From a candidate division KSB1 bacterium (lineage in GTDB: Bacteria > Zhuqueibacterota > Zhuqueibacteria > Residuimicrobiales > Krinioviventaceae): 64,000 nucleotides of DNA. The stretch spans positions 2,294,001 through 2,358,000 of the forward strand of contig JAXHMJ010000005.1 of the NCBI GenBank assembly GCA_034521575.1, read 5' to 3'. Each line of letters starts with the position of its first letter. The stretch's first letter is position 1. Below, piece after piece: positions 1 through 64,000 of this stretch. Below the pieces are notes generated by a model that was given only the letters and a program-made list of their open reading frames with translations, ran no database searches and was not told the DNA's origin. A program made the translations under genes and the position numbers.

Positions 1-922
1 AACGACCATTTGACACCGCTCATATCTTCCGACTCGCGCCACAGCCGCGCGGCAGTGTCCCGGTCATAGGCCAGCGCTTTCGCCTCTACCAGTGTCGGAT
101 GACCGCGCGCCTGCATCCAGCCATCCGGTCCGATAAACTCGCCGCCGCGCAGCTCGCCGGCTACGGCCGCGTATTCTGCAGGCCAGGCGCCGTGTTCCTG
201 ATTTTGACCGACCAGCGGATTTAGCAGAGCGGCCAGCGAGACGTGACGCTGCAGGTTGGTGGCAGTCCAGCCCGGATGACTGGCCACCGAGATGCTGTTC
301 GCACCGGACGCGTGCAGTTTACGCTGCAGTTCAAACGCAAAATACAGATTGGCCAGTTTGCTGTCGCCATAGGCCCGGACTTTATTGTATTTGCGCTGTT
401 CCCAGTTCAGATCCCGAAATCCAGATCACCGGTGGTGTGCGCGTAACTGCTCACCGTCACCACCCGGGTTTCTCCGGGCGTATTCACCAACAGATCGATG
501 AGCAGACCGTCTAAAGCAAAATGGCCCAGATGATTGACTCCGAACTGCAGCTCAAAACCGTCCCGGGTTTTTGAATACGGCGGCATCATCACGCCGGCGT
601 TGTTGATAAGAATATTCAGGTCTTTATAATGACTTCTGAACTCATCGGCGAAGCGGAAAACGCTTTCCAGTTCGGCCAGATCCAGATGCATGGGATGCGC
701 ATCCGCATTCGGATGTTCGGATATTATGGATTCGGCGGCGGCCGGACATTTGGCCCGATCCCGACAAGCCAAGATCAGCCGGGCGCCTTTACCGGCCAAA
801 GCCTTGGCCGCTTCAAATCCGATACCGCTGTTGGCGCCGGTGACGATCACAGTCTTTCCCGATTGATCCGGGATGTCATGATGGGTCCATTTATGGGATT
901 TGCTCATAAATCTCCTTTTCAT
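1..922 (-). CDS. Short-chain dehydrogenase/reductase, frameshifted and cut by the window edge
   Basis: An SDR-family NAD(P)-dependent oxidoreductase; the substrate cannot be told. Visible are the cofactor motif TGANSGIGFEAA near residue 30, the NNAG motif (ILINNAGVMMPP), VTVSSYAH for the catalytic Ser, and, in another frame, YGDSKLAN with the catalytic Tyr and Lys. The first frame stops near 407 after DLDFGI. Reading on in the neighbouring frame from about 418 gives DLNWEQRKYNKVRAYGDSKLA and then normal family sequence to the left edge. So the gene is one reading frame split by a single-base loss in a CCGGG-like run, or a recent pseudogene. It resembles the retinol dehydrogenase/WW-oxidoreductase-like SDR branch. 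The 3' end lies outside the window. Confidence 0.8.
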
Positions 923-1090
923 ACGATAAGATTCCCGAAACCGCTGATTTTTTCAGAAGCTTTTTTTAATGATATGATCATCCATGATGATTCGTATACT
1001 GCAAAAACAGTTGCAGTTTTTTAATTCATCCCGTAAATTACATTGTTAAAATCAACACTGCATGGCAGCGAACCCTTTTCTGAGGGATGT

Positions 1091-1281
1091 ATGAAACCAA
1101 CACGACGGGTGTTTATGAAACAATGCGCAGCCGGTTGTCTGGCTTGCGCGGCAGGCGTATCCGCGGATGCGGCTGACAGTACATCGGCTGGGTCGCTGCA
1201 GCCAAACGTGCTGAAACCCGAGATCGCAGAATTCGGGAAGCCATTGCTCTGCTGCAGCAGGGCCGTAAATTGGGGATGAAA
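1091..1281 (+). pseudogene. Remnant: Tat-like signal peptide joined to a YdeI/OmpD-associated C-terminus in another frame
   Basis: The frame starting at 1091 encodes a peptide beginning MKPTRRVFMKQCAAG, which looks like a twin-arginine signal. It reads on only to about residue 62. From about 1177 another frame encodes QYIGWVAAAKRAETRDRR and then REAIALLQQGRKLGMK before a stop. That matches the conserved C-terminal helix pair of the YdeI/OmpD-associated family. No complete gene is present, so I read this as debris of one or two genes. The Tat-like start could be chance. Confidence 0.4.
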
Positions 1282-1303
1282 TAAAAGCGAGGGAAGTAAC
1301 ATA

Positions 1304-1663
1304 TTGCAGCATCTGAAAAAAGAACTCCGGCATTTGAAAATCGAAGCGTATGAACGCGAACTTGCCGGATATATGCAGGAATTGTACAAAAAATTTCAGT
1401 CCTGGAAGAACGGCAATATGAGCGCCGGCGAATTGTCGCATCATATTCATGAATATGACAGCGGGCCGTCGCGGCAGCTGTTTCACTATTACAACAGCGG
1501 CGCATTTTTTAACCCGTCATGCTGATGCGTTTCCTGAACGTGTTATCCCCCAGACCGCTTTGCCGTTCTGGCGGTGAAGGTGCATCATGTCTTCTATGAG
1601 CAGTCCATACCCACTGGCAAACGCATTGAACAGATACTGAGAGCTCTTTCTTTTGATACATGA
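1304..1663 (+). pseudogene. Small helical cytoplasmic protein, broken near its C-terminus
   Basis: A TTG start at 1304 follows a GAGGGAA site. About 70 residues are charged and helical (KKELRHLKIEAYERELAGYM, then GPSRQLFHYYNSG). This resembles a family of about 110-residue conserved proteins of unknown function. The frame closes at 1525. A different frame from about 1562 encodes AVLAVKVHHVFYEQSIPTGK and ends at 1663, which could be the missing C-terminal helix. The gene therefore seems disrupted by small indels. No function is known to me. Confidence 0.4.
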
Positions 1664-1755
1664 CTGCTCCGAATAGTCAGATTAGGCAGACTTTGTTTCA
1701 TAGCCCCACCCTATAGCTCGGGGAAGATGGGAGAGCACTCTATCCCCGTTGACAT

Positions 1756-2894
1756 TTACATATCTTTAAAAATCTGGTACTCACCGTCAACCAGGATGGT
1801 CTCACTGGATTTCAGATACAGCAGCTCGATACGTTTCAACCGGACAGCGGGCTGGGTTTCCGGAATATAGATACGGTCGATATGAACCACAGCTGACGGT
1901 GATGTAAAATCCGAGGGTCCGACAGCACCGCCGAAATGATCGCTGCGTCCGAATGCCACATGAAAGCCCAGTTTTTCATCCAACAGCACGGCGCCGATGG
2001 GTCCGAGTCCGAAATCGGAAAGAAATCCGAATCCCAGTTCCGCCATATTGCGATAGGCGGGTTCGTGGTCCAGATAATCCTGCTGTTTGCGGCTCTGTGG
2101 TCCGTGACCAATACTTCAGTGGCTTTGTTGTCTTTGACGCGGAACAGAACCACCTCGTCATCAAACTGCACCGGCAGAACCCCGTGGGTTTCACTGGGAA
2201 TATCCAATTCCCCCTCATACGGCACAATATACGTTTCGCCGCTGGGCAGGTTGCCGGCGGTACCGGGATCGGGAAAGCGTCCGCTGCTGGCATGCGCGTG
2301 ACGATGACGCAAGTCAAAGTGCACAACGACCGTTTCGCCGTCCGATTCAAATTCCACTTTGGCTTCTTCGGCGTCATTGAGTTTTTTTCGCAGCAGTTGA
2401 CAACGCCGGTTTACACGTTCGTAATCAATGCGCAACGCCGGGATCATGGCCTCGGAAAAGCCGGGCATGGTGGCCGCGCGGAATCCGTACCGGCTTGCTG
2501 CCACTTTTAAGGGGGCGGTTGCAGAATACTGGGTGGGCGCCATGATAATTTGAGTGCTGGAAAAAAAGTCGGCGGCGGGAATGGAATCTTTGCCGAAATT
2601 TGAGGATACATCCGGCAGAGAGTCGACCGGATAAAACTCCAGCGGCAGATCCGCATTGTTGGAATCCACACTGGCGTAACCGACCAGCCGTACCTCGAGG
2701 TCCAGTTCGGATTGAGCCTCTTTTAATTGTGCCGCCCACGATTCGGCAAAAGAACGGCGTGTTTTCCAGAGGTCAGTGTCGTCTGCGGATTGATTGGGCA
2801 CATCCACAAGCAGGGCCAGTTGACGATCGCCGTCGAGTTTGGGAAAAACGGATTGAATTAGTTGTATCAATTCTTTTTGACTCAGGCTTGACAT
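1756..2894 (-). CDS. M29-type (thermophilic) metallo-aminopeptidase, frameshifted
   Basis: A cytoplasmic metallopeptidase of the aminopeptidase T/PepS (M29) type. The N-terminal frame (about 260 residues) carries the family signature GNLPSGETYIVPYEGE, which contains the metal-binding Glu. Near position 2100 the frame is lost. The adjacent frame (to 1756) supplies the C-terminal signature: RNMAELGFG, a DEKLGFHVAFGR segment, and FGGAVGPSDFTS with a following HIDR. Both halves are conserved and contiguous, so this is one gene with one indel. The apparent long C-terminus in the first frame after TDHRA is an artefact. Start at 2894 is preceded by GGAGAGCAAT. The intact product would be about 380 residues. 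Confidence 0.75.
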
Positions 2895-3030
2895 ATTGCT
2901 CTCCTTCTGTTACATTCTATATCTGCAACATAGCAGTTTTGCAACGAAATTCCAAGGAATTTCACAAACTGCGGCCTGCGGCGGAAAAGACCGGAACGCC
3001 GCACAGCGAACATAAAAATCAGGAGTGCAT

Positions 3031-3712
3031 ATGACAGGAACATGGGTCAATGCTGCGGCTGTTATTATCGGCAGTACACTGGGTCTGCTCATTCACCGCA
3101 GACTGCCCGAGCGCTTTACCCGGATTGTCTTTCAGGCCATTGGGCTGTTTACCATTTTTCTCGGTGTTTCCATGGCCCTCAAAACCGGGCACGAGCTGCT
3201 GCTGATTCTCAGTCTGGTGACCGGCGGATTGCTGGGTGAAGCCGTGCACCTGGAAGAGCGGCTGAATTCACTTTCCGATGTTCTGGCCCGGCATCTAAAA
3301 ACCGAAAACCAGCGTTTTACCGAAGGTCTGATCACCGCTTTTTTGCTGTTCTGTATCGGGTCTCTGACCCTGCTGGGCGCGATCGAGGAAGGATTGGGAA
3401 ATCCGCCGCGCCTGCTGCTGACCAAATCCATGCTGGATTTCTTCTCATCTATTGCGCTCACAACGGCATTCGGAATCGGTGTGATGTTTTCCGTAATTCC
3501 CCTAATTTTATTTCAGGGCGGGATTACACTGCTGGCCGCGCTGTTTGGCGAGTTTTTGTCTCAGACGCTGATTAGCGAATTGACGGCGGTGGGTGGCTTG
3601 ATGATTCTGGCCCTGGGCATAAACCTTTTGGAGTCTGAAACGCATCAAGGTAAGCAACTTTTTGCCGGCTCTGATTATGATGGTCATTTTGCTTCATTTG
3701 TTTCCCCATTGA
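3031..3712 (+). CDS. DUF554 family integral membrane protein, frameshifted near the C-terminus
   Basis: A multi-pass inner-membrane protein of the DUF554 (YdfK/YqgA-like) family, whose function is not established. ATG at 3031 has AGGAG five bases upstream. The family segments GTWVNAAAVIIGSTLGLLIH, GSLTLLGAIEEGL and GGLMILALGINLL are present. At about 3631 the frame breaks. The next frame gives SLKRIKVSNFLPALIMMVI and a hydrophobic end at 3712, exactly the family's usual C-terminus, while the original frame runs into a non-membrane tail to 3762. I therefore place the real end at 3712. Confidence 0.75.
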
Positions 3713-3962
3713 ACGCCCGTATGCGCTGGGCCGCCCCCTCTCACGACCGGCCCAACGCATGATGATAGGAGGTAGAGAATGAAAAGCTGAATCGTCTATC
3801 GTTTTCCATGCTCCGGCTGCATCCGTTTGATAAACCTCAAGCCCTTTCAAAAGCCTGAATAATGTGCGCTATTTTAAATGCATTTCAAAACAGGATAGGC
3901 GTTGGCTGTTTCAAATTAATTGTGCAATTTTAGCCCGTAAAACTCTCAATATTTTTTCAAGC

Positions 3963-3998
3963 TGGCCAGCACAAATTCCCCTGTAAGCGTGCTGGCCA
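3963..3998. terminator. Inverted repeat between convergent genes
   Basis: TGGCCAGCAC and GTGCTGGCCA form a 10-bp perfect stem with a 16-base loop. It lies just past the 3' end of the minus-strand YbjQ gene and downstream of the DUF554 gene, so it could end transcription from both sides. No clean T-run follows in either direction, which makes a terminator role uncertain. The rest of 3713-4005 shows nothing else. Confidence 0.35.
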
Positions 3999-4005
3999 AA
4001 AGTCT

Positions 4006-4326
4006 TTATTCATCCTGCAGTTTAACGGCTGTTCCATACACCAGAATTTCCGCGGCAGACCCCATGATGTAGCTGGTTGAAAACTGAACATCAACAATCG
4101 CGTCAGCTCCTTCACTCTTTGCCACCTGAATCATTCGGTCGATGGCCTGTTCACGGGCTTCGGCCATGAGTTTGGTGTATTCCTGGATTTCTCCGCCTAC
4201 CAGTGTTTTCAAACCGGCCATGATGTCATGGCCCAGGTGCCGGACGCGTATGGTATTGCCGCGCACCAGTCCGATGGTCTCGGTAATGCGTTTTCCTGTA
4301 ATTCCGCTTGACGGTGTCACTATCAT
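4006..4326 (-). CDS. YbjQ/UPF0145 family protein
   Basis: A 106-residue cytoplasmic protein of the YbjQ (UPF0145, DUF74) family, thought to form a pentameric fold with a possible metal-binding role; the function is unproven. The family pattern is clear: TPSSGITGKRI at the N-terminus, GLVRGNTIRV, an AREQAIDRM helix, then GADAIVDVQFSTSYI and VYGTAVKL. Its ATG overlaps the stop of the upstream anti-sigma-like gene (ATGA), so the two are translationally coupled in one sigma-factor operon. Confidence 0.85.
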   Translation of the reverse strand: MIVTPSSGITGKRITETIGLVRGNTIRVRHLGHDIMAGLKTLVGGEIQEYTKLMAEAREQAIDRMIQVAKSEGADAIVDVQFSTSYIMGSAAEILVYGTAVKLQDE

Positions 4327-4778
4327 CGAATAACCTCCTTGTATGGGTCGTTGCGACCGGTTTTAATGCGTTCTCTGACGGTTGAAACCAGCAGCAGAGC
4401 GCCGCCGGCCAATACACATAAAAATCCGATTTTAACCATGAGATGCAGATGCGGGTCCAGGATAATCTGTTCAATCATTTCAAATCCCGCGAACGTCAGG
4501 CTAATTGCTGCGCCGATGGAGAGCAGAATCCATGCGACATTGCGTTCGAGACGATTGTACACACGGGTCCAGTACAGGTCCCATGTTTCCAGAGGCTGTT
4601 TTTTAAAGTCCATGTTTTGGGTGACCTCCTTTAATTGTTTGAACGATTCGTACTCCCGGCGCCATGCATCATGTTCCTTCATCATGACATCCAGTTCCCG
4701 GCGTTCCTGTCCCGATATTTCATTATCCAGGTTTTGCATCATCAATTGTTCAAATCGTTTTCGTTTCGTGTCCGTCAT
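4323..4778 (-). CDS. Putative anti-sigma factor, two membrane segments
   Basis: A 151-residue protein directly after, and overlapping by four bases, an ECF sigma factor gene. The N-terminal ~60 residues are charged (FEQLMMQNLDNEISGQERRE), like the zinc-finger-free anti-sigma N-terminal helices. Two hydrophobic segments follow (about residues 80-100 and 112-132), and the C-terminus is short and basic. Position and architecture suggest a membrane-bound anti-sigma factor that holds the sigma partner. I see no HxxxCxxC ZAS motif. Confidence 0.6.
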   Translation of the reverse strand: MTDTKRKRFEQLMMQNLDNEISGQERRELDVMMKEHDAWRREYESFKQLKEVTQNMDFKKQPLETWDLYWTRVYNRLERNVAWILLSIGAAISLTFAGFEMIEQIILDPHLHLMVKIGFLCVLAGGALLLVSTVRERIKTGRNDPYKEVIR

Positions 4779-5380
4779 GGATAGATCCTTTCAACTGCTG
4801 CTTTCAAAGCTCGCCGCGCATGGTACAACCGCGACATGACGGTGCCCTGCGGACAATTCAAACATTCTGCGATTTCTTTATAGGATAAATTCTGGAAATC
4901 CTTCAAGACAATAATTTCACGTTCTTCCTGCTTGATCTGTGCCAATACCTTCCAGACAGCCGCCTGCTGTTCCTCCTGTTCTATATGCTGTGAGATATCC
5001 TCGGTCTGATCCGAAAGCGTCAAAAGGTCCCGGGGGTCGCATTCAGAAAATGAACGCGCGTGGCGTTTTTTGTCACGAATATAGTTCAGACAAAGATTGC
5101 GCAGAATCCGGTAATACCAGGTGAAAAAGCGGCTGCCCGGCTTGAAAGACGAGATTTGGCGAAAGGCGCGCACAAACGCGTCCTGGGATAGATCCATGGC
5201 GCTGTCGTGACAACCGACCAGTCCCAGAGCCGTGTAATACGCCCGTCTTGAATACCGGTTGACCAGATAACCGTACGCCTGCCTGCTGCCGCTCTGACAG
5301 GCCCGGATGACATCATCATCGCTGGTGATAATCGCAGCGGCCGCCTCCTGATTCGCTACTATCGTTTGTGTGTCGTTCAT
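4775..5380 (-). CDS. ECF-type RNA polymerase sigma factor
   Basis: A sigma-70 family factor of the extracytoplasmic-function group. Region 2 is visible (GYLVNRYSRRAYYTALGLVG, then MDLSQDAFVRAFRQ and the WYYRILRNLCLNYIR segment), and so is region 4.2 (IIVLKDFQNLSYKEIAECLN, then GTVMSRLYHARRAL). The start at 5380 (MNDTQTIVAN) is chosen because AGGACC precedes it; an earlier in-frame ATG at 5452 has no such site. It leads the sigma / anti-sigma / YbjQ operon. Such factors usually respond to envelope or metal stress; nothing here shows the signal. Confidence 0.9.
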   Translation of the reverse strand: MNDTQTIVANQEAAAAIITSDDDVIRACQSGSRQAYGYLVNRYSRRAYYTALGLVGCHDSAMDLSQDAFVRAFRQISSFKPGSRFFTWYYRILRNLCLNYIRDKKRHARSFSECDPRDLLTLSDQTEDISQHIEQEEQQAAVWKVLAQIKQEEREIIVLKDFQNLSYKEIAECLNCPQGTVMSRLYHARRALKAAVERIYP

Positions 5381-5600
5381 TGCAGGTCCTGATTTTATCC
5401 ATTGTTTGACTCTATATAGATACACCGGTCGGGGTGTTTTATTCTGAATCAACCGCCTGTTTTTCGGTATTGTATTAACGTAAGAACAATGTTTTAATTT
5501 TAAAAGGAAAATGTCACATTCTCCGGACAGCCGGTGCTTTTTATGAAATAATCGATTAATTTTATTGATAGTTAACAGATTTTCCGCCGGGTGAATTGTC

Positions 5601-5629
5601 TTGACAATTTTAAGCTATTTTAATATATT
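5601..5629 (+). promoter_or_regulatory. Near-consensus sigma-70 promoter for the folate genes
   Basis: TTGACA at 5601-5606 and TATATT at 5624-5629 are separated by exactly 17 bases, about 30 bases before the folB start codon. This is a housekeeping-type promoter, not the Bacteroidota-type TTTG/TAnnTTTG. The rest of 5381-5600 is AT-rich with no gene. Confidence 0.7.
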
Positions 5630-5658
5630 GCAATACTTTTATCTTACGGCAGGTCTTG

Positions 5659-6030
5659 ATGAAACATGATAAATTATCTGTGATGGGTATGATTTTTCAC
5701 GCGCATCACGGACTGGAACAGGATGAAATGAAAAACGGTCAGCGATTCGAAGTGGATATAGAGATGCTGACCGATATTGCACAGGCTGCGGCCACCGATA
5801 ATCTCAAGCACGTGGTGGATGTACGCGAGGTGTACCGCAAAGTGGAGAGCATTGTGGTTCGGGAGCGTTTTTATCTCATCGAAACCCTGAGTGAGCGCAT
5901 TGCCCGTACGCTTCTGGATGCGTTTGACATCCACCAGGTGACCGTGCGGGTGCGCAAACCGTTTGCCCCATTGGGCGGTCTCGCAAATGGAACTCAGATC
6001 GAGATTACACGTAAACGTGAACAGATATGA
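5659..6030 (+). CDS. folB: Dihydroneopterin aldolase
   Basis: FolB converts 7,8-dihydroneopterin to 6-hydroxymethyl-dihydropterin and glycolaldehyde in folate synthesis. Family features: MIFHAHHGLEQDEMKNGQRF with the conserved HG and E, VVDVREVYRKV, and the ETLSERIARTLL helix with the active-site Glu, then VTVRVRKPFAPLGG. About 123 residues, usual for the family. The ATG at 5659 is preferred over the TTG one codon earlier because CAGG sits five bases upstream. The 3' end overlaps folK by four bases, giving a coupled folB-folK pair. Confidence 0.92.
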   Translation: MKHDKLSVMGMIFHAHHGLEQDEMKNGQRFEVDIEMLTDIAQAAATDNLKHVVDVREVYRKVESIVVRERFYLIETLSERIARTLLDAFDIHQVTVRVRKPFAPLGGLANGTQIEITRKREQI

Positions 6031-6559
6031 GCGTGCGCGCCTATATGGGGCTGGGCAGCAATCAGGGCGACCGCTACAAAAATCTGCTCACCGCTTTGAG
6101 CTGTGTTCATGCATCGGACCGGGTGTCGCTGCTCCGGGTGTCGCCGATCTATTGTACCGCTCCGGTCGGGATCACTGAGCAACCGGATTTTTACAATGCC
6201 GTCGCTGCTCTGGATACTGAGCGGAAGGCGCGCCATCTGCTGCAGTTGTTTTTGCAGATCGAGACCCGTATGGGACGTGTGCGTACGATGCGCTGGGGAC
6301 CGCGGCTGATCGATCTGGACCTGTTGTTGTATGGTGACAAGATAATCCGCGAGGACGGGCTGTGCGTTCCGCATCCGGAATTGATGCGCCGGCGTTTTGT
6401 TCTGCAGCCGTTAAAGGATGTGGGTCCGGATTTGACCGTCCCGGAACCGGAAAAACCGTTGAACACGGGCTGCGCGGGCTAAAGACTGACGAACGTGTCA
6501 TCCGGGTGCAGGCGTCGCCGTCATTAGAGTTGATTGAACAAAGGAGCCGCTGTGGGTGA
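6027..6559 (+). CDS. folK: 2-amino-4-hydroxy-6-hydroxymethyldihydropteridine pyrophosphokinase, probable frameshift at its 3' end
   Basis: FolK (HPPK) transfers pyrophosphate from ATP to 6-hydroxymethyl-dihydropterin, the step after FolB. It shows AYMGLGSNQGDR, SPIYCTAPVGITEQPDFYN, the signature RWGPRLIDLDLLLYG, and VPHPELMRRRFVLQPL. The first frame ends at 6482 after PLNTGCAG. The neighbouring frame from about 6440 gives PGTGKTVEHGLRGLKTDERV, which fits the family's normal C-terminal GKTV helix and continues to 6559. I infer one missing base in the C/A-rich run at 6439-6455. Confidence 0.85.
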
Positions 6560-7190
6560 ACCCCGATATATTTGTATTGAAGGCGTGATCGGAGCCGGAA
6601 AAACCAGTTTGGCGCGTAAATTGGGTGAGCAGCTGAACGCCCAGATCATCTATGAACGCCCGGAGGAGAATCCGTTTTTACAGGATTTTTATCAGGATCC
6701 GCAACGGTTTGCGTTTCAGACTCAGATGTTTTTTTTGCTCAGCCGCTATCGACAGCAGCTGGAAAGTTTTCAGCAACCCAGTTTGTTTCATGAATATACC
6801 GTATCCGATTATTTGTTTGCCAAAGACCGTATCTTTGCGCATTTGAATCTGGAAGACCGGGAACTGCTGCTTTACGATAAAGTCGCCAAACTGCTGGAAC
6901 GCGAAATACCCAGGCCGGATCTGGTGGTGTATCTGCAGTCTACGCCCGAACGGCTGATGGACAATATCAAAAAACGCGGCCGGACGTATGAAAAAAACAT
7001 GAGCGAAGATTATATCCGCGCCCTGAACGAGGCTTATAATAAATTCTTTTTTCATTATAACGATACCGCACTTTTGGTGATCAACTGCACATTAATCGAT
7101 TTTGTCAATAACGACGATGATTTCAAAGAGCTCACCCGCCAGATCATGCGCCCGCATTCAGGACTAGAGTTTTATTCACCCGGTCAATAA
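6552..7190 (+). CDS. Deoxynucleoside kinase
   Basis: A dCK/dGK-type deoxynucleoside kinase that phosphorylates deoxynucleosides for salvage. Motifs: Walker A GVIGAGKTSLARKL, the substrate-binding YERPEENPF region, HEYTVSDYLFAKDR, LVVYLQSTPERLMDNIKKRG and RTYEKNMSEDYI (lid with Arg residues). The GTG at 6552 is chosen as start because AAAGGAG lies just ahead of it; the upstream TTG at 6534 would lie before that site. It overlaps the probable folK C-terminus and may be in the same transcript. Confidence 0.88.
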   Translation: MGEPRYICIEGVIGAGKTSLARKLGEQLNAQIIYERPEENPFLQDFYQDPQRFAFQTQMFFLLSRYRQQLESFQQPSLFHEYTVSDYLFAKDRIFAHLNLEDRELLLYDKVAKLLEREIPRPDLVVYLQSTPERLMDNIKKRGRTYEKNMSEDYIRALNEAYNKFFFHYNDTALLVINCTLIDFVNNDDDFKELTRQIMRPHSGLEFYSPGQ

Positions 7191-7208
7191 AAAAAAGAGT
7201 GTTGATTT

Positions 7209-7856
7209 ATGCCGATAAAAGCTTGTTTGTTTGATTTTGACGGCACCCTGGCGGATACGCTGCCGACCATATTCTCTGTTTTCAAGACCCTGCATTTTGA
7301 ATATGAAGGCGAGGCGCTGCCGCCGGAGACGGTTCTCAGCTGGTTCGGTCCGGCCGAGGATGTTATTATTGCTGAACAATATGCCCATCACCCTGATGTG
7401 ATGGCGGTTCAGAAACGCTTTTACGATCTTTATCGCGAACAGCATGTCAACGTACCGGTGCCGGAACGTCTGCCCGATGTATTAAAATACATGGCCGGAA
7501 CCATGCCGGTCGGTATTGTAACCGGCAAGGGCCGAAAAACACTGGATATTTCTCTGAACTTGTTGTTCCCCGATCTTGCGTTTCAGGTCACCATAGCCGG
7601 GGATGAAGTGGAGAACGGCAAACCGCACCCGGAAGGATTGATCGCTGCGGCTGAACAGCTGGGTGTGCCGCCGCAGGAGACCATGTATGTGGGAGACAGC
7701 AACGGCGACATCCAGGCAGCCCGCGCCGCCGGAATGCGCTGCGCCGGCGTCAGCTGGTTCGACCGCCCCCATATGCGGCCGCTGACCGAACGGCCGGATT
7801 ATCATTATGCCACGGTACGTGAGTTTGAATTAAATTGGTCATCCTGGAACCCTTAA
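7209..7856 (+). CDS. HAD-superfamily hydrolase, phosphoglycolate phosphatase-like
   Basis: A cytoplasmic phosphatase of HAD subfamily IA. Motif I is DFDGTLADTLPT (nucleophile and acid-base Asp), motif II is VGIVTGKGRKT, the conserved Lys lies in GDEVENGKPHPEG, and motif IV is YVGDSNGDIQAARAAG. It is 215 residues with a helical cap after motif I. Similar proteins are called Gph or PpaX, but the substrate cannot be assigned. It lies 18 bases after the nucleoside kinase and 14 bases before the Sua5/YciO gene, so probably co-transcribed. Confidence 0.85.
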   Translation: MPIKACLFDFDGTLADTLPTIFSVFKTLHFEYEGEALPPETVLSWFGPAEDVIIAEQYAHHPDVMAVQKRFYDLYREQHVNVPVPERLPDVLKYMAGTMPVGIVTGKGRKTLDISLNLLFPDLAFQVTIAGDEVENGKPHPEGLIAAAEQLGVPPQETMYVGDSNGDIQAARAAGMRCAGVSWFDRPHMRPLTERPDYHYATVREFELNWSSWNP

Positions 7857-7870
7857 CCCACGAGGACCCT

Positions 7871-8482
7871 ATGGAACGATTTGTCATCAATCCTGTCAAT
7901 CCGCAAAAACGCTTTGTGCAAAAAGCGCTGGATGTGCTAAATCAAGGCGGATTGCTGATCTATCCGACCGATACGGTATACGGCCTGGGATGTGATCTGC
8001 ACAATAAAAAAGCCATTCAAAAAATTTATCAGATCAAAGGGGCGCGCAAAAAATCCCGCTTGAGTTTTATCTGTCCGGATCTGAAAAACATCGCAAAGTA
8101 TGCGCATGTGTCCAATCCGGCCTACAAAATCATGAAACGTCTGACTCCGGGCCCCTATACGTTTATTCTGCAAGCCAGCCGCGAGGTGCCGAAAATCTTG
8201 CTGGAAAAACGCAAGACCGTAGGCATTCGGGTGCCGGACAGTCCGGTATGTCATGCGCTGCTAAAAGCCTTTGGGCATCCCATCATCAGCACCAGTGCGC
8301 GTATGTATCAGGATGAATACACGATTAACATGGACGAGATCGAAGAACAGTTCGGACATGCGGTGGATTTGATTCTGGAAAGCGAAGAACCGGGACTGCA
8401 TCCGTCAACCGTCATTGATTTGACTGCTGAAGAACCCGAAATTATTCGCGAGGGCAAAGGCGCCGACCGGGTTTTGGGGTAA
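7871..8482 (+). CDS. Sua5/YciO/YrdC/YwlC family protein (probable L-threonylcarbamoyladenylate synthase)
   Basis: A YrdC-fold protein. Members make threonylcarbamoyl-AMP for the t6A37 modification of tRNAs, although the YciO branch has a less certain role. Visible: GGLLIYPTDTVYGLGCD, the basic KGARKKSRLSFIC patch, LTPGPYTFIL, TVGIRVPDSPVCHALL, PIISTSAR and HPSTVIDL. At 203 residues it has the single domain without the Sua5 C-terminal extension, and looks most like YciO. ATG at 7871 has GAGGA just upstream; an earlier start would overlap the HAD gene. Confidence 0.85.
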   Translation: MERFVINPVNPQKRFVQKALDVLNQGGLLIYPTDTVYGLGCDLHNKKAIQKIYQIKGARKKSRLSFICPDLKNIAKYAHVSNPAYKIMKRLTPGPYTFILQASREVPKILLEKRKTVGIRVPDSPVCHALLKAFGHPIISTSARMYQDEYTINMDEIEEQFGHAVDLILESEEPGLHPSTVIDLTAEEPEIIREGKGADRVLG

Positions 8483-8663
8483 AGGCCGGCGCGCGTTTGC
8501 GCCTTGTTTTGCGAGTCGGAAAAGGGGTGGAAGAATATTCAAGGAATTGTTATATTGTCGGATATAGATCTGGGTACGCGCGAATACGTGTCCGGTGAAA
8601 CGGACGCCAATGGTTGTGCGTACGATATTTTTTGATTCGTCTAATAGTTGAACAGGAGGTTGT

Positions 8664-10325
8664 ATGAGTATACATGAACAAGCGGGTCAGCCTGTGCCGC
8701 CGGAATTGCGTGTTGATATTCCGGCGCTGATCAGTTCATACTATGGGCAGACTCCGGATGTTTACAGGCCCGGCGAACAGGTGTCGTTCGGGACCTCCGG
8801 TCATCGGGGCACTTCGAATACATCATTTAATGAACATCATATCCTGGCCGTCGCCCAGGCTATCTGTGATTACCGCAGACAAAACCGTATCACAGGACCG
8901 ATTTATCTTGGTAAAGACACGCACGCCCTGTCCGAGCCGGCGTTCCGCAGCGTGCTGGAGGTGCTGACCGGTAACCGCCTGACTGTGAATGTGGATGAAA
9001 ATCTGGGATTTACACCGACACCTGTGGTGTCGCATGCCATTCTGACCTGGAACCGGCAGCACGATGACAAAGCGGACGGCATTATCATCACACCGTCGCA
9101 CAATCCGCCGGACAACGGCGGTATCAAATACAATCCGCCCAGCGGCGGCCCGGCGGACACGGGCATCACCGCATGGATTGCGGAGCGCGCCAATGCCATT
9201 CTGGACGGCAACATGTCACGCGTGCGGCGCATTCCTTATAGCGCGGCGCTGCGCAGCAGCGATGTGCAGTTTATTGACTATATCTCCGCCTATGTGGATG
9301 ATCTGGAGACCATTCTGGATTTGGACGCGATTCGCAGCGCCGGTTTGAGTCTTTGCGCCGATGCCCTGGGCGGATCCGGTATCGCCTACTGGCAGCCCAT
9401 TGCCGAACGCTATCATTTGAATATTGAAGAGCGCAACGGTCATTACGATCCATCGTTTCAGTTTATGACTCTGGATCATGACGGAAAAATCCGCATGGAC
9501 TGTTCCTCTCCCTATGCCATGGCCGGACTGCTGAGCCTGAAAGATCAATATGATATTGCCTTTGGCAATGACCCCGACTTTGACCGGCACGGCATCGTCA
9601 CCCGGCAGTCGGGACTGCTGAATCCGAATCACTACTTGTCTGTGGCGGTCTGGTATTTGTTTCAAAACCGTCCGCAGTGGCATAAAGACGTCAAAGTGGG
9701 CAAAACCCTGGTGTCCAGTTCCATGATCGACCGGGTGGCCGGGCATCTGGGACGCGAGGTCAAAGAAGTGCCGGTGGGATTCAAATGGTTTGTCGATGAT
9801 TTGCTGGACGGAACCTGCGGATTCAGCGGCGAAGAAAGCGCCGGCGCCTCATTTCTGCGCAAAGACGGGTCGGTCTGGACCACGGACAAGGACGGATTTA
9901 TCCTGGCTTTATTATCCGCCGAAATTATGGCGAAAACCGATAAAGATCCGGGAGACATTTATCAGGACCTGACCCGGGAATTCGGAGCGCCAATGTATGC
10001 ACGCATCGAATCGCCGGCGAATGCGGAACAGAAATCGCGCATGAAACAATTATCACCGGACGCGATTACGGAAAAAGAGCTGGCCGGAGATCCGATCGAA
10101 AACATTCTGACCCGGGCGCCGGGCAATGACGCGCCCATCGGCGGATTAAAAGTGGTGACACGCAATGGCTGGTTCGCGGCGCGTCCCTCCGGCACCGAAG
10201 ATATCAATAAAATTTATATGGAGAGCTTTAAGGGAGAAACGCATTTGCAGCAGTTAAAACAGGACGCTGAACATATCATCGCCAATGCGCTGGCAAAAGC
10301 GCCCGGACTTTCCGTTAAATTTTAA
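8664..10325 (+). CDS. pgm: Phosphoglucomutase, alpha-D-glucose phosphate-specific
   Basis: It interconverts glucose 1-phosphate and glucose 6-phosphate. At 553 residues it matches the Pgm family of about 546. Features in order: FGTSGHRGTS near residue 43, the active-site phosphoserine loop TPSHNPPDNGGIKYNPPSGG, the metal-binding DPDFDRHGIV, the sugar-binding GFSGEESAGASFLR, and the phosphate-binding RPSGTEDINKIYMESF. AGGAGGT precedes the start. The 180 bases upstream hold no gene. Confidence 0.95.
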   Translation: MSIHEQAGQPVPPELRVDIPALISSYYGQTPDVYRPGEQVSFGTSGHRGTSNTSFNEHHILAVAQAICDYRRQNRITGPIYLGKDTHALSEPAFRSVLEVLTGNRLTVNVDENLGFTPTPVVSHAILTWNRQHDDKADGIIITPSHNPPDNGGIKYNPPSGGPADTGITAWIAERANAILDGNMSRVRRIPYSAALRSSDVQFIDYISAYVDDLETILDLDAIRSAGLSLCADALGGSGIAYWQPIAERYHLNIEERNGHYDPSFQFMTLDHDGKIRMDCSSPYAMAGLLSLKDQYDIAFGNDPDFDRHGIVTRQSGLLNPNHYLSVAVWYLFQNRPQWHKDVKVGKTLVSSSMIDRVAGHLGREVKEVPVGFKWFVDDLLDGTCGFSGEESAGASFLRKDGSVWTTDKDGFILALLSAEIMAKTDKDPGDIYQDLTREFGAPMYARIESPANAEQKSRMKQLSPDAITEKELAGDPIENILTRAPGNDAPIGGLKVVTRNGWFAARPSGTEDINKIYMESFKGETHLQQLKQDAEHIIANALAKAPGLSVKF

Positions 10326-10410
10326 TTGCATTTTAGGTATGTGACATGTATATTATAAATCTTTTCGTTTACGGTTGTAAAGATGTAAAATAAAGCAAAG
10401 GCGATTTATT

Positions 10411-10698
10411 ATGCAAATATTAGCCAATTTTTTCAACGCTTTGGCCGATGTAATGCATCTGGCGTTGACTTTGTATATGTATATAATTATTATCAGAGCT
10501 GTGATGTCCTGGATTAATCCGAATCCGTACAATGGGTTTGTGCGATTTATCCATCAGATTACGGATCCGGTTCTGGGTTGGGTGCGCCGTTATGTTCCGC
10601 CGATCGGAGGACTGGACCTTTCACCGCTCATTGTCATCTTTGCGCTCATTTTTTTGGATAGATTTCTGGTATCGACTTTGAAATATTTAGCCATGTAA
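10411..10698 (+). CDS. YggT family membrane protein
   Basis: A 95-residue inner-membrane protein with two hydrophobic segments. It carries the YggT pattern RAVMSWINPNPYNGFVRFIHQITDPVLG and then VRRYVPPIGGLDLSPLIVIF. The family is linked to osmotic shock and, in many bacteria, sits next to division genes. Here it is followed after 19 bases by a DivIVA gene, the common YggT-SepF-DivIVA type neighbourhood without SepF. Confidence 0.88.
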   Translation: MQILANFFNALADVMHLALTLYMYIIIIRAVMSWINPNPYNGFVRFIHQITDPVLGWVRRYVPPIGGLDLSPLIVIFALIFLDRFLVSTLKYLAM

Positions 10699-10717
10699 AT
10701 GCAATAGGTGGTCGGAT

Positions 10718-11293
10718 ATGAAGTTAACACCGCTGGAACTACGCAAGCATGATTTCAAACGGGTCATGCGCGGATACGATCAGGAAGAAGTCGATGCGTT
10801 TTTGACCATGATCGCCGATGAATTTGAAGTCATGATTCGGGAAAAGAATCAGATGAACGACGAGCTGATCAAATTGCGCACTCAGCTTCGCGATTACAAG
10901 CAGGTCGAAACGTCGTTGCGGGATACACTGGTCAAGGCTCAGAGCACAATGGAAGATTCCCGCGAAAACTCGCGGCGTGAGGCTGAAATTATCATGCACG
11001 AAGCCGAACTCAAAGCCGAGAACATTATCAAGGATGCGCGCGAAGAATTGTTCTCCATTCGGCATGAGATCAGTCTGTTGAAATCACAGCGAGACGCCAT
11101 CAACAAACGATTGCGGCATATGCTCGAGTCGCAACTGGACATGCTGGATGTCATGGAGTCAGAGTCCGTCGGCAGCCGCAAACCGCAGCGCCCGGCGCAG
11201 CAGAATGCCGAAAGCAGTCAATACCAGTCCCGGCGAGCCCTCCATCCGAGACCCGACAGTGAGACATCCGAACGTGACCGCAATCCCGGCTGA
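10718..11293 (+). CDS. divIVA: DivIVA domain protein
   Basis: A cytoplasmic coiled-coil protein of the DivIVA/GpsB type that senses membrane curvature at poles and septa. The N-terminal signature LTPLELRKHDFKRVMRGYDQ and EEVDAFL is exact. A long charged coiled coil runs from about residue 35 to 145, and the tail is low-complexity, Gln/Arg/Ser-rich and probably disordered. 191 residues. GGTGG precedes the start. Pairing with YggT supports a cell division role. Confidence 0.9.
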   Translation: MKLTPLELRKHDFKRVMRGYDQEEVDAFLTMIADEFEVMIREKNQMNDELIKLRTQLRDYKQVETSLRDTLVKAQSTMEDSRENSRREAEIIMHEAELKAENIIKDAREELFSIRHEISLLKSQRDAINKRLRHMLESQLDMLDVMESESVGSRKPQRPAQQNAESSQYQSRRALHPRPDSETSERDRNPG

Positions 11294-11297
11294 GCCG

Positions 11298-12113
11298 GTG
11301 GCAGAACGCAGAACCGACAGACTGAATCGCGCCTGTGATGATCTAAAATCATATGACAACCGTGCCGATACGGCCCTGATCCTCGGGACCGGTCTGGCCG
11401 ATATGGCCGGACAAGTATGTGATGCAGAGTCTGTAGCATTCTCTGACATCCCCGGTTTCCCGGTATCAGATGTGGCATTTCATCCCGGACGCCTGGTCTT
11501 CGGGCGCTGGATGACGGATATTTGTGTTTTACAGGGCCGCTATCATCTGTACGAAGGACATTCTTTTGCCGATGTGGTGTTTCCTGTTGATGTGCTGGCC
11601 GCTCTGGGTGTCAAACAGGTCATAATGACGCATGCCGCGGGCGGGATTCGCCCGCATTTGCATTCGGGTACGCTGGCCTGCTTGACGGATCAGATCAATT
11701 TGACCGGCAGCCTGTTTACCGATCTCCAGGGCTATACCGGATTTACGGATATGAGCGCCGCGTTTGATCTGAATTTGAGAGATTGCGCCGAACGAGCTGC
11801 GCGGAAGACCGGAGCGATGTTGCATCCTGCGGTTCTGGCCGGTATCACCGGCCCGGCTCTGCCGACCGAGGCGGAGATTCGCATGTACCGGCGAATGGGC
11901 GCCGATATCATCGGCATGTCCGTAGTCCCCGAAGTGGCCAGAGCCCGGCAACTCGGTATGCGCGTGCTGGGTCTGACACTGGTCACCGATCAGTCTCTGC
12001 CCGGCGCCATGCAGAATGTGACAGCCAAAGATGTGAAACAGGTCGCTGAAATGCAGCGTCCGGTGTTAACCCAATTGATACAGCATATTTTGACAGAGAT
12101 AAAGGCCCTATGA
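11298..12113 (+). CDS. Purine-nucleoside phosphorylase
   Basis: PNP/MTAP-superfamily enzyme of the trimeric PNP type, splitting (deoxy)inosine and guanosine with phosphate. Visible: ALILGTGLADMAG, the phosphate-site GRYHLYEGHSFADVVFPVD, TLACLTDQINLTG, ITGPALPTEAEIRMYRRMGAD, and VIGMSVVPEVARARQLGM-like sequence. The start is uncertain: GTG at 11298 begins four bases after divIVA ends and fits the family length, while GTG at 11274 would overlap divIVA. It is followed, overlapping by four bases, by MtnP, giving a nucleoside salvage pair. Confidence 0.85.
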   Translation: MAERRTDRLNRACDDLKSYDNRADTALILGTGLADMAGQVCDAESVAFSDIPGFPVSDVAFHPGRLVFGRWMTDICVLQGRYHLYEGHSFADVVFPVDVLAALGVKQVIMTHAAGGIRPHLHSGTLACLTDQINLTGSLFTDLQGYTGFTDMSAAFDLNLRDCAERAARKTGAMLHPAVLAGITGPALPTEAEIRMYRRMGADIIGMSVVPEVARARQLGMRVLGLTLVTDQSLPGAMQNVTAKDVKQVAEMQRPVLTQLIQHILTEIKAL

Positions 12114-12982
12114 CACAACGAATTGGAATTATCGGCGGCTCAGGACTCTATGAAATAGAAGGACTGCGTACGTTGCGGCAAGAACGCATAGACACGCCGT
12201 TCGGAGAACCGTCTGATGTGTACAGTATCGGTGAACTGGAGGGAAAACAGATTGTTTTTCTGCCGCGGCACGGCAAAGGACACCGGCTGCTGCCCACCGA
12301 AGTGAACAACCGGGCCAATATTTACGGATTCAAATCCCTGGGCGTGCAGCATATACTATCCGTGTCTGCCGTGGGCTCCCTGCGCAAGGATTACAAACCC
12401 ACGGATGCGGTCATCATTGACCAACTGTTCGACCGCACCAATCAGGCGCGGGCGCATACGTTTTTCGGTGACGGGATTGTGGCGCATATCCAATTCGCCG
12501 ATCCCCTGTGCGCCCATCTGCGCCAACTGCTGCTGCAGGCCGGAGCCGGGATCGATGCCAATGTACACGACGGCGGTATTTATATCAATGTGGAGGGCCC
12601 GCAGTTTTCCACGCTGGCCGAATCCGAAACCTACCGTCAATGGGGAATGGATGTGATCGGTATGACTCAGGTTAGCGAAGCCAAACTGGCCCGGGAAGCG
12701 GAAATCTGTTATGCAACCCTGGCGCTGGTGACTGATTTTGACTGCTGGTACGAAGCCGAAACCGGCGAAACCGTGTCTGTGGAAATGATCATGAATTATA
12801 TCCAGGCCAATACCCAAACGGCCAAAAAAATTTTACGCCGCGTGATCCCGCAAATCCCCGAACAGCAGGACTGTTCCTGCGCGAAGGCGCTGTCCGGTTC
12901 TTTTATGACACCGCGGGAGTTGTGGCCGCAGGAGACCATTGACAAACTGGAACCTATTTTAAAAAAATACGCAAAACGATAA
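12110..12982 (+). CDS. mtnP: S-methyl-5'-thioadenosine phosphorylase
   Basis: MtnP cleaves methylthioadenosine to adenine and methylthioribose 1-phosphate in methionine salvage. 290 residues. Visible: IGIIGGSGLYEIEGL, FLPRHGKGHRLLPTEVNNRA, the VSAVGSLRKDYKP segment, YINVEGPQFSTLAESETYR, VIGMTQVSEAKLAREAEICY and LVTDFDCWYE with the adenine-type Asp residues. The start overlaps the PNP stop (ATGA). The gene is 15 bases before ileS. Confidence 0.93.
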   Translation: MTQRIGIIGGSGLYEIEGLRTLRQERIDTPFGEPSDVYSIGELEGKQIVFLPRHGKGHRLLPTEVNNRANIYGFKSLGVQHILSVSAVGSLRKDYKPTDAVIIDQLFDRTNQARAHTFFGDGIVAHIQFADPLCAHLRQLLLQAGAGIDANVHDGGIYINVEGPQFSTLAESETYRQWGMDVIGMTQVSEAKLAREAEICYATLALVTDFDCWYEAETGETVSVEMIMNYIQANTQTAKKILRRVIPQIPEQQDCSCAKALSGSFMTPRELWPQETIDKLEPILKKYAKR

Positions 12983-12997
12983 AACGGGTGCGAAACG

Positions 12998-15900
12998 ATG
13001 TATAATAAACTGGACAGCAACAAACTGGCCGAGCTGGAAACAGAGATTCTAAAGCAATGGGATAAAGACAACGTGTTCGAACGCAGCGTGGAAGAGCGTC
13101 CTGCAGATAACCCGTTCGTTTTCTTTGAAGGGCCTCCGACCGCCAACGGAAAACCCGGTATTCATCACGTGATTTCGCGTGCGGTCAAGGATACGGTGTG
13201 CCGCCTGAAAACCATGCAGGGCTACCGCGTCGAGCGCAAGGCCGGATGGGATACGCATGGTCTGCCGGTCGAGATCGAAGTGGAGAAAAATCTCGGACTG
13301 GACGGCAAAGACCAGGTCGAAGCGTACGGCGTGGAAACATTCAACAAAGCCTGTCATGAAAGTGTCTGGACCTACAAACAGGAATGGGATGAGTTGACGC
13401 GGCGCATGGGGTACTGGGTGGACCTGGACGATCCGTACATTACGTATACCAATGACTATATCGAAACCGTCTGGTGGATTTTGAAAGAGTTTTGGAAAAA
13501 AGGACTGATCTACCAGGGCTTTAAAATCCTTCCCTATTGCCCGCATTGTGAGACGCCGCTGTCCGGTCATGAAGTGTCTCAGGGTTATGAAACCGTCAAA
13601 GACCCGTCCATTTTTGTCAAGGCCAAGCTGAAAAGCGAACCGGATACGTTTTTTTTGGTCTGGACCACCACCCCGTGGACGCTGATTTCGAATGTGGCTT
13701 TGGCTTTGAATCCGGATGTCACCTATGTCAAGGTGGAACACAAGGGTCAGAAACTGATTTTGGCCGAAGAGCGTCTGCTGGCGCTGGACGGCAACTATAA
13801 AATATTAAAAGAATACAAGGGCTCCGAGCTCACTGATATTGACTATGAGCCGTTTTTCGATTTTATCGAACCGGAAAAGCGCGCCCACTATACGCTGCTG
13901 GCTGATTTTGTTTCTACCTCGGACGGCAGCGGAATTGTGCATATTGCGCCCGCGTTTGGTGAAGACGATTATCAGGTGGGTAAAAAATATGATCTGCCGG
14001 TGGTCAATCCGGTGAACAAAAGCGGTCAGTTTATGGAGATGGTGACGCCCTGGGCCGGCAAGTTTGTCAAAGACGCGGACGTGGATATTTTAGTGGACCT
14101 GAAACACCGCGGTCTGTTGTACAAATCCGAAAAAATTGAGCACAGTTATCCACATTGCTGGCGTTGTAAATCCCCGCTGTTGTATTACGCGCGCAAGTCG
14201 TGGTACATCGAAACCACAGCGATCAAGGAAAAACTGATCCGCAACAACAACAAGATCAACTGGTATCCCGCCGAAGTCGGCAGCGGCCGGTTCGGAGAAT
14301 GGCTGGACAATGTCATCGACTGGTCTCTGTCACGCGACCGGTTCTGGGGAACCCCCCTGCCGGTGTGGCGCTGCGAATCCTGTGAGCACAGTGACTGTAT
14401 CGGCGGCATTGAAGAGTTGCGCGAAAAAGGACGGGATGTGCCGGATGATCTGGATCTGCACAAACCCTATGTGGACCAGATCGATTTGACCTGCCCGGAA
14501 TGCGGCGGCAGTATGAAACGTGTGCCCGAGGTCATTGACTGCTGGTTCGATTCCGGTAGTATGCCGTATGCGCAGTGGCATTACCCGTTTGAAAATGTGG
14601 AGAAATTCCAAAGCCAGTTTCCGGCGGATTTCATATCCGAAGGTGTGGATCAGACACGCGGCTGGTTCTATTCGCTGCTGGTGATCGGCGCCTTTCTGTT
14701 CGATGAACCCACTTACAAGACCTGTGTAAGCCTGGGACATATCCTGGATAAAGACGGACAGAAAATGTCCAAATCCAAAGGCAATGTGGTCAATCCGTTT
14801 GTGGCTATGGACAAGTACGGCGCGGACACCCTGCGCTGGTACCTGCTGACCGTTAGTCCGCCCTGGTTGCCGACCCGTTTTGATCCGGAAGGCATGAATG
14901 AAGTCAATCGCAAATTTTTCGGCACTCTGGTCAATACCTATAATTTTTTCATCATGTATGCCGAGATTGATAAATTTCAATATAATAAGAACGAACGCAT
15001 TCCGGTTGGCGACCGCTCGGAAATCGACCGATGGATTTGTTCGTCACTGCATACGCTGACCCAAAAAGTGACCGAACTCTTGCAGGTCTATGACCTCACC
15101 AAAGCCGGACGCGCCATATCGGAATTTGTCATCGACGATCTTTCCAACTGGTACGTGCGCCGGTCGCGGCGACGTTTCTGGAAATCGGAAATGGGCAAAG
15201 ACAAGCAGGGCGCATTTCAGACCCTGTACGAATGTCTGATCACCATTTCCAGAATCATGGCTCCCATCGCGCCGTTTATTTCAGAAGCCGTTTATAAAAA
15301 TCTGACTGCAAAGCAGGACGATATGTCGGATAGTGTGCATTTGTGCGAATATCCGCGTTCTGGCAGCGGCTTTGTCGATTATCATGATGACACGCTGGAA
15401 GAGCGTATGAATCTGGTGCGCCGCATTGTGGAAGCCGGGCGTTCGGTCCGGAATGACACGGGAATCCGGGTGCGTCAACCCCTGAATGCGATTGTGGTGG
15501 TGGCGCCGGATCAGCGTCGGCGTGATCTGTTAAAAGGTATGGAACCTTTGATCACAGACGAGTTAAATGTAAAACAAATCCGGTATGCCGAAACCGAACA
15601 GGAATTGCTCAGCAAAAGCGCCAGGCCTAATTTCAAAACCCTGGGTCCCAAATTCGGCAAAAATGTGAACAAAGTCGCCGCATTCATTGAGGAAATGGGG
15701 GAAGAGGAGGTCAATGCGGTGATCAATAAAGGCCGGGAACAGGTGAGTCTGGAAGGCCATGAAATTTACATTGAGCCCGAAGATATACAGGTGGAAATCG
15801 AAAGCCGTGAGGGACTGGCGGCGCATTCGGATCAGAATTTGACCGTGGCGCTGGAAATAGAATTAACCCCGGAATTGTTGCATGAAGGTCTGGCCCGGGA

Positions 15901-16135
15901 ATTTGTCAATCGTGTGCAGAAAATGCGCAAAGAAGCCGGATTTGATGTGATGGACCGCATCAAAATTTATGCGGACCCGTCAGAGGATATGAAACAGGCG
16001 ATAGAAAAAATGAACAATTATATATTGCAGGAAACTTTGTGTAATGATATCATCTTTAACCAGATGAAAGGTGATTTAAAAAAGACGTGGAGTATCGATG
16101 AACATACCGTCACGATCGGGGTGGAGCAAGTATAA
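12998..16135 (+). CDS. ileS: Isoleucyl-tRNA synthetase
   Basis: Class I synthetase charging tRNA-Ile. 1045 residues, which is the longer type found in eukaryotes, archaea and some bacteria. Visible: the HIGH region PPTANGKPGIHHVISRA, the AGWDTHGLPVEIEVEK segment, the editing domain motif VWTTTPWTLISN, the catalytic signature WFDSGSMPYAQWHYP, and the KMSKS loop DKDGQKMSKSKGNVVNP. The C-terminal anticodon-binding region includes SNWYVRRSRRRFW. It lies 15 bases after mtnP, and its stop overlaps the next frame. No T-box leader is present, since there is no room upstream. Confidence 0.96.
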   Translation: MYNKLDSNKLAELETEILKQWDKDNVFERSVEERPADNPFVFFEGPPTANGKPGIHHVISRAVKDTVCRLKTMQGYRVERKAGWDTHGLPVEIEVEKNLGLDGKDQVEAYGVETFNKACHESVWTYKQEWDELTRRMGYWVDLDDPYITYTNDYIETVWWILKEFWKKGLIYQGFKILPYCPHCETPLSGHEVSQGYETVKDPSIFVKAKLKSEPDTFFLVWTTTPWTLISNVALALNPDVTYVKVEHKGQKLILAEERLLALDGNYKILKEYKGSELTDIDYEPFFDFIEPEKRAHYTLLADFVSTSDGSGIVHIAPAFGEDDYQVGKKYDLPVVNPVNKSGQFMEMVTPWAGKFVKDADVDILVDLKHRGLLYKSEKIEHSYPHCWRCKSPLLYYARKSWYIETTAIKEKLIRNNNKINWYPAEVGSGRFGEWLDNVIDWSLSRDRFWGTPLPVWRCESCEHSDCIGGIEELREKGRDVPDDLDLHKPYVDQIDLTCPECGGSMKRVPEVIDCWFDSGSMPYAQWHYPFENVEKFQSQFPADFISEGVDQTRGWFYSLLVIGAFLFDEPTYKTCVSLGHILDKDGQKMSKSKGNVVNPFVAMDKYGADTLRWYLLTVSPPWLPTRFDPEGMNEVNRKFFGTLVNTYNFFIMYAEIDKFQYNKNERIPVGDRSEIDRWICSSLHTLTQKVTELLQVYDLTKAGRAISEFVIDDLSNWYVRRSRRRFWKSEMGKDKQGAFQTLYECLITISRIMAPIAPFISEAVYKNLTAKQDDMSDSVHLCEYPRSGSGFVDYHDDTLEERMNLVRRIVEAGRSVRNDTGIRVRQPLNAIVVVAPDQRRRDLLKGMEPLITDELNVKQIRYAETEQELLSKSARPNFKTLGPKFGKNVNKVAAFIEEMGEEEVNAVINKGREQVSLEGHEIYIEPEDIQVEIESREGLAAHSDQNLTVALEIELTPELLHEGLAREFVNRVQKMRKEAGFDVMDRIKIYADPSEDMKQAIEKMNNYILQETLCNDIIFNQMKGDLKKTWSIDEHTVTIGVEQV

Positions 16136-16176
16136 TGGAGAAAAGCAATACTACGGGATTATTCCGGGAGGTCGAT

Positions 16177-16548
16177 ATGAATAAGGAAAAACTCGCGTTT
16201 TACAGGGAATTGATTTTGAAAAAACGCGAAGATTTGATGAAAAGTCTGGATCACTTGAAATCAAGCGGACTGAACAACTCGGTTCGCGATGAATCCGGTG
16301 AACATTCAGCTTATGCATTCCATATGGCGGATCAGGGTACGGATACCATGGACCGGGAGCAGCAGTATATGTTTGCATCGCGTGAACAGAACTATCTGTA
16401 TCATCTGAATCTGGCCCTGGAACGCATCGAAGAAGGCGATTTCGGCGTGTGTGTCTCCTGCGGAGAAGATATCAGCCATGACCGTCTGGAAGCTGTTCCG
16501 CACGCCCGCTTGTGTATCAAATGTAAATCACAGGAAGAAAACAGATAA
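16177..16548 (+). CDS. TraR/DksA family zinc-finger protein
   Basis: A small cytoplasmic protein (123 residues) of the TraR/DksA family, which binds in the RNA polymerase secondary channel. The N-terminal half is coiled coil. The zinc finger is CVSCGEDI followed by CIKCK (Cys pairs CxxC-x17-CxxC). The start at 16177 has GGGAGG five bases upstream, better than the in-frame ATG at 16135. Genes of this type are commonly next to lspA and ileS, as here. Confidence 0.88.
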   Translation: MNKEKLAFYRELILKKREDLMKSLDHLKSSGLNNSVRDESGEHSAYAFHMADQGTDTMDREQQYMFASREQNYLYHLNLALERIEEGDFGVCVSCGEDISHDRLEAVPHARLCIKCKSQEENR

Positions 16549-16561
16549 AATATGTGAGCTT

Positions 16562-17095
16562 ATGAAACATACAAGAATACTGTGGGTAACGGCTGCGGTT
16601 TTTATCCTCGACCAGGTGACGAAACTATATATTTTAAAAACCATGTCTCTGTATCAAACTTATCCGGTGCTGGGGGATTTTTTCCAAATTACCTATGTTG
16701 AAAATACAGGAATGGCGTTCGGCATTCAGCCGGCTCACAGCGGATTGCTGACTGTGGTGGCTGTGATTGTCAGCCTGTTCATTATGTATTATCTGTTTCA
16801 GATGAAAAAAGAAAAATTGCCGGCCCGCCTGGCACTGACCGCCATTCTGGGCGGCGCTATCGGCAATTTGTTTGACCGGATCCGGCGCGGTTCGGTGGTG
16901 GATTTCCTGGACTCTGATTTTTTCAACATCCATGTCCCGCCATTCAAACTCTGGTTCCTGGAATTCGACGGCTATTCCATGACCCGCTGGCCGGTGTTTA
17001 ATGTCGCGGATATTGCCATCACCCTGGGGATGGTCTTGCTTTTTATTGTGGTCTTTACAGAAAAGGAAGATGAAGAAACGCCCGCCCAAACCTGA
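16562..17095 (+). CDS. lspA: Lipoprotein signal peptidase
   Basis: Signal peptidase II removes signal peptides from prolipoproteins in the inner membrane. Four hydrophobic segments are visible, with catalytic motifs YVENTGMAFGI, GAIGNLFDRIRRGSVVDFLD and FNVADIAITLG (the two Asp residues are in DR..VVDF-type and NVAD). 177 residues. The start at 16562 is at the natural N-terminus; the open frame further upstream overlaps the DksA gene. Spacing from that gene is 13 bases. Confidence 0.94.
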   Translation: MKHTRILWVTAAVFILDQVTKLYILKTMSLYQTYPVLGDFFQITYVENTGMAFGIQPAHSGLLTVVAVIVSLFIMYYLFQMKKEKLPARLALTAILGGAIGNLFDRIRRGSVVDFLDSDFFNIHVPPFKLWFLEFDGYSMTRWPVFNVADIAITLGMVLLFIVVFTEKEDEETPAQT

Positions 17096-17098
17096 GTA

Positions 17099-18688
17099 TT
17101 ACATCGATTTTTGATGCGTATCGGACGTGCGATCAGCGTGCTTTCGCAAACGCTCCATGCGTCCCATGGGCACGCGGATGTACTGGTGCCAGTTCGGCGG
17201 CACAGCGGATTGCGAATGCGCCTGAACTGATGCGTGCGTTTTGCGGCGCGTGAGGATATAACGTACGAAATTCAATCCCGCGGTCAGAGAACGCCAGCCC
17301 TCGCGCGGTGACAGCAGCGCCTGCTTTAATTTGTAGAGCAGATAAGCCGGACCGAAATGAAATTTCCGGAACGCCTGCTCGCAAAATGCTTCCAGCTCCG
17401 GCGCGGACAGTCCCGGCAGATTGATCACGCACTGATGCCCCCCCTTGTCGTCCAGCCATTTTTCAAAGTCTTCGTGCGCCAGAAACCCCTGCTGCTTGTA
17501 ATAGGTATAGGCGCCGGTTCCCGGATACGGCATCACCGGGTAAAACTGGGCGCTGTCCGGCTTGACGGCTTTGGCCAGCTGCAGGGTTTTGTTCATGGTC
17601 TCCCGGGTTTCGCCGGGGAATCCTACCATAAAGCAGCCGTGCACCAGCAGACCCAGCTTGTGCGCATTCTCGACAAATCGTTTCTGTTGGTCCGTGTTCT
17701 GGCCTTTGCGCATATTGCGAAGAATGATATTGTCGCCGGATTCGAATCCAACCGCGGTGTTGCGCAGTCCCGCATCTTTTAGCGCCTTGAGGGTGTTATA
17801 GTTCACCGTGGTACGCAGATTGGCAAAAAACGGCAGGGTGACGCCCCGGTCCCGGACCACCTCGGCAAAACGGCGCGCGAATTTGGGGTCGGCGGCAAAA
17901 TTGTCGTCTTCAAAGGTGATCTCGCGGATCTCCGGCATGTGGGTCTGTACCCACAGCATTTCATCCACAATATGTTCCGGACTGCGGTGCCGGTAGCGGT
18001 GCCCGTGCATGACCTGCGGATACACGCAGTAAAAGCACATGGACGTGCAGCCGCGCCCGCCGATCAGCATCAGCATGGGATGATGCGACAGGTTGAAATA
18101 ATAATCGTGCGGATTCAGAAAGCGTTTGTAAATGGGAGCGATCCACGGCAGTCGGTTTAGGTCGCGGATGAGCGGACGTTCAACTGTCATCACAGGAACG
18201 CCGTGGTTGCGGTACGCCAGTCCCTGCACAGAGGATAACGTCGGATTTTTTTCAGAGAGAACGTTCGCGAGTTCCGTGATGGTCATGTCATATTCCCCGG
18301 CCGCAACGTAATCCACTGCCGGTTCGCGCTCCAGGGTCTCTTTGCACAGCGCGGTCACGTGCGTGCCGGCCATGAGAATGCGCGTCTGCGGCTGCAGCTG
18401 TTTCAGCTGCGCCGCGGTCCCGCAGTCGGCCTTCCAGCTGGCGGTCACGGATTCGAGGACGATCAGATCAGGCGCAAACGCCGTCACCCGCTGCGTCCAC
18501 TGCGCTTCGCTCATCCCGGACGCCGGCACATCGATCAGGTCAATCTCGTGCCCCTGCTGTTGCGCATAGGCGGCGGCGTGCGCCAACCAGTAGGGGTAAT
18601 ACATGGTGCCGGATTTGATGACGCCCGGACTGCGCTGGGCGCGGCTGAACCGGCCCATGAACGGCGGATTGATAAACTGTATCTTCAT
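17099..18688 (-). CDS. B12-binding-domain radical SAM protein
   Basis: An N-terminal cobalamin-binding (Rossmann) domain (MKIQFINPPFMGRFS; IDLIDVPASGMSEAQW; ILMAGTHVTA) is followed by a radical SAM barrel with the 4Fe-4S motif GCTSMCFYCVYP near residue 225. The family modifies lipids, natural products or peptides; the substrate is unknown. The start at 18688 fits the beginning of the B12 domain. A longer in-frame extension to 18865 would overlap the next radical SAM gene. With that gene and the kinase further along, it may form a small minus-strand biosynthetic set. Confidence 0.85.
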   Translation of the reverse strand: MKIQFINPPFMGRFSRAQRSPGVIKSGTMYYPYWLAHAAAYAQQQGHEIDLIDVPASGMSEAQWTQRVTAFAPDLIVLESVTASWKADCGTAAQLKQLQPQTRILMAGTHVTALCKETLEREPAVDYVAAGEYDMTITELANVLSEKNPTLSSVQGLAYRNHGVPVMTVERPLIRDLNRLPWIAPIYKRFLNPHDYYFNLSHHPMLMLIGGRGCTSMCFYCVYPQVMHGHRYRHRSPEHIVDEMLWVQTHMPEIREITFEDDNFAADPKFARRFAEVVRDRGVTLPFFANLRTTVNYNTLKALKDAGLRNTAVGFESGDNIILRNMRKGQNTDQQKRFVENAHKLGLLVHGCFMVGFPGETRETMNKTLQLAKAVKPDSAQFYPVMPYPGTGAYTYYKQQGFLAHEDFEKWLDDKGGHQCVINLPGLSAPELEAFCEQAFRKFHFGPAYLLYKLKQALLSPREGWRSLTAGLNFVRYILTRRKTHASVQAHSQSAVPPNWHQYIRVPMGRMERLRKHADRTSDTHQKSM

Positions 18689-18693
18689 AAGCG

Positions 18694-19894
18694 CTAGACA
18701 AATTTGACATCGGATAAAAACAGATCGCAGCAGCGGTAACAGGCCGGAAACAGTCCGCGGTTTTTCAGCTCCCGCCGCCAGCTGCGGTAACGGTCGCCGT
18801 TCCAGATATCCGTGAACGGCTGTTCGGTAATGTTGCCGCAGATATAATCCGGGAAATCCGGGCACGGCGTCACATCGCCGTTTGGCAGAACATAGCTTTT
18901 CACATACACCGCATAACAGGTGTGATGCCCGAATGTTTCGTGAATGTTTTCGTAATAGGTCTGCACCTGGTCCGGCTGCAGAAACGGCGACATGCTGACG
19001 GGCAGCCGGGATTTGTTTCTGAATAGTGTTTTCAGCTGCTGCTGGATACCGCTGTATTTGCGGTGCCGGTCCGGGTCCAGGATAACATCCGATTCGAATG
19101 GACGCCAGGACGGCGCATCGGTCGCGAATACGTTTTTCATGAATGTCTCATACGCCTCACCGGTTTCGCGGGTGGTGAACCAGGTCCAGTTGTAACCCAG
19201 ACTGTCCGCGTTCAGGTCCTCGGCGATGGGAATGAGATCGGCGATGGTGTCGAAATTATATGGACTGATGGTGCCGCGCACGCGGATGAGCGGGTGGCTG
19301 ACTCCGAGGCGTTTCTTGTGCGCCTGAATGGCCTCCAGACCCTGTTGGACGCGTTCGAACGTGCCCCGGCGTCCCCGCACCTCATCATGCACCTGGCAGG
19401 GTCCGTCGATGGAGATGATCAGATCATCCAGTCCGGAGCGCACGATTTGTTCGGCCAGACGTTTCAGCGGCAGACCGTTGGTGTTGACCTGAACGGTAAG
19501 GTGATGCGACTTGGCATATTCGATCAGCGGGATGATATCCGGGTACAGAAACGGTTCGCCGCCCCATAGATGAGAGGTTCGGCCGCTGCGGTTTCAGCTC
19601 GTCGATGAGCTGCTTGTACGGCTCCAGCGCCAGTCGCTGCTGAAAGTATTCCGGCGGCGCATACTTGATGTCACCGGGGCTGTGGCCCTCGCGCGGCTGG
19701 CCGCACATTTTGCAGCGCAGATTGCAGGCGTTGGTCAGTTTCAGACACACCGTAGACGGCGGATGCGCGCGGCCCTGACCGGCGCGGTAATCGGCTTGGG
19801 CGAACCACTTGTCGCGCAGCGTGGTGCGGATCTTGTTCAGGGCCAGACGCGGATTCTTCCGCAATAGACGGGCTATTTTGAATAAAGCGCGCAT
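18694..19894 (-). CDS. Radical SAM/SPASM domain protein, frameshifted
   Basis: Two frames together make one radical SAM protein of about 400 residues. The first (from 19894, GGAGAG before the ATG) has the cluster motif CNLRCKMCGQP near residue 60. It breaks near 19572. The second frame has the expected WGGEPFLYPDIIPLIEYA, then VQVNTNGLPLKRLAEQIV and DDLIISIDGP. The C-terminus holds SPASM-type cysteines (VTPCPDFPDYICGN; CYRCCDLF). SPASM proteins modify peptides or sugars. Its 3' end is five bases before the B12-radical SAM start, suggesting joint transcription. Confidence 0.8.
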
Positions 19895-19963
19895 AACTCT
19901 CCGGGTTTTAGATCAGAATAAGGTACGGAAAATTCACGGGACTGCAAAGATTGAATTTAAGGT

Positions 19964-20869
19964 TCAGCGAATGACGCCGGGACGCAGCAGCTGCGCGTTG
20001 GCACGCGCACAGTCGATGCCCTGCTGAATCGCCTGTTCGATCGAGCCGCGGCCGAGATACGCGGCGAGTCCGGCGGTGAACGCGTCACCGCAGCCGATGG
20101 TGTTGACCGGCTGCAGGGGCTCGGGGATGAGGCGGTGTATCCTGCCCTGGTGCGCATAACGCACGGCCCGACTGCCGTCGGTTAAAATGCAGAGGATACC
20201 CTGCCGGTCGAGTTTAAGCATTTTTGCCTCGATGGTTTGCAGCGTTTCCTGGCTGTCCGGATCGGCGTCCGGGAAAAACGTGGCCGCAAATTCGCTGAGA
20301 TTGGGTTTGATCATGTCGGGCGTATAACGCAGCGCATGCACCAGATCGGCGCCGCGCGTGTCCAGGATCACCCGTTTCGAGCGCTGTTTGGCTTCACGCA
20401 CCAGGTCGGCGTGCAGGGTGTCGGAAAACCCGGGCGCTTTGCTGCCGGAAATAATCAGACCGTCGACGGCATCGATACACTTTAAAAAGGCGTCGAAGAG
20501 GCGGGTCCCGGTTTCAGGTTCAATCCGGCGTCCTTCTTCGACGATTTCGGTGGTGGTGCGGCGCGCGCGGTTGAGCAGGGTGGTGCAGATGCGAATGTCC
20601 GTGCCGGATTCCACGCGGTTCACCCGCAGCTGATCCTGCGCCGCAAGTTTCAGAAACAGCTCAAGGAAATGCCCGCCCGCCTGCGTCAGGTGCAGACAGG
20701 AGCCGCCCAGCTGCTGCAGCACGCGCGTGACGTTGATGCCCTTGCCCGAGGCGTCCAGCCGATAATCGCGGCTGCGGTTGACCCGGTTTTCCTGCAGATC
20801 GTCCAGGATCACGGTTCTCTGAAGCACCGGGTTCAGGCAAACGCTCAAGTATGTAGAGTTTTGTGACAT
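19964..20869 (-). CDS. PfkB family sugar kinase, 1-phosphofructokinase-like
   Basis: A ribokinase-fold kinase of the PfkB family, nearest the 1-phosphofructokinase/tagatose-6-phosphate kinase branch. Visible: SVCLNPVLQRTVILDD, the DASGKGINVTRVLQQLGG substrate motif, IISGSKAPGFSD, MIKPNLSEF, and the C-terminal ATP-site signature NTIGCGDAFTAGLAAYL, which contains the catalytic Asp. About 301 residues. The start is uncertain; ATG at 20869 fits the family N-terminus but has no clear ribosome site. The substrate cannot be assigned. Confidence 0.82.
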   Translation of the reverse strand: MSQNSTYLSVCLNPVLQRTVILDDLQENRVNRSRDYRLDASGKGINVTRVLQQLGGSCLHLTQAGGHFLELFLKLAAQDQLRVNRVESGTDIRICTTLLNRARRTTTEIVEEGRRIEPETGTRLFDAFLKCIDAVDGLIISGSKAPGFSDTLHADLVREAKQRSKRVILDTRGADLVHALRYTPDMIKPNLSEFAATFFPDADPDSQETLQTIEAKMLKLDRQGILCILTDGSRAVRYAHQGRIHRLIPEPLQPVNTIGCGDAFTAGLAAYLGRGSIEQAIQQGIDCARANAQLLRPGVIR

Positions 20870-21150
20870 GTGCAAAGGTACGAACATCGGGTGCAAAATC
20901 CAATATCGGATTTGCCGGGATTTTTTTAAAAAAGTAAAAATTTGGGAATAATTATCATAAATTAATTTGTTCAATCAATATAATAAAGAATGCAGATTTA
21001 TCCAAACCAGAGTAGAGTCTTCACAGGCAGACAAAGCTGCCTTGTCGGGGTTTTCGAGTACCGCTGACCGAATTTTCTAATCCGATATCATATTTACATC
21101 TGTTTCTGCATTTGCATGAGGTATGGAAAGATTATTTGCGGGGTATGCAA

Positions 21151-22119
21151 ATGGATTATGTCACATTCAAGATCGGTAATGTACCGGTCTGTTTTTGGGG
21201 AAACAACCTAAAGGAACGAAATCGGACCTTTTTGCAAACGATTGATCCGAATTACTATGCCTATACGGCTCGGGTTCACCGGAATCATCTGAACACGGAC
21301 AGCCGCATGCTCGCCGCCCTGGCCTTGCGTCTGAATTATTATCAGGCACTGGAAACGTTTTTCACGCTGGTGGGGGCGGGACTGCAGGCGCCGTTTTGTC
21401 TGTACGGATGGATTCAAAAAGCGCGCGACAAAAAGATTAAAACCCTGCTGCGCCGTATCAACGCGCGAAACGAAAGCATATCCAATGCGCTGCGACTGGA
21501 CACGGTGTCCTGGTACGAGATCGCCAAGCGCATCCATCAGGATGTGGATGTGAATGCCAATCATAAACTCAATCTGATCCGGTTTTTCGGGGAAACCTGG
21601 GAGTTTTTCGGCCGCGAATTTCTCAGCGAAAGCAGTCAGAGTGAATACGAAGAACTCAAGCTCGGCAAGCGGTTGATCAAATCCGCCGGTGTCTTTGATC
21701 TGGAAAAATTCTCGGTCGCCGACAGCACATTGTTGTCCAAGTTTAACAAAGTCTATGATATTGATCAGTCCGGCAAGGTCTATCAGAATAACCACTATGC
21801 CGAAGATTGCAATATTTCCTGGTATCCCGATTTTTGTTACTCGGCGGCATTGATGCTGCGCGATTCCATCAATAATCTGCTGTCATTTCTGAAAGAGGTC
21901 AACGGCATCACCAAACCCGTTCCGCAGTTTTATTATCCCGCGGATTTTACCAGTTCCAAGAGCGCCGTCGATCAATACAAACAGCTGAATACCGTGTTCG
22001 AACACTCGGAAAAAATTGCCAAATCGGATATCTATCCCATGTCCGCGAACGAGATGGAGAATAACATCCGCAGCATCCAGTTGTTCCGGCGTCAGGCTTG
22101 GGGCGGACGTCTCCATTGA
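21151..22119 (+). CDS. Hypothetical protein, about 322 residues
   Basis: I do not recognise this protein. It is soluble by composition, rich in Asn, Tyr, Arg and Leu and mostly helical (LNYYQALETFFTLVGAGLQA is the most hydrophobic stretch). There is no signal peptide or known catalytic motif. The ATG at 21151 has a GGGG site about seven bases upstream; a TTG at 21112 in the same frame is also possible. It is the last gene before the low-GC island and has the base composition of the left-hand genes. The first R1 repeat lies 52 bases after its stop. Confidence 0.55.
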   Translation: MDYVTFKIGNVPVCFWGNNLKERNRTFLQTIDPNYYAYTARVHRNHLNTDSRMLAALALRLNYYQALETFFTLVGAGLQAPFCLYGWIQKARDKKIKTLLRRINARNESISNALRLDTVSWYEIAKRIHQDVDVNANHKLNLIRFFGETWEFFGREFLSESSQSEYEELKLGKRLIKSAGVFDLEKFSVADSTLLSKFNKVYDIDQSGKVYQNNHYAEDCNISWYPDFCYSAALMLRDSINNLLSFLKEVNGITKPVPQFYYPADFTSSKSAVDQYKQLNTVFEHSEKIAKSDIYPMSANEMENNIRSIQLFRRQAWGGRLH

Positions 22120-22170
22120 ACACCTTTTCATGGAACGCCAGGTCATTCGGAATAGAAAAAAGCAAAAGCA

Positions 22171-22487
22171 GGGCGACGAGGTTCGTCGCCCGTGAGCGTC
22201 GTTCTCAATCCGACCAAAGCAAAACAAGCAACGAACTAGACGAACATAAACATGTCCCGGTGTTAATGGCTATGCCAGGCGAGACGGATGTCTCTGAACA
22301 CTCTGTCCGTGGCGGATTTTGTATGAGAATAAAAAAAGAATCACGCAAAGCAGCAAAGATCGCAGAGGTAAACAGGGAATTCCGATCCGACTATGTGTCC
22401 TGGTAGTACGAGCTCTTTGAAAATTAATATTCTCAGGCAATGAGTTGAAAACAATAATTTTATAGCCAGAGCGTTTATTGGCGTCTT
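22171..22487 (+). repeat. R1 hairpin repeat, degenerate R2 leader and shared 40-base block before HigBA
   Basis: No gene. 22171-22191 is the R1 hairpin (GGGCGACGA / TCGTCGCCC with loop GGT). It is followed by the R1 tail of GAAC/CAAAGC words to about 22249. At 22275 begins a degenerate R2 (GCGAGACGGATGTCTCTG). The block at about 22345-22385 (TCACGCAAAGCAGCAAAGA and on) recurs at 25402 in the same order, so this stretch was duplicated with the neighbouring HigBA module. Confidence 0.65.
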
Positions 22488-22775
22488 TTATACCAGCATT
22501 AGCTTTTCCAGGTCTTGAATATTCATCTTTTGTCGAGTCTTCCAGAGATCAAAATTGTTTTGCATCATCAACCAGCTTTCCGGAGTCCTGCCCAGGGTTT
22601 TTGAAAGTCTGATCGCCATTTCAGGGCTCACGTTGCTTTCTCCTTTAATCACCCGACTGAATGTGGATGGAGATATTTTAAGCTTTGCAGCGACATATCG
22701 GATGCTCAACTGATAAGGTTCAAGATATACCTCGCGAATAAATTCTCCCGGATGAGGTGGATTGTGCATTCTCAT
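22488..22775 (-). CDS. higA: HigA-family antitoxin (XRE)
   Basis: A 95-residue HTH antitoxin of the HigA/VapI type: HNPPHPGEFIREVYLEP at the N-terminus, then the HTH SIRYVAAKLKISPSTFSRVI and SPEMAIRLSKTLGRTPESWL. It pairs with the toxin gene that overlaps its start by four bases. The toxin comes first, the usual order for higBA. It probably represses its own operon. Confidence 0.92.
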   Translation of the reverse strand: MRMHNPPHPGEFIREVYLEPYQLSIRYVAAKLKISPSTFSRVIKGESNVSPEMAIRLSKTLGRTPESWLMMQNNFDLWKTRQKMNIQDLEKLMLV

Positions 22776-23053
22776 GAGTGATAGTCCTCATAGTTAACAA
22801 TATAAACATCACCATCGATAAATTGGAATGTGATTCGCCAATTTTTGCTAACATCAATGGCCCATGACTTTTGCATTTTACCTTTCAAGCAATGCAAACG
22901 AAATCCTGGCAGATCTAAATCGTCTAATATTATTGCGGTATCGAAAGCAGCCAGCCGGATTCGAAGCTTTTTCTCATGTGCCGGCTGAATACCGGACGTG
23001 GTGCCGGTTTCGTAAAATTTTTGCAATCCTTTGTGCTTGAAAGATTTTATCAT
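22772..23053 (-). CDS. higB: HigB-type toxin (RelE/ParE superfamily)
   Basis: A 93-residue ribosome-dependent mRNA interferase of the HigB type: MIKSFKHKGLQKFYETG, LDDLDLPGFRLHCLKG, WAIDVSKNWRITFQF and IVNYEDYH, all family hallmarks. The start at 23053 is the family N-terminus; ten residues upstream in the same frame are probably not translated. Confidence 0.9.
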   Translation of the reverse strand: MIKSFKHKGLQKFYETGTTSGIQPAHEKKLRIRLAAFDTAIILDDLDLPGFRLHCLKGKMQKSWAIDVSKNWRITFQFIDGDVYIVNYEDYHS

Positions 23054-23189
23054 AGTCCAACATAACAACTTGTTGCGCAACATGCAACATAAATTTGTTT
23101 TTTCAGGTGAATGCTTTATTGCATAATATAATTAAAATTTTTACCCAGAACGACAGCCCCAAAGCAGGTAGGACGCATATAAAAGCCAT

Positions 23190-23460
23190 CCAAATACCCT
23201 TGCTCCCAGAATCGATCCGTGTCGATCCGTGTTTTCCGTGTTCTATTGGAGGGTGAACCTCCGGCAGTTCTGCGCACCGGAGTGGAACCGCGTCGCGATC
23301 CGTCTTCCGGGTCTCACAACGTTCGGGCCTCGATCACCGCCACCGCCTCCCGAACCGCATACACCCGATTCTTTGACCCCTCAAACTCGCTTAAATCCCG
23401 GGCCCAATGCAGGGCGACGAGGTTCGTCGCCCGTGAGCGTCGTTTTCAATCCGGCCAAAG
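23190..23460 (+). repeat. R3 repeat, remnant of PIN-toxin 3' end, truncated R1
   Basis: 23190-23310 is R3, also seen at 27590-27715; it contains the small hairpin GGAGGGTGAACCTCC. From about 23325 to 23400 the minus strand encodes the last part of the recurring PIN toxin (SEFEGSKNRVYAVREAVAVI-like). It is cut off by R1 at 23412-23460. No intact gene lies between HigB and VapC. Confidence 0.6.
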
Positions 23461-23485
23461 AGAGTCGTATATCGGATCTTCTGCT

Positions 23486-23878
23486 CTATCTCTTTATTTT
23501 CAGACCCAACAGGGCTTCCATAGGATCAAAATCGCGGTCGTTGTGCAGCAGCTCAAAACCGTTTTCAATACAAAACGTAGCAATGATGACATCAATTGTT
23601 TTGCGTACGGTCACTCCGCCTTTGCGTAATCGTCTAAAGTTCTGTGCGGCATGCAACGCGATTTGTTTTCCGACAAAGTCATGATACTCCAGATGGTCCA
23701 TGATCTCTTTGGCGGCTTTGTAATCTTTTTCGTGACGAAACCCCTGAAGAAATTCAGTGATGATCAGATCTCCGGTAATGATCCGGTTGTGATCCAGCTC
23801 AGAATCGAGCAGGTTTGTATGAGGGGCATCGATACCCCGCACATAATCAATCCACACGGATGTATCGACAACAATCAT
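23486..23878 (-). CDS. vapC: VapC-type PIN-domain toxin
   Basis: A 130-residue PIN ribonuclease: MIVVDTSVWIDYVRG with the first Asp, TGDLIITEFLQGFR with the conserved Glu, RKTIDVIIATFCIENG and LLHNDRDFDPME with the later Asp residues. All four acidic positions appear intact. It overlaps the antitoxin gene upstream by four bases, the standard vapBC arrangement. Confidence 0.92.
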   Translation of the reverse strand: MIVVDTSVWIDYVRGIDAPHTNLLDSELDHNRIITGDLIITEFLQGFRHEKDYKAAKEIMDHLEYHDFVGKQIALHAAQNFRRLRKGGVTVRKTIDVIIATFCIENGFELLHNDRDFDPMEALLGLKIKR

Positions 23879-24069
23879 TGATCCGTTCTCATGCTGTCAA
23901 GGTCACCTTCCCATTTGAGCTTTCCTCTGTATTTTCGGATCGTTGACTGGCTTTTGACGGCGATTAATAATTTTAATCCTTCTTCCACAGTGGCTTTTTT
24001 GGTTTTATGATCAGAGAGCTTGAGCGCTTTGTGCATCAAGTCATCATCAATGATGATATTGGTTCTCAT
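23875..24069 (-). CDS. vapB: VapB-type antitoxin
   Basis: A 64-residue antitoxin of the DUF2191/VapB group: MRTNIIIDDDLMHKALKLSD and KTKKATVEEGLKLLI are typical, forming a ribbon-helix-helix N-terminus. The C-terminal tail (KLKWEGDLDSMRTD) is the toxin-neutralising part in this family. First gene of its operon; a TATACACATT-rich, AT-rich promoter region lies upstream. Confidence 0.88.
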   Translation of the reverse strand: MRTNIIIDDDLMHKALKLSDHKTKKATVEEGLKLLIAVKSQSTIRKYRGKLKWEGDLDSMRTDQ

Positions 24070-24171
24070 GTTTTGTCCCTAAAATGTGTATATATTTACT
24101 TATTATACACATTGAATTGTAATAAATCAAGTGTTTTTTTCAGGTTTGGATGGGTATAAAAATTCCATGAT

Positions 24172-24210
24172 ATTCCATATGAGATTCAGTTCAATACAGA
24201 CTGTTTTCAT
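24172..24210 (-). pseudogene. Truncated N-terminus of the recurring PIN toxin
   Basis: Directly overlapping the end of the DUF6364 antitoxin gene, the minus strand begins MKTVCIELNLIW as in the intact toxin copies. It leaves the family sequence after about 15 residues and stops soon after. The antitoxin of this copy therefore has no toxin. Confidence 0.6.
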
Positions 24211-24416
24211 AACCGGGTATCCTCGTCGAGTTTGTGCCCCTGCAGGATGCCGTGCAGGGCTTGCGTTTCTTTGGATAGTTCCTCTGGATGAATATCGTCT
24301 TTGAGCCGCTGCAAAACGTTTTCTACGAGATGCGAGATGGATTGCCCTGTTTGTTTAGAATAGCGGTGCGCGAATGTGATGAGTGCTTCGTCGATGTAGA
24401 GGGTCTTTTTGTTCAT
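24207..24416 (-). CDS. DUF6364-type antitoxin (array copy 1)
   Basis: A 69-residue protein of the recurring family: MNKKTLYIDEALITFAHRYS, then QTGQSISHLVENVLQRLKDD and a tail ending DEDTRL. It forms a short ribbon-helix-helix-like N-terminal region. In intact copies (34997, 43616) its stop overlaps the start of a PIN toxin, so it is most likely the antitoxin. Here the toxin is deleted, leaving a solitary antitoxin with an intact leader. Confidence 0.8.
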   Translation of the reverse strand: MNKKTLYIDEALITFAHRYSKQTGQSISHLVENVLQRLKDDIHPEELSKETQALHGILQGHKLDEDTRL

Positions 24417-24419
24417 GGT

Positions 24420-24600
24420 GGTGTCTCTACGTTATGGATTGGTAGATTTATACGTATAACTTTGATCGCTTTTTACTGTTTGGTACCGGCGCACTGAACA
24501 TATTGTTGCTTATTATAGCTGTGCCGGGCGAGACGGATGTCTCTGAATAGTTTGCGCCCGGGATGGATATCCCGGGCGATCGATTTGCGGTCAAACGAAA
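24420..24600 (-). promoter_or_regulatory. Conserved leader of the DUF6364/PIN module with operator-like palindrome and R2 hairpins
   Basis: Upstream of the antitoxin on the minus strand lies TTATACGTATAA (24448-24459), a perfect 12-base palindrome that recurs at 25296, 30219, 37993 and 43857. Variants occur before the other copies. It is a likely binding site for autoregulation. Further up is R2 with two stems with GGAT loops: GAGAC-GGAT-GTCTC and CGCCCGGGAT-GGAT-ATCCCGGGCG. The whole leader is almost identical to those at 30205 and 43845. Confidence 0.6.
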
Positions 24601-24639
24601 GCCCGCGTGGCGTATTACAGCCTGTTGGGCTGCGTGTCC

Positions 24640-24900
24640 TTATTTGTCGTAATGATATTTACAACTGTAAATATAGATGTGCTTATCTTTGTATTTATAT
24701 ACTAGGCGATGTTCTAAATCAATTCGTCGAGACCATAAACCTGCTAAATCATATTTTAAAGGCTCAGGTTTACCTTTTCCTTCAAAAGGAGTCCTTTGAA
24801 TATCTTTTATCAGTTCATTTATCTTTTTGACTATCCTTTTATCCTCTTTTTGCCATGAGTTATAGTCTTCCCATGCATTTTTTGTAAAAGTAACTAGCAT
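24640..24900 (-). CDS. yoeB: Txe/YoeB-family toxin
   Basis: An 86-residue ribosome-dependent endoribonuclease of the YoeB type: FTKNAWEDYNSWQKEDKRI, KINELIKDIQRTPFEGKGKP, EPLKYDLAGLWSRRIDLEHR and a C-terminal YSCKYHY with the catalytic His/Tyr end. It overlaps its antitoxin by one base. Confidence 0.93.
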   Translation of the reverse strand: MLVTFTKNAWEDYNSWQKEDKRIVKKINELIKDIQRTPFEGKGKPEPLKYDLAGLWSRRIDLEHRLVYKYKDKHIYIYSCKYHYDK

Positions 24901-25154
24901 TATTCGTTCTTGAAGGACTTTTGAACTGTTTTTCCCTCGTTCATTTGCCTAATTGACTCATAAAGTCTATCGGCATTGGACTTGGAGCTTAATAAATGTA
25001 CTGTTTCCATTATTGAATTATACTCATCCAATGAAATCATTACAGTTCCCTTGCCACTTTTTCTTTTTATTATAAGAGTTTCGTTGTTATCTTCTACATC
25101 ATCCAGGTATTTTTTTAGTTTTACCCGAAATTCTGAATAATTCGCTGCAATCAT
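24900..25154 (-). CDS. yefM: Phd/YefM-family antitoxin
   Basis: An 84-residue Phd/YefM antitoxin: MIAANYSEFRVKLKKYLDDV, then ETLIIKRKSGKGTVMISLDE and YNSIMETVHLL. AAGGAG precedes the ATG at 25154. It is the DNA-binding half of the pair with YoeB. The 31-base direct repeat at 25251 lies just upstream of this operon. Confidence 0.92.
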   Translation of the reverse strand: MIAANYSEFRVKLKKYLDDVEDNNETLIIKRKSGKGTVMISLDEYNSIMETVHLLSSKSNADRLYESIRQMNEGKTVQKSFKNE

Positions 25155-25250
25155 AATCAAATCTCCTTGTTATTATTCAAGTACAAATTTACGTACTTTA
25201 TTAATAATTATCAAGTTTATTTAAATATTTTTCCTCATCCATCAGCAGCC

Positions 25251-25281
25251 CAACGTCTGTGTATATGCTATTGTTCTTATA
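25251..25281. repeat. 31-bp perfect direct repeat, left copy
   Basis: The sequence starting CAACGTCTGTGTATATGC and ending TTCTTATA is repeated without mismatch at 49865-49895, next to a tyrosine-recombinase remnant. Both copies lie at the upstream end of a cargo operon read on the minus strand. It is a candidate attachment or cassette-boundary site. Confidence 0.6.
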
Positions 25282-25287
25282 ATGAAA

Positions 25288-25650
25288 GAGGTCATTTATA
25301 CGTATAAATTTGATCGCTTTATGCAGGTTTGTCCCGGTATTAATGGCTGTGCCGGGCGAGACGGATGTCTCTGGATACTTTGTTTTCCGGAAAAAAATAG
25401 TATCACGCAAAGCAGCAAAGATCGCAGAGGTAAACAGGGAATTCCGATCATCATATTTGTCCCGGTTGTACAAGCTCTTTGAAAATAAATTTTAGCAGGC
25501 AACGGGATAAAATAAAAAGCCAGAGCGTTGATTAGCGTTCCTTATGCCAGCGTTAATTTTTTCAGATCTTGAATATTAATTGTTTGTTGGATCTTTTCAA
25601 AATTGTTTTATATTTTTCCTTTAGCAGATGCGAGCGAAATCCCGGCAGGT
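25288..25650 (-). pseudogene. Leader palindrome, degenerate R2 and remnant of a second HigBA module
   Basis: No intact gene. TTATACGTATAA is at 25296 and a short R2 (GCCGGGCGAGACGGATGTCTCTGG) at about 25350. From 25402 the sequence repeats the block found at 22345 next to the working higA. At about 25540-25650 the minus strand still matches the higA end (LEKL..INIQDLK-like) and then a piece of higB (RISLASAK-like), with the middle deleted. It is a decayed duplicate of the HigBA cassette. Confidence 0.55.
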
Positions 25651-25660
25651 TTAGGGGGGC

Positions 25661-25921
25661 TTAATTTACAGTATCCCAATTTTCTACTTTTCGACCTGGG
25701 ATTTTATTCAAGATATTATCTACCCTTGATTTCAATTCCGGGATAGATTTGTTAGCAAGCCTGTTCTCAAGATCTGATAATGCTTCTATTTTAGTTAGCT
25801 GCTCATTTAGCAAATAAGCTGACAACTGATTAATTGAAACACCCTGTAATTTCGCTTCTCTTTCCAAACGTTGTTTTAATTCACGTGGTACTCTTAGAGT
25901 GACAATGTTCGTTTTATTCAT
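25661..25921 (-). CDS. Ribbon-helix-helix antitoxin-like protein
   Basis: An 86-residue protein with an Arc/CopG-like N-terminus (NIVTLRVPRELKQRLEREAK, then GVSINQLSAYLL) and a charged tail. It overlaps by eight bases the end of an upstream PIN toxin gene. Toxin first, antitoxin second is the order often seen for COG1569-type pairs. Probable DNA-binding antitoxin. Confidence 0.8.
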   Translation of the reverse strand: MNKTNIVTLRVPRELKQRLEREAKLQGVSINQLSAYLLNEQLTKIEALSDLENRLANKSIPELKSRVDNILNKIPGRKVENWDTVN

Positions 25922-26348
25922 CTTTATCTCTCCAGTATTTTATGAATTCACTTGGAGTTGATATTTTAAATGATTTGTATTTTAATTCACCGGATTTAAA
26001 GTCTTTTACATTCGATGTAATCAGAAAATCGCTATAACTTGCAAACGCACATTCAATAAAAATATTGTCCTTTTCGTCAACAAGATTAGGCCTTTGTAAA
26101 AAATAAATATCATGTTTTTTTGCCAATAAAGCCAACAAATCAAGAATATCTTCTATTTCATTAATTGTCAAATTCAATTTTATTAATTTATCTGGTCTTG
26201 TCAGTACATCATAATACTCGAAATAGGTCGATGGTGAAAGTGCAAATTGTATTTCCTCATTGATAATCAATTTAAAAATTAAATGTGAAGCACCTTTTGA
26301 ACTATAGAGTGCTGAAAAAATGACATTTGTATCAATTGTGATAATCAT
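25914..26348 (-). CDS. PIN-family toxin (COG1569-type)
   Basis: A 144-residue PIN ribonuclease: MIITIDTNVIFSALYSSKGA, ALSPSTYFEYYDVLTRPDKL, LVDEKDNIFIECAFASYSDF and ITSNVKDF, with the acidic residues typical of the 'toxin component, PIN family' group. The start at 26348 is the family N-terminus; the frame is open further upstream through repeat sequence but that is not coding. Confidence 0.88.
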   Translation of the reverse strand: MIITIDTNVIFSALYSSKGASHLIFKLIINEEIQFALSPSTYFEYYDVLTRPDKLIKLNLTINEIEDILDLLALLAKKHDIYFLQRPNLVDEKDNIFIECAFASYSDFLITSNVKDFKSGELKYKSFKISTPSEFIKYWRDKDE

Positions 26349-26409
26349 ATTTATATGATAGCAAATACGTTTACAATTGTCAAGAAAAATTTTATAGGTA
26401 TAACATAAA

Positions 26410-26680
26410 GCAATGGCGGGGCGGAACCCCGGCGCGATCCGTGTTTTACGCCCCCAAAACCGCCACCGCCTCCCGAACCGCATAAACCCGATTCTTTGAC
26501 CCCTCAAACTCGCTCAAATCCCGGACCAATGTAGGGCGACGAGGTTCGTCGCCCGTGAGCGTCGTTCTCAATCCGCCCAAAGCAAAAGAAGCAACGAACG
26601 AAACGAACAAAACTGTTTTCCGAACTGCCGGGTGAGCCTATTCCCTATGAGATTCAGATCAATATAGGCTGTTTTCATAA
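26410..26680 (-). pseudogene. Recurring PIN toxin with its centre replaced by R1
   Basis: On the minus strand the N-terminus MKTAYIDLNLI..NRLTRQF (26680 to about 26625) is followed at once by R1 (26534-26620, hairpin GGGCGACGA/TCGTCGCCC). The toxin's last ~25 residues (FEGSKNRVYAVREAVAVL, to about 26450) come next, then an R3 fragment. The catalytic middle is absent, so this copy is dead. Confidence 0.6.
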
Positions 26681-26880
26681 CCGGGTGTCCGTGTCGTGTG
26701 TGTGCATCTGCAGGATGCCGTGCAGGGCTTGCGTTTCTTTGCATAGTTCCCCGGGATGCATGTCGTCTCTGGGCCGCTGCAGGTGATTTTTGACGAGATG
26801 CGAGATGGATTGCCCGGTTTGTTGTGAAGTGCGGTGCGCAAATTCGATGAGCGGTTTGCCGAATGTACAGGACGAGTTTT
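26671..26880 (-). pseudogene. DUF6364-type antitoxin, broken (array copy)
   Basis: The family sequence is readable (PLIEFAHRTSQQTGQSISHL, then a DTDTRL end). But the start codon is lost (KLVLYIRQ.. without ATG) and one base is missing near residue 12. The usual leader is also absent; cargo begins 11 bases away. Confidence 0.65.
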
Positions 26881-26890
26881 AATTTACGGA

Positions 26891-27136
26891 TTAAGCAGGG
26901 ATTTTTATATTTTCGTATAGAAATTCCGGGGCGATATCAGCACCGTTGGGCCAGTATAGCGTATGAAAATCCGGATGTATTTTGAACTGTTTAAACAGAT
27001 TTAAATCCTTGAGTGGTTCAAATATTTCTCCGTATAGTTCCTGACTGAGGTCTATATCTCCTTCTGTTCCCTCATCAAAACGCAGATGAATAATATAGTC
27101 ATGCTTATATTTAGCATTTATAACTTTGGGTATCAT
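26891..27136 (-). CDS. DUF2442 domain protein
   Basis: An 81-residue protein of the DUF2442 family: INAKYKHDYIIHLRFDEGTE, GDIDLSQELYGEIFEPLKD, FHTLYWPNGADIAPEFLYE. Such proteins are nearly always encoded next to DUF4160 proteins, as here, and the pair behaves genomically like a toxin-antitoxin module, though activity is not established. ATG at 27136. Confidence 0.88.
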   Translation of the reverse strand: MIPKVINAKYKHDYIIHLRFDEGTEGDIDLSQELYGEIFEPLKDLNLFKQFKIHPDFHTLYWPNGADIAPEFLYENIKIPA

Positions 27137-27140
27137 ATAC

Positions 27141-27398
27141 TTACTCCAATGGTGCAATTTTATTTGGGTGATGTCCCGTTTGGATCGAGTTCCAGGCTTC
27201 AAGCAACTCACCCTGATGCAAGTCAAGCCATTCAAGCACATGACGGAGGGCACGTTTTGGAAAATCTCCATGAACGATACCGTTTTCAATTTCGACGGTA
27301 ATCTGGTATTCTCCGTACACTGCATGAAAATGAGGAGGCGGATGTTCTCGTGGAAAAATTCCAATCACGATTCCAAGAAACCTAGATATCTCTGGCAT
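27141..27398 (-). CDS. DUF4160 domain protein
   Basis: An 85-residue DUF4160 protein: MPEISRFLGIVIGIFPREHP, PPHFHAVYGEYQITVEIENG and VLEWLDLHQGELLEAWN are textbook for the family. It lies four bases upstream of the DUF2442 gene. The partner pair probably moves as one cassette. Confidence 0.9.
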   Translation of the reverse strand: MPEISRFLGIVIGIFPREHPPPHFHAVYGEYQITVEIENGIVHGDFPKRALRHVLEWLDLHQGELLEAWNSIQTGHHPNKIAPLE

Positions 27399-27589
27399 AA
27401 TTTTACTATTCGTATTATCCTGAGGTTATAATGAATTTTTCTAGTTTACAGTGTATAAAATATATTATTGTCTATTATCTAATCATTTTCAAGTAAAAAA
27501 TCAAGAAAAAACTGGGTTAACAGTTCATCGGAATATCCATGCAGTGAATACACAGTTGCCGTTTCTGGCTGGGCCAGCCTATATGGACG

Positions 27590-27830
27590 CCTATAAAGGG
27601 CACCCAGACGCCCTTGCTCCCAAAACAGATCCGCGTTTTATGCGTTATCCGTGTTCTATTGGAGGATGAACCTCCAACAATTCTGCGCACCGGGGTGGAA
27701 CCCCGACGCGATCCGCTCAAATCACGGCGCAAAAGCAGGGCGACGAGGTTCGTCGCCCGTGAGCGTCGTTCTCAATCCGGCCAAAGCAAAAGAAAGCAAC
27801 GAACGACACGAACAAAACCATTTTCCGAAT
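27590..27830 (+). repeat. R3 and R1 repeats
   Basis: 27590-27715 repeats R3 of 23190 (including GGAGGATGAACCTCC and a GGGGTGGAACCCC stem). 27738-27830 is a full R1. Between 27399 and 27590 I see only AT-rich sequence with no gene. Confidence 0.65.
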
Positions 27831-27949
27831 AGCCGGGTTTTAAGCCTGCGTTTGACACAACCGTCAAACACGCCGACGGCCGCCGCGTGCTCGAGTTGGG
27901 GGGTGAGCCTATCCCATATCAGATTCAGTTCAATACAGGCTGTTTTCAT
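27722..27949 (-). pseudogene. Recurring PIN toxin truncated by R1
   Basis: MKTACIELNLIWDRLTPQLE and HAAAVGVFDGCVKRRLK match the first 40 residues of intact toxins. Then the frame runs into the reverse strand of R1 (encoding FALAGLRTTLTGDEPRRP-like sequence) and ends at 27722. The acidic residues of the later PIN motifs are missing. Confidence 0.6.
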
Positions 27950-28158
27950 AACCGGGTGTCCTTGTCGAATGTGTGCCCCTGCAGGATGCCGTGCAGGGCT
28001 TGCGTTTCTTTGCATAGCGCCTCCGGATGGGTGTCGTCTTTGAGCCGCTGCAAAACGTTTTCGACCAGATGCGAGATGGATTGCCCTGTTTTTTGCGAAG
28101 TGCGGTGCGCGAATTCGATGAGCGGTTTGTCGATATAGAGGGTGAGTTTTTTGTTCAT
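27946..28158 (-). CDS. DUF6364-type antitoxin (array copy)
   Basis: 70 residues, MNKKLTLYIDKPLIEFAHRT, QKTGQSISHLVENVLQRLKD, tail DKDTRL. Intact, with its stop overlapping the start of the truncated toxin. Its leader (28180-28325) holds the palindrome variant TTATACGTAGAA and R2. Confidence 0.8.
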   Translation of the reverse strand: MNKKLTLYIDKPLIEFAHRTSQKTGQSISHLVENVLQRLKDDTHPEALCKETQALHGILQGHTFDKDTRL

Positions 28159-28179
28159 GGCGGTGTCTCTACGTAATGG

Positions 28180-28325
28180 ATTGGTGGATTTATACGTAGA
28201 AATTTGATCGCTTTTTGCTGTTTGGTACCGGCGCACTGAACATATTGTTGCTTATTATGGCTGTGCCGGGCGAGACAAATGTCTCTGGATGTTTTGGGCC
28301 CTGGATGGATATCCCGGGCGATCGA
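28180..28325 (-). promoter_or_regulatory. DUF6364/PIN module leader with R2
   Basis: Same order as at 24420: palindrome (one mismatch), a conserved 60-base spacer, then R2 with GAGAC/GTCTC partly degraded and the ATCCCGGGCG half of the big stem. It ends four bases before the stop codon of the next cargo operon. Confidence 0.55.
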
Positions 28326-28328
28326 AAA

Positions 28329-28706
28329 TTAATTCTCCGGCAGTGACGATAATTTAATGCGTTTATATGCATTCCTTTTTTTATCCTCAGGATGCGGTTC
28401 AATGCCTAATATAGTAATTTCGCCTTGATTGGGGCCATAGGTCCAAAAAATTCTTCCTGCAGAGGGTACATTATTTTCCAAGTAAGACTGCCAGATTTTT
28501 ATACCGTATTTTTGCGTGAGAGGAGGTATTTCGTGAGAATTGAGACTGTTATGTCTGGGATTATCGGAAAGCAATCGAAGAGTTTTGACAAGTTTTTTGA
28601 ATAATTTGAGTTCGACCGTGGTTAGTTGGTCATGATCATATTTTTTATTCATTTCGTTCCAAAATGTCTCCACTTCCGGAATACCCAAACGAATGGTAAA
28701 CGGCAT
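28329..28706 (-). CDS. RelE/HigB-like toxin of a type II pair
   Basis: A 125-residue protein. MPFTIRLGIPEVETFWNEMN, KLFKKLVKTLRLLSDNPRHN, IWQSYLENNVPSAGRIFWTY and ITILGIEPHPEDKKRNAYKR fit a RelE/ParE-like fold in which the central RIFWTYGP strand and the C-terminal HPEDKK.. segment are conserved. It follows its probable antitoxin by five bases, with GAGGA before the ATG. Confidence 0.7.
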   Translation of the reverse strand: MPFTIRLGIPEVETFWNEMNKKYDHDQLTTVELKLFKKLVKTLRLLSDNPRHNSLNSHEIPPLTQKYGIKIWQSYLENNVPSAGRIFWTYGPNQGEITILGIEPHPEDKKRNAYKRIKLSSLPEN

Positions 28707-28711
28707 AAAAC

Positions 28712-28963
28712 TTATTCCTCATTCTCAAACTTTGAGAGATCAATGGGTTCAGATACTTTGCCCATTTTAAAATTGACAACAGATGTTTCAATCATCCTGA
28801 GAGACTTTTCTGAAAGCTCATCTGTTTCTATCAACACCTGCGGTGACAATTCAATCTTGCCGTCGCTTAATTCTCTCACTTTATAATGATTATATTTTGC
28901 CCCTCGGATGGTTAAACGTTTTTTATTGTCAAGTTTTGCTTCATATTCTTTAACGATTTTCAT
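28712..28963 (-). CDS. Antitoxin-like partner of the RelE-like toxin
   Basis: An 83-residue protein with a beta-rich N-terminus (YEAKLDNKKRLTIRGAKYNH, YKVRELSDGKIELSPQ) like AbrB/DUF-type antitoxins, then an acidic helical tail (SKFENEE). Function is inferred from its position directly upstream of the toxin. First gene of the operon; AGGTGA precedes the ATG. Confidence 0.6.
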   Translation of the reverse strand: MKIVKEYEAKLDNKKRLTIRGAKYNHYKVRELSDGKIELSPQVLIETDELSEKSLRMIETSVVNFKMGKVSEPIDLSKFENEE

Positions 28964-29104
28964 AATTCACCTCAAATCAAAAACAGTGGGATTTCCCACA
29001 ATATATCTTAAAATATATGCAAAGTCAATAACTTTTTTCATTATCCATACTCTATCAAGCCGTTTAACCGGCGCGGAATCTGGGAAAACTGAGGCGGGAG
29101 GCAC

Positions 29105-29440
29105 ATAAAGGGCACACAAACGCCGTTGCTCCTGGAACCGATCCGCGTCAATCCGGCCAGAGTAAAAGAAGCAACGAACAAAACGAACCAATAATATTTT
29201 TAAAATGCAGCCCGTCTATGATTTGCTGCCGCTGCATACGAGACGACAATGCGGTGATCTCGTGTTATGAAAAAATATGCAACGAACGAGACGAACGACA
29301 CGAACAAAACCATTTTCCGAACGGCCGGGTTTTAAGCCTGCGTTTGACACAGGCGTCAAACACGGCGGCGGCCGCCGCGTGCTCGTGCCGGCGGGTGAGC
29401 CTATCCCGTATGAGTTTCAGATCAATGCAGACTGTTTTCA
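29105..29440 (-). pseudogene. R3 and R1 fragments with scattered pieces of the PIN toxin
   Basis: No intact gene from 28964 to 29437. 29105-29160 is an R3 fragment. 29160-29195 and 29275-29325 are R1 tails. About 29219-29265 encodes a piece of the toxin's middle (SRMQRQQ-like). 29340-29440 is the toxin's first 40 residues (MKTVCIDLKLI..RLTRRHEHAAAAAVF-like). The toxin of this copy was cut at least twice. Confidence 0.5.
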
Positions 29441-29650
29441 TAACCGGGTGTCCGTGTCGAGTGTGTGCCCCTGCAGGATGCCGTGCAGGGCTTGCGTTTC
29501 TTCCGATAGCTTTTCCGGATGGATGTCGTCTCTGAGCCGCTGCAAGTGGTTTTCGACGAGATGCGAGATGGATTGCCTCGTTTGTTGTGAGGTGCGGTGC
29601 GCGAATGTGATGAGCGGTTCGTCGATGTACAGGATGAGTTTTTTGTTCAT
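29438..29650 (-). CDS. DUF6364-type antitoxin (array copy)
   Basis: 70 residues: MNKKLILYIDEPLITFAHRT, QQTRQSISHLVENHLQRLRD, tail DTDTRL. Intact frame. The paired toxin is destroyed. Its leader follows at 29665. Confidence 0.8.
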   Translation of the reverse strand: MNKKLILYIDEPLITFAHRTSQQTRQSISHLVENHLQRLRDDIHPEKLSEETQALHGILQGHTLDTDTRL

Positions 29651-29664
29651 GGCGGTGTCTCTAC

Positions 29665-29981
29665 GTAATGAATGAGGTTGTTTGTACGTATAAAATTGAT
29701 TGATTTTTGCTATTTTGTTTTGGTGTTACTGAGAATATATCGTTCCTGCGTTTGGCTGTGCCGGGCGAGACGGATGTCTCTGAATAGTTGTGCGCCCGGG
29801 ATGGATATCCCGGGCGATCGAAATGTAGGGCGACGAGGTTCGTCGCCCGTGAGCGTCGTTCTCAATCCGGCCAAAGCAAAACAAGCAACGAACGAAACGA
29901 ACAACACGAACAAAAATGTTTTCCGAACTGCCGGGTGAGCCTATTCCCGATGAGATTCAGATCAATATAGGCTGTTTTCAT
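29665..29981 (-). repeat. Leader with R2 abutting R1 and a 17-codon toxin stub
   Basis: A variant palindrome (TTGTACGTATAA) lies at about 29680, R2 at 29757-29820, and R1 follows without spacer at 29828-29930. Next comes only the start of a toxin (MKTAYIDLNLIGNRLTRQF) at 29925-29981. Two module copies are thus joined in tandem with no cargo between them. Confidence 0.6.
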
Positions 29982-30187
29982 AACCGGATGTCCTTGTCGA
30001 GTGTGTGCTCCTGCAGGATGCCGTGCAGGGCTTGCGTTTCTTTGGATAGCTCTTCAGGATGCATGTCGTCTTTGAGCCGCTGCAGGTGGTTTTCGACGAG
30101 ATGTGAGATGGATTGCCCCGTTTGTTGCGAATAGTTGTGCGCGAATTCGATGAGCGCTTCGTCGATGTAGAGGGTCTTTTTGTTCAT
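29978..30187 (-). CDS. DUF6364-type antitoxin (array copy)
   Basis: 69 residues: MNKKTLYIDEALIEFAHNYS, QQTGQSISHLVENHLQRLKD, tail DKDIRL. Intact, toxin reduced to a stub. Its leader with a perfect palindrome is at 30205. Confidence 0.8.
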   Translation of the reverse strand: MNKKTLYIDEALIEFAHNYSQQTGQSISHLVENHLQRLKDDMHPEELSKETQALHGILQEHTLDKDIRL

Positions 30188-30204
30188 GGTGGTTTCTCTA
30201 CGTA

Positions 30205-30356
30205 ATGGATTGGTGGATTTATACGTATAACTTTGATCGCTTTTTACTGTTTGGTGCCGGCGCACTGAACATATTGTTACTTATTATGGCTGTGCCGGGC
30301 GAGACGGATGTCTCTGAATAGTTTGCGCCCGGGATGGATATCCCGGGCGATCGAAC
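30205..30356 (-). promoter_or_regulatory. DUF6364/PIN module leader with perfect palindrome and R2
   Basis: TTATACGTATAA at 30219-30230, then the conserved spacer, then R2 with both GGAT-loop hairpins at 30292-30356. Nearly identical to the leaders at 24420 and 43845, so these copies separated recently or are kept alike by gene conversion. Confidence 0.6.
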
Positions 30357-30370
30357 AAATTGCTTCAGAC

Positions 30371-32866
30371 TCATTTTAATAACGTACACTTTATTACTTT
30401 ATTATATTTTATCGATTTGCATTGAATAAAATAAATACCTGATGGTAAATTGGCTGCATACCAAGAGAAGTCGTGTGAACCTGTGTCAAGATAACCGTCA
30501 TACAAGGTTTCTATTTTTCTACCGCTGATATCATAAATTTGTAATTTAATTTCTGTATGTATCGGTATATTTAATTGAATATTTGTGCTTGGATTGAATG
30601 GATTCGGATAATTATTTGATAATAAAAAACGGGTTGGTTTATCCAACTCGTCTATAAAAGACGGTTCAGAGATAATGATATAAACAATCATGGAATCACT
30701 CAATTCACCGTCAGTAACTTTTAGGGAAAACGTTGTATCGGTTGCAGTCGTTGGAACCTTTCCATTAATTGAAGAATCTGTTACAGATAACCAGGAAGGA
30801 TACTTGGAAAATGAATAAAATAAGTCGTTGTTCTCAGAGTCGATTGCAGTTGCATAGTATTGTAGGTTTTCTTTTTTACGAATTTTTATTGTATCCTCGG
30901 ATGTAATTTTAGGATTTGAATTATTTATTAAAAGATGTGTTGTGAGAGTATCTTTTTGACTCGGATTGTCCGAATCTTGTACTTTAATAGATAATTCATA
31001 ATTTCCTGATGAATCTGGAACACCTGATATTACTCCTGAATCATCAAGAGTTAATCCATTAACCAATTGTCCTGAAATAATCGACCAACTGTAAGGTGAT
31101 AAACCACCACTTGCGATCAAGGTATCGTTATAACTATTTTTATAAAGCCCATTCTTTATTGAATTCGAGAGAATTGATAATTGTTTTGATGCGATAGAAA
31201 TATAAACTTTTAATGAATCATAAAGTTCACCATCAGAGGCAATCAATATAAACGATGTGTCAATTTTTGTATGTGGAGTAATCCCGGTTATTGACGAGTC
31301 ATTAATAACAGATAGCCAGTGAGGATAATCAATAAATTCATAGTAAAGAGGATTGTTATCTGCGTCAATGGCTGACGCATGATATGTAAATTCTGTGTCA
31401 ATAAAAGTATTTACGCTATCGGATGATGTTATATTTGGTTTTTGATTTGAAATTTCCAATTGAAAATTCGCAGAATCAGAGACTGACGGTGTACCGGAAT
31501 CGGTGCAATAAACTGTAATATCAAAAACCCCAGATTGTATCGGGCGACCGGTTATTAATCCATGATCAGAGTCAAGCGACAAGCCTTCTGGCAAGTCATT
31601 TTCTTTTAAATGCCATGTTACAGGTTCGATACCACCGGAATATTGAAACTGAAAGAAATAAGAATTTTTATATATTGCCGTATCAATTTCGCTTGTGATT
31701 ATTTGAGGCTTTGTTGAAGATGTTATTGATACAGTTGTACTATCAGACCAAGCCGTTTCAAGATTGCTATCACTTGCTTTAGCATTTAGGACATAATTAA
31801 TTGGTTGTGAGAATGTATAATCAAATTCCGCATTAAAACCAGAGATATAATTGCCGGTCCAATCTGTGACTGTATTGTTATTTATGAGCATTTGTAAACT
31901 AATTCTGTCTTTATCCGGATCAATGACAAATGCTTCAAAAATGTTTTTAGCCCGGGTATAACCAGTATAATTATTTTTTAAAAAGATCGGAATGTTGGGC
32001 GGCAGGTTGCCATTGCCTTCGAGAGAATTCAAAGAATAGCCGATATAGTATTTTATTTCATCATATGAACCTGGCAAATTAATAAACGAATCAAATACAC
32101 CTGAGCTATTGGGTTGCATTGTATTATTTGAAACATCTAAAAATGTATAGTCAAGGGCTACCATTTTCCCTTTATCCATAATACATGCATAGATCAATGG
32201 ATACTGCATTGAATAATTAAAATTATTTTTTACCTCGCCCTGCCATTTAAAATAATCACCATACGGTGTGATGGAAACAGATTCTAATGTAAGGATCTGA
32301 TCCCACAAGATATCAGACTCGCCATATTCGACACCATAATCTACTTCAAACGCAACACTGTCAAACTCTACTTTATCTAAAAACGTATTAATAAATGAGT
32401 ATTTATAGGGTGAAATTCCTGATGAACGATATGAATCAAAATCGTTATATGTGAAATCGGTAGAAATGAAACTACCATTTTTATACAGTTTAAATCTAAT
32501 TTCAACCCATTTTAAATATTTTTTTTGTTTGTTCTTTATGCGCCCGAATACTTGATAATAACCTTCAGTGTATTCATAAATTTGAAAATCTATCAAGTCT
32601 AAATTATAATCTAATTCAATATTATGTAATGAGTAAATTGCATTATCCAAATCATTGTTGATGGATTCAAGTTGTTGACGAATTTCTACTATATTTTCTT
32701 TATAGCTGTTATTAGTATTTTTAGCCAATCGTGAATTCCGGGTCAGGGTGCTTTTAATTTTATTCTCTTGTGTTTTTAATTTTTGAATGAACTGTTCATT
32801 CGCTTTTGAATTAGATCCATAGGAAAAAAGGATTAGAATAAATAAAACATAAATTTTTTGATTCAT
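30371..32866 (-). CDS. Secreted protein with Ig-like repeats and a type IX secretion C-terminal signal
   Basis: 831 residues, exported. A signal peptide (MNQKIYVLFILILFSYGSNS) is followed by a coiled region and unknown beta domains. Then come two pairs of He_PIG/cadherin-like repeats: FQFQYSGGIEPVTWHL with LPEGLSLD, and ASGGLSPYSWSIISGQLVNG; each is followed by a DxDNNPLYYEF-type domain. The C-terminal sorting domain begins at NYPNPFNPSTNIQLNIP and ends PSGIYFIQCK. The start at 32866 has GGAGAG just before it. It is the only non-TA cargo that looks like an ordinary surface protein in this half of the island. It shows that the organism has a type IX secretion system. Confidence 0.88.
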   Translation of the reverse strand: MNQKIYVLFILILFSYGSNSKANEQFIQKLKTQENKIKSTLTRNSRLAKNTNNSYKENIVEIRQQLESINNDLDNAIYSLHNIELDYNLDLIDFQIYEYTEGYYQVFGRIKNKQKKYLKWVEIRFKLYKNGSFISTDFTYNDFDSYRSSGISPYKYSFINTFLDKVEFDSVAFEVDYGVEYGESDILWDQILTLESVSITPYGDYFKWQGEVKNNFNYSMQYPLIYACIMDKGKMVALDYTFLDVSNNTMQPNSSGVFDSFINLPGSYDEIKYYIGYSLNSLEGNGNLPPNIPIFLKNNYTGYTRAKNIFEAFVIDPDKDRISLQMLINNNTVTDWTGNYISGFNAEFDYTFSQPINYVLNAKASDSNLETAWSDSTTVSITSSTKPQIITSEIDTAIYKNSYFFQFQYSGGIEPVTWHLKENDLPEGLSLDSDHGLITGRPIQSGVFDITVYCTDSGTPSVSDSANFQLEISNQKPNITSSDSVNTFIDTEFTYHASAIDADNNPLYYEFIDYPHWLSVINDSSITGITPHTKIDTSFILIASDGELYDSLKVYISIASKQLSILSNSIKNGLYKNSYNDTLIASGGLSPYSWSIISGQLVNGLTLDDSGVISGVPDSSGNYELSIKVQDSDNPSQKDTLTTHLLINNSNPKITSEDTIKIRKKENLQYYATAIDSENNDLFYSFSKYPSWLSVTDSSINGKVPTTATDTTFSLKVTDGELSDSMIVYIIISEPSFIDELDKPTRFLLSNNYPNPFNPSTNIQLNIPIHTEIKLQIYDISGRKIETLYDGYLDTGSHDFSWYAANLPSGIYFIQCKSIKYNKVIKCTLLK

Positions 32867-32948
32867 TTTTCTCTCCACAAATTACTATGAACAGACTATC
32901 AACTTTGATTCAACAATGTTTATCTGATTTCCAATACCATGCCCGCTC

Positions 32949-33365
32949 TCAAGACTCTAAAACCACCACTGCCTCCCGAACCGCACACACCCGATTCTTT
33001 GCCCCCTCAAACTCGTTCAAATCCCGGACCACGATAATATCCACGCCGGCGTGAAACGCCAGTTCGTCGGTGACGGCTTTTTTGTACTCCCGGATTTGCG
33101 AGTGCAGGGCGTCTCTCAGGATGCTTTCGTGTGCGGTGAGCACGCTCAGGTGATCGAGCAGTGTGTCTGTGATGTGCTGCCGGAGGTTCAGCTCCACCTG
33201 CTGCCGCTGCAGGTCTGACACCAAGGCGGTGATGTCGTGCGAGCCGACCACGCCTTTCAGGCTGCGTTTGAAACAGGCGTCAAACACGCCGGCGGCCGCC
33301 GCGTGCGCGTGTTGGCGGGTGAGCATGTCCCGGATGACATTCAGTTCAATACAGGTTGTTTTCAT
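32949..33365 (-). CDS. PIN-type toxin of the recurring module, full length
   Basis: 138 residues. MKTTCIELNVIRDMLTRQHA starts with the first acidic PIN position. VGSHDITALVSDLQRQQVEL, LLDHLSVLTAHESILRDALH and AVTDELAFHAGVDIIVVRDL with EFEGAKNRVCAVREA complete a PIN-like domain. It is intact while its antitoxin carries a stop codon (33370-33571). A silent or tolerated toxin, or neutralisation by another copy's antitoxin, would be needed. Confidence 0.75.
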   Translation of the reverse strand: MKTTCIELNVIRDMLTRQHAHAAAAGVFDACFKRSLKGVVGSHDITALVSDLQRQQVELNLRQHITDTLLDHLSVLTAHESILRDALHSQIREYKKAVTDELAFHAGVDIIVVRDLNEFEGAKNRVCAVREAVVVLES

Positions 33366-33369
33366 AATA

Positions 33370-33571
33370 GGCTGTCCCTGTTCTGTGCCCCTGCAGGATG
33401 CCGTGCAGGGCTTGCGTTTCTTTGGATAACTCTTCAGGATGAATATCGTCTTTGAGCAGCTACAAAACGTTTTCAACGAGATGCGAGATGGACTGCCCTG
33501 TTTGCTGCGAATATTTATGCGCGAATTCGATGAGCGGTTCGTCGATGTAGAGGGTGAGTTTTTTGTCCATG
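33370..33571 (-). pseudogene. DUF6364-type antitoxin with an in-frame TAG
   Basis: MDKKLTLYIDEPLIEFAHKY, QQTGQSISHLVENVL, then TAG where other copies have Gln (QRLKDD), followed by the rest of the family to LHGILQGH. The usual end (LDKDTRL) is replaced by toxin-proximal sequence. A variant palindrome is at about 33604. From there to 33722 only module debris is seen. Confidence 0.7.
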
Positions 33572-33722
33572 GTTGTATCTCTACGTAATGAATGAGTTTG
33601 TTTGTACGTATAAATTTGATCGTTTTATGCTGGTTTGTCCCGGGCCATTAGATAAAATTATGTAACCAGAGCGTAATTTGTGTTTGGGCTCACCCGGCGA
33701 ATGGAAAAACAATACTTGCAAA

Positions 33723-34109
33723 TTATGACCACAAGAAATATTCCAGCTCGTGGACATTGATTCGCCAAACTGAAATCCCGGAATGAGTCACGCGTACTAT
33801 ACAGCCTAATCTCTTAACTTTTGTATTAAATGCTTTGTGACGTAAAAAACGGCGTATAAATATAGCGCTTTCTTCCTTGTTGACTGCCAAATAGACTATA
33901 CAATATTTTGAATGACATAATGATCGATTAAAAAAATCATCGTCGCGGGTAAAAAATGTCGGACGTTGTGAGTTATGTAATAATGTGATAATTCCTTTGT
34001 CTGTTATCCCCTGAGTGCCAATATTTAATCCTATTTGACGAAACGGGATTCTCCAGCTTTTAAGCAATTGGCATTGGTTTTTGATGATATTTTCATCAAT
34101 TATATTCAT
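33723..34109 (-). CDS. DUF5615/Mut7-C-like PIN-fold toxin
   Basis: A 128-residue protein: MNIIDENIIKNQCQLLKSWR with early Asp/Glu, LLHNSQRPTFFTRDDDFFNR and VYLAVNKEESAIFIRRFLRH. This resembles DUF5615 PIN-like proteins that accompany DUF433 antitoxins. It overlaps the DUF433 gene by four bases. Nuclease activity is inferred. Confidence 0.7.
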   Translation of the reverse strand: MNIIDENIIKNQCQLLKSWRIPFRQIGLNIGTQGITDKGIITLLHNSQRPTFFTRDDDFFNRSLCHSKYCIVYLAVNKEESAIFIRRFLRHKAFNTKVKRLGCIVRVTHSGISVWRINVHELEYFLWS

Positions 34110-34360
34110 GTAACTGATGATTCTAATTCGAATTCATCTATGTGATTTATAAATGCTTTTCTTGACAAGGCAACGGCTTCGGCTATTGCTTCTTTGCTTA
34201 TATTTTCTCTCCACTCTTCAATTATTGTTTCCCAATCCAATCCCTCTGCAACCTGTTCCAGTACATCAGACACAATAATTCGTGTACCTCGAAATGTCGG
34301 CTTGCCGTGACAAATTTCCGGATCGGAAACGATATATCTTCCATATAACTTTTTAATCAT
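34106..34360 (-). CDS. DUF433 antitoxin-like protein
   Basis: 84 residues with the DUF433 signature SDPEICHGKPTFRGTRIIVS, then DVLEQVAEGLDWETIIEEW. DUF433 proteins carry a short HTH and are regularly paired with PIN-fold toxins. First gene of the pair. The stretch 34361-34568 is AT-rich with no gene seen. Confidence 0.85.
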   Translation of the reverse strand: MIKKLYGRYIVSDPEICHGKPTFRGTRIIVSDVLEQVAEGLDWETIIEEWRENISKEAIAEAVALSRKAFINHIDEFELESSVT

Positions 34361-34568
34361 TTTGGGGACCTCTGAATATAAAATTCAATAATAACTCTCA
34401 TTAATATAAAATATTATGTAATTTATGCAATTAGAAAATAGTTTTCCAGAGTATATAGCTTGGCAATTCATCCTATTTTGCAACCTGAAACAATGAAACA
34501 GCAGTTTTTTTTCAGCAATGAATAGCTGTTTTAACATGTAACATTCAGCAATGCTTTTTTATTCTACA

Positions 34569-35000
34569 TCAGCTTCCCGAAAGCCAACCCTCTACAACTG
34601 CCACCGCCTCCCGAACCGCACACACCCGATTTTTTGATCCCTCAAACCCGCTCAAATCCCGGACCACCAGTAAATCCACTCCGGCATGAAACGCCAGTTC
34701 GTCGGTGACGGCCTTTTTGTAATCCCGGATTTGCGAGTGCAGAGCGTCTCTCAGGATGCTTTCGTGCGCGGTGAGCACGCTCAGGTGATCGAGCAGCGTG
34801 TCTGTGATGTGCTGCCGGTTGTTCACGTCCACCTGCTGCCGCTGTATACGAGACGCCAATGCCGCGATCTCGTGCGAGCCGATGGCGCCTTTCAGGCTGC
34901 GCTGGACACAGGCGTCAAACACGGCGGCGGCCGCCGCGTGCTCGTGCCGGCGAATGAGCATATCCCATAAAATATTCAGATCAATATAGGCTGTTTTCAT
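34569..35000 (-). CDS. PIN-type toxin of the recurring module, intact pair
   Basis: 143 residues: MKTAYIDLNILWDMLIRRHE, HAAAAAVFDACVQRSLKGAI, GSHEIAALASRIQRQQ, LLDHLSVLTAHESILRDALH, AVTDELAFHAGVDLLVVRDL. The last segment matches the terminal PIN Asp/strand pattern. This is the reference full-length copy used to recognise the broken ones. Its start overlaps the antitoxin stop by four bases (ATGA). Confidence 0.82.
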   Translation of the reverse strand: MKTAYIDLNILWDMLIRRHEHAAAAAVFDACVQRSLKGAIGSHEIAALASRIQRQQVDVNNRQHITDTLLDHLSVLTAHESILRDALHSQIRDYKKAVTDELAFHAGVDLLVVRDLSGFEGSKNRVCAVREAVAVVEGWLSGS

Positions 35001-35206
35001 AACCGGGTGTCCTTGTCGAGTGTGTGGCCTTGCAGGATGCCGTGCAGGGCTTGCGTTTCTTTGGATAGTTCCTCTGGATGCATGTCGTCTTTGAGCCGCT
35101 GCAAAACGTTTTCTACGAGATGCGAGATGGATTGCCCTGTTTGTTTAGAATAGCGGTGCGCGAATTTGATGAGCGGTTCGTCAATGTAGAGGGTCTTTTT
35201 ATTCAT
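34997..35206 (-). CDS. DUF6364-type antitoxin of the intact pair
   Basis: 69 residues: MNKKTLYIDEPLIKFAHRYS, KQTGQSISHLVENVLQRLKD, tail DKDTRL. Together with the 34569 toxin it makes one of only two complete pairs in the window; the other is at 43197-43825. Confidence 0.85.
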   Translation of the reverse strand: MNKKTLYIDEPLIKFAHRYSKQTGQSISHLVENVLQRLKDDMHPEELSKETQALHGILQGHTLDKDTRL

Positions 35207-35224
35207 GGCGGACTCTACGTAATG

Positions 35225-35345
35225 AATGAGGTTGTTTGTACGTATAAATTTGATCGCGTTTGCTGTTTTGTTCCGGTGTTACTGAGAATATATCAATGCT
35301 GCGGCTAACTGTGCCGAGCTAAACGGAGGTCTCTAAATCATAAAA
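35225..35345 (-). promoter_or_regulatory. Diverged module leader
   Basis: The palindrome is TTGTACGTATAA at about 35237. The following spacer matches the 29671 copy (TGTTACTGAGAATATATC). R2 is degraded to GCCGAGCTAAACGGAGGTCTC. It ends about 50 bases before the restriction-modification cargo. Confidence 0.5.
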
Positions 35346-35391
35346 TTAAAATATTTAATTACGACTAATCCTACTCCGTTTAATTCAACTT

Positions 35392-35985
35392 TTATTTGTT
35401 TAATTCTTCCAAATCTATAGTGATACCATCTTTTGCTTTTACATAATAAATAAATTTCGCCTCAATATTTTCAGAGAGGCTTTTTTTTGATTTATATGTT
35501 TCCGGCTTGATACTTACCGGGGTTTCACCAATAAATCCATCTATCCCTTTGCTTTCTTCTAAAGGGATTGCCAGGCGATAAGACGTTTGTAGTAATTTTG
35601 CTGTTTTACTTAGAATTGCCTCTTGAAATTTCAAACCGATGAATGTTTTTATGATGACTAGATCTTTCACCCATTCTTTTACCATTTCTTTGTCAATTTC
35701 CTCTATCACACTCTTAAAGTTTTCAACCATTTCTGTGATTTTGTTTGTCGCTTTGTCAATGGCATCAGGATGTCGCTCTAAATACCATTCTTCCCATTCT
35801 TTTATTGATTTACCTGTAAATTCCTGAATTAATTCACTCATTTGTCCAACAACAGCAGGACGAGTGCCTTGAGCATTTTGATTTGCCAAATTAATAATTT
35901 GGGTAGAATATTTTGGAAATTCAACCGGTTCTGATCCGAGCAGTTCTTTCATTTCCGAATTTTTAATCTTGATACGATTTCTCAC
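35392..35985 (-). CDS. Type II restriction endonuclease, MjaI family-like
   Basis: 197 residues, encoded directly after and overlapping (four bases) a DNA methyltransferase. PKYSTQIINLANQNAQGTRP, VGQMSELIQEF and SIKEWEEWYLERHPDAIDKA at the N-terminus, and GIDGFIGETPVSIKPETYKS near the C-terminus, look like the MjaI group, whose prototype cuts CTAG. The latter segment supplies the D..x-V-x-K core of a PD-(D/E)xK site. Assignment rests on remembered family patterns and position. Confidence 0.65.
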   Translation of the reverse strand: MRNRIKIKNSEMKELLGSEPVEFPKYSTQIINLANQNAQGTRPAVVGQMSELIQEFTGKSIKEWEEWYLERHPDAIDKATNKITEMVENFKSVIEEIDKEMVKEWVKDLVIIKTFIGLKFQEAILSKTAKLLQTSYRLAIPLEESKGIDGFIGETPVSIKPETYKSKKSLSENIEAKFIYYVKAKDGITIDLEELNK

Positions 35986-37289
35986 GTAATAGGCTCCTTG
36001 GATATATTTTGAAATTTATTTTGATGTTTAAAGTTGAATTCATCATCTATCGCACATAATTTGTTTTTTATCAAGTGTGCATTGATAAATGTTTTATTTT
36101 TCATATAAACATAGGCCAATAAATTGTTTTCATTATCATATTTTGTTTCGTCATATTTTAAATAGACCGGTCTTTTTAAGATTTTATTTTTTAGAAACTT
36201 GATAGCCTCAGTATGTTTATCTACCATGGGTTTGACGCCAAGTAATCTAACATTTAAATCGTTTGATAATTTGATAACATTCGGTTTTAAAATCTCTTTT
36301 ACATTGAAATAATTTTCCCGTTTTACACCATTTTTTCCGTCCTCGATATTTATTTTTGATCCAAATTTCATTTTATGAGGATCCATTTTTTTATCAAAAT
36401 TTACAGGATCGTGAAAAATATAGGGAAGATTATCGATTTCTTTTTCCCAATTCAGATCTGGTATGTTTTGATACTTTATAATAAACTCTTGGTCCTGAAA
36501 AAGGGTCTTTGTATCTACATTTAATTTATCTTTTATAATGGGTAAAAATTCTTTATTAATTTCATAACCGATGGAATTTCGATTACAGGACATGGCAGCT
36601 AAACAAGTCGTCCCACTACCTAAGAATGGATCCAATACCGTATCGCCAACAAATGTAAACATTTCAATGGCTCTTTTGGGTAACTCTGTCGGAAACATGG
36701 CAATATGATTGGTTTGTCTGGCTCCATTAAAATACCAATGCCCTAAAAAATATTCTTTCCATTTTTCTTTGGAAATCCTTGATTGTTCTTTTCGCTCTTT
36801 ACTTACTTTTGGGGCTTTTCCCGGTTTCTTGAAGATCAGTATAAACTCATAATCAATTTCAACGATGCCATTTCTTGGAAAAGGATAGGATCCCATAACA
36901 GTGGCACCCCCCGTTGTATTCATGGTGGTTTTCTTTTGCCATATTATGGCTCCCATATAGTCAAAACCGATTGTTTCACAAAATTTGATAATTTCGGTTC
37001 TTATGGGAATTATTTTGTAACGCCCATAATAAACGGCACGCGCGAATTGATCTCCAATGTTTACCATCAATCGACAACCTGGATGTAAGACGCGAAAACA
37101 TTCTGCCCAGACCAGATTCAAATTATTTATATAGCTTTCGTATGAATCAAAATATCCAATTTGCTGATCGGAACCATAATCTTTTAATTGCCAATAGGGC
37201 GGTGATGTAACGGCTAAATGTACAGATTCGCTGTCAATAGCATCCATTTTCCTTGAATCACCAATGACACAAGTATGTCTTGTTTTCAT
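35982..37289 (-). CDS. N4-cytosine-type DNA methyltransferase with a C-terminal SNase-like domain
   Basis: A beta-class (permuted) modification enzyme. The catalytic TSPPYWQLKDYG lies near residue 30 and the SAM-binding DTVLDPFLGSGTTCLAA near residue 215. The TSPPY form suggests N4-methylcytosine. After about residue 300 comes a separate domain: VRLLGVKPMVDKHTEAIKFL, then RPVYLKYDETK and LLAYVYMKNKTFINAHLIK. This resembles a staphylococcal-nuclease-like (thermonuclease) barrel. ATG at 37289 is preferred to TTG at 37301. With the 35392 gene it forms a restriction-modification cargo. Confidence 0.85.
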   Translation of the reverse strand: MKTRHTCVIGDSRKMDAIDSESVHLAVTSPPYWQLKDYGSDQQIGYFDSYESYINNLNLVWAECFRVLHPGCRLMVNIGDQFARAVYYGRYKIIPIRTEIIKFCETIGFDYMGAIIWQKKTTMNTTGGATVMGSYPFPRNGIVEIDYEFILIFKKPGKAPKVSKERKEQSRISKEKWKEYFLGHWYFNGARQTNHIAMFPTELPKRAIEMFTFVGDTVLDPFLGSGTTCLAAMSCNRNSIGYEINKEFLPIIKDKLNVDTKTLFQDQEFIIKYQNIPDLNWEKEIDNLPYIFHDPVNFDKKMDPHKMKFGSKINIEDGKNGVKRENYFNVKEILKPNVIKLSNDLNVRLLGVKPMVDKHTEAIKFLKNKILKRPVYLKYDETKYDNENNLLAYVYMKNKTFINAHLIKNKLCAIDDEFNFKHQNKFQNISKEPIT

Positions 37290-37429
37290 TATTTCACCCA
37301 ATTTTTCAATAATATGACTTCAAACAAGATAAATGAATTTGTTTACTTTATCAAATGAAAACTGTTCATAATTATCGCATTCGATCGATTGAAGCTAAAA
37401 TCAAGCAGCTCACCCCGCGTTTAAGACGC

Positions 37430-37755
37430 CAGCGCGATCCGTTTTTCAATCCTCCAAAACCGCCACCGCCTCCCGAACCGCATACACCCGATTCTTTTGA
37501 CCCTTCAAACTCGCTCGAATCCCGGACCCAATGTAGGGCGACGAGGTTCGTCGCCCGTGAGCGTCGTTCTCAATCCGGCCAAAGCAAAACAAGCAACGAA
37601 CGAAACGAACAACACGAACAAAACCATTTTCAGAATAGCCGGGTTTTAAGCCTGCGTTTGACACCGTGATCAAACACGGCGGCGGCCGCCGCGTGCTCGT
37701 ACTGCCGGGTGAGCATATCCCATATGAGATTCAGATCAATATAGACTGTTCTCAT
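37430..37755 (-). pseudogene. Recurring PIN toxin with its centre replaced by R1
   Basis: From 37755: MRTVYIDLNLIWDMLTRQYE, HAAAAAVFDHGVKRRLKTRLF then stop. R1 occupies 37536-37630. After it the toxin's end (EFEGSKNRVYAVREAVAVL) resumes to about 37450. Upstream, 37302-37430 shows only AT-rich spacer and an R3 trace. Confidence 0.65.
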
Positions 37756-37961
37756 AATCGGGTATCCTTGTCGAGTTGATATTCCTGCAGGATGCCGTGC
37801 AGGGTTTGCGTTTCTTTGGATAGCGTCTCCGGATGTATGTCGTCTTTGAGCCGCTGCAGGTGGTTTTCAACGAGATGCGAGATGGATTGCCCTGTTTGCT
37901 GCAAAGTGCGGTGCGCGAATTCGATGAGCGCTTCGTCGATGTACAGGGTCTTTTTGTTCAT
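37752..37961 (-). CDS. DUF6364-type antitoxin (array copy)
   Basis: 69 residues: MNKKTLYIDEALIEFAHRTL, QQTGQSISHLVENHLQRLKD, tail DKDTRL. Intact. Its perfect palindrome is at 37993-38004, and R2 is degraded beyond 38040. Confidence 0.8.
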   Translation of the reverse strand: MNKKTLYIDEALIEFAHRTLQQTGQSISHLVENHLQRLKDDIHPETLSKETQTLHGILQEYQLDKDTRL

Positions 37962-37979
37962 GGTGGTTTCTCTACGTAA

Positions 37980-38100
37980 TGAATGGGGTTGTTTATACGT
38001 ATAAATTTGATGACTTTTGTTGTTTTGTTCTGCTGTCACTGGCTGTGCCTTGAGTGTCTGATGTCTCTGATTAGTTCGCGCTCAGGATTTTTATCCTTGT
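37980..38100 (-). promoter_or_regulatory. Module leader with perfect palindrome, degraded R2
   Basis: TTATACGTATAA at 37993-38004. R2 is recognisable only as GCGCTCAGGATTTTTATCCTTG near 38080, keeping the GGAT theme of the stem. Confidence 0.5.
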
Positions 38101-38118
38101 AGATTTATAGTTCTTCTA

Positions 38119-38973
38119 TTATTTTAATTTCTTAGGTGCTCCGATATTTATAATTTTATTATTTTGTATAGCAATATCCTGAACAATTAATGTAGCATCA
38201 TTTATAAATGATAAAATATTATTCCCCACAATTTGGAATGTAGGTGTTAGTGTGCCATATTTTGCTACTAATTCTCTAATCTTATCTCGCTCATTTTTGT
38301 TTTTAATTTGGCCTATCCTATCTAATAATTCTTCAAGCAAATATCTGGGTTTAACTTTTGCCCAGTATTGTTCCGATTTTTTCTCTAAAATTTTCTTTGC
38401 AATTGGGATTAAATCTTTAATTTTATCATTTATAGATTCATCATCTAGCCAGCCAGGAGGGGAAGGAATAAAAAGTTTATAATCTGATCCCAGTAAGGTA
38501 TGTGTTTCTCCTCTTTGCCAAGGCCTCCTAGAGTGAACTATAAATTTATTTCTATAGAATCTAATTTGACTATTTAACCAGAGCAACATTTGATATTGAT
38601 TTTCCCAAAGGTGCTGTAATATTCCAGCATAATTTGGATTTTCTAATAAATTGACCAAATAAAAAAATGAGAATTTATTAGGTCTGTCTTGTCCTGTTGC
38701 ATATGCTACACTCAAAGACCATTGATCTAATAAAATATTGCCAAATAAGTATAATGATTCAAAATCAGTTTTTAAATGCCTTGATCGGTCTTTGTAATTT
38801 TTTAATTCTTCGGCTTTATTCTCTGGAATCTGTAAATTTAATTTTAATTCATAATTGTGTATAATTTGATCTGCGAGCCATAGAAATCTACGTCCTTCAT
38901 ATAATCTCTCAAGAGTCAATCGCACATCCTTTAATCGTTCAAGGGCATGAACAATATGATTAGAAGAATGCAT
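38119..38973 (-). CDS. Hypothetical protein with a HEPN-like motif
   Basis: 284 residues, helical and soluble. I do not recognise the family. RFYRNKFIVHSRRPWQ near residue 140 resembles the R-x4-6-H motif of HEPN ribonuclease domains, but the rest gives no support. It overlaps by 14 bases a 44-residue gene upstream, which in turn overlaps the 39091 gene, so the three form one tightly coupled operon. Low GC, like the rest of the cargo. A defence or toxin role is only a guess from context. Confidence 0.55.
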   Translation of the reverse strand: MHSSNHIVHALERLKDVRLTLERLYEGRRFLWLADQIIHNYELKLNLQIPENKAEELKNYKDRSRHLKTDFESLYLFGNILLDQWSLSVAYATGQDRPNKFSFFYLVNLLENPNYAGILQHLWENQYQMLLWLNSQIRFYRNKFIVHSRRPWQRGETHTLLGSDYKLFIPSPPGWLDDESINDKIKDLIPIAKKILEKKSEQYWAKVKPRYLLEELLDRIGQIKNKNERDKIRELVAKYGTLTPTFQIVGNNILSFINDATLIVQDIAIQNNKIINIGAPKKLK

Positions 38974-39094
38974 ATGGACCAGGATGAATAGGCTCGATAG
39001 ATTCTTTTATTGACTTGGAGAAACTGCGTAATGCAGACTCGGCTTTTTTTGCTAATTCAATTGATAATTCTTTTTCTTTGTTGAGATCATTCAT
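38960..39094 (-). CDS. Small coupled gene, 44 residues
   Basis: ATG at 39094 overlaps the stop of the upstream gene (ATGA). The frame reads MNDLNKEKELSIELAKKAES, then ALRSFSKSIKESIEPIHPGP and ends YAFF at 38960. It overlaps the start of the 38973 gene by 14 bases. It is charged and helical. Because both ends are coupled to neighbours and the frame has no alternative, I think it is translated. It could be the small antitoxin-like member of a three-gene system. Confidence 0.5.
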   Translation of the reverse strand: MNDLNKEKELSIELAKKAESALRSFSKSIKESIEPIHPGPYAFF

Positions 39095-40131
39095 AATTTA
39101 TAAATTGGAAGTACTGAAATGGCATCTAGAAGAACAAATATTCTCAAAGAATTTATAGGTCTATTGTAGTTCACCGTCACTCCGTGTAAAACGGTATGAC
39201 GAGTTATCCGACGACCACTAGCTGCTCTCTTCATTTCATTTTCAAAATCTGTATAAACATAAGTATTTGTCTGAAGTTGATAAAGGAGAGTGTTTGCTAT
39301 TACCCAAATCAGAGAATCCATATTTATTCTAAATCTCCAAATAACCGCATCATATACCTTTTGAATCTTTCCCAGCTTTGCAGATAAATTATTCGTTAAT
39401 ACGTATTCATTGAGTATACCCTCTATTTGAGGCAACAAAGCTGGTATCGAAAGCGTATAACTTCCTTGATAATGAACTCTTAGAGCATCTTTAATTATAT
39501 GTATACGGGGGGCAAATAAAGGATGATTTTGCCAAGTGTCAACCATATATTTCAAATTTTTGTATTCATTACGATGATAATACCCGATTATTGCATTGCT
39601 AATATATCGCGTTTTCCCTTGGACGTGTAAATCAATAATATGTTTCCTGAAATTCCGAGACATTGAAGGTGCAATTGGCCAACTCGCTGCCTTGAATGCG
39701 TCTATTGTTGCTTTATCGATTCGAACTATCTCCAGAAAGTCATCAATTATACCAGAAGAGATAATGTTCTGGAACGAAAGCTTGAAAGCAGCCAAATCAG
39801 CGGTAATCCGTTGCATCGCAAGATCAAGCCCTTTAGTTGCATCAGCAATTTGTTGAGTGCATGTCTGGTGCCTATTAGACAATACTTTTAATACCTCTAA
39901 AATTTTGTTTGAAGCATTAATCGCATCAGTCAGTTTTGACTTGTCAATAACCGATGAAGCAAAGTAAATATCGGGAACTTGAATCGAGAAATTTATTCTA
40001 TTTAATTTAGACATCTGTTCATTGACATGCTGGGTTATAACTGCAAAAGTAGATTCGTTTGTTAGTGGGAGAGATGCTATTTGTGAAAGACTTTTATTAA
40101 TTTGTTGCAAAATTTTATAAATATTAGCCAT
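39091..40131 (-). CDS. Large protein with a C-terminal HEPN-type motif
   Basis: 346 residues. The N-terminal ~200 residues are helical and variable (IYKILQQINKSLSQIASLPL). The C-terminus contains GRRITRHTVLHGVTVNYNRP followed by INSLRIFVLLDAIS. This R..RHxxLHG...Y....NSLR..LLLD pattern is widespread in conserved proteins with an R-x4-6-H RNase motif, as in HEPN-fold abortive-infection proteins. It is first in a three-gene overlapping operon and probably the effector. Exact family unknown. Confidence 0.6.
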   Translation of the reverse strand: MANIYKILQQINKSLSQIASLPLTNESTFAVITQHVNEQMSKLNRINFSIQVPDIYFASSVIDKSKLTDAINASNKILEVLKVLSNRHQTCTQQIADATKGLDLAMQRITADLAAFKLSFQNIISSGIIDDFLEIVRIDKATIDAFKAASWPIAPSMSRNFRKHIIDLHVQGKTRYISNAIIGYYHRNEYKNLKYMVDTWQNHPLFAPRIHIIKDALRVHYQGSYTLSIPALLPQIEGILNEYVLTNNLSAKLGKIQKVYDAVIWRFRINMDSLIWVIANTLLYQLQTNTYVYTDFENEMKRAASGRRITRHTVLHGVTVNYNRPINSLRIFVLLDAISVLPIYKL

Positions 40132-40259
40132 GTCTATATTTTATTGTTTTTTTTAATTTTGGTCTGGAAATGAACACCCTAATTTTTATCCTAACTTGAA
40201 ATAAAATTATTAGATTAAGCTTTTGTTTTTATTTATTATTAATATGTTCACATTTAACA

Positions 40260-40793
40260 CTAACTGCCAAATTCACTATATCTTTTTTTATGTGGCGAAA
40301 TTTCATTCTTTAATTTTAATAAATCATTATTTGTCACCCTTCCATTGTCATGAATTTTTGTAAAAATTTTATTAATATTTTGAATATTTTTAGTTTCTGA
40401 ATTTTGAAACTCGGTTATTTTTAATAATGTTTCGTACTCCTCTTTTAATAAATCATACATCCTATTATAAAACTTTTCAATGCTTTTTGATTCAATTAAG
40501 AATTTCCAAAGCAATATTATTGGGCCAAGTATTATTCCAATTAAGCTTAATATACTAAGAGTTAAATTTTTGTCTTCCTTGGTTGTAAGTTCACCAGAAA
40601 TGTGTTCACCGTTCTGTGATTTGAATTCAATTGTTGTCGTTTTTTGATTTTTATTTATGTTTTCAAATTGCGGGTAGGCAATACTAAATGTAAGTATCAT
40701 AGCAACAATTACTGCTGTTAGTTCTGAAAAGTTCAAATTCAGAATTCGTTTCCAGACAAACCAGATTTTATATTTAATGGGTATTTTTTTCAT
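40260..40793 (-). CDS. Membrane protein of unknown function
   Basis: 177 residues with two hydrophobic segments (LTAVIVAMILTFSIAYPQF and SILSLIGIILGPIILLWKFL), a short loop between, and a charged cytoplasmic tail with coiled-coil character. It overlaps the upstream 40774 gene by 20 bases and is surely co-expressed with it. I know no family. A two-segment membrane partner in a mobile array could be a membrane effector. Confidence 0.55.
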   Translation of the reverse strand: MKKIPIKYKIWFVWKRILNLNFSELTAVIVAMILTFSIAYPQFENINKNQKTTTIEFKSQNGEHISGELTTKEDKNLTLSILSLIGIILGPIILLWKFLIESKSIEKFYNRMYDLLKEEYETLLKITEFQNSETKNIQNINKIFTKIHDNGRVTNNDLLKLKNEISPHKKRYSEFGS

Positions 40794-41430
40794 TTAACAA
40801 CAATTTAAGTTCTTTTATGAAAGAGCTTTTGTTACCTTTATTGTTTTCAATCAGTTTATTTATGTTTTCTTTAAAAGATATTTCCTTGGGGCTAAGGATT
40901 GCTATTTTCCATTCCTTTTTAGTTTCAGGTTCAACAAGTTTGAGTGTACCATCTTCAGTTATATGTCCAACAACATTTTTGGGTAAATCCTTAATAAATG
41001 ATATTTTAAATACTTCCTGTTCTAACTTCGCAGATGTTTCAGTGAGTTTCATGAATTGACTTGATAGATATTGTACATCTCTTGATATTTGTTTTTCTCC
41101 AGGAGAGAATTCTTGATTATCATTTTCACCAACTTCAAATTCTCTTTCTAATTCTCGCATAATTTTTTCAAAGGGAAATTTCCAGTTGTCCTCTAGTAAA
41201 TGCCAATATTTTGGATCAGGTGGAAAAAAGAAGAATGGAAATGGGAAATATCCTCTCTCATAATACTTTCTAAAAAAGTATTCATATTCTTTATAAAATG
41301 GATAGGGAACTCTTTTTTGAATTCTTCTAAAAAACTCTTTTCTTTCTTCATGTGAAGAATTTTCAAAAGATTTGTAAATGTCTTTTAAAGCTCTTAAATA
41401 ATTTCTAAAACTTTGATTAATATTTCCCAT
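40774..41430 (-). CDS. Hypothetical protein, 218 residues
   Basis: A charged soluble protein with an unusual aromatic patch (YFPFPFFFFPPDPKYWHLL) near residue 70 and a possible small beta region (HITEDGTLKLVEPETKKEWK). First gene of the pair with the membrane protein. Not recognised. Confidence 0.55.
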   Translation of the reverse strand: MGNINQSFRNYLRALKDIYKSFENSSHEERKEFFRRIQKRVPYPFYKEYEYFFRKYYERGYFPFPFFFFPPDPKYWHLLEDNWKFPFEKIMRELEREFEVGENDNQEFSPGEKQISRDVQYLSSQFMKLTETSAKLEQEVFKISFIKDLPKNVVGHITEDGTLKLVEPETKKEWKIAILSPKEISFKENINKLIENNKGNKSSFIKELKLLLNEKNTH

Positions 41431-41500
41431 ACAATATCCTTTTTGGGGTTATGCCACTCAAACGCCATAGTATAAGCTTAGTGCTGGAATTTGTAACAAT

Positions 41501-42112
41501 TCATTTTGGTATTTTGGCTATAATTTCTGGTTTTGATAAAAGTTCTGTAATTAGCTCATTATTGTTATTTGCAGAATGATTCATAAAAACAAATTTTAGC
41601 AGCTGAATGTAATGACACAGATTATTATTCGATTCAACAATGGATTCAAAGTCTATTTTTTTATATACATAGATTTTTGATCGATCATATTCTGAAATAG
41701 TTGCTTTAGGATCAACCAATAGTAATGCCTCATTTAAATCAGGACTATATCCCCAGGTCCAATGTGCCAATTTATTTCTGTTTTTTACATTCGCTTTTGA
41801 AATTGCCATAATTGCTTTAAAAATTTTCAATTCATCTGATTCCATTTTTAGAATTGATCTAGCTGCCGCATTTATCGCAGATGTTTTTGCTGCTTGGCTT
41901 TCAAGAGATATATAAATATCTGTTGCTAATGATTTATTACCACCCAGTATCTGAACAAATAACTTTAATAAAAAGTTTTCAACATTTGACCACGATGATA
42001 TGGATTCTGCTACGAGCAATGCCAAGTCCGGATGTCTAGAAAATGGACTATTGCCAACATTGCCCATTACAATTGAAGCAGACGGCATAACTTTTGATAT
42101 TGGATTAGGCAA
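41501..42112 (-). CDS. HEPN-like hypothetical protein
   Basis: 203 residues, all-helical. KNRNKLAHWTWGYSPDLNEA near residue 115 is a good R-x4-H HEPN motif (RNKLAH), and the helix before it (ELKIFKAIMAISKANV) matches the usual layout. Similar proteins occur widely as single cargo genes. RNase activity is likely but not shown. It stands alone between the 40774 and 42251 genes. Confidence 0.6.
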   Translation of the reverse strand: MPNPISKVMPSASIVMGNVGNSPFSRHPDLALLVAESISSWSNVENFLLKLFVQILGGNKSLATDIYISLESQAAKTSAINAAARSILKMESDELKIFKAIMAISKANVKNRNKLAHWTWGYSPDLNEALLLVDPKATISEYDRSKIYVYKKIDFESIVESNNNLCHYIQLLKFVFMNHSANNNNELITELLSKPEIIAKIPK

Positions 42113-42250
42113 TATTACTCCAGAATAAAGTTGTCTTATATTTTGTAAATAATGTTTATAGATTTATCAATAAAAAATGAAATAGCTTTTAATATTAGAC
42201 AAAAAGATGCAAAATTTGATACCAATAAACGTATAGTTTGTAATTACTGC

Positions 42251-42979
42251 TTAATAAGCATAATTATAATCTTTAAATTTATACGATCCTTTATCCGTGG
42301 ATTTCAAATGACAAAAATAATATCCATGTTTGTCATTAAAAATATCCATATACTCAATTTTCCCCGCAACAAATACAAATTTATTATTAGACTCTAAAAT
42401 TTGTAGTGTATCAGGATTAAAAAGATTATTAACTTTGACTGGTGTAAATAGGCGCTCCTTTTTACCACCAATTGTTGGTACTAATGTATTCGTCATACTA
42501 AAATTGTCTGGGGGGATAAAAGAAGAATCTCTAATAAAGGTGTCATAATGAATTTTCGTAAAATAAGATGGAGTGTTTCCAAAATTACTGATAGAAAACA
42601 TATAATCATGGTTTGTAGATTTCTCTATTCCATTTAATACCAGATAAGGCCTATTTGTATACTTCATTGATTCTTCAACAAGTTTTGATTGAGAATAGGA
42701 AAAAAAAGCGGATGAACCGGCAATGATTAATGCCAAAATACTAATAATATGTTGCTTCAACCATGTTTGGTTTTCTTTTCTAATTTGTGTTCGTAAGTAT
42801 GCAATTCCTTTATTAGATAATATTTTGTTTTTTGGGATATATGAAGGTTCAATCCAGAACTCCTTGCTATTAAACTCAGGTAACGGTATTATTCTTTTCC
42901 TACATATATTGGTTAAATGAGTGGTTATAATTTCTATTATTTGTTCTTCAAGAAATGCATGCTCAAAGTGGAGTCGCAC
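42251..42979 (-). CDS. Single-pass membrane protein of unknown function
   Basis: 242 residues. A helical N-terminal part (EEQIIEIITTHLTNICRKR) precedes one membrane segment (ISILALIIAGSSAFFSYSQS, residues ~80-100). The remaining C-terminal region is beta-rich (NRPYLVLNGIEKS, SISNFGNTPSYFTKIHY). The start is a GTG. A neighbouring frame upstream (to about 43090) also looks coding (EKQRKSFKEIEEIK), so the true N-terminus may be longer with a frameshift. No family assigned. Confidence 0.5.
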   Translation of the reverse strand: MRLHFEHAFLEEQIIEIITTHLTNICRKRIIPLPEFNSKEFWIEPSYIPKNKILSNKGIAYLRTQIRKENQTWLKQHIISILALIIAGSSAFFSYSQSKLVEESMKYTNRPYLVLNGIEKSTNHDYMFSISNFGNTPSYFTKIHYDTFIRDSSFIPPDNFSMTNTLVPTIGGKKERLFTPVKVNNLFNPDTLQILESNNKFVFVAGKIEYMDIFNDKHGYYFCHLKSTDKGSYKFKDYNYAY

Positions 42980-43196
42980 TTTATTTCTTCTATTTCTTTG
43001 AAGGATTTGCGCTGTTTTTCCGCATTTCGAATTTTCTTGGTATAATAATTATTTATTTTATTTTGTTTATTACGAAGCCGATTAATTTTTATTTTTATTA
43101 AAATAGGCAGATACATTTTTAATTTACCCCATCATTTAAAAATTCATCCATATTTACCTAACCACTTTTTTAATATTAATTTACTTCAATCAAAAT

Positions 43197-43619
43197 TTAA
43201 CATTGCTTATACATTCTATACCAACCCTCCCGAACCGCATACACTCGATTCTTTGACCCCTCAAACTCGCTCAAATCCCGGACCACCATAAAATCCACCC
43301 CGGCATGAAACGCCAGTTCGTCGGTGACGGCCTTTTCGTAATCCCGGATTTGTGAGTGCAGGGCGTCTCTCAGGATGCTTTCGTGGGCGGTGAGCACGCT
43401 CAGGTGGTCGAGCAGCGTGTCTGTGATGTGCTGCCGGAGGTTCGGGTCTACCTGTTGCCGCTGCAGTTCTGACGACAAGGCGGCGATGTCATGCGAGCCG
43501 ATGGCGCCTTTCAGGCTGCGTTTGACACAGTGATCAAACACAGCGGCGGCCGCCGCATGCTCGTGCTGCCGGGTGAGCATATCCCATATGAGTTTCAGAT
43601 CAAGATAGGCTGTTTTCAT
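43197..43619 (-). CDS. PIN-type toxin of the recurring module
   Basis: 140 residues: MKTAYLDLKLIWDMLTRQHE, HAAAAAVFDHCVKRSLKGAI, GSHDIAALSSELQRQQVDPN, and AVTDELAFHAGVDFMVVRDL. Full length except that the last ten residues differ (REGWYRMYKQC), where the copy has lost the usual end. It overlaps the antitoxin by four bases. Second complete pair in the window. Confidence 0.8.
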   Translation of the reverse strand: MKTAYLDLKLIWDMLTRQHEHAAAAAVFDHCVKRSLKGAIGSHDIAALSSELQRQQVDPNLRQHITDTLLDHLSVLTAHESILRDALHSQIRDYEKAVTDELAFHAGVDFMVVRDLSEFEGSKNRVYAVREGWYRMYKQC

Positions 43620-43825
43620 AACCGGGTGTCCGTGTCGAATGTGTGCCCCTGCAGGATGCCGTCCAGGGCTTGCGTTTCTTCGGATAGCTCTTCCGGATGA
43701 ATATCGTCTTTGAGCCGCTGCAAAACATTTTCGACGAGATTCGAGATGGATTGCCGCGTTTGTTGTGAATAGTTGTGCGCGAACTCGATGAGCGGTTTGT
43801 CGATGTAAAGGGTCTTTTTGTTCAT
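43616..43825 (-). CDS. DUF6364-type antitoxin
   Basis: 69 residues: MNKKTLYIDKPLIEFAHNYS, QQTRQSISNLVENVLQRLKD, tail DTDTRL. Intact and paired with the 43197 toxin. The leader with perfect palindrome at 43857 lies upstream. Confidence 0.83.
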   Translation of the reverse strand: MNKKTLYIDKPLIEFAHNYSQQTRQSISNLVENVLQRLKDDIHPEELSEETQALDGILQGHTFDTDTRL

Positions 43826-43844
43826 GGCGGTATCTCTACGTAAT

Positions 43845-44190
43845 GGATTGGTGGATTTATACGTATAACTTTCGCTTTTTACTGTTTGGTACCGGCGCAC
43901 TGAACATATTGTTGCTTATTATGGCTGTGCCGGGCGAGACGGATGTCTCTGAATAGTTTGCGCCCGGGATGGATATCCCGGGCGATCGAAAAGTAGGGCG
44001 ACGAGGTTCGTCGCCCGTGAGCGTCGTTCTCAATCCGGCCAAAGCAAAACAAGCAACGAACGAAACGAACAACACGAACAAAAACATTTTCAGAATAGCC
44101 GGGTTTTAAGCCTGCGTTTGACACCATGATCAAACGCGGCGGCGGCCGCTTTGTGCTCGTTCCGGCGGGTGAGCATGTCTAGGATGATGT
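43845..44190 (-). repeat. Leader with R2, abutting R1 and a toxin stub
   Basis: TTATACGTATAA at 43857-43868, R2 at 43924-43988, R1 at 43996-44095 with no spacer, then about 90 bases of toxin 5' sequence (HEHKAAAAAFDHG-like) to 44190. The same R2-R1-stub join is seen at 29665. 44191-44369 is AT-rich with nothing recognised. Confidence 0.6.
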
Positions 44191-44369
44191 TTGTCAGATA
44201 TTCACTACTGTCAACTTATCGGTAGTTCAAATATATTATTTCATTGCCGGTATAATAAGACCACTCCTTAAATAATAAACTGATGACAATGAGTGCCATA
44301 ATTATCGCAGTAGTAGTGCTTGCTGAAAAATAAATTTGAACCAGTCGCCCAATATTTTAAGTTCATTAA

Positions 44370-44606
44370 TTACCATCCGAATGAATCTTTTGGTCCCTTT
44401 ATATTTGGGTCGGGAGTTAAACCAACATACTTTTTAATAGTACCATCCAAATTATGAACATTTAAATCTACGTGTTGCCCTTTGCCGTGGTCGTGCAAAC
44501 CTGTTACTTCGAAATTTCTTATTTTACCTTCCAGACGATCATTTGCAACTCTATCATAATCAAATTGTGTACCCCAACTTGGTATTTCGAATAATCGGTC
44601 TTTCAT
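44370..44606 (-). CDS. Small hypothetical protein, 78 residues
   Basis: MKDRLFEIPSWGTQFDYDRV, then VTGLHDHGKGQHVDLNVHNL and KKYVGLTPDPNIKGPKDSFG. His/Gly/Asp-rich and soluble. AGGAGGGCGC precedes the start. It resembles the C-terminal part of polymorphic-toxin or immunity-type proteins, but I cannot name a family. It follows the STAND ATPase gene after 170 bases. Confidence 0.5.
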   Translation of the reverse strand: MKDRLFEIPSWGTQFDYDRVANDRLEGKIRNFEVTGLHDHGKGQHVDLNVHNLDGTIKKYVGLTPDPNIKGPKDSFGW

Positions 44607-44776
44607 AGCGCCCTCCTTACTTGTTTGGCGACTGGTTCATTATTTGTTTAAGCCTAACCATGTCACTAACTGCGGGGTTCGGATTTTTCAGCGGACGAAA
44701 AGCAAAATTTAACGCCCATTTTAATTTTACCAGTGTCCGTCCTATGTTTTATACTCATCATTGTGCTTGCGTGCTT

Positions 44777-47700
44777 TTATAAGAATCTTTCTTCATCATC
44801 CAATTCTTCTTTTTTTATACATCGCTCGGTATATTCAATCATTTTTTCTGCCCATTCTCTTACCTTTTCTGATTGATGATCTAATAACTTCTCTAGTAGC
44901 ACTTTTTGGTTTTTAAAATATGGTACAGAAGAGCCAGTTATACCAAAAGTTCCCATGTTTGCAGAAAGCTCTTCGAGTACACCGTCCATGTTACTAAATT
45001 CATCAATAATAGACTTGGTAAAAGGGTGCCATTCTATGGTTTTATTATTTCCACTTTCTATTGGCATCATATTAGCAATTCTTCTTGGAGCTATATCATT
45101 ATGTTCTCGGACCCAATAGAGTATTTTTTCGTTACGGGAAGTGTTTTCAAATAAATGTCCTTGATGACCCCAGTTACCATTTAGAGTACCAAGCATATTT
45201 TTCAAATTAAAATAAGTGAGATAATCACCAATGAGTCCTGCCCCGATTATCTCCCAAACCGATTCATAATAATCATCTAAAAGCACCTCAAGTACGTTTT
45301 TGACATATACATCGAAAGCATAATTAAAGTGGGATTCAGAAGAAAACTCAATAATTTGTTCCGCTATAATTTTTGAAAATTCAACCTCATTTGAATATTT
45401 TAAAATCTTTTCAATACTATCAGACCAATGGTAAATATCAATATTACCAATATTTGAAACTCCTACTATTATATTATTTTTTTTAATCAAATCCTTAATA
45501 AACTCTTTGCAATGATTCCATTTATCATTACTCCCATAGCAATACATGTAAATCAGGGACAATGATGTCCAAATTCCTTCTTTGCCATAACTTGAAATTT
45601 TTTCACACAGACGTATTACTTCATCAGGCCTTAAATTGTCTAAGGCTCGTCCATATTGAAAATTTTTGAAGAACCTAATTGGTAGTTTTGATTCACCAAC
45701 TATTTCAAACAATCTTTCAAGATCAGCTAAATCTGGATTGGAAACTCGTGTTAGATAAAATGCGAATTGATTATACGATTCTTCACTTAGAGTCGTTTGA
45801 ATAGCTTGGATTTTAATGTCTTTATCATCACTACCAACCATGAAACCACCAATTAATTCTATATTTCTGTCTGACTCTGGAACTTTAGCGAAGGCTTCAA
45901 AAGCAAGACTTAAGAATTCATTTTTGTTCTTAATTAATTCCCCAATCTTTCTTCCAAAATTGAATGCTTGCCTTTGTTCACCGGAAAGCAATTCAGGTAC
46001 ATAAACATTCCATTCTATTTTGTCGTCAACCAATTTTTTTGCCAGTGCCTCTGCATTTAATTTGGGCTTATCTATGTAATGGCCATTTTTATCTTTCTCA
46101 TAAGAATCCCACTCGGGCAATGTCACTTTAGAGTATAAAAGATGTTTTATTCCATTTGGTGTGATTTTTATAATTAAAGCTTCGATTTTTTGAACGACTT
46201 CATTTGGTAATTTTTCAAACCCAAGCGTTATTTTTAATGCGTTTACTCCATCTAACCAATATGATTCCGAACTGTTAACAACATCTTTTACGGTGCTAAT
46301 TACAACATCAACTTTACCATCACGAATTAATGTTCTAAACGCATTTGCAAGTTTTGTTTTTGCCAAATCTTGATTAGGGTTTTTATGGCAAGCAAAATGC
46401 TTTAGAATTGAAATGGATTCATCCCAATATTCATAAATCTCGGCCCAGTTAGGATTGTAATCTTTAAGAGGGGCACTGCTTCCTTGTTTTTCAGCACCAC
46501 CCATTCTTGTATATCTATCATTGAGGATTCCTCTTCCTAATGAGTTAATTGCTATTCTATTATAATCATCATCCTTTTTGTCAAGCCCCCACTTTATGAC
46601 TCTTAACCTTTTGTGTAAGTTAGCCTCAGTTCCAGAAAGGAATAATTGAAAAAGTTGGTAAAATTGATTCTCTGAATTATTTCCGTAAGTCTCATTTTCG
46701 CCTACAGCAAAAGAATAAAGTGTTTTTGCTGCAATTGTAAAGGTTTCTTTTCGAAAACATAGTTTTTCTAAAGCCCAAACCAAATTTCTACGTCCAACTT
46801 TAATATTCTTGATTTCTTCTTTAGAAAAATCACTGAATGCGCTATTTAATGCTTTAGAAGTCGCAATGGGGTTCACTTCAACAACATAGCGAAAGAGCAG
46901 TGAACCCCACTCAGTATTAAGAACTTCCGCTGAACCAAAAGGGCTGTTTGGACCCCATAATTCATTAACAATGCTTTGAGCCTTGTCTAATTGATCTAAA
47001 TCTTTAAGTCGCTCCACAAACTTGGTGCTTAAGGGACTTCCTTTTAGAGCTTCTAAAATTAATATTATTTTATCTGGGGGAGTATTTAATAGCCAGTCGG
47101 ATGCTAAATTGATAGCCAATATTGTTGGCTTAACAATATACTGGGTACCTCTTTTTTCAATTATATCTTCATTTCTATATTTTTGACATATTTCGTAAAA
47201 GGAACTTTTGCTTATCTCACAGTCATAAATGTTGGTTCTGATGAATTCCATTTGCTTTTTTAATGATTCTTTATGTTCATTATTTAAGATCAAGCGAAGT
47301 TCATCATCAAGAAATCCGAATGTTGAAAATACAGAACAAGCTCTGATTACATTATATTCTACTTTCTCTTTATCATTACGGCTAAACAACAGTCTTTTTA
47401 TAAATTCCTTGGGCAGATTATTACTGAAATCGGCAATGCCATTTTTTTGGATATTGTTACAAAATTTTACTGCCATCCATGGGTATCCTTCACAAATACT
47501 ATTTAAATAGTCTCTATCACTTTGACTATGAGAGGAGCCTAGTTTTTCATTAATTATACCCTTTACAATGTCGCGTTGATCATCCCTTTCTAATTTGAAT
47601 GATGTTTCTTCATTTGTGGTAGAGGCAATATCAATGGTTATTAGGTGAAATTTCCCCATAGAATTAACCAATCCGGATAAAGCTCGGTGTGATTCCTCAT

Positions 47701-48586
47701 CACAATTGTCGACTACAATAATTCCTTCTTGATTGGTGTGGCTAATGATATAGTTACTTAAATCTTTTAAGTAGCCGTTTACCCCAATTTCAAAATATAC
47801 CAACTGTTTTTTCAGTGCTATTATATCTGGGTTATCTTCTTTTTCTCTAAAAGCTTCAAGAACTAGTCTTGTTTTACCTAATCCAGAATGCCCAATTATT
47901 CTAATTGGTTTTCGCTTGGCTAATGACTCGTATATATTCTGAATATGTTGCTTTATAATATTGTTTGTTTGATAAGCTGTGTCCGATCCTTCTAGAGTTT
48001 GTTCCCATTCTTCCCAAAGCCTAAATCCTGGTCTTGAAATATTGTTAAACTTCTGTACTAAAGTTACAGAACCAATGTTTTTATTTACCCAGTCCTTGAT
48101 GGAATTCGTATCAAAAACTTCAATATTTAATGTGTCATGATTAGAGAATCCAGCGTCCTTAATAGCTCTTCTAAACTCAGTTATTCGATCAACTTTGAGT
48201 TTGGTATTAAGGTTTTTATTAATGAACAAAACATAGCAACCATCACTTTCAACCAACTCTTGAACCATTGGTTTTAATTTTCTGTCTTCACTATCTTTTT
48301 TAGGAAGTAATATTTCTTCATAGCATTCAGAGGGATCTAATTTGGTTGCTTTATTTTGAAAAAGACAAAATCGACTTTTCAACCATTTGGTGTTATCTTT
48401 TCCATTTGTCCATTGAATTCTACCATCATCTCCACCATCTCCAGTTGTTATATTAAATGGAACAAAAGCGCTACCGTCTATTCCATTCTTCTTCAATTCG
48501 ATTTGCAACAAACTGTGCAAAAGTTTTGTCAGCTGAACATCATTTAACCTTTCTATATGTTCAATTTCAATTTGGTTTATATGCAT
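44777..48586 (-). CDS. Nuclease-STAND NTPase, Avs-like antiphage candidate
   Basis: 1269 residues. The N-terminal ~150 residues look like a PD-(D/E)xK (Mrr/Cap4-like) nuclease: LTKLLHSLLQIELKKNG, GDGGDDGRIQW with the Asp, and CLFQNKATKL with the Q-x-K. A STAND-type ATPase follows: Walker A IIGHSGLGKTRLVLEAF near residue 245, Walker B GIIVVDNCDEE near 305, and a GYPWMAVKFCNN segment (GxP motif). The last ~750 residues are helical repeats, presumably the sensor. This is the Avs layout, in which phage proteins trigger nuclease activity. The start at 48586 begins the conserved domain; an upstream ATG adds 20 unlikely residues. Confidence 0.75.
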   Translation of the reverse strand: MHINQIEIEHIERLNDVQLTKLLHSLLQIELKKNGIDGSAFVPFNITTGDGGDDGRIQWTNGKDNTKWLKSRFCLFQNKATKLDPSECYEEILLPKKDSEDRKLKPMVQELVESDGCYVLFINKNLNTKLKVDRITEFRRAIKDAGFSNHDTLNIEVFDTNSIKDWVNKNIGSVTLVQKFNNISRPGFRLWEEWEQTLEGSDTAYQTNNIIKQHIQNIYESLAKRKPIRIIGHSGLGKTRLVLEAFREKEDNPDIIALKKQLVYFEIGVNGYLKDLSNYIISHTNQEGIIVVDNCDEESHRALSGLVNSMGKFHLITIDIASTTNEETSFKLERDDQRDIVKGIINEKLGSSHSQSDRDYLNSICEGYPWMAVKFCNNIQKNGIADFSNNLPKEFIKRLLFSRNDKEKVEYNVIRACSVFSTFGFLDDELRLILNNEHKESLKKQMEFIRTNIYDCEISKSSFYEICQKYRNEDIIEKRGTQYIVKPTILAINLASDWLLNTPPDKIILILEALKGSPLSTKFVERLKDLDQLDKAQSIVNELWGPNSPFGSAEVLNTEWGSLLFRYVVEVNPIATSKALNSAFSDFSKEEIKNIKVGRRNLVWALEKLCFRKETFTIAAKTLYSFAVGENETYGNNSENQFYQLFQLFLSGTEANLHKRLRVIKWGLDKKDDDYNRIAINSLGRGILNDRYTRMGGAEKQGSSAPLKDYNPNWAEIYEYWDESISILKHFACHKNPNQDLAKTKLANAFRTLIRDGKVDVVISTVKDVVNSSESYWLDGVNALKITLGFEKLPNEVVQKIEALIIKITPNGIKHLLYSKVTLPEWDSYEKDKNGHYIDKPKLNAEALAKKLVDDKIEWNVYVPELLSGEQRQAFNFGRKIGELIKNKNEFLSLAFEAFAKVPESDRNIELIGGFMVGSDDKDIKIQAIQTTLSEESYNQFAFYLTRVSNPDLADLERLFEIVGESKLPIRFFKNFQYGRALDNLRPDEVIRLCEKISSYGKEGIWTSLSLIYMYCYGSNDKWNHCKEFIKDLIKKNNIIVGVSNIGNIDIYHWSDSIEKILKYSNEVEFSKIIAEQIIEFSSESHFNYAFDVYVKNVLEVLLDDYYESVWEIIGAGLIGDYLTYFNLKNMLGTLNGNWGHQGHLFENTSRNEKILYWVREHNDIAPRRIANMMPIESGNNKTIEWHPFTKSIIDEFSNMDGVLEELSANMGTFGITGSSVPYFKNQKVLLEKLLDHQSEKVREWAEKMIEYTERCIKKEELDDEERFL

Positions 48587-48746
48587 GTCGATAATTCTTT
48601 CAGATTGGTTCAGTCGGTTTTTGACATAAAGCACAACGGATGGCAATAAGAAACGTAGGGCATTTCAAAGCACCTACCTATCAAGCTGCCATGCCGTTTA
48701 TTAAATGGAATGTCGTTCAAATTTAACACTTTCTGCCCTATGTTTT

Positions 48747-49445
48747 TTATTGCGTGTTGTGCTCAGTTTTTTTCTCATTCATAGCTTCAATTATTGTCCT
48801 TATAAAAATTGCAGTGGATTTTGAAATTTCCATAATGTCGTCAAATAACGCTGTGTCTTTTTCAATTCTATTTTCAGAATCAACACATAAGAATCCAAAT
48901 ATTTCTTCAGCATTTTCCTTGCTTTTTTTCTTTATCGGTAGTACAAAAGTCGATTTGTAGGGTAATATCCAGTCGTTGTTATTTGAATTATTGTAAATAG
49001 TGTCACTTGGTTTGTCAAAATTATTTGAGAAAAAATACTCTTTCTTTTCACTTATGATAGAATTAAATGCTGTATTTTCTGAAATTGGATAGGAGTATTT
49101 AAAGGTTTCTCTATTTCTTGCAGATTTCGAATCTCTGGCAAAAGTTACAACATTAGCTTTATTATTCTCGTTAACTAACAATTGTAAACTTGCATTAATC
49201 CTTGAATTTGGATGAAGCTTATTGATAATATTCACGTAATTATCCAATGATGATATTAATTCATAGGATATTTCATTAAGTTCTTTATTTGATATGTCAT
49301 TTTCTATAAGTGATTTATAATATTCACTCATTACGCTTATTTTTTTCTTCGCCTTTGACATAGATTTTTTTGCAGTGTAAAAACTATAAATAACTGCAAG
49401 TACACTTATCAGCGAAGCTATTATTGCGATTATTTCAAACATCAT
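48747..49445 (-). CDS. Membrane-anchored GAF-like domain protein
   Basis: 232 residues. One N-terminal membrane helix (IIAIIASLISVLAVIYSFYT) and a short coiled coil precede a GAF-like domain: INASLQLLV, SYPISENTAFNSIISEKKEY, YKSTFVLPIKKKSKE and EIFGFLCVDSENRIEKDTAL. GAF domains bind small ligands. It overlaps the 49435 gene by 11 bases. Together they could be a ligand-gated membrane effector pair, although no nucleotide cyclase is seen beside them. Confidence 0.55.
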   Translation of the reverse strand: MMFEIIAIIASLISVLAVIYSFYTAKKSMSKAKKKISVMSEYYKSLIENDISNKELNEISYELISSLDNYVNIINKLHPNSRINASLQLLVNENNKANVVTFARDSKSARNRETFKYSYPISENTAFNSIISEKKEYFFSNNFDKPSDTIYNNSNNNDWILPYKSTFVLPIKKKSKENAEEIFGFLCVDSENRIEKDTALFDDIMEISKSTAIFIRTIIEAMNEKKTEHNTQ

Positions 49446-49812
49446 GCATGTTATTAATTTTTACGAAAAATTCGTCGCCAATTATATGTCGCTTGTATCT
49501 CTCAATAATATGAATAATCATAAATGATACAACCGATATTAATGCCCATATATTAATGTCAAATGTTATAGTATTGCCAGCTTTTATAAACCCAAAAACC
49601 GCCATAAAAAACATTGAAACAACAATTGAAGCACCTAACATCGGTAAATTATTGGATGATACTCCTATTGCAATAATGTACATTCCTGCAATTAATGTCC
49701 ATGTTTCACTTGAAATTACTTGAGTTAATGATTTCTCAATCAGAAGCGGCAATAATGGCAATAAGAGCTGAACAATTATGCAAAAAAGAAATTGTTGCCA
49801 ATTATTTTTCAT
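49435..49812 (-). CDS. Small multi-pass membrane protein
   Basis: 125 residues with about four hydrophobic segments (LFCIIVQLLLPLLPLLIEKS; TLIAGMYIIAIGVSSN; LGASIVVSMFFMAVFGFI; NIWALISVVSFMIIHII) and a basic C-terminus. First gene of the pair with the GAF protein, starting about 50 bases downstream of the 31-base repeat. Not recognised. Confidence 0.55.
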   Translation of the reverse strand: MKNNWQQFLFCIIVQLLLPLLPLLIEKSLTQVISSETWTLIAGMYIIAIGVSSNNLPMLGASIVVSMFFMAVFGFIKAGNTITFDINIWALISVVSFMIIHIIERYKRHIIGDEFFVKINNMHDV

Positions 49813-49864
49813 ATTGTTTTATTTTAGTTTTAATCATATTCACGGTCGTCTTTAAAATTGAGCA

Positions 49865-49921
49865 CAACGTCTGTGTATATGCTATTGTTCTTATACAGCT
49901 AATTTTGTGCTATAAGCACAA
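49865..49921. repeat. 31-bp direct repeat (right copy) and recombinase-type inverted repeat
   Basis: 49865-49895 is identical to 25251-25281. At 49905-49921 lies TTGTGCT-ATA-AGCACAA, a perfect inverted repeat with 7-base arms. A third half-site AGCACAA is at 49861-49867. TTGTGCT also occurs at 48769 and 44761, at the 3' ends of the two cargo operons nearest. Inverted 7-base arms around a short spacer are what tyrosine recombinases bind. The site lies about 35 bases from the recombinase remnant. Confidence 0.55.
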
Positions 49922-49955
49922 TTGATTATATTTTAAATATACCAACAAATATGAT

Positions 49956-50163
49956 TTATTCAAAAAACTCATCGATTGGATTCCGAATTTTATCAATTGC
50001 ATTTTTAGATACATGAGTATAAATCTCCGTGGTTTTTGAGCTGTTGTGGCCCAATAACTCCTGGATATATCGAAGATCTGTACCTTGGTCCAGTAAATGT
50101 GTGGCAACGCTATGTCTTTCCACATGGGGCGTTACTTTTTTATATATGCATTTATTGTATGAT
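49956..50163 (-). pseudogene. Tyrosine recombinase/integrase, C-terminal remnant
   Basis: Read in the frame that ends at 49956 the minus strand encodes [20 protein letters not shown], then [35 protein letters not shown] and EFFE. These are the HxxR, GH and catalytic Tyr boxes of a phage/Xer-type integrase, of the kind common in Bacteroidota relatives. A stop closes the frame upstream near 50190, and the N-terminal two thirds are missing. It marks the right end of the island. Confidence 0.8.
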
Positions 50164-50365
50164 AAAAAATGACAGAAAAACTACCCCGCGTCGAGTCTGC
50201 CCCGTGTGATTGTTTTAATAAATGAATTTTTTGGGAGAAAGGCAAGGGAAAAGAAAAAAAGTTTCAAGTTTTTAAGTGGTTAAGTTTTAAGGTCAGTATG
50301 AAGTAGGAAGAAAAAAGAAAGTAGGTAGAAAACAGAAAAAACCCGAAAAAACCCGAAAAAATCTC

Positions 50366-50419
50366 TTGCATTCCTCAAAACCCTTTCGTATATAGTAGTG
50401 ACCGGGGTGGTTACGTAAC
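50366..50419 (+). promoter_or_regulatory. TrmB-gene promoter with adjacent palindromic operator
   Basis: TTGCAT (50366-50371) and TATATA (50389-50394) are 17 bases apart. Fifteen bases on lies the perfect palindrome GTTACGTAAC (50410-50419), between the promoter and the ATG at 50434. It would suit repression by the gene's own product. Before it, 50164-50360 is A/G-rich sequence without a gene, including two tandem ACCCGAAAAA units. Confidence 0.55.
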
Positions 50420-50433
50420 TGAGCGAGGCTGGT

Positions 50434-51264
50434 ATGAGTCTGGAACAGGCGTATCAAGCGTTAAAAGCGATCGGGTTCAGCGACTATGAATCGCGGGCCT
50501 ATTGCGCGCTGCTGTCGCAATCTCCGTCCAACGGCTATCAAATCGCGTCGCGCGGCGGTATTCCGCGCGCCAAGGTGTACGAAGTGCTGCAGCGCTTGGT
50601 GAGCCGCGGCGCGGCGGTGCGCGCCGAGACCGCGGACCGGGACGCCAAGGTGTACGTGGCCGTGGATCCGAAAACCTTGATCGATAATATACAGAACAAC
50701 ATGAATCAGGCCTGCGATCAGGCGCAGTCGGCCTTGCAGCATCTGCAGGAAGAGCCGGATGTGATGGAAATCCTCTGGCGGGTGACCTCGCTGGACGATC
50801 TGGTCAGCCGCGCGCATTCGCTGGTGGACGGCGCGCAGCAAACCCTGCACGTGGCGCTGTGGGCGGAAGAATTTGACGCGGTGTATCCGGCGCTGCTGCG
50901 GGCCGCCGAACGCGATCTGCGCATGGCGGTGATTCTCTACAGTCATCATGACGCGTTTTCACAGCTGCAGAACAGCGGCGCCGGCGCGGTGCTGCACAGC
51001 GCCAACAAGCGTCAGATGGTGCCGGAACTGGGCCGGCAGTTTCTGCTGGCTGCGGACCGGCGCCAGTGCATCACCGGATCGATTTTCGACGACGGCACCC
51101 TGGACGGCGTGTTTTCCATGAACCGCGGACTGGTGTCCAATACCGTCGATCTGGTCAATCATGAAATCTATGTGGAGCGCATCACCCACGAGGTGGGGGA
51201 TGCGGTGTTCAAACGCTACGGCCGGGATATGAAAGGATTGAATTCGTTTGATGCACCGGGATGA
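50434..51264 (+). CDS. TrmB-family transcriptional regulator
   Basis: 276 residues. The N-terminal winged HTH of the TrmB family is clear: QAYQALKAIGFSDYESRAYC, ALLSQSPSNGYQIASRGGIP, RAKVYEVLQRLVSRGAA. It is followed by a short coiled coil and the TrmB C-terminal ligand domain (LHVALWAEEFDAVYPALLRA; TGSIFDDGTLDGVFSMNRG). TrmB proteins sense sugars or other metabolites, mostly in archaea. Its position ahead of the catabolic operon suggests it controls that operon. Its last codons (SFDAPG stop) coincide with a sequence that recurs at the ends of the GxxExxY elements. Confidence 0.82.
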   Translation: MSLEQAYQALKAIGFSDYESRAYCALLSQSPSNGYQIASRGGIPRAKVYEVLQRLVSRGAAVRAETADRDAKVYVAVDPKTLIDNIQNNMNQACDQAQSALQHLQEEPDVMEILWRVTSLDDLVSRAHSLVDGAQQTLHVALWAEEFDAVYPALLRAAERDLRMAVILYSHHDAFSQLQNSGAGAVLHSANKRQMVPELGRQFLLAADRRQCITGSIFDDGTLDGVFSMNRGLVSNTVDLVNHEIYVERITHEVGDAVFKRYGRDMKGLNSFDAPG

Positions 51265-51301
51265 GTGATATTTATCATGTTGGCAGGGTAAATAATTAAA
51301 A

Positions 51302-51525
51302 CCACAGAGGACACGAAGGGCACGAAGAGGAAATGGACGAGTTATCGAAAAAGCGAGTGGTTATGCTGGAGATGAGCAGTTAATCATTGGATTATTCGAT
51401 AGGATACTGGATCAATTTTAATTGAGAATTACAAAGAGCTGGAATCCAGCGTTTTGTTCTTTATATTTTTTCCCTTCGTGTCCTTCGTGTCCTTCGTGTC
51501 CTTCGTGCTCTTCGTGGTGATTTCA
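51302..51525 (+). mobile_element. GxxExxY element, decayed copy
   Basis: Left end CCACAGAGGACACGAAGGGC, right end a run of CTTCGTGTC words ending CTTCGTGGT. Between them are fragments of the GxxExxY gene (ATGGACGAGTTATCGAAAAAGC, KSWNPAF-like end) with a large internal deletion and no open frame. Confidence 0.6.
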
Positions 51526-51623
51526 TCCCATAAGGCGCTATGGCAGGGATATGGAGAGATTAAATTTCTTTGATACAACGGATTGAGCGGTGTTTTTTTA
51601 TGTTGGCAGGGTAAAAAAAATAA

Positions 51624-52046
51624 ACCACAGAGGACACGAAGAAGATATGGAATTTGATAAACTATCCGAAAAAGTGATTGGTTGTGCGATAGAGGTGCAT
51701 CGGCAATTGGGTCCCGGGTTATTGGAATCTACCTATGAGCAGTGCCTTGCCAGAGAGCTTTCTATCAATAAAATATCATTTGAACTCCAATGTCCATTAC
51801 CTGTTCTGTATAAAGGATTGCGTCTGGACTGCGGGTACCGGGTTGATGTGTTGATTGAAAAACAGTTAATCGTTGAATTAAAGGCAGTATCCAAACTGCT
51901 GCCTATTCATAACGCCCAAATCTTGACTTATATGAAGTTATCAAATATCTCAATTGGATTGCTGATCAATTTCAATGAGGAATTGTTAAAAGCTGGAATC
52001 CAGCGTTTTGTTCTTTAATATATTTTTCCTTCGTGACCTTCGTGGT
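51624..52046 (+). mobile_element. Complete GxxExxY repeat element
   Basis: The ends CCACAGAGGACACGAAGAAG and CTTCGTGACCTTCGTGG are inverted repeats of one another. They enclose exactly one gene with almost no spare sequence. The same ends flank decayed copies at 51302, 52133, 60034 and 60195. Further shared sequence outside the ends (TTGATACACCGGAATGAG and a TATCTTTCATG motif) links the copies into one repeat unit. No transposase is seen in the window. Confidence 0.6.
51647..52018 (+). CDS. GxxExxY domain protein
   Basis: 123 residues with the family signature [20 protein letters not shown] and [18 protein letters not shown], then [20 protein letters not shown] and [20 protein letters not shown]. 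The conserved D..V...IVELKA pattern is a PD-(D/E)xK nuclease-like core related to Cas4/Dna2-type folds. The start at 51647 lies 23 bases inside the repeat end. The biological role of the family is unknown; here it is the sole cargo of a repeat element. Confidence 0.85.
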
Positions 52047-52132
52047 AATATCACAATGCCAATTAAATTCCTTTGATACACCGGAATGAGCCGTATCTAT
52101 CATGTTTGTAGTTTGCAGGATCAAAAATTTAA

Positions 52133-52226
52133 ACCACAGAGGACACAAAGGACACGAAGAAGAGATGGAATCAACCGTTTCGTTCTTTATTTTTTCCCCT
52201 TCGTGTCCTTCGTGCGCTTCGTGGTG
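52133..52226 (+). mobile_element. Internally deleted GxxExxY element
   Basis: Only the two ends and about 30 bases of the gene's 5' and 3' sequence remain (GAAGAGATGGAATCAACCG, TTTCGTTCTTTATT). This is a MITE-like derivative. It lies 44 bases before the aldehyde dehydrogenase start. Confidence 0.6.
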
Positions 52227-52269
52227 ATATCACAACGCCGAGGACGCAATATCTGAAAGGAGTTGTCCG

Positions 52270-53811
52270 ATGCAAAATTCTGAATTTCATGATGTATTAG
52301 AGACGCTGGGATTGTCTCCGCGGAACAAGGGGGTGTTTGACGGCAGCCGCTGGTTCGGGGGCGGCGCGCGTGTTGATGTGATCAGTCCGATCAACGGCGA
52401 AAACATCGCGGCTGTGGACACCGGCAGTCATGATGATTATGAAAAAGTCATTGCGGCGGCGCAGTCGGCGTTTCAACAGTGGCGGCAATGGCCGGCGCCC
52501 AGGCGCGGCGAGCTGGTGCGCCAATTCGCGCACGAACTGCGCAAATACAAGGAACCGCTGGGAAGACTGGTGACCCTTGAAATGGGCAAGTCGCTGCAGG
52601 AGGGACTCGGTGAGGTGCAGGAAATGATCGATATCTGCGATCTGGCCGTGGGCCAGTCGCGTATGCTCTACGGCGTACAGACGCACAGCGAGCGTCCGGG
52701 ACACCGCATGTACGAGCAGTGGCATCCGCTGGGCGTGGTGGCGGTGATCTCGGCATTTAACTTTCCCGTGGCCGTGTGGGCCTGGAACACCAGCATGGCG
52801 CTCATCTGCGGCGACGCGGTGCTGTGGAAACCGGCGAGTCCCGTGCCCCTGACCGCCATCGCCTGCGTGAAAATTCTGCAGCGGGTGATCGAAAACAATG
52901 ACGCGCCGAACGGCATTGCCGCGTTGATGACCGGTCCGGGCAAAGACGTGGGCGAGCTGATCACACAGGACCAGCGCATTGCGCTGGTCAGTTACACCGG
53001 CTCGACGAAAATCGGCAAACACATCGCCCAGACCGTGCACGCGCGCCTCGGCAAAACCATCCTCGAACTCGGCGGCAACAATGCCATTATCGTCACCCGG
53101 CACGCGGATCTGCAGCTAACGGCCAAAAACATCCTGTTCGGCGCCATCGGCACCTGCGGACAGCGCTGCACCACCACGCGCCGGGTGATCATCGAGGATA
53201 AAGTATACGACGAGCTGGCCGGGATTCTGAAATCAGCATACACCACGATTTCCATCGGTTCGCCCCTGGACGAGTCGCATCACATGGGACCGATAGTGAA
53301 CCGGAAGGCGGTGGACACGATGATGAACGCCCTGGAGACCATCAAAGAGCAGGGCGGGACATTCCTGGTCGAGGGCGGTCGGCTGGAAGGCAAAGGCTAT
53401 GCGGGCGGCTGTTACGTCAAACCCGCCATTGCCGAGGTAACGCCGGATCTGCCGATTGTGCAGGACGAGACGTTTGCGCCCATTCTGTACCTGATCAAAT
53501 ACAGCGGCGATTTAAGCGAGGCGATCCGCATTCACAACAGCGTGCCGCAGGGCTTGTCGTCGGCCATTTTCACCCATGATCTGCGCGAATCCGAGCGCTT
53601 TCTCAGCGCATTGGGCAGCGACTGCGGCATTGCCAATGTGAATCTGGGCACCTCGGGCGCCGAGATCGGGTTGGCGTTCGGCGGTGAAAAAGAGACCGGC
53701 GGCGGCCGCGAGAGCGGGTCCGATGCCTGGAAGAGCTATATGCGCCGCCAGACCAACACCGTCAACTGGAGCGGCGAGACCGTGCTCGCCCAGGGCATTC
53801 AATTTGACTGA
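52270..53811 (+). CDS. ALDH7-type aldehyde dehydrogenase (alpha-aminoadipate semialdehyde dehydrogenase-like)
   Basis: 513 residues. NAD-dependent aldehyde dehydrogenase of the ALDH7/antiquitin group, whose known members oxidise alpha-aminoadipate 6-semialdehyde to 2-aminoadipate. Visible: VAVISAFNFPVAVWAWNTSM, the catalytic Glu in TILELGGNNAIIV, the catalytic Cys in GTCGQRCTTTRRV, and the ALDH7-specific end GTSGAEIGLAFGGEKETGGG with AWKSYMRRQTNTVNWS. AGGAG precedes the ATG. It is the first structural gene of the operon. The aminoadipate assignment is family-based. Confidence 0.88.
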   Translation: MQNSEFHDVLETLGLSPRNKGVFDGSRWFGGGARVDVISPINGENIAAVDTGSHDDYEKVIAAAQSAFQQWRQWPAPRRGELVRQFAHELRKYKEPLGRLVTLEMGKSLQEGLGEVQEMIDICDLAVGQSRMLYGVQTHSERPGHRMYEQWHPLGVVAVISAFNFPVAVWAWNTSMALICGDAVLWKPASPVPLTAIACVKILQRVIENNDAPNGIAALMTGPGKDVGELITQDQRIALVSYTGSTKIGKHIAQTVHARLGKTILELGGNNAIIVTRHADLQLTAKNILFGAIGTCGQRCTTTRRVIIEDKVYDELAGILKSAYTTISIGSPLDESHHMGPIVNRKAVDTMMNALETIKEQGGTFLVEGGRLEGKGYAGGCYVKPAIAEVTPDLPIVQDETFAPILYLIKYSGDLSEAIRIHNSVPQGLSSAIFTHDLRESERFLSALGSDCGIANVNLGTSGAEIGLAFGGEKETGGGRESGSDAWKSYMRRQTNTVNWSGETVLAQGIQFD

Positions 53812-53822
53812 AAGAGGACGCG

Positions 53823-55194
53823 ATGAACCCACAAGCGAAATTTCCGCTCATTCCCGAACAGCCGGCGGCGCCGCGGCTCAAGACCGCGCTACCGGGCCCG
53901 AATGTACAGACACTGACCGGCCGCGATCATCAGGTGACCAGTCCCTCGTACACGCGCGATTACCCGCTGGTGGCCGATCATGCGATCGGGTCGACGATCA
54001 CCGATCCGGACGGCAATGTGTTTCTCGATATGACCGCCGGCATTGCGGTCACGTCCACCGGACACTGTCATCCGGCGGTGGTGCACGCCATTCACGAACA
54101 GAGCCGGCGCTGCCTGCAGCATGTCGGGCACGGATTTTTACTATGAACCGCAGATCCGGCTGGCCGAACGCCTGTCCAAACTGGCGCCCATGTCCGGCAA
54201 GAACCGCGTGTTTTTCACCAATTCCGGCGCTGAATCCGTGGAAGCGGCGCTCAAACTGGCGCGTTTTCACACCAAACGTCAGCACGTGATCGGTTTTATC
54301 GGCGCTTTTCACGGCCGCACCTACGGCGCCATGTCGCTGGGCGCCAGCAAGATGATCCAGAGTTTCGGATTCAAGCCGCTGGTGCCGCAGATTTCGCACG
54401 TGGATTACCCGAATCCGTTCCGGCCGGTGGGGTACGAAGACAACGTCACCGATCACAGCATGAAAGAACTGCAGACCGTATTCGAGCACAAGGTGGCGCC
54501 GGACGAGGTGGCGGCGATTTTTGTCGAGGCCATCCAGGGCGAAGGCGGCTATATTGTGCCGCCGGATGATTTTCTGCCGCGTCTGCGCGACTTGTGCACA
54601 ACACACGGCATTATGCTGGTGTGCGACGAGGTGCAGTCCGGCGTGGGCCGCACCGGCAAATTCTGGGCGGTGAATCACGTGAACGTGCAACCGGATATGA
54701 TCACCTGCGCCAAGGGCATTGCCAGCGGACTGCCGCTGGGAGCGCTGATCGCGCGCGAAGAGGTGATGAACTGGCCGTACGGCGCGCACGCGTCCACCTT
54801 TGGCGGCAATCCGGTTTGCTGCGCCGCGTCCCTGGCCACTCTGGATCTGCTCGAACGCGGACTCGTTGACCATGCGGCGAAAACCGGCGCGCATTTGATG
54901 ACCGGACTGCGGCAACTGATGAGCGGGTGCCCGGTGATCGGCGACGCGCGCGGCCGGGGACTGATGGCGGCTGTTGAATTTATCCGGGATCCCGGCAGCC
55001 GCGAAGCGTATCCGGAGTTCCGCAATCAGGTGATCCAGGCCTGTTTTCAGCGCGGACTGTTGATTCTGGGATGCGGCGAGAGCGCTATACGGTTCTGTCC
55101 GGCGCTGACCGTCAAAGAGGAACAGATCGACACCGCGTTATCGATTGTACGCGCGGCCATTGAATCGGTTGAACAACAGGAGACCCCCTTATGA
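53823..55194 (+). CDS. Class III PLP aminotransferase, frameshifted (lysine 6-aminotransferase candidate)
   Basis: Two frames give one enzyme of about 455 residues. The first (53823-54146) has PAAPRLKTALPGPNVQTLTG and DPDGNVFLDMTAGIAVTSTG with HCHP. It is lost near 54118, after SRRCLQH. The second continues MSGTDFYYEPQIRLAERLSK, NRVFFTNSGAESVEAALKLA, GAFHGRTYGAMSLGASK, the Asp in MLVCDEVQSGVGRTGKFWA and the PLP Lys in ITCAKGIASGLPLGA. The start matches omega-aminotransferases of the archaeal-type acetylornithine/GABA group. Beside an ALDH7 gene it would supply aminoadipate semialdehyde from lysine. GAGG precedes the ATG. Confidence 0.85.
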
Positions 55195-56375
55195 AACGGC
55201 GAACCATTGTCACCATGCCCGGCGACGGTATCGGCCATACCGTGCTGCCGGAAGCGCTGCGCGTGTTAAAAGCGGCCGGATTTGCAGCCGATTATGTCGA
55301 GGCGCCCATTGGCTGGACCTACTGGTGCGAGCAGGGCAATCCGCTGCCGGATGAAACGATCCATCTTCTCAAGGCCCACAAGTTGGGTCTGTTCGGCGCC
55401 ATCACGTCCAAACCCAAAGACAAGGCGGCGCTGGAACTCAAACCCGAACTGCGGGAGGGCGGCGCGGTGTATTACAGTCCGATTGTCAGGATGCGTCAGT
55501 TGTTTCACCTCGACATCTGCATCCGGCCCTGTCGGGCGTTCAAAGGCAATCCCCTGAACTTTGTCCGCCGCAACGCCGCCGGCGGGGTTGACGAGCCGCC
55601 GGTGGACGCGGTGATTTTCCGGCAGAATACGGAAGGCTTGTACGGCGGTGTGGAATGGACCGATCCGCCGCGGCCGGTGCGGCAGGCGCTGGAGACGCAT
55701 CCGAAAATGGCGGCGTTCAGGGACGTGCCCGGACCCGATCTGGCCGTGTCCACGCGTATTTTCACGCGCCGGGCCTGTCGGCGTATCTGTGAGGCGGCGT
55801 TCACTTATGCGCACCAGCACGGCTATGCGTCCGTGACCATGTGCGAAAAACCGAATGTCATCCGCGAAACCTCGGGTATGATGGAAGAAGAAGCGCGCAA
55901 AGCCGGCGAAGCGTATCCGGATATTCAGCTGCGCTCTACCAATATCGACGCGCAGATGATGTGGCTGACCAAGAATCCCGAGGATTACGGCGTCATCGTG
56001 TCCGGCAACATGTTCGGCGATATTGTCTCGGACGGATTTGCCGGACTCACCGGCGGACTCGGATTCGCCTGCAGCGCCAACATCGGCGATGAGGTGGCGG
56101 TGTTTGAACCCACGCACGGATCCGCGCCCCGCTATGAACAGCTGCAGCCGTCGATTGTCAATCCGATTGCCATGATGTTGTCCGCCTGCATGCTGCTGGA
56201 CCATATCGGCGACCCGGCGCGCGCAACGCGCATCCGCGAGGCTGTGGCAGCCGTGATTGCCGACGGCCGGGTGCGCACCTATGACATGCTGCGCCTGAAA
56301 GGCGGCGCCGATGTGATCAAACAGGGCGCGGCCACCACACAGCAGATGACCGACGCGGTCATTGCGCATTTGTAA
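55191..56375 (+). CDS. Isocitrate/isopropylmalate-family dehydrogenase (homoisocitrate dehydrogenase candidate)
   Basis: 394 residues of the beta-decarboxylating dehydrogenase family. VTMPGDGIGHTVLPEALRVL, a substrate loop YYSPIVRMRQLFHLDICIRP, FRQNTEGLYGGVEW, TMCEKPNVIRETSGMM and NMFGDIVSDGFAGLTGGLGF, then FEPTHGSAPRYE (cofactor loop). The loop SPIV.R differs from typical isocitrate dehydrogenases (SxN..LR) and recalls homoisocitrate dehydrogenases, but I cannot fix the substrate by eye. It overlaps the aminotransferase stop (ATGA), so the two are coupled. Confidence 0.85.
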   Translation: MKRRTIVTMPGDGIGHTVLPEALRVLKAAGFAADYVEAPIGWTYWCEQGNPLPDETIHLLKAHKLGLFGAITSKPKDKAALELKPELREGGAVYYSPIVRMRQLFHLDICIRPCRAFKGNPLNFVRRNAAGGVDEPPVDAVIFRQNTEGLYGGVEWTDPPRPVRQALETHPKMAAFRDVPGPDLAVSTRIFTRRACRRICEAAFTYAHQHGYASVTMCEKPNVIRETSGMMEEEARKAGEAYPDIQLRSTNIDAQMMWLTKNPEDYGVIVSGNMFGDIVSDGFAGLTGGLGFACSANIGDEVAVFEPTHGSAPRYEQLQPSIVNPIAMMLSACMLLDHIGDPARATRIREAVAAVIADGRVRTYDMLRLKGGADVIKQGAATTQQMTDAVIAHL

Positions 56376-56396
56376 TCCGATTCAGGGAGACTGTTG

Positions 56397-56945
56397 ATGC
56401 AGAAAGCGATAAAAAATTTGTGGCCGGAACTGACCTGGATTCAGGATAACGATCTGCGGGAGAAAACGGCAAACGTCTGGGAAACGGCGCTTGCGGAAAG
56501 CGTGTTGAGCGTCGATGATCTGAACCGCATTCCGTTCACCCTGCTAATTCCGGGCGTCACCACGACATTCATGACGCACAAACGCGCCGTGGTGCATCTG
56601 GCCAAGGCCTGCGGCGAGACTATCCGTGAATTTTTAGGCAAAGACCTGCCGGTGAACATGGACGTGCTCATCGCCGGCGCCATGCTCTGCGACGTGGGCA
56701 AGCTGCTGGAATACGATCTCGCGGATGGACAGGCGGTGCAGGGCAATTACGGCAAGTATCTGCGCCATCCGTTTTCCGGCGTGTCGCTGGCCGAGCGCTG
56801 CGGGGTGCCGGCGGAGGTGTCTCACATCATTGCCGCGCACGCCGGCGAAGGCGACCGGGTGAAACGCTCGGTAGAAGCAACGATTGTGCATCACGCGGAT
56901 TTTATGACGTTTCTGCCGTTCAGGGAACGCCTGATTCCGGATTGA
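56397..56945 (+). CDS. HD-domain protein with Cys in place of the HD His
   Basis: 182 residues. An HD-type phosphohydrolase fold: HKRAVVHLAKACGE, IAGAMLCDVGKLLEY, YLRHPFSGVSLAERCGVPAE, SHIIAAHAGEGD and ATIVHHADFMTF. The usual LHDxGK is LCDVGK here, so one metal ligand is altered unless it is compensated. Its role in the operon is unknown; it could act on a nucleotide or regulate the pathway. CAGGGA precedes the ATG. Confidence 0.7.
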   Translation: MQKAIKNLWPELTWIQDNDLREKTANVWETALAESVLSVDDLNRIPFTLLIPGVTTTFMTHKRAVVHLAKACGETIREFLGKDLPVNMDVLIAGAMLCDVGKLLEYDLADGQAVQGNYGKYLRHPFSGVSLAERCGVPAEVSHIIAAHAGEGDRVKRSVEATIVHHADFMTFLPFRERLIPD

Positions 56946-56961
56946 GGACAAGGAGGCTTTT

Positions 56962-58755
56962 ATGGGTCAGACCCTGATTGAAAAAATCATTGCCAGCCAC
57001 TCCGGACGCGACGTCAAGCCCGGGGATATCGCCAATATGGTGATTGATTTCCGCGTTGCGCGTGATTTCGGCGGCGCCAATGTGGTCAGGAATCTGCAGG
57101 AACACGGGCTGAAAATCGCTGATGCGGCGAAAACCGCGTTCACCTTTGACTGCAATCCCACCGGCTCGGACCAGAAATACGCGGCCCATCAGCAGCTCTG
57201 CCGGGTGTTTGCGAAACAGCATGACATCCCGGTGAGCGACATTGACAAGGGTATCGGCACGCATCTGGCCATTGAAAACGGCTGGATCGGTCCGGGCGGC
57301 ACCCTGGTGTCCACGGATTCGCACGCCAATATTCTCGGCGCCATCGGCGCGTTCGGTCAGGGCATGGGCGATGTGGACATTGCCGCGGCCTTCGCCAAGG
57401 GCCAGATCTGGTTCAAGACGCCGCCGAGCGTCAAGATCACGGTCAAGGGATCGCTGCCGCAACACTGTACGGCCAAAGACCTGACGCTGTATTTTTTACA
57501 GCAGTTTGGCGCCAACGGACTGCTCGGCGCGGCCGCCGAAGTTTACGGTCCGGCTATTGAGGCGCTGGACCTGCACGAACGCATCACCCTGGCGTCCATG
57601 GCCACGGAAATGGGCGCCGTCATTCTGCTCATCTCGCCGTCGGATGCGGTGATTGACACCTGCCGCACGGCCGGCGCCGCGTTCGAGCCGGTTTATGCGG
57701 ATGCGGATGCGGTTTACCAGCGTGAACTCTCTGTAAACATTGCAAATCTTGAACCCATGCTGTCGCGTCCCGGTCATCCCGATGATGCGGTGCCGGTGTC
57801 CGAGGCTGAGGGAACGCCGGTGCATTCGGTGTTTATCGGGTCCTGCACCAACGGTCGTTTTGAAGACCTGCGCGCCGCTGCAGCGGTTCTCGAGGGCAAA
57901 CGCAAAGCGCCGCACGTGGTGTTGAAAATCGTGCCGGCCACGGACGCGGTGTGGCAACGCTGCCTGCGCGAGGGAGTGTTTGATACTTTTAAGCAGGCGG
58001 GCGCTCTGATCGGCAACGCCGGATGCGCCGGCTGCGCGGCCGGACAGGTGGGACAAAACGGTCCCGGCGAAGTGACGGTCAGCACCGGCAACCGCAATTT
58101 CGCCGGCAAACAGGGCAAAGGCGAGGTGTACCTGGCGAGTCCGGCCACCGCGGCCGCGGCAGCCGTGGCCGGATGCCTGGTGTCGGCCGACCGCCTGAAC
58201 AGCGTGAGATGTCGTGACGCAAGCGCGCCGCCGCTGCGCCAACCGGCGGCCAAACGCTCCGGCGAACAATCCGGCAAACCGACGGTCATCAAGGGCCGCG
58301 TGTGGGTGATCCGGCAGGACCATATCGATACGGACATGATCTATCACAACCGTTATCTGACGGTCACGGAACTCAACGACATGGGACCGTATACCTTTGA
58401 AAATCTTGACGGATGGGGTGATTTTGCGAAAAAGGCCGAGCCCGGCCATATTCTGGTCACCGGCGATAATTTCGGCTGCGGCAGTTCCCGGCAGCAGGCC
58501 GTGGACTGTTTCAAGAGTCTGGGCATTCCGCTGATCATTGCGCGCTCTTTCGGCGCCATTTACGAGCGCAATGCCATCAACAACGGTCTGGCGATCACCA
58601 CCGCAGATCTGGTGAACACGGATATTCAGGACGGCGAGGTGATTACCTGCGATCTCGCCTCGGGTACGATTGTCAGAGAAGCCGGTGAAATCGTCAAGGC
58701 CGCCCCGTTTTCAGAGGTACAAATGCAGATTTACCAGCGCGGAGGTCTGTTATAA
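56962..58755 (+). CDS. Fused aconitase-family enzyme (catalytic plus swivel domain)
   Basis: 597 residues. The LeuC/aconitase-like catalytic part has DSHANILGAIGAFGQGMGDV, GSCTNGRFEDLRAAAAVLEG with the first cluster Cys, and NAGCAGCAAGQVGQ with the other two. After a Pro/Ala/Lys linker (about residues 425-445) follows a LeuD-like swivel domain: IDTDMIYHNRYLTVTELND and GDNFGCGSSRQQAVDCFKSL. It would dehydrate or hydrate citrate-like tricarboxylates. A second aconitase set follows. AGGAGG seven bases before the ATG. Confidence 0.87.
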   Translation: MGQTLIEKIIASHSGRDVKPGDIANMVIDFRVARDFGGANVVRNLQEHGLKIADAAKTAFTFDCNPTGSDQKYAAHQQLCRVFAKQHDIPVSDIDKGIGTHLAIENGWIGPGGTLVSTDSHANILGAIGAFGQGMGDVDIAAAFAKGQIWFKTPPSVKITVKGSLPQHCTAKDLTLYFLQQFGANGLLGAAAEVYGPAIEALDLHERITLASMATEMGAVILLISPSDAVIDTCRTAGAAFEPVYADADAVYQRELSVNIANLEPMLSRPGHPDDAVPVSEAEGTPVHSVFIGSCTNGRFEDLRAAAAVLEGKRKAPHVVLKIVPATDAVWQRCLREGVFDTFKQAGALIGNAGCAGCAAGQVGQNGPGEVTVSTGNRNFAGKQGKGEVYLASPATAAAAAVAGCLVSADRLNSVRCRDASAPPLRQPAAKRSGEQSGKPTVIKGRVWVIRQDHIDTDMIYHNRYLTVTELNDMGPYTFENLDGWGDFAKKAEPGHILVTGDNFGCGSSRQQAVDCFKSLGIPLIIARSFGAIYERNAINNGLAITTADLVNTDIQDGEVITCDLASGTIVREAGEIVKAAPFSEVQMQIYQRGGLL

Positions 58756-60009
58756 ATGAAAGAAACCTTTGCTCAAAAAATTCTGGCCAAAAAAGCCGGA
58801 CTCGATCATGTGACGCCCGGACAGATTGTCACGGTGCGTCCGGATTTTCTGCTGACGCATGACAACACCGCCGCCATCATCGGCAAGATCAGCGGCGAGC
58901 TGGAGACCTACGGCGTGCATGATCCGGATGCGCATGTGATCGTGCTCGACCATGTGGTGCCGGCGGCGTCGGAAAAAACCGCACAGAATCACGCCGAGAT
59001 CCGCAGTTATGTGCGCGCGCATCATATCCGGCATTTTTACGATGCCGGCCAGGGCATCTGTCACCAGATCATGATGGAAAAAGGCATTGCGCGTCCCGGA
59101 CTCTTGATCCTGGGCAGTGATTCGCACACCTGCACCTATGGCGCGCTGAACGCCTTTAGCACCGGCATTGATCGCACCGAAGCCGCGGCATTGATCCTGA
59201 CCGGGGAGACCTGGCTGAAAGTGCCGCACAGCATTCGCGTCGATTTAACAGGCGCGTTGCGGCCCGGGGTGTCTGCCAAGGATTTTATTCTGACGTTGAT
59301 CGGTGATATCGGCGCCGACGGCGCTTCCTACTGTTCGGTCGAATTTCACGGCGAAATCGAGTCGCTGAGCATGGACGAGCGCATGACCATCACCAATATG
59401 GGCATCGAAATGGGCGCCAAAAACGCGGTGTTTCCCTGTGATGCGGCGTGCGAATCGATGTGTCAGGCGTTTCCCGAAACCTTTGACTGCGACTCCGTGT
59501 GGGCGGACCCGGACGCCGAGTATCTCAATCGACTGGACTATGATCTGGGCGCCGTTGAACCGGTGGTGGCGCTGCCGCATCAGGTGGATCATGTCAAATC
59601 GGTGCGCGAGGTCGCCGGACAGCGCGTGCATCAGGTTTTGATCGGCACCTGCACCAACGGCCGGGTCTCGGATTTTGAAGCGGCGGCGGTCATTCTCAAA
59701 GGCAAGCAGGTATCGCCGGACTGCCGGCTGTTGCTTTTACCGGCATCCCGGAGTGTTCTTGAACAGACTCTGGCCTCCGGCGCCATGCAGACGCTCATTC
59801 ATGCGGGCGCGATCCTGCTGCCGCCGGGCTGCGGTCCCTGTCTGGGCGCGCACCAGGGCGTGCTGGCGCCCGGCGAGGTGTGCCTGTCCACCGCCAACCG
59901 CAATTTCAAAGGCCGTATGGGCTGTGCCGACGCGGAAATTATCCTGGCCGGTCCGCAGACCGCGGCCTGGTCGGCGATTGACGGGAAAATTTGTAATCCG
60001 GCCGGGTAA
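58756..60009 (+). CDS. Homoaconitase/isopropylmalate isomerase-type large subunit
   Basis: 417 residues of the LeuC2/HacA type: TVRPDFLLTHDNTAAIIGKI, LDHVVPAASEKTAQNHAEIR, GSDSHTCTYGALNAFSTGID, IGTCTNGRVSDFEAAAVILK and LLPPGCGPCLGAHQGVLAPG with the cluster Cys residues. It begins directly after the fused gene's stop. Its small subunit is at 60554, separated from it by an inserted pair of GxxExxY element copies. Substrate may be homoaconitate, isopropylmalate or another 2-(hydroxyalkyl)malate. Confidence 0.88.
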   Translation: MKETFAQKILAKKAGLDHVTPGQIVTVRPDFLLTHDNTAAIIGKISGELETYGVHDPDAHVIVLDHVVPAASEKTAQNHAEIRSYVRAHHIRHFYDAGQGICHQIMMEKGIARPGLLILGSDSHTCTYGALNAFSTGIDRTEAAALILTGETWLKVPHSIRVDLTGALRPGVSAKDFILTLIGDIGADGASYCSVEFHGEIESLSMDERMTITNMGIEMGAKNAVFPCDAACESMCQAFPETFDCDSVWADPDAEYLNRLDYDLGAVEPVVALPHQVDHVKSVREVAGQRVHQVLIGTCTNGRVSDFEAAAVILKGKQVSPDCRLLLLPASRSVLEQTLASGAMQTLIHAGAILLPPGCGPCLGAHQGVLAPGEVCLSTANRNFKGRMGCADAEIILAGPQTAAWSAIDGKICNPAG

Positions 60010-60033
60010 GGTCATAGTGGTATGATGAAAGAA

Positions 60034-60110
60034 AACCACGAAAGACGCGAAACACACGAAAAACGGAAAAAGCCTTATGTTCTTCGTGATCTTTGTGCGC
60101 TTCGTGGTGG
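60034..60110 (+). mobile_element. MITE-like GxxExxY derivative
   Basis: 77 bases. CCACGAAAGACGCGAAACAC at the left and TCTTTGTGCGCTTCGTGG at the right, with only a few bases between. No trace of the gene. It is the shortest derivative of the element in this window. Confidence 0.5.
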
Positions 60111-60194
60111 TATCATCTATGCCAATTGAATTCATTTGATACACCGGAATGAGCGATATCTTTCATGTTTGTTGTTTAGAGGATCAAAAATTAA

Positions 60195-60460
60195 AACCAC
60201 AGAGGACACGAAGGACACGAAGAGGCTATGTAAATTGAAAAGTTATTGTAAAAGTGATGGATTGCGTTATAGAAAAACAGTTAATTATTGAAAAGGCAGT
60301 GTCTGAACTGCTGTCTATTCATAAAACCCGGATTTTGATAGGAAATGATCAGAGATTTCGATTGGATTATTGATCAATTTCAATGAAGAATTGTTAAAAG
60401 ATGGAATCCAGCGTTTTTTTCTTTATTTTTTCTTCGTGTCCTTCGTGCGCTTTGTGGTGG
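60195..60460 (+). mobile_element. GxxExxY element with a broken gene
   Basis: Ends as at 51624. Inside (60229-60417) the gene is still recognisable (KKQLIIEKAVSELLSIHKTR-like, [17 protein letters not shown]-like) but has lost the GxxExxY part and carries several stops. The element and its small neighbour split the large from the small aconitase-type subunit gene. Confidence 0.6.
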
Positions 60461-60553
60461 TATTTTCTACCCAGGTGGAGTAACAGAAAAAATGAATTGT
60501 TGGCAAATAATCAACTTTAAATTTTGAAAAGACATGCGGCAGTGGAGGTTGAC

Positions 60554-61048
60554 ATGAATATCTGGGCATACGGGGATGAGATCAACACGGACATGCTGTT
60601 TCCCGGGCGCTATACCTATACCTGCGCCACGGCGGAGGAGATCCGGCCGCATCTGTTGGAGGATCTGGATCCCGGATTTGCAAAAAACGTGCAGCCGGGC
60701 GATGTGATCCTGGCCGGTAAAAATTTCGGCTGCGGCAGTTCACGCGAACAGCCGGCGCTGGGATTGAAATCCGTCGGCATCCAGGCGGTGATCGCTGTGA
60801 GTTACGCGCGTATTTTTTACCGGGCGGCCATCAATCAGGGACTGCTGCTCATCGAGTGTCCGGATGCGGTGCGCGACTGGCAGCCGGGCGATGAGCTGGA
60901 ACTGGACGTGCCATCCGGTCGCATTCGAATGCGGGACAAAGCGTATGAATTCCCGGCGCCGCCGCCGGAGATTCTGGCCATCCGCGACGCGGGCGGGTTG
61001 CTGCCGTATGTGCGGGGTAAACTGAAAGCGGGGACCGAACATGAGTAG
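60554..61048 (+). CDS. Homoaconitase/isopropylmalate isomerase-type small subunit
   Basis: 164 residues of the LeuD2/HacB swivel type: MNIWAYGDEINTDMLFPGRY, ILAGKNFGCGSSREQPALGL, IAVSYARIFYRAAINQGLLL. The start at 60554 has GGAGG six bases ahead; ten in-frame codons upstream lie before that site. The substrate loop after GRY reads TYTCATAEEI, not the YLRT of isopropylmalate isomerases, so another substrate is likely. It overlaps the CitD-CitE gene by eight bases. Confidence 0.87.
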   Translation: MNIWAYGDEINTDMLFPGRYTYTCATAEEIRPHLLEDLDPGFAKNVQPGDVILAGKNFGCGSSREQPALGLKSVGIQAVIAVSYARIFYRAAINQGLLLIECPDAVRDWQPGDELELDVPSGRIRMRDKAYEFPAPPPEILAIRDAGGLLPYVRGKLKAGTEHE

Positions 61049-62243
61049 CGCGGGCCGGCACGGAAACGGAGTGCGCTCGGACTGCCGCATCCGCTTTGAT
61101 GCGGATGCATCCGGCGTGCAAATAGATATTCAGAGCAAGGTGAAATCTTTGTACGGTCGACAGATCGAGGAGCAGATCCGTGATGATCTGAAGCGTATGG
61201 GACTGCAAAAAGCGCGCATCACCATTGAGGACGCCGGCGCCCTGCCGTTCGCGTTATCGGCGCGTCTGGAAACCGCGGTGCGCCGCGCCGGCGTGACGGT
61301 CAAATCGCCGGCCTGTCCCGAACAGCGGATTCAGCCGGAAGCATCGCCGAAACAGCGTCTGCGCCGCTCGCGGTTGTATCTGCCGGGCAATCTGCCGCAT
61401 CTGCTCATCAATGCGGCGCTGCACGAAGCGGACGGGGTGATCCTGGATCTGGAGGACAGTGTGTCCGCAGGGGAAAAAGATGCGGCGCGCGTGATGGTGC
61501 GCAACGCGCTGCTGGCGGTGGATTTTGCCGACTGTGAGCGCATGGTGCGCATCAATCAGCTGCCCATGGGACTGGAGGATTTGGAATGGGTGATCCCGTA
61601 CGGGGCGCAACTGATTCTGCTGCCGAAATGTCAGCATGCCGATCAGGTGCGGCAGGTGGTGGAGAAAATCGACGCGCTCGATCCCGGATATCCGGTATGG
61701 ATCATGCCGGTGATCGAAACCACGCTCGGTTGTTTTCACGCCCTGGACATTGCAACCGCGTCCGACCGGGTGGCGTCGCTGACTCTGGGACTGCAGGATT
61801 ACCTCGCGGATCTGGGTGTGCCGCAGACCCCGGAGGGTCGTGAGAGCCTGTGGGCCAAGAGTCAGGTGGTCAATGCGGCGCGCGCCGCCGGACTGGGCGC
61901 CAGTGATGCGGTGTACACGGACGTGTCCGATGCCGACGGACTGCGTCAGTATGCGCTGCAGGCCCGACAGCTGGGCTACGAAGGCATGGGCTGCATCCAT
62001 CCGCGCCAGATCAAAACTGTGCACGAGGTGTTCCGGCCGTCCCGGGACGAGATTGACCGGGCGCAGGCGGCGCTGCGCGCCTATGATCAGGGCGTGGCCC
62101 AGGGCACGGGCGTGACCGCAGTCGATTCAAAAATGGTCGATGCGCCGATCGTGAAAAGCGCGCAGAAAATCGTCGATCTGGCGGTCAAACTGGGACTGCT
62201 GGATGCGGATTGGCGAACCCGTGATAACCGGTCGAGGACGTGA
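61041..62243 (+). CDS. Citrate lyase acyl-carrier (CitD) fused to beta subunit (CitE)
   Basis: 400 residues. Residues 1-90 match CitD: a GNGVRSDCRIRF segment whose Ser lies where the phosphoribosyl-dephospho-CoA arm attaches, VQIDIQSKVKSLYGRQIEEQ, and DAGALPFALSARLETAVRRA. From about 110 on it is CitE: RSRLYLPGNLPHLLINAALH, DGVILDLEDSVSAGEKDAAR, LTLGLQDYLADLGVP, GCIHPRQIKTVHEVF. CitE cleaves the (homo)citryl-thioester to an oxoacid and acetyl-carrier. The two are usually separate genes. Activation genes (citC, citX, citG) are not in the window. Confidence 0.88.
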   Translation: MSSAGRHGNGVRSDCRIRFDADASGVQIDIQSKVKSLYGRQIEEQIRDDLKRMGLQKARITIEDAGALPFALSARLETAVRRAGVTVKSPACPEQRIQPEASPKQRLRRSRLYLPGNLPHLLINAALHEADGVILDLEDSVSAGEKDAARVMVRNALLAVDFADCERMVRINQLPMGLEDLEWVIPYGAQLILLPKCQHADQVRQVVEKIDALDPGYPVWIMPVIETTLGCFHALDIATASDRVASLTLGLQDYLADLGVPQTPEGRESLWAKSQVVNAARAAGLGASDAVYTDVSDADGLRQYALQARQLGYEGMGCIHPRQIKTVHEVFRPSRDEIDRAQAALRAYDQGVAQGTGVTAVDSKMVDAPIVKSAQKIVDLAVKLGLLDADWRTRDNRSRT

Positions 62244-62245
62244 TT

Positions 62246-63820
62246 ATGAACCCAAAACCCGTAAACTGGATTGAAAACGCGGCCGGCCGCAGGGTGCCGG
62301 ACCGGGTCAACGGCGAACCGGTCGTGCCGTTTCAGGGCGTCGGAAAATACAAGCCGCAAGGCCGCACCGCGGGCCGACCGATCCGCGTCTGTCAGGACTA
62401 TCCCGGTGACGGCGACAAACGCGCCCCGGATCTCAAAACAGCCTTGCAGCGCTGCGGTCTGAAAGACGGCATGACGATTTCGACGCATCATCATTTCCGC
62501 GACGGCGATCTGATCGCCAATCAGGTGTTTGATATCTGTGCGGACCTGGGTCTGCGCGATCTGCGCTGGTTTCCGAGCGCCGCGTTTCCCTGTCACGCGC
62601 CGCTGATCCGGCATCTGGACTCGGGCGTGATCCATCACATCGAAGGCAGCATGAACGGTCCGCTGGGTGATTACTGTTCCCGGGGCCATATGAATGGCGC
62701 CGCGGTGTTGCGTTCGCACGGCGGCCGCTGGCAGGCGCTGCAGGACGGCGAGGTGCACATCGACGTGGCGGTGCTGGCCGCGCCGTGCGCCGACGCGTTC
62801 GGCAACTGCAATGGCAGCGACGGACCCTCGGCCTGCGGTCCCCTGGGATACGCGGAAGCGGACGCGCAGTTTGCCGATCACGTGATTGTGGTCACCGATC
62901 ATCCGGTGCCGTTTCCGTGCACGCCCTGGCAGATTCCCGGTCAGTTGGTGGATTACGTGGTGGTGACGGACCGCATCGGGATTCCGGAAAAGATTTTGTC
63001 CGGCACCACGCAGCTGACCAAGAGTCCGGACCGGCTGCGCACCGCCGAGCTGATCGTGCGTTTTGCAGAGGCGGCCGGACTGATCCGGGACGGATTTTCC
63101 TTTCAGACCGGCGCCGGCGGCACATCTCTGGCGGTAGCGCATGATCTGTCTGCCATGATGAAAGAAAAACAGATCACCGCCTCGTTTTATCTGGGCGGCA
63201 GCCATGCGCTGCCGGTGCAGATGATGCAGGAGGGATTGATCCGCGCTATCATTGATATTCAGGCCTTTGATCTGGAGGCCGTACGTTCGGCGCGCGACAA
63301 CCGCAATCATATTTCCTGCGGACCCTTTATCACCTACAATGACCACGGCAAAGGCAATCTGAACAGCCTGACCGACATTGCCGTGCTCGGCGCCACCGAA
63401 GTGGATGTAGAGTTCAACGCCAATGTGGTCACGCACTCGGACGGCCGTCTGATGCACGGCATCGGCGGCTGGCAGAACTGTGTGCACGCCAAAACCACGG
63501 TGCTGGCCGTGCCGTCGTTCCGAGACCGCATGCCGGTGATCGTGGATCGGGTGACCACACTGAGCGGTCCCGGCGAGCTCATTGATGTGGTGGCCACCGA
63601 ACGCGGCCTCTGCATCAATCCGCGGCGCACGGATCTGCTGCAGGCGGTCAAGGGCAGCGGCCTGCCGGTGATCGATATTCATGATCTGCACCGAACCGTG
63701 CTCGAAATCTGCGGCGGTCCGCCGGACCCGCCCAAACTGACCGATCAGCTGATCGCGGTGGTGAAATGGGTGGACGGCACGGTATTGGATAGTGTGTTTG
63801 GAATCAGTCGGAAAGTCTGA
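62246..63820 (+). CDS. citF: Citrate lyase alpha subunit (CitF)-like
   Basis: 524 residues. CitF exchanges the acetyl group on the carrier for citrate, giving the citryl-thioester. Visible: TISTHHHFRDGDLIANQVFD, GHMNGAAVLRSHGGRW, GTTQLTKSPDRL, FSFQTGAGGTSLAVAHDLSA, YLGGSHALPVQMMQEGLIRA and HSDGRLMHGIGGWQNC. The ATG at 62246 follows GAGGA by eight bases and lies two bases after the preceding stop. Known relatives act on citrate or citramalate. The neighbours here argue for a longer homologue such as homocitrate. Confidence 0.9.
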   Translation: MNPKPVNWIENAAGRRVPDRVNGEPVVPFQGVGKYKPQGRTAGRPIRVCQDYPGDGDKRAPDLKTALQRCGLKDGMTISTHHHFRDGDLIANQVFDICADLGLRDLRWFPSAAFPCHAPLIRHLDSGVIHHIEGSMNGPLGDYCSRGHMNGAAVLRSHGGRWQALQDGEVHIDVAVLAAPCADAFGNCNGSDGPSACGPLGYAEADAQFADHVIVVTDHPVPFPCTPWQIPGQLVDYVVVTDRIGIPEKILSGTTQLTKSPDRLRTAELIVRFAEAAGLIRDGFSFQTGAGGTSLAVAHDLSAMMKEKQITASFYLGGSHALPVQMMQEGLIRAIIDIQAFDLEAVRSARDNRNHISCGPFITYNDHGKGNLNSLTDIAVLGATEVDVEFNANVVTHSDGRLMHGIGGWQNCVHAKTTVLAVPSFRDRMPVIVDRVTTLSGPGELIDVVATERGLCINPRRTDLLQAVKGSGLPVIDIHDLHRTVLEICGGPPDPPKLTDQLIAVVKWVDGTVLDSVFGISRKV

Positions 63821-64000
63821 AGGTCAAAAAGTCAAGGGTAAAAAACTGGCACGCCGAGAAGCAGAGGGCAAAGTCGAAAGGTAAAAACAGGACAGGGTTG
63901 CAGGTGATAGGCAGGATCTAATACAAGAATAGGGGGCTTTAGCCCACTTTCGTTACATTATTACTTTTCAGATCGTCCCGGATATCTATCCGAGGTATAA
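63821..64000. other. Non-coding end of window with a diverged R2-like hairpin
   Basis: No gene seen. Near 63976-63997 the sequence TCCCGGATATCTATCCGAGG resembles the large R2 stem of the island in reverse orientation. If real, R2 is a genome-wide repeat and not only an island part. GGGCTTTAGCCC at about 63934 is a small stem downstream of citF that could help termination. Confidence 0.3.

Follow-up and report, generated by a model that had tools for sequence, protein, structure and literature searches.

A stretch of 64,000 nucleotides from a candidate division KSB1 bacterium (hereafter the window) carries a gene for a large nuclease-STAND protein. The question is whether this protein represents an unclassified branch of the Avs family, as an earlier note on the DNA had proposed, or belongs to a family that already has a name. 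The gene occupies 44777–48586, where that note had correctly placed it while leaving the strand unstated. It runs on the minus strand from an ATG at 48586 to 44777 and encodes 1269 amino acids. An in-frame TTG at 48646 is an alternative start, giving an open reading frame of 1289 amino acids (44777–48646); the ATG at 48586 lines up with the start of its nearest relative, a protein of Pseudarcicella hirudinis (Bacteroidota; L001) that is 51% identical end to end. Translation of 44777–48586 on the plus strand gave many stops. At the local composition, with about 6.3% stops per codon, the chance of an open frame this long is P ~4e-37.

Family membership and comparison with Avs

The protein matched the PADLOC model PD-Lambda-4_A (PDLC03991) with an E value of 4.3e-61, residues 21–1024 aligning with profile positions 1–1016, and a second, weak C-terminal stretch was also matched (1175–1278). 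When profiles of the window-side and prototype-side clades were compared with hhalign, they aligned end to end over 1228 columns (E 5e-121). A D...D / QxK / E motif at the N-terminus and a GxSGxGK[TS]R P-loop are common to the window protein and the prototype, as are the Walker B motif and the solenoid. The lengths are similar (1269 amino acids, and 1283 for PD-λ-4 protein A), whereas identity is only about 22% and the two proteins fall into separate deep clades. The contexts also differ: the window gene has no gene B and lies in a probable chromosomal integron context, while the prototype has gene B and lies in a prophage. Judged from these alignments, the window protein is a divergent, stand-alone nuclease-STAND protein of the PD-λ-4A family, a family already named, and the proposal of an unclassified Avs branch gives way to collinear membership of that family.

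Other searches with the window protein were less informative. NCBIfam gave no match, and Pfam returned for the whole protein only sub-threshold matches to AAA_16 and TniB and a spurious one to Dpoe2NT. A PDB sequence search gave no match for the protein, and profiles gave matches at chance level only. No matches were obtained by tblastn in a phage collection, or in viral contigs when the single protein was the query; a search of the viral contigs with the clade I alignment yielded 16 loci. Homologues were collected from plasmids, viral contigs and genomes. They form two groups, clade I with the prototype and clade II with the window protein and members from Pseudarcicella, Thalassobaculum, Pseudanabaena, Nostoc, Kovacikia and rhizobia. 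The clades were separated with 100/100 support in an unrooted tree of switch and sensor with two long branches. One genome from the bacterial family of the window encodes a copy that belongs to clade I (L003, 1052 bits); the window copy was therefore probably acquired horizontally. Relatives were found on prophages, on plasmids and beside defence genes. One from the same class (L004; G026:C46:20159-23017) contains an in-frame TAG and is probably a pseudogene. Two relatives have another large gene directly upstream: a 1438-amino-acid protein on a viral contig (L011:1188-5504), with weak N-terminal matches to the LmuA and PDC-S25 defence models, and a 1372-amino-acid HTH protein in Rhizobium (L010:1858-5976), matching the PD-λ-4A family profile weakly over 44 residues.

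The N-terminal motif, which the earlier note had thought unlike that of any named Avs type, is indeed distinct, and no Avs model was matched in NCBIfam or in PADLOC (none at E≤1); as a positive control, the Avs4 model of the same PADLOC library did recognise a genuine Avs4 nuclease. The comparison with Avs1–5 that had been suggested covered Avs4 directly, with two annotated Avs4 proteins as the reference, and Avs1–3 and Avs5 via library models. Profile homology to Avs4 ended at the P-loop, spanning 27 columns, or 42 with a deeper alignment, and the N-terminal profiles of the window family and Avs4 shared one 22-column patch around QxK (E 0.15). Avs4 proteins are also longer, at about 1588 amino acids. 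They share with the window protein the nuclease-STAND-repeat order and a QxK motif in the nuclease, and in Moraxella an Avs4 nuclease is fused to a PD-λ-4A switch (L023). Were the window protein a true Avs (AVAST) member, a new type descended from the same ancestor as the Avs1–5 sensors, then both the common three-part layout and the Moraxella protein would find an explanation. However, the missing model matches, the restriction of Avs4 likeness to the P-loop and the QxK patch, and the HEAT-like appearance of the sensor make this unlikely. By analogy, the window protein may be Avs-like in action, but it is placed in PD-λ-4A and not among Avs4.

Effector, switch and sensor

The sequence motifs on which the earlier note had relied are all present in the translation (GDGGDDGRIQW at residues ~49–59, FQNKAT at 76–81, GHSGLGKT at 232–239 and VVDNCDEE from ~291). 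The order of nuclease, STAND domain and helical sensor read from them is borne out by motifs, conservation and predicted structure.

The N-terminal effector (residues 1–170; 48077–48586, on the minus strand like the other domains) is assigned to the PD-(D/E)xK type from its motif and predicted topology. In 23 aligned N-termini, 19–49% identical to the window protein, residues D50, G52, D54, Q77, K79 and E91 are invariant. An AlphaFold2 model made from a 15-row alignment (mean pLDDT 81) has a helix at 16–33, strands at 55–58 and 73–79, helices, and a strand at 117–122. The predicted order is alpha-beta-beta-beta-alpha-beta, placing the aspartate at strand 2 and QxK on strand 3; this topology fits the PD-(D/E)xK order, as the earlier note had supposed. 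In the putative catalytic motif, D54 adjoins strand 55–58 and Q77-x-K79 lies on strand 73–79; residues 47–52, beside the active site, are modelled with low confidence. Searches of the N-terminus against Pfam and PDB families gave no match. The case for a QxK-type PD-(D/E)xK nuclease, made from motif and predicted secondary structure, is thus good but not closed.

The central STAND NTPase core (residues ~200–390; 47417–47989, minus strand) was recognised by its motifs, its conservation and weak matches to AAA_16 and NB-ARC. It contains the P-loop G232-HSGLGK-T239 (GHSGLGKTR) and the Walker B motif D293-N-C295 (VVDNCDE), and both motifs, the Walker B as D-x-C, are retained in 30/30 family members examined. 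A Foldseek comparison of the model with the PDB returned the archaeal STAND ATPases 2fna and 2qen, ORC and RFC, the plant resistosomes Sr35, NRC2/4 and G10, SAMD9 and the Dark apoptosome, the STAND matches having E values of 3e-6 to 7e-4. In a search of viral models the switch matched AAA+ proteins for the most part, chiefly clamp loaders. TM-scores of the PDB and BFVD matches were low (0.2–0.3) owing to the domain arrangement and moderate model quality, and these predicted likenesses speak for a shared fold class rather than for close kinship. The resemblance of the predicted NTPase and following helical region to Sr35, NRC2/4, SAMD9 and Dark, together with a weak NB-ARC Pfam match, is likewise at the level of fold class; effector and sensor are different. 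From prediction and conservation combined, the central domain qualifies as a STAND-type P-loop NTPase between effector and repeat sensor.

Residues ~391–510 (47057–47416, minus strand) form a helical, possibly winged-helix-like region with a strand pair at 476–485, assigned from predicted secondary structure. The C-terminal alpha-solenoid (residues ~511–1269; 44780–47056, minus strand), the presumed sensor, was assigned from predicted structure and HEAT/ARM matches. The C-terminal part of about 750 residues that had been described as repeats is predicted to be all-helical (mean pLDDT 82), and residues 470–1269 as a whole almost entirely so at the same mean confidence. The best structural matches of the solenoid are the HEAT/ARM proteins SF3b, karyopherins and CAND1; such generic matches give no hint of a ligand.

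Exchanges of the N-terminus occur naturally in the family. In relatives from Lelliottia and Enterobacter (L009:5023-9150 and L022:4209-8330), an alpha/beta-hydrolase sits where the nuclease is otherwise found, and the nuclease residues are lost; the N-terminal hydrolase is DUF676-like, and both genes are on Enterobacteriaceae plasmids. A Moraxella osloensis plasmid (L023:4503-8249) encodes an Avs4 nuclease domain on a PD-λ-4A switch and sensor, its residues 1–161 being 46% identical to the Avs4 nuclease. These natural swaps indicate, at the level of sequence, that the N-terminus would be the effector and the switch and solenoid the sensing part, and they separate sensor from effector with no engineering needed.

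STAND proteins also act as regulators, and the window protein could in principle serve stress or developmental signalling, with an N-terminus related to restriction endonucleases that binds DNA and does not cut it. The catalytic residues are, however, invariant across both deep clades, relatives reside on prophages and plasmids and adjoin defence genes, and effectors are exchanged for other types of enzyme. We consider a role outside defence very improbable.

Gene B and the proposed mechanism

PD-λ-4, a two-gene E. coli prophage system, was recovered in a functional selection for defence against phages (Vassallo et al. 2022, PMC9519451). A subsequent review mentions it solely on account of its P-loop NTPase domain (PMC10952713), and a search of the available literature yielded no study of its mechanism. 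A Gifsy protein, GiPD474 (PMC12724215), was considered as a relative and ruled out, being a ParA/MinD-like ATPase. The prototype locus (L033) is identical to an E. coli locus; its protein A scores 2530 bits against PDLC03991, and gene B (PDLC03992, 544 bits) follows directly downstream. DNA matching the prototype was present in 158 of 5426 complete E. coli genomes.

Gene B was not found in the window genome, in the Pseudarcicella genome or in 17 further genomes or records with A homologues. It was absent at all collected loci other than prototype DNA (L033, L047), although certain of the loci lacking B stop shortly after A, where its absence is less firmly established; close relatives of the prototype such as L030 also have A and no B. 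Given this absence from nearly all searched relatives, A alone appears to be the rule: by sequence comparison, the A protein would normally stand alone, with B seemingly added locally.

Defence was shown for A and B together in the prototype, where B may be required. PADLOC defines the system as A plus B, and a two-gene system so defined is not found in the window genome. With B placed immediately 3′ of A in the prototype, the window gene might be taken for the orphaned half of a two-gene system, inactive on its own. This is improbable: no B accompanies approximately 25 A homologues drawn from the two clades, near relatives of the prototype among them, and the catalytic and P-loop residues are invariant despite its absence, as for a working stand-alone protein. 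From the absence of B we infer that A is independent of a partner gene and that B would be dispensable for the window protein.

Our preferred reading, which we hold to be likely, is that the window protein, a member of the PD-λ-4A family, acts by itself as an NLR/Avs-like anti-phage system, its gene having probably arrived as integron cargo. In STAND and Avs systems, recognition of a phage protein by the sensor leads to ATP-dependent oligomerisation, which in turn unleashes the effector. By this scheme, the C-terminal alpha-solenoid would bind a phage product. Autoinhibition would then be released, and the STAND NTPase, whose fold is predicted and whose motifs are conserved, would bind ATP and oligomerise. 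Clustering would activate the N-terminal QxK-type PD-(D/E)xK nuclease, which would degrade DNA and halt the infection, and the infected cell would probably be lost. An Avs-like mechanism was judged the best account because effectors are swapped on a conserved switch and sensor; the sequence of sensing, ATP-dependent oligomerisation and nuclease action is taken from established STAND/Avs biology (PMC12931631). PD-λ-4A, until now a name with no mechanism attached, becomes a testable NLR-like sensor-nuclease. Annotation rules that demand gene B would overlook most of its members.

The attC-like site and the surrounding island

Directly upstream of the gene lies an attC-like site (48631–48762, minus strand), with R″ GCACAAC, R′ GTTGTGC and palindromic arms. 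A strict search for attC sites with GTTRRRY gave no repeated pattern; the element surfaced as a genome repeat with R′ GTTRTGC, one base off the textbook GTTRRRY. This 132-bp element had as good a fold in only 1 of 200 shuffles, and compensatory changes were present at 10 pairs among four such elements. A covariance model identified 22 elements, clustered in the genome, 21 of them outside the window site; the four from which the model was built match by construction, and the other 18 are independent. The aligned elements have R″ GCAYAAC, R′ GTTRTGC and covarying arms. At C4:88–94 kb a cluster of elements in the same orientation follows a broken integrase and includes a single-gene unit flanked by two elements. 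Together with co-oriented integrase remnants, the 22 elements (among them those at loci L067 and L070) point to decayed chromosomal integrons in which the integrase is oriented like the cassettes.

In the window, a 62-amino-acid C-terminal remnant of a tyrosine recombinase, resembling integron integrases by sequence match (49968–50153, minus strand), precedes the attC-like element in the same layout as at C4:88–94 kb; other tyrosine recombinases encoded in the genome resemble it just as closely in sequence. Between remnant and element are two overlapping open reading frames of 232 and 125 amino acids (48747–49812, minus strand) that could be placed in no family, preceded by a weak partial attC/attI-like match containing GTTGTGC (49862–49910, minus strand; E 0.057). 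No intact attC-like site was found 3′ of the gene, so that any cassette is at best decayed. A short repeat flanking the gene, AAAACATAGGRC, was insignificant alone (14 of 100 shuffles).

The gene is probably cargo of a chromosomal integron that has since decayed. The presence of antiphage genes in such integrons is already discussed in the literature (PMC12409362), and the attC-like site raises integrons as possible carriers of large STAND immune genes. A more far-reaching reading is that PD-λ-4A is a bacterial NLR lineage apart from Avs, with a HEAT-like sensor and a switch that act unaided, with at least three swapped effectors (its own QxK nuclease, the alpha/beta-hydrolase and the Avs4 nuclease) and a trigger other than terminase or portal, and that the window gene is a working 3.8-kb integron cassette. 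We advance this combination only tentatively.

The gene lies in an AT-rich island (~24–50 kb) of mostly 28–45% GC, with flanks mostly of 48–60%, in which nearly all genes are on the minus strand. The earlier description of the surroundings as an array of defence genes holds for a restriction-modification pair and PIN/DUF6364 units in the same island, but for many of the neighbouring genes no function could be assigned. The pair consists of a type II restriction enzyme and a methyltransferase (35392–37301, minus strand; PADLOC REase_II 1e-68, MTase_II 1e-176). The PIN/DUF6364 toxin-antitoxin units are repeated: at ~22100–44200 there are nine divergent copies of a 300-bp unit, 62–89% identical to the reference, with DUF6364/PIN toxin-antitoxin-like open reading frames. 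These copies have in common the GC-rich repeat GCAGGGCGACGAGGTTCGTCGCCC, and several appear decayed. A DUF433/DUF5615 pair at 33723–34360 also resembles toxin-antitoxin types. At 30371–32878 the island encodes an 835-amino-acid protein that combines Ig-like domains with a sorting tail for Por secretion (T9SS-type).
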